This document shows, one piece after another, positions 1 to 64,000 of a stretch of DNA of 64,000 bases (position 1 is the first letter of the stretch; every line of letters begins with the position of its first letter). Both the position numbers and the translations under genes were made by a program. The stretch spans positions 3,960,211 through 4,024,210 of the forward strand of contig CAXIPT010000004.1 in assembly GCA_964030475.1 (NCBI GenBank), in the 5' to 3' direction. The notes beneath the pieces were generated by a model, which was not told the DNA's origin, did not search any database, and was given only the letters and a program-made list of their open reading frames with translations. The DNA comes from Tethya wilhelma (taxonomy: Eukaryota > Porifera > Demospongiae > Tethyida > Tethyidae).

Positions 1-377
1 TACAGTACATACAGTGTCAATTGTAAACGCATTGATAACTTCAGCCTGCTTTTAAGGTAGGCTGTATGAAGCTTGGACATGATATCAGAGATAAGGATAA
101 GTTTTCAATGATGTATACTGCACTGTTTTTATATTTGTGATTTTACCAATAGCAATAAAAATATTCAGAATCGGTCAAACTGCTCTCTTGTAATGCTGCC
201 AACCTCCCAATTAGACACAAATTTCTTAGGTTGAAATAATTATACTATAAAACAATAATCATACTGTATACTGTGGCCCCATTCTCATACAAGCTTTCCC
301 CACTAAATGTACACAAGGAGAGACCTTTGCAACCCACAAATTTTATAAATTGCTCTAGGGAAGTCCAAGGAACGAGG

Positions 378-3089
378 CTAGTATACTGTACCTCCTGCTT
401 GTCTCTTATCCACTTCACAGGCCTCACTCCTCACACTAGCCCCGCCCACACTCCTCACATAGCCGGCCGACTGCAGCACTTCCAAGGACCTGTCCAACAT
501 TCTCACGGCCGTTACACTGAGAGCATGCCTCGTCTCCTGTACTACAGACGAGAGGGCATTGCTAAATCTCGTGTCAACTCCCAACACATTGTCAAACATT
601 TGAACAAAGTCTAATGAGCGTAGAGTCTTGATGACTTTAGGAGTTGAAAATCTCTCAATAAGTTTATTGACAACGCTCTTCTTTCTTTCCCTAAGACCAA
701 CCAGTGGATATAGGTGAGTTTGTTTCTGACTGTGATAGTTTAGTTGCGATCTTTCCTGATTTGTGAGTATATACATAAACCAATCGCCAAAATGTCCATT
801 ATTTGCACGATAAACACTCTCTTGAGTTTCAAATGTGATTCCGATGCAAGCCAAGTCGGAAATAGTCTTGAAGCAATCGTTGAAGGTTGCTTCGCATCCT
901 GATCTCTCACTTGCATTCAAGTCAGGCCTAGCTGGGTTCATCTTCACCGCCATATCTCGCACTCGGCCAACAACATTCACAGCAGAGGCCTTAATTCGTT
1001 CAACTACTAGGTTGCTGACGGCATAACTACGAGGGGTCTTGGGTTTCATGCCCACCAATGGAAACGAGTCGACCCTATCGTTAGAGTGAGATTGATAGTG
1101 TGCCACCAGTTCAGTGATAAATTCTTGCTTGTCGTGCTGGGCAGACTTTCCAGAGAGCTCACTTTGTGTGGAAGTCTTGTCCAACTCTGAGCTAGATGGC
1201 TTGGGCGTGTGTGAGAGTGGAGCTGAAGAGTGAGCCAGTCTCTCTTCATACTGTTGAACACACCTGAATTATGTTTATGCATGCATGTGAATATGTGATC
1301 ATGTACAGGTACGTGTGTAAACATAAATACATGCACGATGTCAGAATGTATGTAGCACCCATTGAACAGTTCAATTGTACAATACAAATTTTTTTTGTGA
1401 TTACAAAAAACTGTATTTTGGTATAAAATTTCCAATTGTATAGGATCACAGAAATTAATTTAACACCACAAGAAAGTACAGAGTACGGTCTGTGTGGTTT
1501 ACGTAACATATACAAGAGCAAGGGCACAAGTTGCCCACACACACAAATTAATTCCAACCACACTAGCACATTCAGCCATACACAGGAATCTACAGGCTTA
1601 GCAGCTTTTTTTTTCAAAAAATAATCAATATCACTTATCTATACACTGATCCTCTTTTACTAAGGAAATTTGCATAGACTACTTGCAACACATATATGCA
1701 CTCCAGAAACCATGTACATAATTATATCTAATGACACACAACTACATGTTATATTAATTTTGTACACTCTCTTTGTTTTGGGTTAGTCTAGCACTTTTGT
1801 CTGTCCAGGCTTACCTCAATATCTCATCATTTGATATCCTCTCTCTTTCCCAGAGGAAAGCCACCAGTCCATACAGTAGTAGGTTTCGTCGTGATGAACT
1901 GGAAGAGGATGGTGGGCTTGATTTAGAATAAGAGTGGGTCATTCGTCGGACAATGGCTGTTGTACCACGATAAGACAACAATCTAAGTGCATGCCAAAGT
2001 GAGCAAGCAATATAAAGCATATCATAATACTGTACATAAAAGAGAATATACACAGTATCAAGCAAAACTATTTCAAAAAGAATCATTAAAAAGTCATGGT
2101 GATCAAGCAAGCTAGGGTATACCAACCATTAGCTAAACCAGCTGAAGAGTAGGCGAGTATGAGATCATTCATTACTATTGATAAGAGGGGGGAGGAAGAG
2201 TATCGAACTACGGTATACCCCACGGAAACACTGTTGGGAAAGTAACATGACTTGCACGTGACTATTTTCTCGTTTTTATCCGGATTCTACGCCGTATTCT
2301 CCATTACATCATTCGCGACCAAAAACTACGGTAGCATGCGCAGATTACCAGTAATAACTGTCTCGCAGTGAGCTTGTGAAATCATGGTGAAACGAAGAAG
2401 CTGCCTGTTTTAAACCCATCGCTATGCCTTTGGACCTGTCTTGAGTTGGATTCTACTAGTTTTCCGAGCCTGTCGTTTACCCTTGGCACTTAGCTTTTTT
2501 TGGCGGTGGCACAGAATCTTCTTTGTTGCTAGCTTTTACATGTGCTTTGTCCTTCCTTTTAGCCTTTTTGCTCCGTTTTTCACTTCCACTTTAGAGCCAA
2601 TAGTCATCTCAGACTCAGAGCCAAGAAGCGCTCAAATCTTTCTAGCCATGTTGCTGATTCAGCAAGTCTGTAAATAAACGCGAGTATTACGAAAGTTTGC
2701 GATTTCGCTCACGTGCAAACGCCCCAAAGTCACGTTACTTTCCCAACAGTGTTTACTCTAGTTAGATACTCTTCCTCCTCTTATGCACTCTTGCTATTAT
2801 CAAGAAACATGCACTGTACACAATGTAGAACTCTAACTCATGGTTGTACTACATTACAAGGTGAAATGAAGCACACATGAAGGATTACAAATACTGTACA
2901 TAAAGCTGTTATTAGACGGCACTGCCTACAGATATTGGCATCTGTAGTTGTAGCTCAAGTTTGTACACATACATAAACGCAACCTGCTATACCTTCTTGA
3001 GCACACTGAACAAATAGTCTGGTATCTTGAACTTGGAACAAACTCTCCAGTGTTGACCTTTGACCCCTGCCATAAGAGGGAACCAAACC
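378..3089 (-). CDS. Unrecognised conserved-looking protein gene, three 3' exons
   Basis: I do not recognise this protein. Three minus-strand exons join in phase: 3089-2993 (starts after ctccag, donor GTATAG), 1956-1815 (acceptor caacag, donor GTAAGC) and 1263 down to a TAG stop at 378. The acceptor attcag at 1264-1265 gives the only open join to the middle exon (…NDEILR then CVQQYEERL). The joined part is about 375 residues, with a Ser-rich stretch (SSPPSSSSSSRR), then a hydrophobic helix-like block (LLLYGLVAFLWERERIS), then a mostly alpha-helical-looking C-terminal region of ~270 residues with no signal peptide or membrane segment. A donor-like GGTACAG lies just before the stop, so the true end could be further left. 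The 5' exon was not found; an open stretch near 3480-3570 is a candidate but does not join in phase. It probably shares a promoter region with PARG at 3837. Coding nature rests on splice phases and codon openness only. Confidence 0.5.
2181..2785. mobile_element. Foldback/MITE-like element, about 605 bp
   Basis: The ends are inverted copies of each other: the left side reads ataagag…ggaggaagagtatc followed by acactgttgggaaagtaac, and the right side is its reverse complement (gttactttcccaacagtgt then gatactcttcctcctcttat). The interior carries cacgtgac / cacgtgag motifs near each arm. No transposase reading frame is evident; the open frame at 2441-2677 is hydrophobic and shows no known domain. 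It lies in an intron of the minus-strand gene (between exons at 1956 and 2993). Confidence 0.6.
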
Positions 3090-3559
3090 CTGGAGACAGG
3101 GAGAATGATCTAAGAGGAGCAGATGACCGCAGGATCCCCACGGCGGTGGACCACAAGTGAGAATACAATGACTGATACATATTTCACTCAAAGTCACTGC
3201 AAGTGTGAATGTGATGAGTAAATACATCTGTGAACATAGTCAGCAGCATAGATAACAACATACTCATAATACCCAAGGAGCAACCCAAGGAGTAACCCAT
3301 AGAATGATGTACAGTTCAAACTGACTGAAGTGGTGTGTCTCCCTGAATCATAATTTTAATATGGGAACATAGTCCTAGTCCTTTCCCTAGCCACAACCGT
3401 CTGAGAGTAGAATATCCTACTTGTGCACAGGATAAGTAATTTTAAAGAATATCGGACTGACCTTCAGAAACGAGAACGAAATTCACCAAATTTATCACAG
3501 ATCGTAGACGGCAGTACGTATGGTGAAAAGGTAGAAGAAGAGCGATTCAGTGGAACATT

Positions 3560-3836
3560 CACTTGACGGATATGAGTATTGCATCACACTCACTAGTCTT
3601 GTAGGAATTCTAGCTACACGAGGGCAAGATTTAGACGCGGTAGACTGTTAGAGGTCGAGGTCGCGTCGCGCGTCGCAGCGCGTGGTAAGCACGTGGTGCT
3701 TAGCCCCACCCACGTAAAATAGGCGTGGCTGTGGTGCGCATCATTTGGAAACATCTACTGATTGGGTTGCTTCAGAGTTTCTATGGACTGAATCTGACCA
3801 AAACGTCTACACTTCTCTAAGTCGCCTATTTGTGTA
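3560..3836. promoter_or_regulatory. Putative bidirectional promoter region
   Basis: Short intergenic stretch between the unrecognised minus-strand gene and the PARG start codon at 3837. Around 3652-3690 there is a dense CpG cluster (gtcgcgtcgcgcgtcgcag) in otherwise AT-rich DNA, followed by the small palindrome taagcacgtggtgctta, which contains a CACGTG E-box core. No clear TATA box was seen for PARG. Promoter function is inferred from position and composition only. Confidence 0.35.
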
Positions 3837-7156
<3,320 letters not shown>

Positions 7157-7475
7157 GTATGTTGAGAGAATATTAGTGATTGTATTTATTGTTCTTTTTA
7201 GACAGTTCATGTGCAGTCAAATCCTTTTCTTTGCTAAGCCCAAAAGCCTCAAATCAATCCCTCTCCTTCTTCCTGTTCCTGTGTGACGTGATCTAATTAC
7301 TGTTGTGGAAAGACTGTACTAAAGTTTTAGAGACATATCTATCATTATGTTTCAAAAAAACTTTGGACCTGTTCATTCGCCCTATGCACACCCAACAGCT
7401 ACAGGAATCACCTGTACATACAAACTAGCTTGCAACACCCTGGTGACTCACATAGCCACCCACACAGCCACCGGC

Positions 7476-7531
7476 CCCCACACCCACACACACACACACA
7501 CTCTCATACTCACACACACACACACACACAC
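7476..7531. repeat. CA microsatellite abutting a contig join
   Basis: Interrupted (CA)n tract that ends directly at the N at 7532. It is the end of the first PARG copy. The matching tract in the second copy is at 9662-9710. Confidence 0.9.
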
Positions 7532-7532
7532 N
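7532..7532. other. Single N, probable contig join
   Basis: One undetermined base between a CA repeat and a sequence identical to position 5355 onward, inside PARG intron 1. The sequence to its right restarts mid-intron, as expected if two overlapping contigs were placed side by side. Confidence 0.8.
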
Positions 7533-7662
7533 GCGCATCATATGTTATCGTTGTGGTTAACTTACATCTTGGTTGATTTATGACTTGCAACTACTATAAG
7601 ATTTTGCTTTTGTGGTACATATTTGATTTTGATTTTACTTGTAAATGTGATATGCCCTGCAG

Positions 7663-9722
<2,060 letters not shown>

Positions 9723-10149
9723 TGCTTCAATTTCAAGCTACATTTTGAAACAATAGAAAAGATCCACTCCTTCTCATAGTCTTTATCAGTTCATCACGTC
9801 AAGACTGAATGCATGCATATGTAAGCAGCATGAATTGAGTATTAAAAACAGTATTTTGTATGTAACATTACATGTATAGTAAAACTAGCAACCATAAAAG
9901 ATGCCATTTCTTGTTTACATGGATTTTGTGAGAGTAATTTTAGTTGCCATGGAAATACTAGGGGATAGCCACATCTATTGTGCTATAAACCTATTCGTGA
10001 ATCACATGATGAACTTCTACTACAAACAAAGATGCATAGTTTAATTGTGCCCAATATAGAATGTCCATTCAAGGAATAAGACTATTATTAGAGTAGGTTC
10101 AATTTTTGTGTTTAGTTCACAAAAAAGTTTCAGTCAATAACACAGGATC

Positions 10150-12249
10150 ATGGATAGACCACAAGAACATAAGTACAAGTTTGGTAGTGTTGAAATCTTT
10201 AAGGATCAACAGCTTGGACGTGGAGCTTATGGTGCTGTCTACAAGGCCAAATGTGGTGTGCTGCCTTGTGCTGCCAAGTTGATCAACCAACTTCTTATCG
10301 GTCCACCAGAACAAGTCCCATCTCAAGGCAAAGAACACCGACTGCCACTACAAAGATTTGAAGCTGAATGTCGTTTCCTCAGCCAGATCAAACACCCAAA
10401 CATTGTACAATATCTTGAAACATATCGCAATCAAGAAACAAATACACCTGTGCTTCTAATGGAGCTCATGGACGAGAGCCTCACCCACTTCTTAGAGACA
10501 CCAAGCAATCCAGTACTATTTCACACACAAGTCAACATTCTATATGACACAGCATTGGCCCTGGCATTTCTACACAGTAATGGAATAACACATCGAGATT
10601 TATCAAGCAATAACATCCTAATTGCTGGGAGTCGAGCTAAAGTCACAGACTTTGGAATGTCTAGATTTGCTGACGCAGCACCTCACCTTGCCTCAATGAC
10701 TCAGTGTCCAGGTACCCCAGCCTACATGCCTCCTGAAGCTCTCAGTAAGCCTCCAAAGTGTTCAGATAAACTGGACTGTTTCAGTTTTGGAGTCCTCACT
10801 GTCCAAACTATTACTCGAATATTCCCAGACCCAGCTGATCAACATAAAGACAGAGAGCTCTTTGATTCTGAGGGGAAGAAGCTTCAAGTGCGGGTTGCTA
10901 TTTCTGAACTGGAGCGTCGTCAATCTCACATCAGCCTCATCCCTGTGGCCCACCCTCTTAGACCAGTTGCAATAGACTGCCTAAATGACAAAGATGTGGA
11001 AAGACCTTCAGCTCATCAAATCTGTGAAAGGTTGGAACAAATTAAGACCACCCCTCTGTACGGTTCTAGTAATTGTCAAATCAGAGAAGGTAGAACCCCC
11101 CAAGCACAAACACAAGGAGAAACCATGTACGACAAGGAGAAACAACTGCAAGACCAACAACAAATAATTCAAGACCAACAAAGTGAAATTAGAGCAATAA
11201 AACAAGAAAATATGGAACTAAAACTAGAAATTGAACTTCTACAAACGGAAATGACCCAATTACTGCTTAAAGATGAAGCACAAACATTGATGCAAGACGG
11301 CAAAATGGAAAGCCAGCAACAACAATGTTCGTGGCCATTTGCTTTCAAACTAAAGTGGAGGTATGGTCCAAATGTGCTTAGTAGGATGAGGAGAGGATCA
11401 TGTACTGTTATTGGTAATAGCCTTTATATAAATCCCCATGATAGTCGCAATGTCTTTGAGTTCCAATGCGACAGTTTACAATGGTTTGCTTTCCCCCACA
11501 AGCTTTCGTATAACAATAGTACACTTACAAATATCAACGGGATTCTCACAACAGTAGGAGGTATAAGTTCTTTGTTTAGTGTCACAAACAAACTGATTAG
11601 CTACTCTGGCCAAGAATGGGTTGAACTATATCCTCCTATGCAAACAACAAGGTTTGAAACAGCAGTTCTCTCCACCGCCACCCATGTGGTTGTCATAGGC
11701 GGAAAGACATTCAGTGGTGAGCTGCTCAATACCACTGAAATACTCAATACTGAAACCAAAGTGTGGAGTGTTGCAAGCCCACTCCCTTTTTCTACACACT
11801 TAGCTACAATTACTCTGTGCAAAGAGACTATCTACTGTATGGGAGGACTGACTAGCACAGAATATAACTATAACAGTTCTGTTCGGTGTTGTCAACTGAA
11901 AGATCTTGTGGAGCATTCAGTACCTGTGAAAAAGTCTTTTTTTAGTACACGCTGTAACTATAATGCATGGCACAGACTTCCTGACCTGCCAGTTAGGCTT
12001 TCTACTTGTGTAACAGTTCAAGATTGTCTGTTAGCCATTGGAGGCACTAATGTACGAGATAAACATAGATCAAATGTTGTGTACATCTATGATCAAGAAA
12101 GGAACCAATGGGTTTTTTTCAACGCTATGACCTTTGCTAGATCAGCCTGCCTTGCTACTGTTCTTCCTGACAAGAAACTATTTGTTGTTGGAGGATACAT
12201 TGATAGTGGAAGAGAGACAGATGAAACTGAAATTGCTTCAATTGACTGA
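10150..12249 (+). CDS. Protein kinase with coiled coil and C-terminal kelch-like repeats
   Basis: Single-exon gene of 699 codons. The N-terminal ~300 residues are a protein kinase domain: glycine loop GRGAYGAVY (residues 23-31), catalytic Lys43 (CAAKL), HRDLSSNN with Asp150, DFG Asp167 and a PE motif (YMPPEAL); all key residues are present, so it should be active. The HRDLSSNN loop suggests the tyrosine-kinase-like (TKL) group of Ser/Thr/Tyr kinases. Residues ~326-376 are a Gln/Glu/Lys-rich heptad region (coiled coil). Residues ~400-699 hold several kelch-type blocks (VVVIGGKTF, TIYCMGGLTS, LLAIGGTN, LFVVGGY), probably a beta-propeller for substrate binding. No signal peptide or membrane segment, so likely cytosolic. 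An acceptor-like acacag precedes the ATG, so a 5' UTR intron is possible. No intron is seen in the coding region, unlike its neighbours. Substrate and pathway are unknown. Confidence 0.85.
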   Translation: MDRPQEHKYKFGSVEIFKDQQLGRGAYGAVYKAKCGVLPCAAKLINQLLIGPPEQVPSQGKEHRLPLQRFEAECRFLSQIKHPNIVQYLETYRNQETNTPVLLMELMDESLTHFLETPSNPVLFHTQVNILYDTALALAFLHSNGITHRDLSSNNILIAGSRAKVTDFGMSRFADAAPHLASMTQCPGTPAYMPPEALSKPPKCSDKLDCFSFGVLTVQTITRIFPDPADQHKDRELFDSEGKKLQVRVAISELERRQSHISLIPVAHPLRPVAIDCLNDKDVERPSAHQICERLEQIKTTPLYGSSNCQIREGRTPQAQTQGETMYDKEKQLQDQQQIIQDQQSEIRAIKQENMELKLEIELLQTEMTQLLLKDEAQTLMQDGKMESQQQQCSWPFAFKLKWRYGPNVLSRMRRGSCTVIGNSLYINPHDSRNVFEFQCDSLQWFAFPHKLSYNNSTLTNINGILTTVGGISSLFSVTNKLISYSGQEWVELYPPMQTTRFETAVLSTATHVVVIGGKTFSGELLNTTEILNTETKVWSVASPLPFSTHLATITLCKETIYCMGGLTSTEYNYNSSVRCCQLKDLVEHSVPVKKSFFSTRCNYNAWHRLPDLPVRLSTCVTVQDCLLAIGGTNVRDKHRSNVVYIYDQERNQWVFFNAMTFARSACLATVLPDKKLFVVGGYIDSGRETDETEIASID

Positions 12250-14044
12250 AAGATCTGATTTTTCTTTATTTTTGTGGTTAAACATTAATATGACAGTAAA
12301 ATACATTATAATAATTGTATGAATTCAATTTTTTTATGTCAAGGACCTACTATATACAGGTTGCATCAGTTTTACCTACATGCATGTCTCAGACTCTTGT
12401 TATTAATTTTCATCCCAATGAGGAAAGTTATTGTGTGAATACTGACCTATAATCAATATAATTATAATGGAGACTGAAAAATTAATGACATGTGCCACAA
12501 TAATCCAGTCTATATACTACTACCCATTCAGCTAGGGGCTGATTCAGGGGGGGTGAAATGAGTGGCTAGCCACCCCCCTAGAATCCTAAAACAATGAAAA
12601 TATTACTGATTAATTATCTTTTGTTAATCTGTAAATAGATCTAGCAATTTCTTTAAATAATCAGAAGAGGAAGAGGAAGTTGTGGGGGCATGCAATGAGC
12701 CACCCCCCTTCCAAAAATCCTGGATCAGCCCCTGCGGCATTCCTACACTACTTATATTTATACTACTTGTCCTAATCTAGCTACGTTTTGTAAGTCACTG
12801 GAAATACTATAGAATGGCTAATTACATTGTACTATAACATAATTCTTTTTATAACCTAATCATAAATGTAGCAATGTTTTCCTTGTGACGTAAAAACTTG
12901 CCATAATTGAATCAGGTTACAAGTCACGTAAAATCTCCCCATGATTAAGAAACCCTTCAAAACGCAATCCTACATGAAAGGAAAATCAGTTGGATAATTC
13001 ACAGAAAGTGTCCCCCAAAACTACATACTTAAGTTTTTTAGCACACCAAAATGGAATTGCAAGGGAGAGCAACGAAAGAGTATTAACTTGTATATCACTC
13101 CCTGCAGATCTCGAGCTGGTGAACTAGAATCAAGAGTTTAACTTATGTATAACCATTCTATAGAATGTAATAGTTTCCTGGTGGAAACTACTGTATTAGA
13201 TTAGACATACCCACAGACCACACCTATTCCTTCACCCTATTGTACATACACTCAGACACTCACTGGTATAATTATTCTTCCTTTGCTCTTGGACTGCATG
13301 AACCCTAAGAGATCCTATAATTCATCAGTAGCAGCACTGGATACCCCCAGGACAGTGTACTATATACATGTAGGTCTCACAGAGAGAGAATTCCTGGGTT
13401 TGGCCAGGCAGTATATGCCAGAGAGCAGATCAGAATCTAATCACGGTGTTTGGGTGGGTAAAGCAAAAGTATAAATTAATCAGACTGTACCTTTATGGAC
13501 ATGAAAATAATCTGACACGTACAGTGATGTGCATAATTGTAATCATTTTCCCAAACCAATGAGATGTACAGCAAAACCTCCGAACAAAGACACTGGGGAC
13601 AATATTAATTTGGCCTGTTCGTCCTCTGTAGAGAAATTGTCCTCTTCTCAGTGTCAATAGGGAATTCGAATTTTTGGGAAATATATAAGAATCGTCCTTT
13701 GTTGAGATGTTTATCTTTATACCTATACACAATAATTACTAAGAAAAAATTAATTTCTTATTTTGATACTAGCTAACATGCAGTAGCTACCTATAGCAGT
13801 CACAGGAGCTTCTTCTCAGTGTCGTAAACTCTCAGTGAACATGAGCATTCTCTTCAATCTCTTTCTTCCTAAAATTTGAAAGCCAACACGTACATTCTTA
13901 ATTCCTGTAGCTGGCTTGGAAGGGGTGTGGATCTATCATACACACACCTCGTATCTGTGAAGTAGGTCTCTTGTTTATAAGCAAACCTCAGGGTCCTGTG
14001 CTGGGAAGGATGGGAGAGACATAGGCACTTAAATGTCACTCATT
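12250..14044. other. Intergenic region without recognised genes
   Basis: AT-rich. It contains a foldback element (12533-12734), directly followed by a fragment (gcattcctacactacttat) that resembles the arms of the element at 63133-63544. Open frames at 13283-13474 and 13493-13732 (-) are short with no recognisable domain. No RNA gene was seen. Confidence 0.5.
12533..12734. mobile_element. hAT-like foldback MITE, about 200 bp
   Basis: Ends are inverted: aggggctgattcaggg at the left and ctggatcagcccct at the right, with the arms extending inward over G-rich/C-rich tracts (gagtggctagccaccccc versus gagccaccccc). The AGGGGCTGATCCAGG type of end is common in non-autonomous hAT elements. No matching target duplication was found, so the family is tentative. 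Confidence 0.55.
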
Positions 14045-15670
14045 ACTGACTCGACCCTCGTAGATTGCAATTTTTTGTGACTGTTTTTGATCAACAATAG
14101 ATATTTTCACCTATTGTAGGATAGTGATTCATCATACAATTTCAAAACTGGGACCATTGTAATCAGCACAAAAAGAGCTTTCAAATGATACATAGATTGT
14201 CAGGTTTAAAAATTAAAGATACAGATCAAGTTGCTTTTGTTTGAAACATGCAGTACGTACAGTGTTGATATTAAAACAAATTACAATGTCTAAGTGTATA
14301 TTGTCAGATTTACGATTGTGGGCCAACATCATCCAAACCACCACAAATTAGATATATCATCTGAAAGCTCTCATTGCACTGAATGCAATAGCTAAGGCTA
14401 CAGTATCACTTGACCCTCGCAGGCTCCAATACAATGGATTTTTTTGTGGACTTTTTGTGGTCTTCTTTTTTGGATAAACTGGATATTTCACCTATTGTAA
14501 GATAGTAATTTATCACACAATTTCAAAACTTCCGCCATTGTAATCAGCATGAAAAGAGCTTTCAAATAATACATAGATTGTCAGGTTTGTATAAAAAATT
14601 TGAGATATAGAGTTGCTTTTACTTGGAAAAGCACTGTAACAGTGTTAATATTAAACATAATTTCATAGTGTATTATCACATTTAAAATTGTGGTCCAAGT
14701 CAGGTCAACGTCATACAAACCACAACAAAGTGGGTATTGTTTGAAAGCTCTCATTACACTGAATGCAATAGTGAAGGCTACAGTATCACTTGACTCTTGC
14801 AGACTCCAATATAATAGGGTTTTTTGCGGCCATTTTGGGGCGCCTTTTTTAGATCAACTAGATATTCTTGCTTATTGTAGGATATATAGAGATTTATTAT
14901 ACAAATTCGAAACTTCTGCCATTATAATCAGCATAAAAAGTGCTTTCAAATGATTATGGTACATAGATTGTCAGGTTTTAATAATTTTAGATACAGAATT
15001 GCTTTTGCTTGGAACTGTACTGTGTTGATATTAAACCAAATTATGTATATTGTGTATTGTAAAATCTTTTATCGTGGTCTAAGTTAGGTCAACGTCATAC
15101 AAACCACAACAAAATGGGTATCGTCTGAAAACTCTCATCGCACTGAATGCAATAGTGAAAGCTACAGTATCACTTGTTTGTCGCAGACTCCAATATAATG
15201 GGGTTTGTTGTGGCCTTTTTGTGGTCTTTTTTTGATCAAATATATAGATATTCTTGCATATTGTAGGATAGAGATTTATCATAACTTCCCCCATTGTAAT
15301 CAGCATGAATAGAGCTTTCAAATGATACATAGATTGTCAGGTTTTAATAAAAAATTTGAGATACAGAATTGTTTTAACTTGGAATGTGCATGCAGTACTG
15401 TGTTGATATTATAAACCAAATTACATTGTGTATTGTCAACTCTTCAATCATGGTCTAAGTTAGGCCAACATCATACAAACCACAACAAAATGGGTATTGT
15501 CTGAAAGCTCTTATTGCACCAAATGCAATAATGAAAGCTACAGTATCACTTGTCCATCGCAGACTCCAATATAAAGGGTTATTTTGTGGCCTTTTTGTGG
15601 TCTTTTTTTTTTGGATCAGCCAGATATTCTTGCCTATTGTAGGATAGAGATTTATGATACAAATTCGATG
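14045..15670. repeat. Tandem satellite, about four copies of a ~380-bp unit
   Basis: A unit containing tcgcagactccaatataat, cctattgtaggatagagat, catagattgtcaggttt, cgtcatacaaaccacaaca and gaatgcaatagtgaaggct recurs with marker positions near 14049, 14409, 14789, 15173 and 15549, i.e. periods of about 380, 384 and 376 bp. The last copy is cut short near 15665. Copies differ by scattered substitutions and small indels. Coding potential is absent. Confidence 0.85.
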
Positions 15671-16105
15671 TTCCTCTTTAATTGTGCTTCATTTTTATAA
15701 TCTTTTGTATATATTAGATTAAGTCTTGATCCATTTACATAATAATATTATTATACTCGATCCAGTATAAGTCTGATTATGGTTGAATTCGGGTCTGTGT
15801 AGAACTTAATTGGTGTAAAATGAAGTCACAACAGTGTAATTTTGTTACCTTAATACGTCATTATTCCCTTTCTTGAACACAATTTCCATGGAAACAATTA
15901 TGTTTAGTTAAGTTTACTGATAACTCAAGTTGGCAGTTTCATCCTTGCATACATTGATTTCCTCGCATGTTAGTGGCAATTAAGAAACAAGAGCTAGCCA
16001 TCTTTGTTTAATTCTTTGTGTATTTTTTTTTATGATAATCTTGATTATTTGGGTAGACTGGAGCTGCCATTCTTGAGATATAGTTGGAACAAACAAACAC
16101 ATGCA

Positions 16106-16143
<38 letters not shown>

Positions 16144-16376
16144 ATGCAACTAAATGACTAACCCCTGGTGTGCATGTATTGCATGAGAAGTACGTCATCA
16201 ACTGACATTTCTGGATGATGACCACTAATGAACTTTATGGCTTTGTATTCTGGAGGCTGAAAAGGCAGCAAGTAACAAGCCTTTATGATTAGAATCTCAA
16301 AGCATGGCCATCTATTGTTGCTTATATACTGAGTCAAAGGGTTTCATGTTCTCCGTCCATCATAATTATGATCAAG

Positions 16377-16409
<33 letters not shown>

Positions 16410-17140
16410 TACATGTGTGTGTACATGTTTTTGTATGTGTGTGTGAGTCAGTGAGTGTACATGTGACTGTGTGCATGTGTCTTAGTATTGTGTATCGGTT
16501 GAATTGGTAAGTGATTGCTATTATTTTTTTAATGCTAAAAAATGAAAAACAATATTTATACATTAAAGAATGATGTCCTTTGCCATCTCTTCATCCTCTG
16601 CTAGCTACGTAGAACAGGTCGAAGTCACTCAGAGCCTCTTCAGCTTCTAAAAAATGTGATAAGGGCAATAGCAATTGCATATGTGATTCTTCAAAAGAGG
16701 TGGATTGGCATCACAGCAATTCTTAATGTTTTGAAGCTGTATATAGAGTCTCAAGACCAGAATGAACATTTGTTCCTTGCAATAGTAGCAATATACACCT
16801 CAAATATTTGTATCACATTGTGTATACCCAAGACATATGGAATCATAGAACTGCCAAGTTCACGGTTACTTTGAATGCATCATCGGGGTAGTCTTGATTC
16901 TTTTGCATAGAGTACATTAATGTCATCATCAACTCCTATAAATTATTAGGCGCTTATATATTTCTGTGCCATTTAGCCTAGTTACTCTAGTTTACAGCCA
17001 CTCAAGATGGCATAGGAACAACACCTAATAATATTTTTTATAGTAGCTATAGCTATAGATTGCAAACTTCAATAGAAGTGCTGCCATAAATTTCAACTAA
17101 AACCACCATGATAATGAAAGGCACCATATGCATGGTGCAC
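15671..17140. other. Gene-poor stretch with microsatellites and a decayed MITE
   Basis: Holds a (CA)n tract at about 16103-16142 and a (TG)n tract at about 16376-16408. The flanks of the first (ggagctgccattcttgagat on the left, taacccctggtgtgcatg on the right) match, in reverse orientation, the left part of the element at 27728-28362, so it is a decayed member of that family. An open frame at 16656-16874 (+) is hydrophobic and unrecognised. Confidence 0.5.
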
Positions 17141-17694
17141 AACCCTCGGCGTATATATACTGTGATACACACCGTCTATGCAATACAATATTTATTGCAT
17201 GCATTATAATGAGGCAATGAGGAAGGATATCGATGCATGCTGGCAATTAATGCATGCAGACTCTACTGTGCATGGGCGTGGCTACTTAGGCAACGTCGCG
17301 ATCATAATATTATCACAAGCTATCTTGCTGCAGAGTTTGCAAAACACAAGCGCTTGGACTTGAAATACTCTGTTACGTCTAAGCATTTATACTAGAGTCA
17401 GTGTCGCTATCTCAGACTTCCATGTGTTCTAGCGAGGTACAGCAAGCGCACGATCAGGCAACTCTCGTTAGCTCGCTATACATATACGTATACGTATACG
17501 TAGGGCTATAGTGGGTGGGGCCACGTAGCCAAAATGGCCGCCCGAGCGATGGCTCGGACTGAAAATCCTGGCATAGCTCAAGAACTATAAGCTTTTAGCT
17601 TCTGATACACATATTTTTTTTAGATGAACATCAGTACTCCATGCCTATGTCCTTAATTTTCAGAGTAGACTTGCTGTTCTTCAGATTAAGAGTG

Positions 17695-17739
<45 letters not shown>

Positions 17740-17786
17740 AAAACGACTACTATAACCCTTTCGGCGTGTTTCACACGCCGAGGGTT
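17141..17786. mobile_element. MITE with AACCCTCGGCGT ends and internal CA repeat
   Basis: Terminal inverted repeats AACCCTCGGCGT (17141) and ACGCCGAGGGTT (ending 17786). Inside the right end there is a (CA)n tract at about 17697-17735 followed by aaacgactactataaccctt. The same order, in inverse orientation, occurs in the element at 27728-28362, so both belong to one family that carries a microsatellite at a fixed place. Confidence 0.6.
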
Positions 17787-17984
17787 AATTGGGGCGAGCC
17801 TGAGCGAGCCCCACATAGTCTTGTAAACGATGAAATTTCTGTTTGTCTGTACAACGGTGGACACTTTCCGTATATTCGAATTATTCGAAAGCACAGTTGT
17901 AATATTGAAATTGATTGTGCAATGATTTGCTAAGTCTGGTTACGTAGTGTATAATATCTATGGTCTGTTGATCATAGATAATGA

Positions 17985-18179
17985 AGAAAATGCCTTGCAC
18001 GGCGAAGAGAACTGTACAGAGAACGCATAGCTAGGGAAACGCCTGATGACCAAGAAAAGAGATTTCAAGGTGTAGACGAAATGATTCAGTTGAGTCGTCA
18101 ACAGCAGCGACGCCCGAGGGAAACAGCGCGCTCGTCTTGCCCAAGAAAGAGTCGGAGTCGATACATAAACTTCGCTTAG
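17985..18179 (+). pseudogene. Arg/Glu-rich coding relic
   Basis: A frame open for 64 codons without ATG, between a TGA and a TAG, encodes a strongly basic-acidic peptide containing RRRELYRERIARETPDDQEK. Repeats of the R-x-R-E-x-x-E-T-P-E-x-R-E type are frequent in proteins associated with mobile elements. The remaining part (QQQRRPRETARSSC…) is degenerate. Probably a fragment of a mobile-element or repeat-derived gene; the identity is uncertain. Confidence 0.35.
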
Positions 18180-18489
18180 TGCTCTACGATCCAGCTAGCA
18201 CACTGCACGCTTGCGTACTCTGCTCAAGTTGCACCATGCATGCATGATCTAGCCATCAGGACTGGATCGTCGCGAAAGAAAACAAAACACTGACTTGTCA
18301 AAATCGAAATAATCGGATCGTCAAATTAGAAAACTACTTTTAGGTTTCGCTCAGAAATTTCAAGCCAATTTCTACTATCTATGCTTAGCATCGATGTACT
18401 GTCTTCCCAATCTCAGTGCTGTGGTCTTACAAACTGTATGCGCTCAGGCTCGCCCCATAGATGCTTGCATCTGTCTAGTTAGTTATAAT

Positions 18490-18785
18490 AGGAAGGCTTG
18501 TTCACCATTGAGTCGGACTCCCAACCCATGGGTACAGGTGGTTCGAGTCCCTCCAGTGCCACAGGTATTTGTTTCCCATTTTCTCTTTCGAGCTCTGCCT
18601 AGGAGTTAACTCAGCTCTACCCCAAAAAATGAGGAGGTGAATTTCACCACATCCTTCGGAGGGGATGTAAAGCCGTCGGTCCCGGGGGACCTGCGTTCAT
18701 TAACCCTAGGCTATTTGCAGGCCCTCGTTAGCCACAATTCTGGTAAACCCGAAGGGGCACTTAAAAAAACAAAACAAAAAAAAAC
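18490..18785 (+). mobile_element. tRNA-derived SINE with A-rich tail
   Basis: A pol III B-box-like ggttcgagtccctcc lies at about 18540, followed by a body with gaatttcaccacatccttcg and ggatgtaaagccgtcggtcc and ending in an A-rich tail near 18760-18785. The layout (tRNA-like head, unrelated body, poly-A) is that of a SINE. The A-box side is poorly preserved, so the 5' end is approximate. Confidence 0.6.
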
Positions 18786-19058
18786 TAATGACAATTTATT
18801 ATTTTCATTGGAAGCAGAATAATTAGGACGTAATACTACCAGAGAAATCATAAAAAAATTAAAAATTCATGGATAACTTGAAGGCTATAACAGTAACTCA
18901 TTCCAATTTTTTTTAAATAATAATTTAGCCGTGTGGCAAGGGAGCACAAAATAGCATACTCAATTGTACTGTGAACTGTATTAAATTAGCTATAATATAA
19001 ATTAAAGTACAGTATTACTATCTATACATTACATTTCCATGGCTCTTCTCCTGCAGGG

Positions 19059-22000
19059 TTAATCATCTGTTGCTTGCTCAGGTTTGAAGTTTTCAATTTT
19101 GGCATTGAAATATTTCACTGGGTTCAGTAAAATTTTATCATCACTAAGTTTAAATTCTTTTCTAAAGAGAATAGTTTTCAAGAAAGTAATATTTTGATAC
19201 TGATTCTTCATATGGTCATCTAGAACATACTTTTTTGAGAACTGAAGAGTGAGAGCCATTAGGCCAGCGATGGCTGCAGCAGCACAAGAACTTCCACTGC
19301 TACACTCTGGGTCCTTTAGAGAGCCAACCACAGATGGGTGAACTATAGAATCACCAGGAGCATACACATCAACGTCATTTTGCAATTGATTAACAGTGTC
19401 CATCACATGCCCACATTCATTGTGGGCCCCTACACAAATCACTTTATTCAAATCCCGTGAAGGAAACTGGACAACTCCTTTGAATTTACCATAGTTACCA
19501 GCAGCAGTAACAATAACTACACCTAGATCAGTGAGACACTTTAGAAGATCTGAAATTGTATTTTGAGCATTGTCTTGAGGGTCATATAACATACCAAATG
19601 ACATAGAAATGACATCAGGTGCAAATCGATCTTGATTTTCTTTCAGTTCAAGTAGTTTTCTCAGTGCATTGATTATAGCTAGTTCACTGTAGGAGTTGCC
19701 CACTGAACAAATAAACAGAGTTGATTTAGGGGCAACTCCACATTTGACATCACCAAAAGCCCCTCCTCCAGCAACAAAAGCTGCCATTGTTCCATGACTG
19801 GCCTTGCTACCACCTGGTGTGTTCCACTGGTTATCATACTTGCCTTCCTCATCATAAAACCTACACCCGTTCAATCGACCTTCACGTTTAGCTGTTTCAA
19901 ATGCTTTGTGTTCAAGATTGATACCATTGTCTACTATAGCAATGACAATACCCTCACCATTGAATTCATCATGGATTTTGTCAAGATTCCAACATGTGCT
20001 AGCAGAAGTATCAGATGTTGGTACTGTTGCTGGTTCAAAATGTCTTATTGTGATGGCACCTAGGCATGTGAATATGTAAAATGTGTAAATTATGTGTGAC
20101 TGTGTACTAAACATATACCGTATACTGCTTAATTTTTGAGGTTACTTAATTTTCGCGGATTGCGCTATTGCAAATTTTCATTGAATAAGTTTCACAGATT
20201 GATATCATTCATGTACCATGTGCGCATGCATATGAACACGCAATTTTTCGTTGAACAATTTTCGCGAATAACATTCGATCCGCGAAAACCGCGAAAGTTA
20301 AGTACCACGAAAATTAAGCGGTATACGGTATAGCATAGAGTGTCACTCTGAAATCCTCAACAAAGTTTTGTTATCACAAAAACATTTATTATTGTCAAGC
20401 ATGGACAAGTACCGAGTCATGTGTTGTACAAGCAGAGTATGAGAACAACAACTAGTAGAGTCATAGAGAACCAAACACAGAATCAGATAGTCATGTAAAG
20501 GATCTCAAATGGCATATACACATCTGATTCAATAATGCATGTATACCATAAAATTATAATGAGCATTCGGGTCTTTATTACCCTGCATGTTTAAATGACC
20601 AGGTGTTTATTGTACTAATGGCAGTTGCTGACTTGGCATGAATTCGAGACAGGCAATATTAATTGAGACCCAAACCTTAGTATGGTTGTATATAGGTCTA
20701 TGTAAAGCTTAGTATGGTTGTAAGTATAGATTGGGCTAGCATTTCAACTAGCTATAGGGCCAGCCAAAGCTAGTCTGAGTCTGTTAAATTGTCAAACAGC
20801 TCCCTCTTTTGCATATTTCTGTGTTCAGGATGCTTCAATTTGCTGCATGGACATTGATACCTTAATTATATGGCGGAAAATTTTCTTTGGCACAAAATTT
20901 CTTAATTATAAAATTATATAGTTAAAAATGTGCCAGAACATTTTGTTAGTAATTTGAATTTCATATAAACACACAGCTAGCTAGCGTGTGCTCATAATTG
21001 GACACAATGTGGTTCAAGTTAAATTTTCACAGTTTTGATTTTGGATTTGAATGGCATAGAAAACTATATATATGTACAAAAATTTGTTGGTGCTATATAG
21101 CTCCCTGATATGCTTTAGAAGATCACAAGGAGTTTGAGTTTCTTAAGGGATGTACAACATAATATTATGTTTGTTAAAAGTGCATATTTTTATAATTATA
21201 ATTTAAATTGATTTTGATTTTTTTTCATTTTTGCTTTTAGAGCAATTAAACCATGGGACAACCTTCAACCAGCTATAGGCCTATATACAGGACAATTTAG
21301 AGTAGTAGATATAATTTATATATGAGGCAGTTTATTCAGTACAGATACAGATTGAGTGACAAATGAACATACCATTTTTGAGTCGAAGTTCAAACTTAAT
21401 AATTTTTTTGTGAAAGTAGCCTCGTGGTTTGAGTATAACTGTGTTGCTACCTCTTCTAAATTTTTCTCCAAACAATTTTGTCCTTAAAAAGACAATATCT
21501 CGATATTTCTTTCTTCTTTCTTGGTCAGTGACATACTTTTTTGAGAAGTGGAGAATAAGAGCAACTAGACCAGCAATGGCTGGAGCAGCACAAGAAGTAC
21601 CAGTGCTAAGTTCTGCAGTTTCTGAATCAAATGCGGAAGGGTGTGCTATATTACTTCCTGGAGCATAAACGTGAATGCCTTCTGAAGCATTGATCTCCAG
21701 CTTCTTTCCTTCCTTACTATGAGCACCAACACAAATCACTTTGTCAAACTCCCTGGCAGGAAATTGAACGCCCCCTTCAGAGTCTCCACAGTTACCAGCA
21801 GCAGCAATGATTACAACATCTAGTTCCTTGAGACGCCTTAGAAGTTCTTTCATTATGTTTTGATTCATATCATCAGGATCATACTTCAGTCCAAATGACA
21901 TAGATACCACATCTGGTGCAAATCGGTGATTACTTTCTTTCAGTTCAAGTAGTTTTCTCAGCGCATTGATTATAGCTAGTTCACTGTAGGAGTTACCCAC

Positions 22001-25000
22001 TGAACAAATTAGCAGAGTTGATTTAGGGGCAACTCCACATTTTAAATCACCAAAAGCCCCTCCTCCAGCAACAAAAGCTGCCATTGTTCCATGACTGGCC
22101 TTGCTACCACCTGGTGTGTTCCACTGGTTATCATACTTGCCTTCCTCATAATAAAACCTACACCCGTTCAAGCGTCCTTCACTTTTTCCAATCTTAAAAG
22201 CTTTGTGTGTAAGATTGATACCATTGTCAATAACTGCTATAACAATTCCTTCACCATTGATTTTGTCATGAATTTTGTTAAGGTCCCAACATGCACTAGC
22301 TGAAGTCACACAGTTTCCTGAAGTTGATGCTGGTTCAAAGCTTCGAATTAGACCAGATTTGGAGCTATTCTGTAAAATACAGTATAATTTAAACTGACAC
22401 GTGCAGTTACAATAATAATAATTCTGTCGATATTTTTATAGCTATACCCCATTCATGCAACCATACACAATTTGTTATACGTTAGCTAGCAATACAAGTA
22501 AAATGCTCACTGATACCTGATGCAATGGCCTTTTTGGTGATTCTGTAATCATGACTAATGTGTCATGATGCCTTGGAGATGGTAAAGGAAAATCTGATTC
22601 AAATGAGTTAGGTTTTCTAAAATCCTCTTTAACTTGTTTGAGTTTTACACCATTCTGAGCAGGTTCAGAATCATGAAGTTGTTCTCTTGCACCAGGAGAA
22701 ATCTTTGGTACCAATAATAATTATTAATCAAATAATATATTAAACAATAATTGTTAAGTATTAAACAGAAGCTTTATTGTTAATACTAAGTCTTACTTTT
22801 TCAGATTCTGGCTTCTGCTGGTCTTCCATTTTGTTGAGCAATTTCATTCGACTTTCTCTTGCATTTCTTAACTTGAACAATTCCTATAATATATGATTAT
22901 TAGTATACAATGTCATACAGCCCAACCATGATTATCATAAATAAGGTTCTTTACCTCAGAATGCAGCTGTAAATCACTTGTGAACTGATACATTTTGTCA
23001 TCAGAAATGGCACGATTTTGACTAAGGTGAATAAAATTGTAATCAAGACAGAAAGACTCTAAAGAAAAAACTGTGGATAGGTGATCACTTATAACATCTA
23101 CTCCATCATCATCAATTTCGTTTCCTTCCAGCATCCATTTTGTTAATAGATTTAGAGAGCAAGAGTGTCTTGAGAGTTCACCAAAGAGATAGCGAAGATC
23201 GTCAGATGTTATACTGCATCTGTTGCACGAAAGAAGCTGAAGCAATTGATGACACGATAGCATTATACAGGAGAGCACTTCTTTTGGAATATTACTTTTG
23301 TCGAGATAAATTTCAAGTGGCTGAACTGATAAACTTTTTTGAGAAGAAATTTCACGTTCAATTTGACAAAAAATTTCTGAGCATGTATGTGTAGTAGTCT
23401 GACAATTATTTTCTGATGCTAAAAAGTCACAGTTCATCATGTGTACTTTATGAAGTTGACCACTGGATATCATTTTTAGAATTGATGGTACTGACTGTAA
23501 TCCTAGTGGGTTTTTGTTTAGTACAAGTTCTTCCACTTTAAGTATTCCTGCTATAACAATATCTGACAAAGCAATTGTAGCATCACTTTGTAACTGATTA
23601 CCAGCGATACTAAGAGTGTCCAAGCAGCAGTGACCCTGCAGGCTCTGAATAAAAGCAATGACACCTTCATTACAAAGGTTAGTATTGTCTAGAATTATAG
23701 ATAAGCAAGCTTTATGTTTCTTCTGTTCAGTTTTGATGCTTGAGTAAGCTCTACCTATAGCTTGTGCTCCCAATACTCCTAGGAAGTTGTTGCACAAATT
23801 GAGATGGTATAACTTTTCACAATGACTAGAAATTGATGCCAGGAAAGAATTCCAAACACCGCCACAAATGTTTGGATCATTAACATTCAAAGTATTTACC
23901 AACTTCAAACAAGCCAAGTTGCTCAATATATCAGTTCGTATAGCATCTTCTAATGCTTGATAACCGTCTACTTCAAGATGATTGAAGGAGAGGTCTAAGA
24001 GGTGTAATCTACTACACTTATTGGCTTCAGACAATGACATTATTATGGAACTAACACCACTACTTCCTATGCTGTTATCACTTAAGTTTAACATATTAAG
24101 TTGATGAAAGGTAGATGCATCAGATCTGAATAGATAATTTACTCCATCATCTGTTATGTTGTTGTTACCAAGATCCAACGATTCCACTTGAGTAAGATTT
24201 GACTTGGCAAGGACTTGTGCTAAGGCTATCACGTCCTTGTCTCCAAGATTGCAATGTTTACAATCAATTGTCCACTTTGAATCAGAAGGAAGTTTCAATC
24301 TTGAAAGAACTTGAATTATTACAGAAAAATCATGTGAAGTCAATCTTGTATCACAAGCAATGTGACCAAGCGAACTTATCTCTTCAAATAGTCTGTTTAG
24401 TGTTAGAATCACATGTTCACCGATTTTACTTCTCCCAGACTCGTACACACAATGACAAAGTAGTTTTGAAACCTGAGATTTCTTAACAAAACATGACATT
24501 AGTTTTCCTGATACAACTATTTGCTGAATAAGATTTGGTTTTGAACTATTGCCACCAGTACGGCCATTGACTAGTTCAATATTACAACCAATACCAAAAT
24601 AGAATCGGAAGATCATACTAAATGGTGAAAGTTGACTGTATTCATGACATATCTCAAGCTGCTTATCTGGTGTCTGTCTAACAAGGTGAAGAGCAGCCAA
24701 ATATTCCTGAATGGTGAGGTGATAGAAACTAAATGAACGTCCCTCTCCAACACCTCCACTTAGTAAGGCATAAGATGATTGCAGCAATCCAAAGAAACTT
24801 AGAAGTTCATCAACTTCTGTAAATGCTTTGCCTGTTGTGAAATCTATAGACTCTTCAATTTCTTTGTAAGAAAAGATCAAATGTTTCTTCTCTATTGACC
24901 AAAATGCAAACTGACACAGTTTCCACCAGCCTGTCTGAAGAACTGATGGAATTTCTGCAAAGCTTGTTAAACTTTTTATAGTTTTACATTCTTTATATTT

Positions 25001-25951
25001 CTGCTTAACAGACTCAAGTTTACTCTCTTCACAGCTGTCGATAATTTCTGTATACTTTTTGTGTATGTTTCGAGCAATTGTAAGTAAGATGATTTTGGTG
25101 TACAATTCAGTTAAAGTACAAGGTAGAACTTCACCAAGCTCGCGAAATAAATGACAGACAATTGCACAGTTAAGAGGGATAACACAGATGCATTTAATCA
25201 ATGGATTATCATCTAGTTGTTTTAAGAGAAGAGATGCTCTTGGAGGAGTTAACTCAGATATAATGTACTCTTCAATATTGCTCTGATTGAAACCAACTAT
25301 CTCAAAAAATCTATCAAAACTCTGAGTTCTATGAAGTGTGTCAGATGCTGATGGTCTGGAAGTCAGAAGAACAGAAGCGTTTGGAAGTATGGTACATGTA
25401 ACAAGAAGTTTGTACAAAAATGATCCCTTTTGACGCTTTGATTCACTGAGTTCATTCCAACCATCACCTATAATTAAAACATCTTCACTTTTTCTAATTT
25501 CTCTGAGATTTTCATCTGAAAGATCACCATCTGCCATAAGTTTCAAAAATTCAGTACGAGATTTTATATTTGAAAGCTCTTGATCACAAAGATGCAAAAG
25601 AAGAACTAGTTTAAATTGTTGTAAAATTTCACCATCTTCTTCCCAATCTTGAGCAAGAAATTTACAGAATTTGGTTTTCCCAAACCCAGCATGGCCTTCT
25701 ACCAACACAGATCTGATCTGTTGCTCACCAGGCTTGCTTTTAAACAGGTCAGAGCATCTAATGCTATTTTTTTTCTTTTTTACTATGTGCTCGCTAGTAT
25801 CCTGAATCTCTCTTTGCTCACTGACATAAGCATCACACTCCACTAACTGAAGATCGAATATCTGCCTTCCTTGACGAGGAGGCCATTCTAATTCGGATTT
25901 TCCTCTTACATTGCGATAGCTTTCCCTTGCTAAATCAGCCAATAGTTCCAT
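19059..25951 (-). CDS. NACHT-LRR receptor fused to two subtilisin-like (S8) domains
   Basis: Predicted cytosolic NLR-type sensor with C-terminal serine protease modules. Exons in order: 25951-22955 (NACHT and LRR, 999 codons), 22883-22797, 22702-22517 (linkers), 22369-21373 (S8 domain a), 20059-19059 (S8 domain b, TAA stop). All joins have GT/AG sites and matching phase (0, 0, 0, 1), giving 1755 residues. NACHT: P-loop GHAGFGKT at residues 86-93, Walker B-like LIIGDGWNEL near 159-168; LRRs from ~560 to ~960 (LDLGNNNITDDG, LNLSDNSIGSSG type). S8a keeps Asp (VIDNG), His (SHGT), oxyanion Asn (AAGN) and Ser (TGTSCAAP). S8b keeps all four but reads SGSSCAAA at the serine. ATG at 25951 is chosen because the paralogue shares MELLAD there; no Death or CARD domain precedes it. 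The multi-domain chain is inferred from splice phase. The alternative is two genes, with the 3' subtilases separate or alternatively spliced. Confidence 0.7.
20116..20330. mobile_element. MITE, 215 bp, with TACCGTATAC ends
   Basis: Inverted ends TACCGTATACTGCTTAATTT (left) and AAATTAAGCGGTATACGGTA (right), with TA directly outside both ends, as in Tc1/mariner-type target sites. The interior includes cgcgaaaaccgcgaaagtta. It lies in the intron between the two subtilase exons of the first NLR gene. Confidence 0.75.
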
Positions 25952-26306
25952 CACTCAAAGATCATATAGTGCATCAGTGATATGAATAATCATACAGAAT
26001 AGCACAATGTATCGAGATCACAAATCAATACTATATACAGCTTCTTAACTCCAGATCTTGATTTTGCTCAGTCTGAATCATTGATAAGTCTAATTCTGCT
26101 GAATAATGTAGTATACCCTATAGGGGGGAAGTTTCGAAGGGTTTAACTTTTGTGTTTTTCGCAGATCATGATCCATCTGTGAAAGTTTTTATCTGCAAAA
26201 TTTTCCGTTATGTATTATATGTATGGGCTCGCACAGCTCATCCGCGAAAGTTAAAATGCAAAAAGGCTTGACTAGAGACATGTATCTGCGAAAGTTTGAC
26301 ACCGCG

Positions 26307-26377
<71 letters not shown>

Positions 26378-26988
26378 NCACACACACACACACACGTACA
26401 CAAACCGCACAGTCACATGCCTTGCCTCATGAGGTGAGTATACACATTGCAATACTAATGCATTGCTTCTCTGAAAGGTGTTGTTTCCTCATGATTTTAA
26501 GGATTGTTTTTGATTGAGTAGACTGACAGTTGTACAATATCAGTGCATAATGCAACACAAGATCACACCTCCTTCCTTTTACAGAATGCCTCGACTCCTG
26601 TACGTGACCTAGCTGTAGAAGTTCGCAATCAGTTCTGTTCAGAGTCCAGTGAAAGTAGTAGTCAAAGAATCACCTGGGCATGATGTAGACTCTCCTATTT
26701 CATTAGAACTCGATCCCAAACTGAAACTCGTTGTAAATAGTTCATTCAGTTTATTTTTATTTTTAAGTTTTGTCAGGCTGTGCCTATTCAAGCACATATA
26801 CCGAAGTACCAGCCAAGGTTGAATCACTCACAAGTATGTAGATGTAAACATGGAGGTGAGTTTGAGATTTCTTGGAACGTGCATGTGTGAGAGCTATATA
26901 GTTGATGAGTTCTAGTAGATAAACGTCATTATCAGAGTTAATAATGTTATGATAAGCATTAACTTTACTTGTTCCATTTATAAGGTAA

Positions 26989-27037
<49 letters not shown>

Positions 27038-27246
27038 CAGAAGCAATTTCACATGCAGTTAGACAAGAAATTAGCACAACCAATTGTTGCTCCCAGAAAT
27101 TGAACTCAAATGCCTGGCCACACAAGTCAACATCGCTCTTTTAAATAGTTGTCTTGGAAAAATGAAAGTTATCATCATAATGGTTGATATTGAACATGGA
27201 CATACACATGCATACCTAATGGTATACTTGCACGGAGACAAAAATA
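25952..27246. other. Intergenic region between the two NLR genes
   Basis: Contains sequence akin to the CGCGAAA-type MITE (gcgaaagttaaa and ccgcgaaac near 26245-26308), a long (CA)n tract at about 26310-26395 with an N at 26378, and a second (CA)n tract at about 26993-27033. A possible plus-strand exon fragment begins after tttacag at about 26585 (NASTPVRDLAVEVRNQF…) and meets a stop after ~32 codons. I do not recognise it. Confidence 0.5.
26310..26395. repeat. Long CA microsatellite with contig join
   Basis: Almost pure (CA)n on both sides of the N at 26378. The repeat itself probably caused the assembly break; the true length is unknown. Confidence 0.95.
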
Positions 27247-27771
27247 TCAAGCTGCAATTGGTGAAAATAAGGCAGTCTTAAGCTCACTAGCAAGTTGTTT
27301 TTCGTCTAAATCATCTAGCAGCTCAAGCACTCCCTCCCAAGATATGGGATATTCTGGTGTGCCATCATTTTCTAACCATTTCATGATAACATCATTACAA
27401 CATTGTTCAGGGTTCTCACGACGGTTCATGGAGATGGCTAGGAGGGTGGCTCCCTTCAGTCCGAGGTAGACCCCCGCCTTGTGCCACTTGGGACAAATGG
27501 TTTCAATCACTCGGCATTTTTTGCGCTCTCCTTTGAGATTTTTCCACTTGATTATGGACAGGCTCTTCAGATCAGGAGGGGGAAGGGAACTGAAGTCCTC
27601 AGTATCATTAGAATCTGAAGGGGCACATGCACACAGTAGCGTTATTTATAACAAGTTAATGCAGCATAATATTATGCTAATACCTTAATGGCCCATTACA
27701 TGGTATTGTCAGTGTGTACACATTAATTAACCCTTGGTGCGCATGCGCAGCAGGGGTTATGGTAGTCGTTT

Positions 27772-27811
<40 letters not shown>

Positions 27812-30800
27812 CCAACTATATCTCAAGAACGGCAGCTCCAGTCTTCAAAAGCGGCATACCAAGGTAAAATAATCGAGATTATCTAAAAAAAGTACACAAA
27901 GAATTTAACAAAAGCCTGTAGTTCCTGAGATATGAAGCTTTTCAGCCTCTTTGAGCGCTAAGCTTCGAGGCCACACCCATAATTTTGGGGGACCAGCCTG
28001 AGCGAGCTTCATAGCATAGACAGTAGAAGCTTAGCTACTGATATGAAATGGCCTGAGGTCCTTTTACAAAGCAACAAAAGCCTATAGAGTCTTAAATCTG
28101 AGGCTTTTCAGCCTATCTGAGCTAAGCTTCGAGGCCACACCCATTCATCCTGTTAAAATTTTGGGGCAAGCATGAGGGGCGAGCCTGAGCGAGTCCCATA
28201 GCATAGCTGCAGACCTGCTTATTGATACACACTCATCCAACTACATTATACAGACATAATTATACTGAATCTTATAAGTGTTTTGATGGTATATGATATA
28301 TTATAGCATGCAGTTTATTGTGTAGTCTAATATTATATTGCCTATGTACGCACCAAGGGTTATGCACCTTGGTGCCTTCATTTGTTTTTGTTTTCATGCA
28401 TGCACAAATCACTCCTTTTTTTTAATAATCACTCATACCTTCAATATAATCATTTTCCCAACTAAGAAATTAAATAACAGTTATCATGAATATAGTACTA
28501 TTGTTTTCTATTTTGCAACGTTTTTGTTGAAAGTAATGATAATTATTATTGTAGAGGTTACACAAACTGTCAAGAACTAAAACTCACAGTTTATCAGACT
28601 AATACAATGACAGCAAAGATCACATAAATTGCCATAAATGTATACCTTTTGATGAGAGAGCTACTAGGGAGTCTTCCTCACACTGAACTGCAGTGCTGAG
28701 AGAAGGTGATACCAATTCTGAGGGTGGTTTTCCTTGATCATGACTGGCTGCAGCTATACATCATCAGAAGGAGTATCATTAATATGATTTCAATTTATTA
28801 CTATGTACATGCAATAATTATTAATTTTAAGCCAGAGATTGGTTACTTGTATCTACTATAGCAATGACAATATCCTCACCATTGAGTTTCTCAGGTAAGT
28901 TAAGGCAATAATAGTAGCAAAATAGGTAGGTTATGGAAAAATTCATAATATTGTTAAGGTTTGCTTTGTAGGCATTAAACTTTGCAAAAGCATTGTTAGG
29001 TGGACAAACTTCAATTTTAGCCATATATGGTGTCACGTGATTAAAGTGGGCGGGGCTGCACGGACCTTGCGCGTTTCTAAAAATGCGGTACGATAAATAA
29101 TTAGCCACGCCCACCAAATTTTGACACAAAATTTTTTTGGAAGTAAAGTTTCCCATTCTGCCTGGAACCGCTTGCATTGAGCATTGGTTTCAGAGAAATG
29201 CTTAAAAAAGCCTCAAATTCTAATAAATGCACACCTGATTAAGTATGCAAAACTAGAATATGTCTACAGCTAATTACCCAACCCCAAGTTGCCACCCACC
29301 AATACATTGCCCAACATTAAGTCATTTCACAAAAAAATTTTGGGGGGCGTGGCTAATTAATTATCGTACCGCATTTTTAAAAGTACATTAATTTGGACCA
29401 GCCCCGCCCCCCTAAATCACGTGATGCTCAAAATTGGTGAATGTGAAGAAATTGCAGTGGAAAATATTTATACCAAGTTTGAAAGCTTAGAATTAAACCA
29501 GTAAAAAAATATCCTTAATCAAATTTTTATATAGCCAAAATGGCTACTACCTGCCTTAACTGACCTGAGTTATCATGGATTTTTTCAAGATCTCGAAAGA
29601 CACTAGCAGAAGTATGACTGCATCCTGATGTTGATGCTTGATCAAAATTTTGGATTAGCTTATCATGTTGATCAGATTCTGTTTGTTGATTCTACAGGAT
29701 CAATACTGATCAATAATACCCAGTAATGTACAATAGTACTTATTATTATTGAGTTACTACCTGATGTAATGGTCTTTTGGATGATTCTGTGAATAATAAA
29801 TCTTGTTGCCTTGGACATGGCAAGAGAAAATCATCATTCAATCGGTCAGGTTTGGTTGGTTCATGTGCAAAATGATTTAGTTGCTGAAAACATGACAATT
29901 AAAGTAAAGAATATAAAGAGGTTCAAATGGTTGTATTTCACCTAAAATTCTCAAACTATGACTTATCACTAGGTATACATCCTTACATTTGCAGAAGCAG
30001 AAGTCAATTTGCTAGTTTGCTGTTTGGTTTTTACATGCAGTCCAGTTTTCTTTTCAGCTTGTTTCTGAGCAGGTTTAGAACCTATTATGATATAAAATCT
30101 CAACTATAAATCTCTTTTCCAAAAAATATGTATTTATATAATAATTGCTACAGTCCAGAAATAATTCTTACCAGTTGGAGCACTGTCAAACACTCTAAGA
30201 TCAAACTTCCCCTCCACCCCACACCGGTATTGACCAGTGTTACCACAGTCCCACTGGACTACAGCCATTCTTCCTCCACGTGATAATGACTCTGATATCT
30301 CCATCACTGTACCCACTTGACCATCTCCTCCATCACTGGTGTCCATAGGATTCCAATCACAACCACGTACTACTCTTAAACCAGGAGAAATTTGTGGTAC
30401 CTACAAATGGATTTAAACAATCATAATTTGAAAGTAGATTCAACTATCTGATTTATATACATTGTCTGTCTTCTGATCTGCTTTCTTGTCAAGTAATTTT
30501 TTTCTTGGGTTCTCTTGAAACCACTTCCTTAATCCTCCATTTCTTTCATGCCTTAACTTGGACAATTCCTACGCAATGTTACACATAATGATCATTGATG
30601 CAAGCATGTACGTAATAATTATTGAATCAACATTACAGTTAACTCATTGATATACAATCATCTATACTCACCACGCATTGCAATCAGAATATTTACCTTT
30701 TGCCGCAGCTTTAAAGTTGCAAAGAACTGCTCTCGTTTAACATCAGAAATGTTGTGGTTTTGACCAAGGTGGATGAGAAAGTTAGATTCTATTGTAAAAA

Positions 30801-33690
30801 CTGATATGTGATTGCATATAGTATCTATTCCATCATCATCAATTTCATTTTCATTTAGCATCCACCTCATTAATCGATTTAGAGAGCAAGAGTATGTTGA
30901 AAGTTTAGAGAAAAGATAGTGAAGATCATCAGATGTTATGCTGCATCTGTTACATGAAAGACGCTGAAGCAATTGATGGCACGATAGCGTTAAAGAGGCA
31001 AGGACTTCTTTGGGAAGATTGCTTTCATCAAGATAAACTTCAAGTGGCTGAATTAAACCCTTAAGTTTTTGGGATAATATTTCATCTACAGTTTTGTCAA
31101 AAGTTTCTGAAGTTACATCTTTAATAGTAGTACTCTGACCATCAGCTAATGCTGAAAATTGGCAATTTATCATGTACACTTTATGGAATTGTCCACGGCC
31201 ACATGACAACATGTTTAGAAGTGGTTGAACTGATTGTAATCCTAACGAATTATGATTTAGTATAAGTTCTTCCATTTTTAGCTTCCCTGCTCTTACAATA
31301 TCTGAGAGAGCAGTGATTGCACCATCTTGCAATTGATTACCAGCAATACTAAGAGTTCCCAAGAAACAGTAGCCCCGAAGACTCTGAGTGAAGACAATAA
31401 TACCTTCATCACCAAGATTAGTGTTGTCCAGAAATATTGATCTGCAAGGTCTCTTCTGTTTGGTTTTAAAGCTTGAGTAAGCTCTACCTATGGCTCGTGC
31501 TCCTGGTACTCCTAGATTGTTTTTAGACAAATCTAGATGGTATATTTTTTCACAATGACTAGAAAAAGAGGACAGGAAGGAATCCCAAAAAGTGTCACTA
31601 ATTTCAGGATCACTTACTGTTTGTACTAAGTGTAAAGATGCCAGGTTATGTAGTATATCACTTCGTATAGCATTTTCCAATGCTTGAAAACCTGGTACAT
31701 TAAGAGGATTAAAGGAGAGATCTAAGGAGTACAATTTACTACCTTTGCTGGGTTCAGACAGTGACATTATTATGGAATTTATGCCCCTCCATCCTATGTT
31801 GTTTTTGCTTAAGTCTATCATATTAAGTTGATGAAAGGTAGATGTATCAGATGTAAATAAGGTTTTTACCCCAACATCAGTTATGTTGTTGTTGCAAAGA
31901 TTCATTGATTTTACTTGAATAAGACTTGACTTGGCAAAGACTCGTGTTAAATCAAACATCTTTTTGTCTCTAAGATTACAATGCTTGCAATCAATTATCC
32001 ATTTTGACTCTTGAGAAAATTCAAATTTTGAAAGAACTGCAATTAATACAGCAAAATCATGTGAAGTTTTTGTATTACAAACAATCCGACCAAGAGAATT
32101 TGTCTCAACAAGTAGTCTGTTTAGTGTAAGAGCTACAAGCTCACCAATATTACTTCTGCCAGATTCATACACACAATGGCAAAGCTGAATTGTAATACTG
32201 TGGTCAGGAGAACTCTCCTGAAATAATGAGATTAACTTTCTGGATACAACTATTTCTTGAACAAGATTTAGTTCTGGGTGACGTAGGCTACTACCATTGA
32301 TCAGTTCAATATTGCAGCCTATACCAAAATAAAATCTGAAGATGACATTGAACAACGAATGGCGGGAATTAGGTCGAGTGTACTTAAAACATATTTTAAG
32401 CTGTTCTTCTGGCGACTGCCTAACAAGGTGAAGAGCAGCCAAGTATTCCTGAATGGTGAGATGATAGAAGCTAAAAGAGCGTCCCTCTCCAACACCTCCA
32501 TGTAGAATTGCATAAGATGATTGCAACAATCCAAAAAAGCTTATGCATTCATCTACAACTTCTGATGAAGCAGGTGTAAAACATTCAGATTTTTGAATTT
32601 CTTTGTATGAAAAGATCAAATGTTTTTTCTCTATTGACCAAAATGCAAATTTACAAAGTTTCCACCAGCTTGTCTGAAGAACTGATGGAATTTCTCTAAA
32701 GCTAGTTAAACCTTTAACAGTTTCACATTCTTTATATTTCTGCTTAACAGACTCAAGTTTACTCTCTTCACAGCTTTTAATAATTTGAGTATACTTTTTG
32801 TCTATGTTGCGAGCAATGGTAAGTAAGATGAGTTTTGTGTACAGCTCAGTTAAAGTGGAAGGTAAAACATCAAGCTCACGAAACAAATGGCAAACAATGG
32901 CACAATTGAGAGGAATAGCACACATACATTTGATCACTGGACTATCATCTAGTTGTTTTAAGAGAAGAGGTGCTCTTGGAGGAGTTAACTCAGATCTGAA
33001 GTACTCCTCAGTGTTGTTCTGATCAAAACCAACTATTTGAAAAAATCGATCAAAACTTTGAGTCTTATGAAGTGTGTCAGATGCTGATGGTCTGGAAGTC
33101 AGAAGAACAGAAGCCTTTGGAAGTATTTTACGTGTAACAAGAAGTTTGTACAAAAAAGATTCTTCCTGACGTTGTGATTCACTTAGCTCATCCCAACCAT
33201 CTGCAATAATTAGAACATCTTTACTTTTCCTAATTTCTCTGATATTTTCATCTGAAAATGGCTCATCATCTGCAATAAGCTTTAAAAAATCTTCACGAGA
33301 TATTATTTTTGAAAGCTCTTTTTCACGAAGATATAAAAGAAGAACTAGTTTAAATTGTTGCAAAATATCACCATCCTCTCCCCAATCCCGAGCAAGAAAT
33401 GTACAGAATTTGGTCTTCCCAAACCCAGCATGGCCTTCTACCAACACTGATTTGATCTGCTCTTCACCAGGCTCACTTTTAAATAGGTCAGAGCATCTAA
33501 TGATAGTATTTTTCTTTTTCGCTATTTGCTTGCTAGCATCCTGAATCTCTCTTTGCTCACTGACATAGGCATCACATTCAACTAACTGAAGATCAAATAG
33601 CTTTCTTCCACGGCGAGGTGGCCATTCTGGTTCAGACTGCCCACTTCTGTATAAATACTTATCTTTTACTATATCAGCCAATAGCTCCAT
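27247..33690 (-). CDS. NACHT-LRR receptor with C-terminal MIB/HERC2 and Death-like domains
   Basis: Tandem paralogue of the NLR gene at 19059-25951. Eight exons join with GT/AG sites and consistent phase: 33690-30697, 30568-30461, 30400-30172, 30081-29987, 29883-29761, 29691-29565, 28753-28646, 27614-27247 (4152 nt, 1383 residues, TGA stop). The first exon encodes NACHT (P-loop GHAGFGKT, Walker B-like LIIADGWDEL) and LRRs. Exon 3 is a MIB/HERC2 domain: VVRGCDWNPMD, GGDGQVGTVMEI, VVQWDCGNTGQYRCG, EGKFDLRVFD. That domain is known from Mind bomb and HERC2 ubiquitin ligases, but no RING or HECT is present here. The last exon looks like a Death-fold domain (WHKAGVYLGL, CCNDVIMKWLEND, SWEGVLELLDDL). 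No effector domain precedes NACHT. Exons 4-6 are homologous to the linker and the start of the subtilase in the other gene; the subtilase core is lost. NACHT/LRR and MIB/HERC2 calls are firm, Death is probable. Confidence 0.75.
27728..28362. mobile_element. MITE with TAACCCTTGGTGCG ends and internal TG repeat
   Basis: Perfect 14-bp terminal inverted repeats TAACCCTTGGTGCG and CGCACCAAGGGTTA, with TA at both outer edges. A (TG)n tract at about 27777-27810 follows ggtagtcgttttgtc and precedes ttccaactatatctcaagaa. It sits in the last intron of the second NLR gene (28646 to 27614). No transposase frame is visible. Confidence 0.75.
28840..28889 (-). pseudogene. Subtilase remnant around the catalytic Asp
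   Basis: On the minus strand 28889-28848 reads LNGEDIVIAIVDT, matching INGEGIVIAVIDNG of the intact subtilase exon in the neighbouring NLR gene. Homology stops right after the catalytic Asp, and a stop follows within a few codons. The His, Asn and Ser parts of the protease are absent from this gene, so the domain is dead and likely skipped by splicing. Confidence 0.7.
28890..29569. mobile_element. Large foldback element inserted in the subtilase exon of the second NLR gene
   Basis: About 680 bp. Ends CTCAGGTAAGTTAAGGCA (left) and TGCCTTAACTGACCTGAG (right) are inverted copies. A second pair of arms further in is also inverted: 29034-29130 (tcacgtgatt, gggcggggctg, aatgcggtacgataa) against 29328-29428. 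On the minus strand the flanks read CATGATAA and AAACTCAATGG, which rebuild the expected codons for His-Asp-Lys-Leu-Asn-Gly if a 2-bp AA target duplication is removed. No coding frame is visible. Confidence 0.75.
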
Positions 33691-35396
33691 CAAATGATAT
33701 GACCTTAAATTGAGTCAGACAGTTAGCAACAATAATTAATTAGTAACTGTTCTCAATCTTGATTCGACTACGTCTTATAGCAAATGATTATACCAAGTTT
33801 TGACAATTGAATTCTGTGATACAAAAAAATTATTATTATTTGCTAGTTACAATAATAATATAGAGTTAGTAGTACTTAGTACACAAGACTATACAATGTC
33901 ATACCTATACCTATGACCACACATATAGTTATGCCCTTGCACACTGCATAAACTGTCTTTTCAATTTTGCTACCATTTCAATACCATAAGGCTAGCTTAG
34001 ATGTTAAATTTAATTACTGGCAAACATTTAGTTTCGTGATCGAGTTTAGAAGTTGGGCTGCCGAAAAAAAAATAACACAATACAATGTCATGTAGATATG
34101 AACATCACGACCGTGCATAACCATCATCGATCTTAAGTTTGTTAACAAACACCATTAATGCCACTGTTAGTGTAAACATTTTTTTGATTATCATAATAAT
34201 CTAGTTTTGGGGATTATTGTTTTCAATGCCATTCGTCGTATCACTTGGAGTGATGTTTTTACAGTATGAATAGTTTGATACACAATTATCACAATCAATA
34301 GATTCGTGTATATCTTCAATTTCTGGCAAAAACAACAAATAAACAACAAATTGCAAACTTTAAGTCTCTCACAATCTTTACGATAAGTTTGCGCATTCAA
34401 GAAGAGCAGTACAATAAATTATTTGGTGCTATTGTACACATAATAAAAAGCTTAAGCTCTGATAATTTAATAGCTTTCTTTGGTCTTACTAGTACAATAA
34501 CTATCATTTGCCCATAGGATAGATGAAAGCAATAGATTATATACTTTGATGATAGAAATACACATGAATGAATTATTAGACGTCTATAGGCATCACTTTA
34601 AGAAAGAAACTTTGCGCAACTTAGAACCTGATTAATTTTTTTACTATGCTGTTATTGTTTTGACAGCAACTCACCTTCCGACAGTAGCTACAAGAAGCTT
34701 AAAGTGTGTCTCCCTTATTACTCTTGGTTTCACTCAATCCACAGGATTCAGATAAATTTCTGCGCATGCGCAGGAATTGGCAAATTTGCTACTGGTAAAG
34801 GTCGTTTCAGAACAGCAATGATGCCGGTGGCCATGGACGAAATTTCTCTTGCTGAAAATTCAAATTGCCATGGAGTTTGCATGTTGAGCTTTGCAGCTGT
34901 TGTGTTTCCGTCTTCCTGAGGTGAAATTGCCAAGAGGCCCTCCCTTCCGTAAGGTACAGTCAGTGTTTTCATATATTGACAATATATCAGACATGTAAAG
35001 ATATGTTTCCTGGTATTGAGGCCTGCCATGTGGCGGTTCAAAGTTGGCCACTCAGCCCTAGTTGTGAGCGGAATAAACCACGAACTCTGCATAATGACCC
35101 TACTGACCCGTCTAGCGGTTATGTGGCTGAAAAGTAATGATGTTAGAAGCTACCACATCTGTGTGCTATTCATGGCTCATCAATTCAACATTGTCTAATT
35201 TGTGGCTTCCATGCCTACTTCCTGTGACACAGGACTTCCTCCTTTTTGTCAATTAAACTGGTACTGAGTGTACTAATAAACATAAAATCATCCAAGCTGT
35301 GTATAAAACATTTGCTACAGACCTGCTAAACTTACTCTAGTATTTTTTTTCAAAGCTAAAGAGCTAGAACTAGCTAGCTAGTTGTGGACGACTATT
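33691..35396. other. Intergenic region between divergent NLR and secreted-protein genes
   Basis: AT-rich, no recognisable gene. A minus-strand frame at 34748-35092 (114 codons; contains GREGLLAISPQEDG and FEFSAREISSMATG) has protein-like composition but no domain I recognise, and is overlapped by open frames on other strands. Promoters of the two divergent genes should lie here; none is evident by motif. Confidence 0.4.
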
Positions 35397-36537
35397 ATGT
35401 CTGTTTTGCATGTTTTATGTCTTGCAGCAGTGCTGCTTGCTCAAGAATCCAATGCTTTATCATGGCTCCAAGAAACCGAGAGAGTGGAGAAAAGTAAGCA
35501 GCATGCATGAAAACTGAGTTTAATGGTCCATGTTCGTATGTCATGACTATTACATGTACAGTATTTAGTAATTTTTGTTTTAGACGAGAATGTGGTCTCA
35601 AGTTATTGCCTGCTTGTTTGCATGAATGTGATGAAACGAAGCTGAAAGTTCTGCACAAAATATTATGGCTTTAAGACTTACCATGTTATTGTTCGCTCAT
35701 TGCACGTACACTTGCAGGACAGGCAACGATCGAGGCCGAGGTTCAACTTGTCGAGTGCTTCACCACCCTGGACCTGTGTTTTGGTAGCCCCCTGCCTACT
35801 GTGTTGAGTGCCTATGAGTGCTGTGTGGAGAAGCGAGGGCTTGCCTTCATGAGGGAGGGGGGAGAGGGAGGCTGCAGAGTGTGTGTGGGTGAGTTGGAAA
35901 GGAAGGGCTTAGGTGTAGCCTAATGTCCATTTGTGGAAGCCATTTGAAATCAGGTCATTGGTTTAATCACAGGTAGAAAGCAACCCTGTTTTCTGACATC
36001 CTGAACTTACTGTAGGTGCTAAGTTTGTCTTATGAGTTTTGGTACCTGAGTTTTGAACGTTTGACCCATAAATATACAATACAGATTATGATAATTCTCC
36101 TCTATCTCCAGTCATTTTCAGTAGTACACTTAGCACTATAACCACCGGTGGCTTCACAACATGCTATGAAGGCCGTTTTGTTATTGTCATGATTATACTG
36201 ATAATTATAATCACAATTGTATACAGTAGATGATGGCTTGGTCAAGAAGCAATTTAGAAATGTTTTTTCCATGCTCATTAATTTTGTGTAAAGCAATGAC
36301 TTCCGAGCAATGACTTCCGAGCAATGCACTTTTAGCCAACTATAGTATACAAGACATAACTGTTGAGATAATGATATAAATTTTTGTTTGAACTTCAGTT
36401 TTTGGCTGGCATCGAAAGACCTTCACTGCACCAGAGAGCAGTCAGGCCTACACCCTGACAGCAGGGTACCTCACTCAGTTGGCGGCAGATGAAGCTGGAG
36501 AAGACTATGACTTTGAAGTTATTCCAATATTGCCTCC

Positions 36538-36580
<43 letters not shown>

Positions 36581-39230
36581 TACATGTGTGAGCTTACTAG
36601 TCATCTTAATAACAGTCTCCATACACCTTGCCCGCCTTGTAACTTGGTTTAAAGCCCACATTCACATTAACCTTCATTCTCTTGCATTAGGTGGTAGTGT
36701 CACTGCTGATGACTTCACTCTTGTCAACAAGGATGTTGCTGTGAGATGGAATGGCAACCCATCCTCCAATGTGGAGATTGAGCTAAACAGAGATGCCGAT
36801 GAAGTGGAAGGGGATGAAAGCTTCACGCTACGATTGTTTAATCCTTTTGTGTCTCGACTAGCAGAGAATTATTTCGTGGTTCAAGACTTGACTGTCACTA
36901 TAGAAGATGCACTGCGTGAGACAATGATACTTAGACTTAAATATTTACTTCTATTTATTCACTATAACCAAGGGCATATACCTTTACTAAGACTAAAATG
37001 TTTTGTTATATATGTTCAGTGTACACATGCAGAATACATTATGACATTTAACAACCACACCTTTGCTTGCTATAATATTATGTTCATGTATCACAGTATG
37101 TGTATATCTTATAATTTTTTCCACCTTATCTCTTCTCTTGATGTTTCCTCTCCAGCTTTCTGTCGTAGCAACTGTGAAGATGATGCTTGTGAGACTTGTT
37201 TGCTTCAGTTCACAGGAGCAGGGTGCTGTAAATGTGCAGCTGGATACTTCCTGAACCCCACCAACAACCAGTGTGAACGTGAGTACTCACTATAGACAGC
37301 CTCATTCCCCGGGCTCCTCCTCATGCACATATATTTTCTTATGTGAAGAGAAGCCTGGGAACGAGACTACATCTACCTATTTTTTAACCTTGTACAAGGA
37401 ATAGTCTTGAGAAGTGGTCAAGAGGTACTTAGAAGCTCATTTGCAATGAGAAATTACAAGCGCATAATAATTATGTGCCTTTTGAGAGTCTTCAATCACA
37501 TCTCTTGTATGTCTACATGTTATAGTTATAGCATGGGTCTTTGTGTTGCATTGGCCTGCCAGGGCCGATACAGCACTGGGCTTATTCTATTACTGGCTTA
37601 TTGTACATCATTGTTAATGAATAAGTGAACTGAATACATACATCATTCTTATTTCTGTTATTATGTACACCCTCTCTGTTCATCCTCCAGTCCCCTGTGA
37701 GGAGTCCACTCTAGACTGTACTGGTGGTGTGTGCACTGTCCATGTTCAGTTTGCTGACTCAGCCATGGTACATTAATTAACCAGCATGAAATAACATAAA
37801 TAAACATTTGCCACAAAGAGCCATACAAAGGCTCAATACATTGAACTAACACTGGCTCCACTAATTATGTGTCTCTCTAACAATAGTGACAAGTTTCCAT
37901 GAAACATGTGGTAAGCTAACATGCTCTGAACAAAGGAAGATAAATTAATTAAATCTCTCAGATCAATGCCTTTAGTCTAATACAGTGTTTCTTTGTTACT
38001 ACTGTATTGCAAGCTATACAGTTCACCTAGACTATTGACATACTGAGACTATTGTATTCATTGTGTGCAGTTAGTTATTCATCCTTTTTTGTGTGGTGTA
38101 TTTTATAACAGAACTCACTATAGCTAAACAAACACCAGTGAGTACATGTACATCTTGTGGTCTTGTCTCACACCAGCTATAATTATGGACGTAATTAGAC
38201 AATGCCAGCTAGCTTGCCATAATGCTCTTAGACTAGTGGCACTTTAAAAGCTTGCTTTAAATTTTAGTGCTGTTTACTTACCTCTTTCCTAGCTCTCTAT
38301 CATGAGTTGTATGTGTTCTTGGTCTTATGATAAACATGTTTTCATTGTATATACACCCATGTTGTGATGTATACCTAAAAATTTGGCGAATTTTAATATT
38401 TGGCAGATTGGTGGTTTTGGTTGTTAATGACCCAAACTTTAATCTATTAAACAACCAAACATTTATTTTAACATCAAATTTTATTCCCGCCCATTTTTTT
38501 TTGCTTTACGGTACTTATAGTTCATTATCCAATCTCTACATGTGTGTGTTTTTCAGAGGCTTGTAGAGTTGGTGTGGAGCAATGCATTAATGGTGTGTGC
38601 TCCTGTAAAGATGGCTACACTGGTATTGACTGCTGTCAGTGTGAGGCAGATCACTTCAGAGACTCCAACGATGAATGCAAACGTGAGTTGTCACCAAGTT
38701 TTGTCTTCATAATAAGCTTGAAAGTTAATTTAATGGAAAAATCCTGAGATCCATAGCCAGAGTTTGAACCTTAGGTCTTTTGAAATCACATCAAACACTC
38801 TTACCATTGAGCTACTAGAACTCATGCCTAGGCATTGGAGCAGAGAATGCACACATTAGCATGAAAAGTCAAGGGTATAGTTCTACTACCATTAAAAACT
38901 TTCACCAATACAACTTACCATGTTGTAGTACAATCACTTTTGAAGAGAGGTTTGATTTAACTTAAGACAAGGAGTTTGGGAAAATTTTTGCTTTAGATCA
39001 ATAATTTATATAGTAGCAGCATACAAAGACTCTAGCGTTCGTATTGAGAGATTGAAAGCACTTTAATTTCATTCTTTTTCTCTTATGTAACAGCTGCTTG
39101 TGTTGATAACATTGAGAGTTGCAGTAATGGTCGGTGTATCTGCCTTGAGGGCTACTCTGGACCAGGCTGCTGTGACTGTGCCAGCAAATACTACACTGAT
39201 GCTACCACTGGAAGATGTGTGGGTGAGTGG

Positions 39231-39268
<38 letters not shown>

Positions 39269-42200
39269 CCACTGTACAGTTTACTGAGCACATAAGTTGA
39301 TTGTGAATTAAATCTCTTAAGTTTGAACTAAATATTTTTCTTCCATTGTGTTGAGTGGGCGTAGGCTTGGGTGAGTAAACCAATATATGGTGTAAGACTT
39401 TCTTTCTATAAGTCATTTCAAGGGAATAACTCATCTAGATATATTATTCCCCAAAAATTCAGTTAAGTTTTCTAATTGACTTTATTTTATGTTCTTGTTG
39501 TTCAAGGAAGTGGGGTTCTTAAAAATCTTGTTCATTTATGGGATGGGAATCATGTTCCTGTTTAGTATCAGTGGCTCTTGTAAGAACTTTTCCTCCTCCG
39601 TCTTTACTGCTTCCTAGAACCACCATGGAATGTACAGTTATGTTGAATTTTATATAAGGGCAATAATTGTAATAATTATAATAATTATTATTATAAGGAA
39701 TTTCTAGCTTCTAATCTTGTATCATTCTGTAAATCACCAATATAATTACTCACGTTATTTTGTAGCCTCCTGCTTTGAAGGGACTCTGTCTTGTAGTGGA
39801 TCCAGCTGCTCCTGCAGAGAGGGCTATGAGGGGATCGACTGTTGCCAGTGCCAGGCTGACTACTACAGAGACACCTGCTTCAATGTCTGCTTGCTTGCCA
39901 GCCAAGGTACTTGATGCAGCTATGCACTTACTATAAGGAATGCACCTGTGTGTAACTTTTGAAACTACTCTGGTAGTTTGTGTAAAATAAAATATTTAAA
40001 GAATACTTCGTAGATAGGTTTTTATTCAGTATGTGTAAGGATGGTATATATAGACTGATTTAGTTTTTTCATAGGAGAAAAGTTTGTCGATATCTACAGA
40101 ATCTCAAAATCCACAAAAATTTCATCTTCTATACCATGTGTGCCTGCCAAATCAACCTCCTACAGGGCGTATACAGTGGTTACTGTAAAATTTATTTAAT
40201 TGGCTGTCAAGCCTTGCTTTTGCCTGTTCCCAGGCCACAATTTCGTACCAGTCATTAATATGCCAAATCATAATTGTAACACTGATACAATAGTTACCTT
40301 GGGATCCATATAGTTTAAGTTAGAAACTTAAATGAAGAGTAAGTATTTTGTGGTTTTCATGGATCACCCACAATTCACAAAAGTTTGACCCACATGTTGT
40401 ATTTGTAGAATTGTGGGATCAAAGTCATTTACATGCATGTATGGTAATTGTTCAAGTCTGCAAGAGTAGTACTTGAACAGCCATGAGTCTAATGCATGTT
40501 TGCAATCTGGTTCATTTCCTGGGTGTGTCATCATACCATGTATTTTAGTATGGTTCCAATGAACAGTGCATGCTTTCAGATTCAACTTCCAGGAAACTAC
40601 ACCTTATGCTTGAGATCATGAATGAATGTACATAGCTCATTATCACAATCACATTAGTTAGACATGTAATATTCTGCAGTAATATTATTCTATAAAAGCT
40701 TTTTTAATTTTAAGTAAAGGATGTTGTTGTAAACCTTGTGACTCTAGTTGTAATGTTGACGCTGTCTTTCTAGGAAACGACTAGCACAGCATTATCCTTG
40801 AGGAGGCTAGAACTTTGCAGTTTAGAACAGCAATTAATGTTTTTTCCTGTAACTAATGTTTCCTGTTTCACATCCACTGCAATTCACTAAATGAATATTC
40901 CAATGGGTTTCATAGAATCTGTGGTCAACTTATGAGTAGAGTTTTGTGCTAATGAGCACTGCCAAAAATTATTATGATGATCATGTAGATTAAATTCAAT
41001 GTATATGCAAGCAGCTACAATTGTTCTTGAAGTTGCATCAGTATCACCTATCTATAGCTGTAGCTCTCTGTTGCTGTTTAAGTTATGTTTTTCTGTTCTG
41101 TGCTCCATTCTTCATCCGTACATGCATCCATTTCAGAGGGCAGAGATGATCTTGTTGACTGTTACACTGACAGTGCTTGTGGTGGTAGTAGGAGAAGGAT
41201 GTCCAGAGAGCTCTGTTGTGTTCAGTCCAGAGGAGTCAGCTACGCTGAGGAGGGAGATGAAGTCAGCTGTAGGACTTGTGTCGGTAGGTGACTCATGAAT
41301 GTGATAATACTTTCATCTGTAGTAGTTACTGACATAATAGTACTGTTTTCTAGCCTTGTCCCCTGACCTCTGCATTCTGTTATTGCTCACTGAATAACTG
41401 ATTTATTACATTAGTGATCTTTACCATATGTGCTGCATGTTAGAAGAAAAGTTAGTGGTAAAGGTTATCAATAAATCAGAAGGATGTTACATGGCTGCCT
41501 GTTTTTTTTTTTTGATAACTGTTATTATTTGTTCCATAACTATTAGTGTTTGGCTGGCAGTATGAGTGTGAGTTGTTTGTCCAACCGGAGCGGACTGAGC
41601 CGTATGAGCTGGAGATCGGGTACCTCAAGGGAAGGGAAGAATTGGACGAGAACTTCCAGTTTCAGATAGTACCGATACTGCACACAGCATGTAAGGAATT
41701 GTTATAGCACTTGCAAGTTTGAGCGTTTGTTATCAAAACTACTTTCTGTGTGTCTTCATGACTAGATTTCAGTTTTTTGGAAATATTGTACCATATTATG
41801 CATATAAATAAAGTATCAAGTATTAATGGTTTTTAACTCTCAAACATTTCTTTCAGCTACGGATGATTTCAGCCTGTCTACTCAAACGGTACAAGTTCTA
41901 GCTATAGACACCCAGCTCCAGACCGTAGGGGTCACACTGGTTGAAGATGGAATAGCACTAGAGTCGAACGAAGTCTTCTCTCTGGAGCTGGTGATCAATG
42001 GTCAGGAGCCGGTCGGAAATAACATTTACTTCTTACGAAACAAGACTATAACCATTCAGGATGCAGATGGTAAGATGCTATATTCATGAAAAATTCTTTG
42101 GAAAAAATCTTGAAATCTACCTGGGATTCAAATCCCGGTCTTTCAAATTCTAGTCGAATGCCTCTGTTAATCTACAGTGTTCTAAATGTTGCTCATTTTG

Positions 42201-43288
42201 GTAGTCCAAAACATCAGGTGTATCTTTGGTTGTGATCATCATTGTGTCATAGTTGGTCATGCTCTTTGAATGTTGTGTCATCTACCTTGTGTAGAGCGGT
42301 GTTCAGTTGGTGTTGAGAATTGTGGCAGTGATCCTGAGCTGTGTGACTGCAGCCAAGGCTACCAAGAACCAGACTGCTGTAACTGTGTTGATGGCTACTA
42401 CAAGGATCCTGACACAATGCAGTGCTTACGTATGTGACATACAATGTAGAAGTTTATTGTACCTCTAGCCTTGTTCCGTAAGCCTTATTAAAATTTTATA
42501 ATAAGAGTGTTTGGAAAGATTGTCAGTATAACATTATAACAAATTATTAATTTTGTTATCAGCACAGAGAGGGCCTTGGGATAAGAGTATGTACACACTC
42601 TTTTACAAGCTAGCATATAGCCGATACAAATAAGCAACACATAATAATATATGTAGCTAGCTTTTGTGTAGCATCCACAATTATTGCTAGAATTGCAGAT
42701 ATTAGTACACAAAAAAAATTGAAGTAAAACTTCTAATAACTTTCCCACTCTCTTTGTGTGTTCCATTCATTCTCTAGCTACATGTCCTGAGGGAGTGATC
42801 AGCTGTATCGTAGGGAGGTGTGTGTGCCATGACAACTACACTGGCCTAGGTTGCTGCTCCTGTGCTGTAGGATATTACAGAGATGAGGAGACCCAACAGT
42901 GCCTAGGTAAGAGGGAGCAAATGAGATAAGATGCAAATCTGTCATATTTATTCACTGTCAGAAGTTTCACTTGTTAAAATTTCTTAAGTTAAATTTCACC
43001 GTTTTGACTGATTCAGTACAAAATTGCCTTTTTTGTGTGTGTTTTGGTTTTCAACACTTACAATAGATGTTCTAATTCAAACAGTCAAAATTCTTATCAA
43101 GTTTCTGTCATTTCATAGCCGATATGGTATTAACTTACTCTGTTGCATTCAATGATATAGAGTTTTGCGATCCTGGTGTTCAAAGTTGCTCTGATGGTGT
43201 CTGCACCTGTGATACTGGGTACACTGGACCAGGGTGTTGTCAGTGTGCTGCTGGTTACGTGAGGAATGGTGATATATGTATAGGTAGG

Positions 43289-43332
<44 letters not shown>

Positions 43333-46300
43333 ACAGTTAGTTTTTGTTTCAAATTGCCCGTATGTTTCATTCATATTATTTACAGAACAACAGTGCTCAG
43401 TTGGAGTTGAGAGTTGTTCAAAGACTAGGTGTATCTGTAGGACTGGTTACTCTGGTCCCAACTGCTGTGACTGTGCCACTGGCTACTTCAGAGACCCAAC
43501 CAACACTAGCATCTGTGCTGGTATATTCTCAACAATAATACGTACCATAAAGCCGTAAATATTGACATGGATTTTAGTTGACAGTTTTTATGGTCAAAGT
43601 CCATATGTTGTTCAAGATTCTGTTCTGGTCTAACTTTTTGACCGTCAATATTTTTGGTTATATAATTATGGTATAGTTCTTAATCATAGTTCAATACTGT
43701 GACTTGCTTGTCTCTGCCCTCCATTTGTTCAGCTCCCTGTTTTGAAGGTGTTGAGGGTACATGTAGTGATGATGAAGGGTGCACCTGTAGACCAGGCTAT
43801 GTAGGTGGAGGCTGCTGTGAGTGTGATTCCAACTACTACAGATCACGATGCTCCAATAACGGCTGCACTCTCATTGAACTACAAGGTATATTGATTGATC
43901 TGTGTTGCATCTAAGTTAATCTAACTCCTGTCATTGTTAGCTTGTATACTGCTGTGAGCTCCACAACCATGTCTAGACTGTAGAGTAGGTGTCATTATTG
44001 TCCTAAAGTCCATCTGGTTTGACAATTGACTGGAAGTGACATAATGAGATTCACGTGGTACTTTTCCTATGGGACAAAATAGCTAACTTTTGATGAGTAA
44101 AGTTTAGGAAGCTGAAAAAGCAATCAATAGAATGGGGAGAATAAATGCTTTCCAATGATGCTTAAAATTTTGAGTAATTTTTTTCTCTGGCATTCTCAAA
44201 CCAGATGGACTTTAGTCTCCTGTTGAAGGACTGTCAGCAAGAGGGTGAAAGTACATCCATATAGGGTACTTTTTCCACAGGGGAAACAAATTTCAAAGAT
44301 TGTCCTGCTCACCAGGGCCGTAATGCTAAATGGAAAAAATTGTACATGTAGTTTTTATTTCAAAAATTGTCTCCAAATCTGTGAAATCCTAAATTGCTTT
44401 CCTTGAAAAATGCCCATTACTGTATTATACTACTAGTGTTTTGAGTTTAGCTCCTGTCAATATCTCTCACCATGATTGTTAATTCTTCTCAGATGAAGAT
44501 GAAGCTGATCTCATTACCTGCTACACTGAAGACAGTTGTAGAGGAACCAACAGAAGAATGACACCTGAACTTTGCTGCGTTGAATTCAATGGTATCTCCT
44601 TCCAATCGGAAGGATCTGAGACATGCACTCTCTGTGTTGGTAGGGAAATTTCATAAATTATAGCTTTCTATTGCATGATCAAATGTTGTGGTATTAATTT
44701 TCCCCCCAGTTTATGGTTGGAGTGACACTTGTGGTCCATTCAGAGCTCCTGAGAGAGAGGAGAGCTACTCCTTTGAGCTAGGTTTCATCAAAGGAAGGAG
44801 TGAGTTTGATCAAAGCTTCAGGTGGCGGTTGGAACCACAGCTGATTGATGCTTGTAAGTGATTTGAACTCATTGAATCAAAAGGGGGGGGAGGTCGACTG
44901 ACAAACTATGCTCCTCTTTGTATGCTGTCTTTTAAGCTGTTTGAATCTATAATTCAAATTGACTTGAGTAAGCAGATTATGAATACATGCAGTGTTAAAG
45001 GTATTGTCGATAATGATAATGTGTTTTTGACCTTTTTTTTTTCCACAGCAAATTCTGATTTCACGATCAACACGCCAACAGTTAGTGTGTCTTCTAGTAG
45101 CAGTGCCTTCTCTGAGGCTAGAGTGACGTTCAGACTGGATGGAGTGGCTCAGGAGGGTGATGAATCCTTCAACATCAATCTTGCCTTTGATGACATCCCT
45201 CAGCCAAGAGGGGCTGGGTTCTTCTTTGTCAGATCAAAACAGTTCACGATTATTGATTCTGAATGTAAGTACACTAATCATCAGTACGGCCAGAAATGTG
45301 CATATGTTTGCATATGTACCTGTTCAGTTTACATAAGCACATTAAGTCTCAAACTTGACCAAAAACCTTACACCTTAAGTGCACTTATGTGATGATAAGC
45401 TACTACTTCAATAGTTGTAATAATAATTAGCTGGCCACAGCTCTTTAGTTTTGGCTAGCTTTGGTGTACACAATAAATGCTCTTTAATATAATTTTTTTC
45501 CCCAATTCTTTGGATATTAATGCAATAAAGCCTATTGACAAACAGCGTCACCTGTTGTTTAGTCTCTTGGGTAGATGTTTCTTGGCCAAAAAGTTGATTC
45601 ATTGTGCTTTTCATATTCTCTACAGCAACTTGTGCAACTGGAGTTACGTCATGCGATGCTAACGGTGATTGTACCTGTAGGAGAGGCTACCTTCCTCCCA
45701 GCTGCTGTGACTGTGCTGAAGGCTATATCAAAGATGAAGATGGAGTGTGTCGAGGTGAGCATTGGAACATTGAATGGTTGCTATGGGGAATGGGGTTGGT
45801 CACCATACTCTACAATGTGGCTACATACAGTGATATTCAGCTGAGATGGCACGTGCACGCTATATGTATTACTTTGACAAACTGTTGTGTCTGGAAGAAC
45901 ATGCTAGTCGTGTATTCACATCGTGTGGGTGATACCATTGCATGTTGGCCTTGAGATCTGGTTTGGAAGTCGACTAATGTCTACGAATAGTAGTGTATAC
46001 TGCTATTCTCTGCTCCAATGTGAGTGAGCTGTAGTAGTTCTGTGTAGTAAGAACGTTTTACCAGAATTTGAAAGACCTGAGTTGGAATCCCATCTAGATC
46101 TCAAGATTGTTTTGCAATAATTTTCCATGGCTACATTTCTTTCATTTCTGTAATTTTTTTGTTGCGTTTGTTCAACAGTTTTTTGTTGTTATTTTTTCAT
46201 GCATTCACCATTCAGTTCAATGTAGTGAAGCCCAAGACATTTACTTCCTTGTGGATGCCACTAATAGCAATGATTTGGATCCCTTCTGTCAAGAGATGTA

Positions 46301-47974
46301 TGCCCTCGAGCTTCTCTCTGCTGCCTTCAGACCAAGACGTGGTATTGACATCAGTGGAACTCGAGTGGGCTCATATTTTTACCCCAAGGATAATGTACCT
46401 GGGACTAACCTCACCTACTTCCAGCCCGGAAGTTTCACTTGTAGAAACACAGTGGAATATTTCCACCGTTTGATGCAAGCCTTCAGTTATGACTCAGCAG
46501 ATTTGGCAGATATCAGTCAAGACCTTCTTGAGCTTCAAAATGAGTTCCTTCGTGGTGATATCACGGTTCCAGAACTTTCGCTAAACTATCTAGCAAACCA
46601 GATCGAAGCTGATCGACAAAAGTTTGGCCAACTTCGCCGAATCGTCATAATCTTGACAGATGGCTTGGCCGACTCTTCAAATGCAGTCATACAAGCTGCC
46701 GTTAATAACTTGGTAGACAAAGCTGGTGATGGCTTGACATTGGTTGCAGCTGGGATTTCTTCAGAGTTTAATTCTCCCTCCGATTTCGTTAATTTTGAGA
46801 GTCAAGTGAAGCTTTTGGCAAATAGTATTGAAGGCAATTTCTATGTGACACCCAGAGGCATCAGTAACCCTGGAATCAACCTGGGAATAGAACTGGTTAA
46901 TATAATGGAGAGAAATGAAGCAATCTGTTCATCACAAGGTAAACTGCGTACAGTAGGTCTCTAACTTGCTAAGACAAGTTTCTATTGTGTACAAGTAGAA
47001 AATTTGATTTTATATGAAAGTTATGATGTTGTAATTCTCCGCAGCTGCTATCATTCGTGAGCTCCTCACTAACAGCACAGAGGGTCTCTACTACTGTGAC
47101 TGTAACGTGAATCTTCCCTTCCCTGGGCTTCCTGATACTGCCTGTGCTCGAAGTTGTCCTGCTGACATCTATAAGGATGGTGCTGGCCGAGATGACTGTA
47201 TGACACCACCCATTGAGGCATGCTGTGAGTTACCACACTACCAAGCAATGCACAATCTTCACCACTTCCTATCTACCGTAGATCTTTTATGAATTCGGCA
47301 CCTCTTATTATTTGGGACCCTTTACTGAATTGTTCAAATTTATCTCTAATTTCAGACTCAAACATATTTAATTTTTTTTTGGCGAATTTTAGGAGATCTA
47401 CAGTAATTATTATATATAATATTATAATGTTCTATGTATGGCCTACCTTGTATCTAATAAAACATACGTACCATGATCACTCTGGCCACTCTGGCTATGC
47501 TAGCTGTTCTTGTGTAGTGTTCATGATGGGTAGAACTTGACTACCAGAGCGTATTCCTCCCCCCATTTCCATCCCAACCCCACTCAAATCCATTTTGCCA
47601 ATACACCCATTGTTTTGTTTGGTAGTACTAATCCTGCTTGCATTATTTTTCTATGCATAATAATAATTATTATTAATAACTTTAAGACACTAATTAATTA
47701 ATGCACTCTATATCAAGCACATACCAATTCTGCATCAACCTTTAGCATGTACATTTTCTGTGTAAATACCTAGTTTACTGCATTCAATATTCGTTTTAAG
47801 TTGACTCTTGTTTTTTTTTTTCTTAAATCCCCCCTTGTAGCCATCCTATTGCCAACAGACGAGCCTAGTGCCAAACTTGAATCAAAAGACACCAACTTGA
47901 GTGATCTTGAGGACCGTATCATTGAGGCTGTAGAGAGTGCCCTCATAAAGGAGGGTATAGTGGTCCGAGACTGA
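35397..47974 (+). CDS. Secreted modular Calx-beta / EGF-like / VWA protein
   Basis: Predicted secreted matrix or adhesion protein. Exon 1 (35397-35493) encodes a signal peptide (MSVLHVLCLAAVLLA). A three-exon module (Cys-rich ~45 residues with CC and CxxCVG; a linker starting VFGW/VYGW; a Calx-beta domain) occurs three times: 35717-35888/36399-36539/36691-36915, 41137-41283/41547-41690/41857-42069, 44493-44639/44710-44853/45049-45264. Eight-cysteine EGF-like exons (C-x-G-x-C-x-C…GY.G..CC.C..GY) follow: 37156-37278, 38557-38682, 39094-39222, 39766-39906; 42295-42429, 42778-42906, 43161-43283, 43386-43520, 43733-43885; 45626-45754. A VWA exon (46216-46938) has a MIDAS-like DATNS and LTDG. Exons 47045-47224 and 47841-47974 (TGA) close the gene. 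All junctions whose phase I followed are phase 1. Calx-beta plus VWA recalls sponge aggregation factors, but no Wreath or VWD domain was seen, so it is a relative at most. Confidence 0.8.
36540..36578. repeat. GT microsatellite starting at a splice donor
   Basis: The intron after the exon ending ctccag (36539) begins directly with about 19 GT units, so the 5' splice site is itself the first repeat unit. Confidence 0.9.
37691..37776 (+). pseudogene. Decayed EGF-like exon
   Basis: After acceptor catcctccag the frame continues in phase 1 as PCEESTLDCTGGVC, the first three cysteines of an EGF unit like those around it. It then loses homology and reaches TAA (ending 37776) with no donor seen. The second half (GY.G..CC.C..GY) is absent. 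The exon is probably skipped in the mature transcript. Confidence 0.6.
38747..38823 (-). repeat. tRNA-like / tRNA-derived SINE fragment
   Basis: The minus strand has an A-box-like tagctcaatggtaagag and a B-box-like aggttcaaactctgg at tRNA spacing. Similar sequence with aatttgaaagacc before the B box occurs at 42110-42180 (-) and 46040-46100 (+). The three diverged copies in introns of one gene suggest a dispersed tRNA-derived repeat rather than functional tRNA genes. Confidence 0.5.
39231..39267. repeat. CA microsatellite near a splice donor
   Basis: (CA)n beginning about 9 bp after the donor of the EGF exon 39094-39222. Confidence 0.9.
42110..42180 (-). repeat. tRNA-like repeat fragment
   Basis: The minus strand contains gaatttgaaagaccggga followed by a B-box-like gggatttgaatcccagg with a self-complementary gggatt/aatccc stem. 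It resembles the fragments at 38747-38823 and 46040-46100. Intronic. Confidence 0.45.
43291..43330. repeat. TG microsatellite just inside an intron
   Basis: (TG)n starting about 10 bp after the donor gtaggt at 43284, in the short intron between two EGF exons. Confidence 0.9.
46040..46100 (+). repeat. tRNA-like repeat fragment
   Basis: Plus-strand agaatttgaaagacctgag followed by ttggaatccca, a weak B-box-like end matching the fragments at 38747-38823 and 42110-42180 in opposite orientation. It lies in the intron before the VWA exon. Confidence 0.35.
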
Positions 47975-49066
47975 CCTCAAGATAAGTGTTCTCCTGTAGA
48001 TCACATTCAAAGACAATCAGTAGCAATAGATATTTTTCTCTGTTACATAATGCTGTTACATTTGTATCTCTTGTAGACTGTATGCTATTCTTCCCTTATA
48101 GAAGCAACACAATCTGTATAATACTATTTGAGCTATTTTCCCCTTTATATATAGAAACAAAATATTGCATTTATTATACATTATAATATTCACTGTTGCG
48201 CTGCTGTTGCTTCATCGATACTATCATCACTGTATTCCTGAGGTGCAAATCAAAGAGAGATATACCTAGTGGGATTAAATATTATGAACTTGCATCTTTT
48301 CAATTGAAACCCAAGATATGACATAGATTGTGGTGTCAGTATTTTTGATTTTTGTTTAATGTTTTTATTGAACTTTGCAAGCCTACCATTTCGTTTGAGC
48401 CATTTATTGTCCCTTGTAAGGTCCCTAGGGGTTACTGTAATGAGTGCTGTTTACTGTATGTTGCTTGGGATATAATTATTGGTAGTCTAGGACATTACAT
48501 CATGCCCTTACTAGGAAGCACTCGGTGATATCAGATTGTAAGTACCATGATGTCCAAGCAAGGCATCCTATTCAGTTTGTTTACATGTTTCTCTACAGAC
48601 CACAACATACCTCATCGACTTAGGAAGCATCTGTTCCCCAGCACCACATCCTACACTACCTACATACTTGTGTGTTCACCCACACACCCAATGACAGACT
48701 GTTGTGGTTCATATGTCCCATTTGAGTCCAAGTTTTGGTTTGGCTCATTCTTTGATTGAATGCTTGGAAGTATAAGAGAATTGGGGATTTTGTTTGCAGT
48801 GTGTATGATTCAATAAGTACAAATCAATACTTTGTAGCTCAGTCAGTCAGGCTAGGTGAACACTCTCAAGTGTAGCGTAGTAAGCTTCATAGTACACCAA
48901 CTTACTGCAGAAAAGTGGTTCATTTGATGATCTCTCTGATAGCTAGCAGCTGGCTATACTAAGATCTACTCTGGAGTAGCATAGACAGAANTATGTCAGA
49001 CTATTGTTCTGTAATCTATATGTCCAGCCCTAGGCTGTTATTGTTCACAACAGTGTTACATACGAG
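47975..49066. other. 3' flank of the secreted-protein gene, no further gene seen
   Basis: Follows the stop at 47974. It should contain the 3' UTR, but no canonical AATAAA was found close by. A plus-strand open frame at 48547-48759 is unrecognised. The N at 48991 marks a probable contig join. Confidence 0.5.
48991..48991. other. Single N, probable contig join
   Basis: Left edge of a small ~1.5-kb contig (48992-50513) that carries two truncated copies of the beta-helix membrane protein gene. Confidence 0.75.
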
Positions 49067-49675
49067 TTATTTTAGAGTACAGTCTACAACAATACTGACA
49101 TTGTGATACACTTGATGCAATAAGAGACCAACCCCACTACTGTTGTATACTTCAACATTCTCCATTGATATATGTGATGAATTGGTAATTTTGATGCAAG
49201 TCATGTAATAACGGTCAAATACACTATTGTCCAGCCGGATGGAGATCTTTTCACCATATGCTGTGCAGCCATGTATTTTTAATCCCATGAGTCGTACTCC
49301 AGTAGCATTTTGTAGATTTATGTTGTATAAAGAATTGTTTGAGCACCATATTATTGCTGTACTTTGAAGATCTATGTCTGAATATCCAATGATTTCAAAA
49401 TTAATAATGTTTTCAATGGTGAGTGAACCATTCGCTGTGATGTTGTGCACTCCTGGTAATAGAACTAGTGTGCTGTTCGATGTGAAGTTGTGCGATGTAC
49501 TCAATTCTTGTAATGTTGAGCATTGCACTTCATATGAAGGGCAACCCACAGACTCGCTATCAAGTGGAGTTGTCGGAAGAGCATAGACAATGGTTGTAGT
49601 TTCAATTGCATTCACTAATTTCAAAGCTACTAGCAGAATGCCATTGAACAGCAAGACCCTTCTCAAGTCCCCCAT
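49067..49675 (-). pseudogene. N-terminal fragment of the beta-helix membrane protein family
   Basis: 202 codons starting MGDLRRVLLF, nearly identical over ~195 residues to the start of the intact gene at 52137-56069 (signal peptide, then SVGCPSYE, LLLPGVHNIT, MENVEVYNSS). Homology ends after HNVSIV; the frame reads VDCTLK and stops at 49067. The following ~75 bp to the N at 48991 is unrelated to the intact gene. Either a truncated gene or a chimeric contig edge. Confidence 0.6.
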
Positions 49676-50245
49676 GTTATTCTTTACTTCATGAAAAATG
49701 TATTTTCAGACTCTGATGTACTAATTAAAGTAGTTGAGGAAGGATAAATGATTTTAAAGTGTATTATTAATAATAATTTATTTATAGATGGGAATTTGCT
49801 TTGTACACAATTTTTTCAATATTATATATTCACTTTATTTGGGAAATTCAAACTTTACTTTTGCTTATAGCTAGATTATTGTTGGGAATTACAGCTTATC
49901 AATAACATAAGTAGTATGTAGTATGTTACATCTGCTTTTCAAAGTCTTTACCATGCATATGGTTGGCATAATATTATATACGATCAAAGTCAAAAGAGGT
50001 ATAAAGATGAAATATAATTAATTTGGGGGAAAAGAGAGTTAGTAAATCGAAAAATTGCTATTCCAAACAATGATTATGTCAACGCTGTGTGTATAGATTT
50101 AATCACACGAAAAACAATCAATTATTTTTAATCTAGTTTGCTCAAGTCAACTACATACTAAGCTTGTCAGTAGAGCATAACTGTTCTAAGACTTGTAACA
50201 CTGTAAGCCTTTGTGTGTATAATGAATGTTATCCTTTTTTGTATC

Positions 50246-50513
50246 CTAGCTAGTTATGTCCACCAGTAATGGTTCCTTTAGCTGTATGGATGAGTGTGAA
50301 ATGTTAGTACGTGTTTGAACTGGCGGAGTAAAATACTCTCTTAACACTTTATGAGTTGAAATATATTGTTTCGTCTTAGTCAGTAGTTTCTCTTTCAAGT
50401 GCCTTCCCCTTCTTGTCTCGATGATCCTCAAGTAGAGATGGTAGAAGGTGATTAAGACAAACTGGCAGAAGGCAATGCTCACTGAAATGGTGTTCATTCT
50501 CTGAGGGTTGTTG
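50246..50513 (-). pseudogene. C-terminal fragment of the beta-helix membrane protein family
   Basis: The last ~89 codons of another copy: NNPQRMNTISVSIAF, the final membrane segment (FVLITFYHLYL), the basic RRGRHLKEKL and the tail ending LLVDITS. The 5' part is cut by the N at 50514. The tail ends DITS like the copy at 56642-60589 and not DITRT like the copy at 52137. With the N-terminal fragment at 49067-49675 and a ~570-bp spacer, it repeats the layout of the junction near 56070-56641. Confidence 0.7.
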
Positions 50514-50514
50514 N
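50514..50514. other. Single N, probable contig join
   Basis: Separates a C-terminal fragment of a membrane protein gene (left) from sequence resembling intron 9 of the 35397-47974 gene (right). The two sides are unrelated. Confidence 0.75.
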
Positions 50515-50599
50515 CCGATCCATGTGCTTTAAAAAGCATTGCTAAAGAAATAAATATGAAGAAACAAATCTTACCTTAAACTGTAGATTTAAAAACATG

Positions 50600-51800
50600 C
50601 AGGCATGAGTCAATTTGTACACAAACATGTTTGCAATCTGGTTAGTTTCCTGGGTGTGTCATCATACCATGCATGGTCAAAGGTGGAGTAGGGTTCAAAT
50701 GAACAGTGCTCTGCCTTGTTTGGCATTCACCTTCCAGGAAACAACTGTTTATGTCATAAATAATGGAATTATGCTTATGATTGAGGTCATGGTTAAATGG
50801 GGTGGCTCATTATCATGATCACATTTGTTAGACATGTATGTTAAGAACACTAAGTTCTTTATGGTTAGTGCATCCATATAGTATTGTAGGAAAGCTTTTA
50901 CTAACTTTAAGCAAAGGATGTTAGACTAGTCTCATTCCCAGGCTCCCTCTCTCTCTGAAAGTACCAAAAGGAAATGCTATCAGTGTGCTTTTTGCAAAAA
51001 AAAAAATAAGCTAAAGGGGAGGGGGGGGGGCATGAATCAAGGCTAATGTTATAGACATTACAGTAACTTGTACATAATGAAACAGTATTTCCAAGAACAG
51101 CTAACATAGCATTAATTAGTGTATTGCAGTAGATGTGACCAGCACAGTAGTTACAGGAAAAGATATTGTTGCTCTAAACTGCTAACCATAATAAAGGTTA
51201 TATGGACTGTAGTGTACTGTATGCTGAGTCAGTTGTGCGACGTACTGATTCTGTTATCTAAAAATTGAACCAGCCATCTATTGCTCCATGGAATATGATG
51301 ATACACTGGCCAAGGTTTATTCGTGGATTACTGCTTAAAGACTGAGTACTTGGCTTTTTGTCACAATAACACCTAGTATGCTCATTTCTTCCTAACTAGG
51401 ATAGTTTTATAATGATGATCATGTAGATTAAAATTCAATCTGAATGATCAACGTGAATGATCACTGTCCATTTGATTACTGCAACAAAAATTTTGCTCTC
51501 AGAGCTTGTTGCAGCAACTTCTTGTTGCAAGTCCATGCGTGTGCCTTGTTACTAAGTTGCATCAGAGTCACCTGTAGATAGCCCTCTGATATTATTTAAA
51601 ATAGTATTTTCTGTTCTGTGCTCCATTCTTCATCCATACATGCATCCATTCAGAGGGCAGAGATGATCTTGTTGACTGTTATACTGACAGTACTTGTGGT
51701 GGTAGTAGGAGAAGGATGTCCAGAGAGCTCTGTTGTGTTAAGTCCAGAGGAGTCAGCTACGCTGAGGAGGGAGATGAGATCAGCTGTAGGATTTGTGTCG
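50600..51800. repeat. Segment duplicated from about 40490-41283
   Basis: Intronic sequence tgtttgcaatctggtt…tttcctgggtgtgtcatcat and the following Cys-rich module exon correspond to 40498-41283 of the first secreted-protein gene. The copy is diverged, with insertions, and shows that the second gene arose by segmental duplication that included introns. Confidence 0.7.
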
Positions 51801-54800
51801 GTAGGTGATATTAAAATTATGAGGTATAATAATATGTGTTTTCCCATAGAGTTTTGCAGAATGGCAACTAGAATTTCAAAAAGAATTAAATTAATTTGGG
51901 GAAAAAGAGAGTTAGTAAATTTTTAAAATGTTATGCAAAAGATAACATCAATGACATGTAGATAATCAAAAGAAAGGTAAACACAAACATTAATTTTGGT
52001 TTGGGAATATTCTACCTAGCAAATTAAGTCACACTAACAATTATTTCAACTGAAAACTTAGCTATTGGTGTCAACTTACATGCACTAGTTGTTGGTATCA
52101 AGTACAACTAATTCTTTGCGTGTGAATGATTCACAATTATGTCCTAGTTATATCCACCAGTAATGGTTCCTTTAGCTCTATGGATGAGTGTGAAATGTCT
52201 GTACGTGTTTGGACTGATGGGGCAAAATACTCTCTCATTACTTTATGAGTTGAAAGATATTGTTTCATCTTAGTCTGTAGTTTCTCTTTCAAGTGTCTTC
52301 CTCTTCTTGTCTCGATGATCCTCAAGTAGAGATGGTAGAAGGTGATTAAGACAAACTGGCAGAAGGCAATGCTCACTGAAATGGTGCTCATTCTCTGGGG
52401 GTTGTTGTAGAAGTGTGCTCCCATTGTCAAGAGTCCGAGGTTTAGCATAAACGATACATCAGCTCCATTTGCCAGTGTTGACTCATAGACTCCTCCTACC
52501 ATCACAAGATAGGAGAAGACACAGAGCGAGGTTGTTCCAATAGCCATCAAGTTCAGTGAAGTATCCCCAGATACATTTAAAGAGAACACGAGGTAAAGTG
52601 CCACCCGGACTAGCAGCAGTACTCCAAACCAGTAGCAGTGCTTCTCTTTGAAGGGACCTGTGTAGGCATCAAAGAGAGGCTTCAGTTTACCAACCCAACG
52701 TAGCAGTCTGTGATGGTTGAATTTCCTTAACCACTGGATAAAGAGTAGACTAACAGTGTAAGGTATTGATAGACAGAGAAGCACAGTGAGGCCAGCAATG
52801 AAAAGAGGGATATGCTTTCCTTTAAGGTAGTCCACATTTCCATCATAAAGCCACACCCTTCTCCTGTAGCCATTGGGATAGGTGAGAGTAGTAGATTGAA
52901 AGATTGTGATGATGGTTCGAATAAGCTTTGCATAAGAAAGCAGGAAGAGTGTTGCTAGTACTTGTACAACATTGGGGCCACACAGCCTGGTAACAAAGAC
53001 ATAGCGACGACTGAGTGCAACGAGGATGATCATGATGGTCCAGATGTAGAGAGGGAAGATGAACTGAAGCCAGGTTTTAACATAGGCATCAAGTCCATTG
53101 TAGAAGCACACTTCAATACCAAGGTCAAGGTTCAACCAGGCAATGAAGGTACTGAGAAATGATCCTGATTTGAAGAATATTGTATTGTTGGCTCGAATGA
53201 TGTTGGCATATAAAACCAAGCCATTTAACATTCCAGTAGAGACATTGAGATATAAAGCTAGCATTAGAGCTATAAGTAGGACACCCATAATTCCAGCAAT
53301 TGGGACCAAAACCAATGTCCAGACACCAAAACACTCTTTACATTTTGATGTACCCAGGACATTGCTGAAGTTGCTTTGACATTCTCCACAGAGTATTCCT
53401 GATCGGTTAAAGTCACGCTGATCATTGGGATATTCCAGATTAAGTGATATTTGTGTCAATATCTTTTTGCAGTAGTCAAAAGGACAGTAGTCACTGATTA
53501 TAACTCCAGTATCATTGTCTAAATTGTGGATAAATGTAGCATTGATCCATTTTTCACTTGGTTTGGTCACTTCAAGAGTTTCAATGTCACACACAAATAT
53601 ATTGTTGTATTTCGCCAATACCTGATGGCATGTGCATTTCTTTGAGTCGACATCAAAGGAAAATCCAAGAGGACAATTCTTGGATGTAATAGTAACACTG
53701 AGCTGTTGCATTAGTAATTGGACTTCCTCCATTATAATTGACTCTGTAATATCTGGTTCATCATAATCCTGACTCAGTTTGAGCATTGTATAAAATTGTT
53801 CTAAGTTAGGAGTAGATACTTTGTCTACAGTCAGCCTCATCAGAACCTTTTCAGTGGGATATAGAGAGTGAAAATTGTATCGCACTGTTGTACATTGTCG
53901 TGTTACAATTTGACTATGCTGCCCCTCTCCTAATTTGACTTCTGAATGGCTATGTTTTGTGATTAATTGTGTGTGTACTACATAAGGTACAGTTCCAAAA
54001 CTTTCTCCTACTGCGACAGCATTAAAGGATACTGTTTTCCCTGGATAGGTTTCTATTGCATGGTTAATTGTTGTACAGTTTGGCACATTTGGTGTGTCTT
54101 GGCTATCACATAAGCAAACTCGTACTGGGTTAGAAGCGACCACAGATAAATCATCTGGATTGTTAGCTTGATCGAAACTGAACTGATCTTGAAGAGCAGT
54201 GTACATATTCCATCCACCATAAATAGCACTACCAGCAATTTCAGCTACATTGTTGATAAAAGAAAATTTTGATTGGTCAGATCGTATATGAAAGGTCCGC
54301 ATGTATGAATAAAGGGGGCCTTCAGCTGGAGTAAAATAAGTTGAGTCATCAATGAATACTGCTCCACCTTTTTGTGATGCATAGTTGTTCTGAAAAACAA
54401 CTGATTCTGAATTACGATGACATTGCATAATGTGATGAATAGAAAAACGTAAATAATAATCCTCAAAGAATTGTCCAGAACAAACCTGTACTTGTGATTT
54501 AGAATAGAGAGACATTGCTCCACCATTGACACCAATGTTACCATCAAAAAGTAGAGTACTGTTGTTAAATAACCCAAGTTTTGAATTGTATAGCAGCAAA
54601 GCACTTGTTGTGGCAGTATTGTTCCTAAAGACTACACTACTGTTGAACAACACAACATAAGAGTTTTCAACTCCCAATATGCTGCCATCTTGTGCAACAT
54701 TACTTGAACATACATTATTTTCAAATATTGTCGTAGTCTTTTGACTAAATATTAGATAGCTGTTTGCCAAAAGTGATATGCCCACATTGTTACTTTTGAA

Positions 54801-57800
54801 GACAGACTTTCCATGAACAAAGAGGATTGAACTGTTTGTTGCAACTATTGCCCCTCGTAATAATAAGCAGTTCTTAACAGTAATAGCTTCAATTTTGGCC
54901 CTATCAATGTCACGAAAAGTCAATACACCTGCGCAATTTGAACATTTAACTCCAGTAAACACTACTCTTGTGAAGTGAATAAGTTTCTTTGTTCGATCTA
55001 ATAACTTTCCTTCTGGGCTAGTGGGTAGGTAAACAATCACTGGTCCGATAAAGTTACAGTCTTCTACCTTTGTATACACTTTTCCAGCTAGTTCTATTTT
55101 GACTCCATTATGACCCTTGTTTTCTCCTTCTGACAGCGTGGTCCATGGTCTGGCTGAAATGATGTTATCTAAGCTAGCTTTTGATACTACTGTGCTACGG
55201 CTTCTTAGATGAAGGCCTAGGTTGTGTGCACGATCTTTATTGTGTATTGTAAGGTTGTGAATTAGAACTTCAAATCTATAGTCCACCTCTGTGTTTAAGT
55301 CAATCACAAGACCACCTGTGTATTCGAATGGCCAACTCTCATCTCTGTTATTCCTAAACTTTGTTCCTGAAATCTCAAGATGAATAAATGTGATTACATC
55401 TTTACGGAGCCTTAGCCTGGTCAAGTTGTTAAGTTTAGAAATAATCATACAGCCTCTCCAATTGTAGGAAAATTCAGAATTTACTATACTGACATTGTGA
55501 TACACTTGATGCAATAAGAGACCAACCCCAGTACTGTTGTACACTTCAACATTCTCCATTGATATATGTGACGAATTGGTAATTTTGATGCAAGTCATGT
55601 AATAGCGGTCAAATACACTATTGTCCAGCCGGATAGAGATCTTTTCACCATATGCTGTGCAGCCATGTATTTTTAATCCCATGAATCGTACTCCGGTAGC
55701 ATTTTGTAGATTTATGTTGTATAATGAATTGTTTGAGCACCGTATTATTGCTATACTTTGAAGATCTATGTCTGAATATCCAATGATTTCAAAATTAATA
55801 ATGTTTTCAATGGTGAGTGAACCATTAGCTGTGATGTTGTGCACTCCTGGTAATAGGACTAGTGTGCTGTTCGATGTGAAGTTGTGCGATGTACTCAATT
55901 CTTGTAATGTTGAGCATTGCGCTTCATATGAAGGGCAACCCACAGACTCGCTATCAAGTGGAGTTGTCGGAAGAGCATAGACAAAGGTTGTAGTTTCAAC
56001 TGCCTTCACAAATTGCAAAGCTATTAGCAGGATGCCACTGAACAGCAAGACCCTTCTCAAGTCCCCCATGTTATTCTTTACTTCATGAAAAATATATTTT
56101 CAGACTCTGATGTACTAAAGTAGTTGAGGAAGGATAAATGCTTTTAAAGAGTGTATTATTAATTTAATAGATGGGAATTTGCAATTTTTCAACATCATGT
56201 ATTTGGGAAATTCAAACTTTACTTTTGCGTACAGCTAGATTATGGTTGGGAGTTACAGTTTATCAATAACAGAAGTAGTATGTATAGTATGTTATGTTTA
56301 CTTTCCAAAGTCTTTACCATGGTATATACAATCAAACTTCAAAGTCTTATAAAAGAATTTAAATTATTTGGGGAAAAATAGAGTTAGTAAATCAAAGAAT
56401 TGCTATTCAAAGCAATAATTATGTCAACATCATGTGTATAGATTTAATTACAAGAGAACAAACTAATATGTTGAACTTCAATCTAGTTTGCTCAAGTAAC
56501 TTACTAGATACTCAGTATATATAGTATTATTATAAGCTTATCAGTAGCTATTTGCATAAATCTTAGGCTTATCTATTCTAAGACTTATAGCTAATACTGT
56601 AAGTCTTTGTGTGTACAATGATTGTTGTCCTTTTTTGTGTCCTAGCTAGTTATGTCCACCAGTAATGCTTCCTTTAGCTCTATGGATGAGTGTGAAATGT
56701 CTGTACGTGTTTGAACTGGTGGGGCAAAATACTCTCTTAATACTTTATGAGTTGAAAAGTATTGTTTCATCTTAGTCTGTAGTTTCTCTTTCAAGTGTCT
56801 TCCTCTTCTTGTCTCGATCATCCTCAAGTAGAGATGGTAGAAGGTGATTAAGACAAACTGGCAGAAGGCAATGCTCACTAAATTAGTACTCATTCTTTGT
56901 GGGTCGTCGTAGAAGTGTGCTCCCATTGTCAAGAGTCCAAGGTTTAACATAAACGATACATCAGCTCCATTTGCCAGTGTTGACTCATAGACTCCTCCTA
57001 CCATCACAAGATAGGAGAAGACACACAGTGAGGTTGTTCCAATAGCCATCAGGTTCAGTGAAGTGTCCCCAGATACATTTAGAGAGAACACGAGGTAAAG
57101 AGCCACTTGGACAAGCAGCAGTACTCCAAACCAGTAGCAATGTTTCTCTTTGAAGGGACCTGTGTAGGCATCAAAGAGAGGCTTCAGTTTACCAACCCAA
57201 CGTAGCAGTCTGTGATGGTTGTACTTCCTTAGCCACTGGATGAAGAGTAGACTAACAGTGTAGGGTATTGACAGACAGAGAAGCACTGTGAGGCCAGCAA
57301 TGAAAAGAGGGATATGCTTTCCTTTGAGGTAGTCCACATTTCCATCATAAAGCCACACCCTTCTCCTGTAGCCATCAGGATAGGTGAGAGTAGCGGATTG
57401 AAAGATTGTGATGATGGTTCGAATGAGCTTTGCATAAGAGAGCAGGAAGAGTGTTGCTAGTACTTGTACAACATTGGAGCCACACAGCCTGGTAACAAAG
57501 ACATAGCGACGACTGAGTGCAATGAGGATGATCATGATGGTCCAGATGTAAAGAGGAAACATGAACTGAAGCCAGGTCTTGACATAGGCATCAAGACCAT
57601 TGTAGAAACACATTTTAATACCAAGGTCAAGGTTTAACCAGGCAATGAAGGTACTGAGAAATGAGCCTGATTTGAAGAATATTGTATTGTTGGCTCGAAT
57701 GATGTTAGCGTACAAAACTAAACCATTTAGCATTCCAGTAGAGACATTGAAATTTAAAGCTAGCATAACAGCTATAAGAAGAATACCCATGGTTGCAGTG

Positions 57801-60800
57801 ATCGGAACAAGCATTAATCCCCACCAACTGGAGCACTTCTTACATTTTGATGTTCCCAAAACTTGACTAAAGTTTGTTCGACATCCTCCACAAAGTGCTC
57901 CAGATCGATTGAAGTCACACTGATCATCAGGGCACTCTAGGTCAACGAATAGGTGTGATAAACTTTTGTTGCAGTAATCAAATGGACAGTGATCATTCAT
58001 GACAACTCCTGGACAGTTGCTATTGTCTATGTTGTTGTTAAAAGTTGCGTTTATCCATTTTTTGCTCGGTTTAATGATTCTAAATGTTTCCATGCTACAG
58101 TCAATGCCATATATTGCCAATAGTGGGTGACAGGTACATTTCTTTGAGGTTAAATCAATGCAAAACCCAGGCGGACACTTTCCGAGAGTAACCTTTATGT
58201 CCAACTGTTGCATCAAGATGCTAATTTGAGCATAATAGGCATCAAGTGTTAAGGATTCATTAGGAAATCTTTCTTACATAATTTGGTTTAAATCGGGTGT
58301 GTTGACTCTGTCAACAGTCAGTCGTAATGTTTCAGTGAGATTTTCTACAGAATAGAAAGTGTATTGTAAAGTTGTACATTGTTTTCTCACAACCTGACTG
58401 TACTGTTCTTCACTTAAAATAGTCGCAGACATGTTAACGTTGCTACTGTGATTGCCAATGAATTTGGTGTGTACCACAGAAGGTACAGTTCCAAAGCTTT
58501 CTCCAACTGCTACAGCATCAATTGACACACTTTTCCCTGGATATGTCCTCACTTTATGCTGTGTTATTGTACAGTTCAGCACTTTTGGTGTGTCTTGGCT
58601 ACATAAGCAAACACGTACTGGGTTAGAAGCTACCACAGATAAATCATGTGGATTGTTAGCTTGATCGAAAATGAACACATCTTGACGAGCAGTGTACATA
58701 TTCCAGCCACCATAAATAGCACTACCAGCAACTTGAGCTGTGTTGTTGAGGAAGCAAAATTTTGCATCATTTGGCTTTATCGAATCTACATACGATGAAA
58801 CTGATTGTGTTGGACTATAAGTAGAATCATCTATGAACATTGCACCTCCTCTATCTGATGCATGGTTCTTGTCAAACCTGAGCACACAGTTAGGTTCAAT
58901 ATTGCTAGTGCACATGTTTAGACGGAAATAAAGTAAGTATTTCATAATATATCCTGTGCAAATCCATAATTGTGATCCAGAGTAAAGAGACATTGCTCCA
59001 CCCTTATCACCTGAGTTACCATCAAATACTAAACTGCTATATTTTCCATATATTGTAAGTTTGGAGTTGTGTAACATCAGGGCACTTTTTGTTGCAATAT
59101 TGTTCTTGAAAATTACACTGCCATTCAGTATTGCAACTCTTGACTTTTCACGGACATCCAGTATGCTACAGTCTTGAAAAATAGATCTCAAGCACGAGTT
59201 ATTTTCAAAAGTTAGAACACTGTGTTCACTAATATTTAGATTACTTTCTCCTCTGATAACCAAGCCAGCATTGTTTCCTTTAATGACTGATTCTCCAAAC
59301 ATTGTGAGATAACTCTTGGTTTCACTAAGTATTGCTCCCTCTCCTGATGTGCTGTTTTCAATAGTTATGTTTTGTAATTGGCCCTGCCTAATTCCCCAAA
59401 AGCCCATTGCTGCACATGGACATTGAACATCATGAAATTTTATGTTACTAAACTGCACAACTGTTAGATTCTTTGTTTGCTTATTGCAAACTTCATCTGA
59501 TTCACTATGAGTTGTTGAAACACATGATTGGTAACCTGTAAATTGACCCTCTTCTACCAATGTATGCATGCATCCTGAAGTTTTTATGAAGAATCCAAAA
59601 TAGCGTATATTTTCACAATCTGTCATTCTCAAAGTCTCAGCTTTAGCATTAAAAATCAAGTTTTGTATTTTTAGTTGTGATGCTACGATAGTACTTATCA
59701 AGTATATGCCTACATTGCGTATATTGTTTAGAGTAACATTGTCTATATGGACCCTAAATCCTCGGTTCACCAATGAATTTAGGTTTATGTAGATTTCTCT
59801 GTGGTTTAAAGCTCGATCAAAAATGGACCTGCCAAAAAGTTTGTTGTCCCTGAAGAGTGAGTCAGTAATTTCAAAACGGATGAATTTTGTTTCATTCTTG
59901 GAGTTTGTGGTATCTTTCATTTGAGAGATTACTATTAAGCTTTGAATGTTGTATGCAAACTCACAATCTATAACCCTCACATTATTGTATACAGAGCGCA
60001 ATAGAAAAGCCGCTCCTCTACTATGGTGTACTTTAATATTCTTTATTGTAATGATCGATGAATCCTCAATTTTGATGGTGACTTTTGATGGATTCATGTA
60101 AGTGTTATACGTCAAATACGACAAAAACACACCAGCAACTAGTCCTAGATATCTTGTACTACTACCACTACAGCCATGCATCTCAAATCCCATTAGCATC
60201 AGTCCAGTAATATTTTCTAGAACAATATCAAATGCCAAAGAGTTTGAACACTTTATTACTGGTGACACTTGCCTTGATTCATATTCTGAAGCTTCTCCAA
60301 TGATTGCAACGCTTGTGAGATTTCCAATAATGAGAGAAGTGTTCCTTGTAATGTTATGTACTCCAGGCAGCAGTATGAGTGTTGTGTTTGAAGAAAAGTT
60401 GTAAGTTTCACTAATCTCCTGTAGCGTGTAAAACTGACTTGAAGACTCACAAAAAGTGTTGATTGAACCACCATTTCTGCTGAATGGGTTTGTGGGAAAG
60501 ACATAAATAGCTGTTGTACTTGCAAGTCCCAATGTAGAGCAGAAGTGCAGTATCATGAAGTTCAACATAAGATTATTTTTCTTTGCCATGGTATAATAGG
60601 ATTATAGAGTTCGAAGCTTCTGAAATTATGTTAATTGTTAACAAATGCTTGAACCTATTATAGTACACAAACCATGATAAATTTTGTGCAGCTCATAAAA
60701 TGGTTTTTTGTTTCAATTTAGTTTCAGTTAGAGTTAGTCAACATTGACAATACAAAATAGGTGTATTTATTAAAATTATAGGATTTGTATTCCAAAAGTT

Positions 60801-63800
60801 TCCCTATAATTATAAAGTTGATTATGTTAAACTTTGGGAATTATTGCCCAAAGATGAATAAACGACAGACTTTCAGAAAACTGTTTTCAAATTGGGAGAA
60901 CTTGAGTATTGCTGTCCTAATCTGAAGTAGTAGGTGCATGTTGTCAGCAATCCAGGATGGATGGAGACTATAATAATTCAAAGTGTGCATGATTGGATGA
61001 GATTTAGAGGTTGAATAAGTATAGATAGTAGAGAGTGTCTGTGACTTCAGTCAGTAATATATAGTTCATTCTCTATGGATGACTCTTACATATCTGTAAG
61101 TGCTTAAACTGATTGAGCTAACTACTCTCTAATACATTCCTTAACATCAGAAACAGTTTGATTTTAGTCCACAATCAACTTTTCATAATCATCGTCTACA
61201 ATCTTCCAGAGAAAGCTAGTGTACTATTAATTTTTTATTTATTAACGAACTTAAACAAAACACTTATACTCAAACAAACTATTCCTTTGTAGACACAATG
61301 AAAAATAATTTAGTAAACTCTAGCACTTGTGTACACAAGCACTCATGCAGTGGCGTAGCCAAACCAGTGCCTACCATGCAGGGCCTGTGTCCTACCATTT
61401 GTTCACGGTGCCCTACTAAATTCTCACTGAATCAGTTGGCAGTCTGTTCATTGAGTACAAACTCAAGTGAACAACAAGACTGTAATTTTAACGGCTGAGA
61501 AGGATAACTGACACTGACAATGACTGATGCAACAAGCTTAGAATGGCATTTTAAATGCCAAATTCTCACTAGAAATGTTTGCCATGAAGTAAAACAGTGA
61601 AGGTCATCAAGCAAAAAAGGGCGTAGTTCCATTGCTGTTGTACTACTAAAGTGTTGCTTTAGGGATCAGTGCCCTGCCAACTGTTAGTGTCTAGCTACAC
61701 CACTGCAAGCACTACTATAGCCACAAGCTTCTGAGCTGCTCACGATCACTTTAATGCGCAAATGTCGTCAGTAATACACATCTTATAATAATAATTATTA
61801 TGATTTCAACTTATAATTTATGGATCCTTTGTAGTGTATGGGTTTCCCTACGAGTGTACATCATTCATTGAAGAGGAGCAGGAAGAGCCCTATGAGATTG
61901 TTCTTGGCTACATCAAAGGAAAAGAAGAAGTAGATCAAGATATCACCTTCCAAATATCGTCAACACTTCAAACTGCATGTAAGTCCAAAGGATCAAGGAA
62001 AACTTAGTCTTTAGTTGTAAGACTTAGATTATTCAAGCATTATAATAATAGTGGTCAATATTGAAGCCATCTTGATGCTTGTTAACTGTTTTTATTGATT
62101 TTTTTTTGCACAATTACATTATAATTTTGTATCAATGATTCTCTACTTGTGCAGCTGTGGATGACTTTAATGTGTCCACTGACAGTGTTCTGGTCCGGGT
62201 CTCAGACACAGAGCTGCAGCGATTCGAAGTCACTCTGATTAAAGATGGGATAGCAAGGGAGCCGAATGAGAACTTTGCACTAGAACTGGCCGTCCGTGGT
62301 CGTGGACCAGAAGGAAGGAATGTGTTCTTCTTAGACAACAAAAACATCACCATCGTTGATGCAGATGGTAAGCATTGTCACTATGATGCTCAGTTCTACT
62401 GTTGTGTGTATGTATCTATGATGTATAACTGTTGAATACACAATACCATGGAGGTGTGCTATTGAATTGCATGTATAGCATAACACTCTGACTTTAATTA
62501 ATCCACCACTATAAAATTATTAGTAGTAGTTACGACTCTGGAAAGCATGTTTTTCAAGGTCAAAAATTATACATCCCTACAGCCTAGGTAGGCTGTTTTT
62601 TCCTCATATTATTTGTAAGTAAAATAGCTAGCACGTTTCAGTTATTCTCGATAATAGATCCCACCCAGGATTATTTATTATACTTGCCTCCTATAGTATT
62701 AGTTTAGGGTAACGTGCATTGCTATCAATTTATTATTGAGCTCAAACTTCCTATGAGGAATAGTTCATAAAATGATGAAAATAACAATAAAATAGTTATT
62801 ATTCACATGTATGTATGAATTAATGGCAATTCCCTTCTCTTGTAATCGTGACACTGTATTGTCATTGATCTTATTAGAGAAGTGCTCCTATGGTATTGAC
62901 AGGCGGTGCCCCAGCAGGAACCCTGCTCTCTGTGCCTGTGCCACTGGCTACAAGGAGCCAGACTGCTGTCAATGTGTTGATGGCTTTATCCTGGACCCTG
63001 ACAACGTGGTGTGCATAGGTACGTTAACAAAGCTAACTGATATCACATTGACAGCAAGCATGATATTGATTATAATTATTATATGACTAGTAAGTCAACT
63101 TATCCNCTGTAGTGTTGAAAAAAGTGAATGAACAAGTAGTAAAAATTTCAAAAAAATAAGTAGTGTAGGAATGGGCAGTGCGGTAAAAAGTATTGGAACA
63201 AGGCACGGTCTCAGTTTCGGCACATGACTACTTCATTTTTATGCCCAACTCTTGGCCAGCAGTCCAGTTCAAGTTATATACCTGTTTGTTATGGTTTACT
63301 CCATTGCTTAGCCAAGTGATTATAGTTACTGTAGAAATTGAACCAATGCGTGCAATAAGCTATACGTATACGGTACTATCAGTGTACAGATTATTGCAAC
63401 AGGACACTGAAAAATCCATATGAGGGATCAAGAATAAAAATGAAGTAGTCATGTGCCGAAACTGAGACCGTGCCTTGTTCCAATACTTTTTACCGCACTG
63501 CCCATTCCTACACTACTTATTTTTTTGAAATTTTTACTACTTGTATAATAACATCTTCCTTTTCCTTACTGTGCATGAGTGAAAGGTCAAAGGAAGGAGC
63601 CTGAGATGATGATAGAGCCCGGTCATGCAGTGTTGTTGCATGAATGTTATAGCTACATTTAAACCTAATTTGCATAGTCACTTTAATCTCATTTCTGATC
63701 CATACAGAGGTTTGTTCTGAAGGAGTGGTCAGTTGTACTGGTGGGGTGTGTGAGTGTCATGCCAACTACACTGGAATAGACTGCTGTGAATGTGCTGTTG

Positions 63801-64000
63801 GATACTACCGTGAAGAATCCACCGGACTTTGTCTAGGTATACATCTCAGTCAGTACTCTATCTCTATAATACACACAATGACCTATAATGACTATTGCTG
63901 CATGTACAGAGTATTGTGACCCTGGTCTTATGGGATGCTCTGATGGTGTCTGTACTTGTGATACTGGGTACACCGGACCAGGGTGTTGTCAGTGTGTTCC
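51654..64000 (+). CDS. Paralogue of the secreted Calx-beta / EGF-like gene, partial
   Basis: Exons match the second module of the 35397-47974 gene in order: Cys-rich exon 51654-51800 (DLVDCYTDSTCGG, RELCC), linker exon 61835-61978 (VYGFPYECTSF), Calx-beta exon 62155-62367, and EGF-like exons 62878-63018, 63708-63836 and 63910 to the window end. The last three correspond to 42295, 42778 and 43161 of the first gene. Splice phases are again 1. Upstream exons (signal peptide, first module) are not present between the N at 50514 and 51654, so the start is missing or the gene is a fragment. The intron 51801-61834 is about 10 kb, while its counterpart is 263 bp; it contains two opposite-strand membrane protein genes. 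The 3' part lies beyond the window. Confidence 0.65.
52137..56069 (-). CDS. Large intronless beta-helix-like ectodomain / multi-pass membrane protein
   Basis: Single exon, 1310 codons. A signal peptide (LLFSGILLIALQF) is followed by ~700 residues rich in Asn-x-Ser/Thr sites and short beta-repeat phrases (IENIINFEIIG, NSLYNINLQN, GGAMSLYS, GGAVFIDDST, AGSAIYGGWNMY), typical of right-handed beta-helix (pectate-lyase-like) folds. A Cys-rich stretch (CPLGFSFD, KKCTCH, CPFDYC, CGECQ, KCKEC) then leads into about eight or nine hydrophobic segments (VPIAGIMGVLLIALMLALYL … FVLITFYHLYL) and a basic cytoplasmic tail. I know such proteins as uncharacterised expanded families in sponges and other invertebrates; no ligand or function is known to me. 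It is likely at the plasma membrane, perhaps receptor-like. It lies inside the 10-kb intron of the opposite-strand EGF gene. Start supported by the identical MGDLRR in the 49675 fragment. Confidence 0.8.
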   Translation of the reverse strand: MGDLRRVLLFSGILLIALQFVKAVETTTFVYALPTTPLDSESVGCPSYEAQCSTLQELSTSHNFTSNSTLVLLPGVHNITANGSLTIENIINFEIIGYSDIDLQSIAIIRCSNNSLYNINLQNATGVRFMGLKIHGCTAYGEKISIRLDNSVFDRYYMTCIKITNSSHISMENVEVYNSTGVGLLLHQVYHNVSIVNSEFSYNWRGCMIISKLNNLTRLRLRKDVITFIHLEISGTKFRNNRDESWPFEYTGGLVIDLNTEVDYRFEVLIHNLTIHNKDRAHNLGLHLRSRSTVVSKASLDNIISARPWTTLSEGENKGHNGVKIELAGKVYTKVEDCNFIGPVIVYLPTSPEGKLLDRTKKLIHFTRVVFTGVKCSNCAGVLTFRDIDRAKIEAITVKNCLLLRGAIVATNSSILFVHGKSVFKSNNVGISLLANSYLIFSQKTTTIFENNVCSSNVAQDGSILGVENSYVVLFNSSVVFRNNTATTSALLLYNSKLGLFNNSTLLFDGNIGVNGGAMSLYSKSQVQVCSGQFFEDYYLRFSIHHIMQCHRNSESVVFQNNYASQKGGAVFIDDSTYFTPAEGPLYSYMRTFHIRSDQSKFSFINNVAEIAGSAIYGGWNMYTALQDQFSFDQANNPDDLSVVASNPVRVCLCDSQDTPNVPNCTTINHAIETYPGKTVSFNAVAVGESFGTVPYVVHTQLITKHSHSEVKLGEGQHSQIVTRQCTTVRYNFHSLYPTEKVLMRLTVDKVSTPNLEQFYTMLKLSQDYDEPDITESIIMEEVQLLMQQLSVTITSKNCPLGFSFDVDSKKCTCHQVLAKYNNIFVCDIETLEVTKPSEKWINATFIHNLDNDTGVIISDYCPFDYCKKILTQISLNLEYPNDQRDFNRSGILCGECQSNFSNVLGTSKCKECFGVWTLVLVPIAGIMGVLLIALMLALYLNVSTGMLNGLVLYANIIRANNTIFFKSGSFLSTFIAWLNLDLGIEVCFYNGLDAYVKTWLQFIFPLYIWTIMIILVALSRRYVFVTRLCGPNVVQVLATLFLLSYAKLIRTIITIFQSTTLTYPNGYRRRVWLYDGNVDYLKGKHIPLFIAGLTVLLCLSIPYTVSLLFIQWLRKFNHHRLLRWVGKLKPLFDAYTGPFKEKHCYWFGVLLLVRVALYLVFSLNVSGDTSLNLMAIGTTSLCVFSYLVMVGGVYESTLANGADVSFMLNLGLLTMGAHFYNNPQRMSTISVSIAFCQFVLITFYHLYLRIIETRRGRHLKEKLQTKMKQYLSTHKVMREYFAPSVQTRTDISHSSIELKEPLLVDITRT
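56642..60589 (-). pseudogene. Second beta-helix / multi-pass membrane protein gene with one in-frame stop
   Basis: Paralogue of the gene at 52137-56069. The first 771 codons (60589 to 58277) start MAKKNNLML with a signal peptide and carry the beta-helix-like ectodomain (GGAMSLYSGS, GGAMFIDDST, AGSAIYGGWNMY). A single TAA at 58276-58274 follows; the same frame then stays open to 56642 with the Cys-rich part (CPPGFCID, CPFDYC, CGGCR, KCKKC), eight or nine membrane segments and the tail ending LLVDITS. No frameshift is involved, so only one codon separates it from a full-length gene of about 1315 residues. It may be a young pseudogene, a polymorphic null allele, or a sequence error. If translated as is, it would give a secreted ectodomain without membrane anchor. 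The ectodomain is more diverged from the 52137 copy than the C-terminal half. Confidence 0.75.
61344..61705. mobile_element. hAT-type MITE with 8-bp target duplication
   Basis: Inverted ends CAGTGGCGTAGC (61348) and GCTACACCACTG (ending 61705), the classic hAT terminal form. The 8-bp CAAGCACT occurs at 61336-61343 and 61706-61713, fitting hAT target duplications if four extra bases (catg) belong to the left end. No transposase frame is seen. It lies in the large intron of the partial EGF gene. Confidence 0.75.
63106..63106. other. Single N, probable contig join
   Basis: Undetermined base in an intron between two EGF exons, about 27 bp left of a long hairpin element, which may have broken the assembly. 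Confidence 0.7.
63133..63544. mobile_element. Foldback MITE with ~110-bp near-perfect arms
   Basis: Arms 63133-63241 and 63435-63544 are reverse complements over about 110 bp (acaagtagtaaaaatttc … cactacttatttt), with a spacer of about 190 bp. The near-perfect match points to recent activity or gene conversion. A related arm fragment lies at about 12736-12770. Noncoding, in an intron. Confidence 0.8.

Follow-up and report, generated by a model that had tools for sequence, protein, structure and literature searches.

A Tethya wilhelma gene likely to join a NACHT-LRR receptor to two C-terminal subtilase domains

The window is a stretch of 64,000 nucleotides of Tethya wilhelma DNA. It raises the question of whether a NACHT-LRR exon and two subtilisin-like (S8) protease exons on the same strand encode a single protein. 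The gene model (25951-19059) consists of five minus-strand exons that yield 1755 residues and a stop codon in one frame. All four junctions have GT/AG ends, and the exon entry phases are 0, 0, 0, 0 and 1. This model agrees with the initial annotation, which had described a NACHT-LRR exon, two linkers and two S8 exons with matching splice ends and phases and the same length. The features of the window gene are as follows.

25951-22955, minus strand: exon 1, 999 amino acids, NACHT, helical domains and LRR; the model begins at its ATG, and further upstream exons are possible
22883-22797, minus strand: exon 2, linker of 29 amino acids, phase 0
22702-22517, minus strand: exon 3, linker of 62 amino acids, phase 0
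22369-21373, minus strand: exon 4, subtilase S8a, entry phase 0, with a phase-1 donor at 21372
22228-22226 (Asp), 22093-22091 (His), 21793-21791 (Asn) and 21595-21593 (Ser), minus strand: S8a active site in exon 4
20059-19059, minus strand: exon 5, subtilase S8b and stop codon, phase-1 entry

Pfam matches identify the domains. NACHT in exon 1 (PF05729) scores 63.8 bits against a cut-off of 26.7 (E 2.3e-17), and an LRR lies C-terminal to it (LRR_6, residues 589-604, 28.1 bits against a cut-off of 23.4, E 1.7e-6). Both protease exons match Peptidase_S8 (PF00082), S8a with 92.4 bits (E 4e-26) and S8b with 91.6 bits (E 7e-26). These domain matches are far beyond chance. The closest solved structures to exon 1 by sequence are NLRP3 and NLRP1. 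S8a is predicted to adopt the subtilisin fold, and it is 22% identical to the bacterial intracellular subtilisin 2xrm (VIA-align 2). Alignment confirmed the earlier observation that both S8 domains keep the Asp/His/Ser triad and the oxyanion Asn (D/H/N/S). A Pfam scan of exon 1 as modelled gave no CARD, Death or PYD match at E 0.1. A FIIND match was also absent from exon 1, the linkers lying outside that scan. With PADLOC, S8a matched only a generic model for subtilases and the NACHT exon had no match.

We consider it probable that the gene encodes a single intracellular NLR-type receptor, NACHT-LRR-linker-S8a-S8b, with the C-terminal subtilases as effectors. The LRR/NACHT part would keep the receptor inactive in the cytosol, and a trigger would lead NACHT to oligomerise. 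The clustered C-terminal subtilases would then begin to cut themselves or substrates involved in cell death or signalling. Gasdermin (PF04598), a candidate substrate, had no match in the genome, and the control genomes were also without a match.

The initial annotation had drawn the fusion from splice phase. Of the 30 direct GT/YAG donor/acceptor pairs between the point where the LRR frame ends and the point where the first S8 frame begins, 11 are phase-compatible. Phase agreement by itself is poor evidence of joining, so the case depends on comparison with other loci. An alternative, which we judge unlikely, is that there are two genes: the NLR stops within its LRR exon or its linkers, and S8a-S8b forms an independent tandem protease gene that has a start of its own. 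An AATAAA at 22778, between the read-through stop of exon 1 and S8a, fits such a division; three more, between the read-through stop of S8a and S8b, count against the joined receptor. Against it, the window S8a exon has no ATG before the catalytic Asp, and it begins 147 nt past linker exon 3, whose homologue belongs to a neighbouring NLR gene. This neighbour, NLR#2, is located upstream of the window gene on the same strand and comprises the following features.

33690-27247, minus strand: NLR#2, tandem NLR copy, 8-exon model, 1383 amino acids, all phases agree
33690-30697, minus strand: NACHT-LRR exon, 70% identical to the window NACHT-LRR exon (dS 0.54, dN/dS 0.34)
30568-30461, minus strand: counterpart of window exon 2 (DNA block 22886-22684 / 30571-30373, E 2.7e-5; protein alone E 0.52)
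30400-30172, minus strand: MIB_HERC2 exon (E 1.2e-19), absent from the window gene
29883-29761, minus strand: counterpart of the 3' half of window exon 3 (tblastn E 5.9e-7; DNA E 6.8e-14)
29691-29565, minus strand: S8 5' exon stub, with homology to the beginning of window exon 4 (tblastn 3e-6)
28753-28646, minus strand: short exon, the least certain of the model
27614-27247, minus strand: Death-domain exon, the last, ending in a stop

The order in NLR#2 is NACHT-LRR, linker, MIB_HERC2, linkers, S8 5' stub, short exon and Death with the stop. The two genes share DNA blocks over the end of the LRR exon, over the two linker exons and over the S8 5' exon. The exon-1 donor, the linker boundaries and this S8 exon are all retained in NLR#2, with order and frame unchanged. 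The S8 5' stub aligns as DNA over 22351-22263 and 29658-29570 (73%, E 1e-11), and a second segment aligns over 22283-22212 and 28905-28836 (E 0.004). Linker codons compared between the two genes show pS 0.51 against pN 0.25 (Fisher p 0.0035, 59 codons). Taken separately, linker 1 gives p 0.018 and linker 3 gives p 0.18, which is no significant constraint and counts against the joined receptor. The homologous blocks and the linker codon constraint indicate that the order NLR-linkers-S8 is most likely older than the tandem duplication, and this shared order argues against two genes. NLR#2 has since lost its S8 body.

The Death call for the last exon of NLR#2 is based on its similarity to the Death exon of another S8 locus, L048 (31% identity, E 2e-12), and on its fold. 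The AlphaFold model has a pLDDT of 86.3, and Foldseek lists death domains in all of its first 35 rows, the best with E 0.011 and none at 0.001. With Pfam alone the E value is 0.15. Use of this exon as the N terminus of the window gene is disfavoured, given its terminal stop and an intervening single-N join. L042, L044 and L045 likewise have a MIB_HERC2 exon after the LRR exon; in L043 it was not found. In those three loci the NACHT-LRR exons are followed by MIB_HERC2 and ZZ-like exons as C-terminal domain chains of NLRs, and L042 also has a Death-like exon (Pfam E 0.014).

The loss of the S8 body in NLR#2 and the single-N joins near the window gene bear on a further explanation, that the locus is decayed or mis-assembled and has no working product. 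The window gene has five open exons and an interior free of N, the nearest N being at 26378, upstream of the gene. The dN/dS values are 0.28-0.39 for the NACHT and S8 exons together and 0.30-0.39 for S8 alone, indicating that these exons are under constraint. We regard decay or mis-assembly as very improbable.

The splice sites of the S8 exons were compared across loci. Eight S8 exons (window S8a, L037 S8a, L046, L047, L048, L050, L051 and L052) have a phase-0 YAG acceptor 24-27 nt upstream of the S8 motif, and L030, L031 and L035 have it 33 nt upstream. It is at 18 nt in L029, at 42 nt in the tandem copy and only at 12 nt in L026. The acceptor is absent from L013 and L016, the two ANK-S8 frames scored; L027, L028 and L049 were left out of the scoring. 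Among the donors modelled, only the phase-1 donor of S8a fits the phase-1 acceptor of S8b. Two comparisons support the joining of the window exons: NLR#2 has homologous boundaries for its exons, and many loci retain a phase-0 acceptor in front of the S8 exon. The fusion of the NACHT-LRR part to the S8 pair is likely. The proposal of the initial annotation stands in this form, and splice phase does not suffice to establish it.

A second locus has the same order as the window gene.

C4:4322985-4331847, all on one strand: L037, NACHT-LRR, S8, S8

The S8a phase-1 donor and the S8b phase-1 acceptor are both conserved in L037, at the same place and in the same phase as in the window. The S8a-S8b intron is 1313 nt long in the window gene and 624 nt in L037, and the alignable part is 61% identical. 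In the tree, S8a groups with S8a and S8b with S8b across the two loci, with support of 100 each. The S8 pair has dS values of 0.29 and 0.19 between the loci, far younger than the NACHT exons at dS 1.9, which is near saturation. These values indicate that the receptor part and the S8 pair have different histories, the pair having moved or undergone conversion on its own. They rule out L037 as proof of a whole-gene duplication. The difference in age between NACHT and the S8 pair also favors two genes, and the lack of a match to the window linkers in L037 counts against the joined receptor. In addition, L037 has a plausible S8 start exon with an ATG (4081-4025), preceded by an in-frame stop, that splices to S8a in phase 0. 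A separate 5' exon for the subtilases, which the initial annotation had set against the fusion, has a candidate at this paralogous locus. On the other side, nothing in the window or at the other loci searched matches this exon convincingly (best E 0.5).

Single-frame fusions of NACHT-LRR to S8 also occur in other sources, which argues against two genes and for the joined receptor. A first protein search (15 rows) identified one NACHT-LRR-S8 protein, P0001. A search with the S8 domain of P0001 gave 14 rows including P0001 itself, and in 13 of them (P0001 and P0053-P0064) NACHT is followed by S8 in one frame. No NACHT is listed for the 14th, P0065. NACHT and S8 are above the Pfam cut-offs in all 13 proteins, and LRR is found in 13/13 (E 2e-4 or better) and above the cut-off in 10/13. 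P0054 has two S8 domains in one frame. Protein P0037 is a Death-S8 combination in a single frame. The 13 NACHT-LRR-S8 predicted proteins presumably come from animals. Their occurrence in one open frame indicates that the layout is not confined to the window gene. A search of genome contigs for bacterial relatives of NACHT-LRR-S8, with both patterns from the NACHT part, gave at least 80 loci; the 80 listed match only within query residues 137-575, and bacterial NACHT-S8 proteins may exist. A search of viral contigs gave 10 loci with 24-31% identity.

P0001 is 29% identical to the window gene in S8 and 24% in NACHT. The 13 proteins resemble the window gene in having NACHT-LRR and then S8 in a single frame. 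They differ in a hydrophobic stretch before S8, present in 13/13 (mean hydropathy 1.58-3.09), whereas the window linkers have none (0.15). An alignment of the N termini of 11/13 looks Death-like when its profile is compared with those of six Death segments (probability 91.5 in hhalign). Several start with a hydrophobic segment resembling a signal peptide, and these proteins are possibly membrane-bound protease receptors. The AU test rejects a single S8 clade for the window group and P0001/P0053-P0064 (p 2.7e-7, with 7 of these 13 proteins included in the tree). A single origin of both groups is ruled out for the S8 part. The joining of NACHT-LRR to S8 thus appears to have arisen at least twice, unless S8 units were exchanged later.

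The PF00082 search of the genome gave 53 matches. Proximity was evaluated for 35 S8 places and 110 NACHT places (102 + 8 rows), both lower bounds with some rows from the same gene. Among the matches listed, 4/35 S8 places, at two loci, are within 7 kb of a NACHT and the next nearest is 45 kb away, a scarcity that counts against the joined receptor. ANK and S8 share a single open frame at six S8 loci (L013, L015, L016, L018, L024 and L019), one of which continues into Roc/COR. Upstream modules were surveyed at 13 other S8 loci with several kb of upstream sequence (window, L037, L029, L030, L031, L035 and L046-L052); L026-L028, with 1.5 kb flanks, are outside this survey. A same-strand module is present at 10 of the 13: NACHT-LRR at two, Roc/COR at five, ANK-Roc-Death at two (L048, L050) and ANK at one (L051). 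Roc/COR is above the Pfam cut-offs in L029 and L052 and below them in L030 (E 6e-6), L046 (E 3e-7) and L047 (E 0.0045). We did not find a module for L031, L035 or L049 within several kb upstream on the same strand. The modules at these loci are presumably spliced to S8. The window gene thus appears as one case of a wider S8 family behind ANK, Roc/COR and Death modules. At L034 (532-3914), ANK-Death is followed on one strand by a PNP_UDP phosphorylase domain, and a partial S8 lies downstream.

The S8 domains could also be fused as bait, an integrated decoy for foreign proteases or inhibitors, instead of acting as effectors. The catalytic residues speak to this point. Among 66 aligned S8 rows, 58 have D/H/N/S, two have D/Q/N/S, one (P0030) has D/G/N/A and the remaining five, being fragments, have a gap at one of the sites. 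The two with Gln for the catalytic His, which speak for a decoy, are L037 S8b (77-1060) and L022; both are pseudo-protease candidates. In contrast, D/H/N/S is complete in 27/29 S8 domains of this genome and in 14/14 S8 domains of the 13 NACHT-LRR-S8 proteins. These counts and the S8 dN/dS range make a decoy improbable.

With the subtilases as effectors, the C terminus of the receptor would be an exchangeable slot: the neighbor has Death, the window gene has two proteases, and the S8 exon is found elsewhere behind ANK and Roc/COR. A broader proposal, to which we give an even chance, is a caspase-independent immune design in some animals. A subtilase exon cassette would serve as a plug-in C-terminal effector, joined at least twice to NACHT-LRR and also to ANK and Roc/COR, and the activated receptor would be the executing protease. 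The initial annotation had suggested a new receptor-protease design, possibly activated by ligand. C-terminal subtilases in an animal NLR remain the best reading; the claim narrows in view of the 13 other proteins, the ANK, Roc/COR and Death partners and the fungal S8-NLRs.

The remainder of the window and genome has several other features. Identical 1821-base blocks (5355-7175 and 7533-9353) flank a single N at 7532 and are probably a leftover assembly overlap. A protein kinase and Kelch repeats share a single frame at 10144-12246. Long paralogous minus-strand frames at 52140-60601 are multi-membrane by eye; a scan of two of them gave a weak match to Beta_helix (E 0.003) for one and no match for the other. 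Wnt domains have 9 matches in the genome and 0 in 14 prokaryote controls, which points to an animal. In the C1 loci L038-L041 (four out of 89 matches) the Cys motif is the ordinary one, not the silicatein type that would mark a sponge.

Animal NLRs are known to recruit caspases or kinases via adaptor domains. The C-terminal effector of NLRP1 and CARD8 is a CARD that is freed through FIIND. The window gene is similar in placing the effector at the receptor C terminus, but its exon 1 is without a FIIND match. S8a resembles bacterial intracellular subtilisins, for example 7xr8, 2xrm and 2wv7, which are proteases not known to be attached to a receptor. A literature search of the accessible main texts found no animal NLR with S8. 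In the sponge Dysidea avara the NACHT-LRR genes are clustered, and the legend to Figure 2 of the paper on them names CASc (caspase) and COR among the additional domains; the words 'peptidase', 'subtil' and 'protease' are absent from its main text as available (PMC12909245). Caspase, PNPase and HD are given as possible enzymatic effectors in the available text on Amphimedon (PMC8195603).

Fusions of proteases to NACHT proteins in fungi, as mentioned in the initial annotation, are described: in the available accounts a NOD module is fused to Peptidase_S8 as the N-terminal module, with no LRR found (PMC12881547, PMC4986451). The same literature, as available, reports protease domains also joined to ANK, WD40 or TPR repeats, and the serine protease HET-Q2 cleaving the gasdermin HET-Q1 (PMC12881547, PMC4986451, PMC12258605). 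Compared with the fungal S8-NLRs described there, the window S8 domains are C-terminal rather than N-terminal, follow NACHT and LRR, occur in tandem and belong to an animal. If the proposed receptor is correct, its own C-terminal serine protease would make it detector and executor in one protein. It would also parallel the gasdermin-linked fungal S8-NLRs, suggesting repeated invention of NLRs with protease effectors. The S8 exon, present behind several receptor types, is in addition a specific example of effectors exchanged through exon shuffling.
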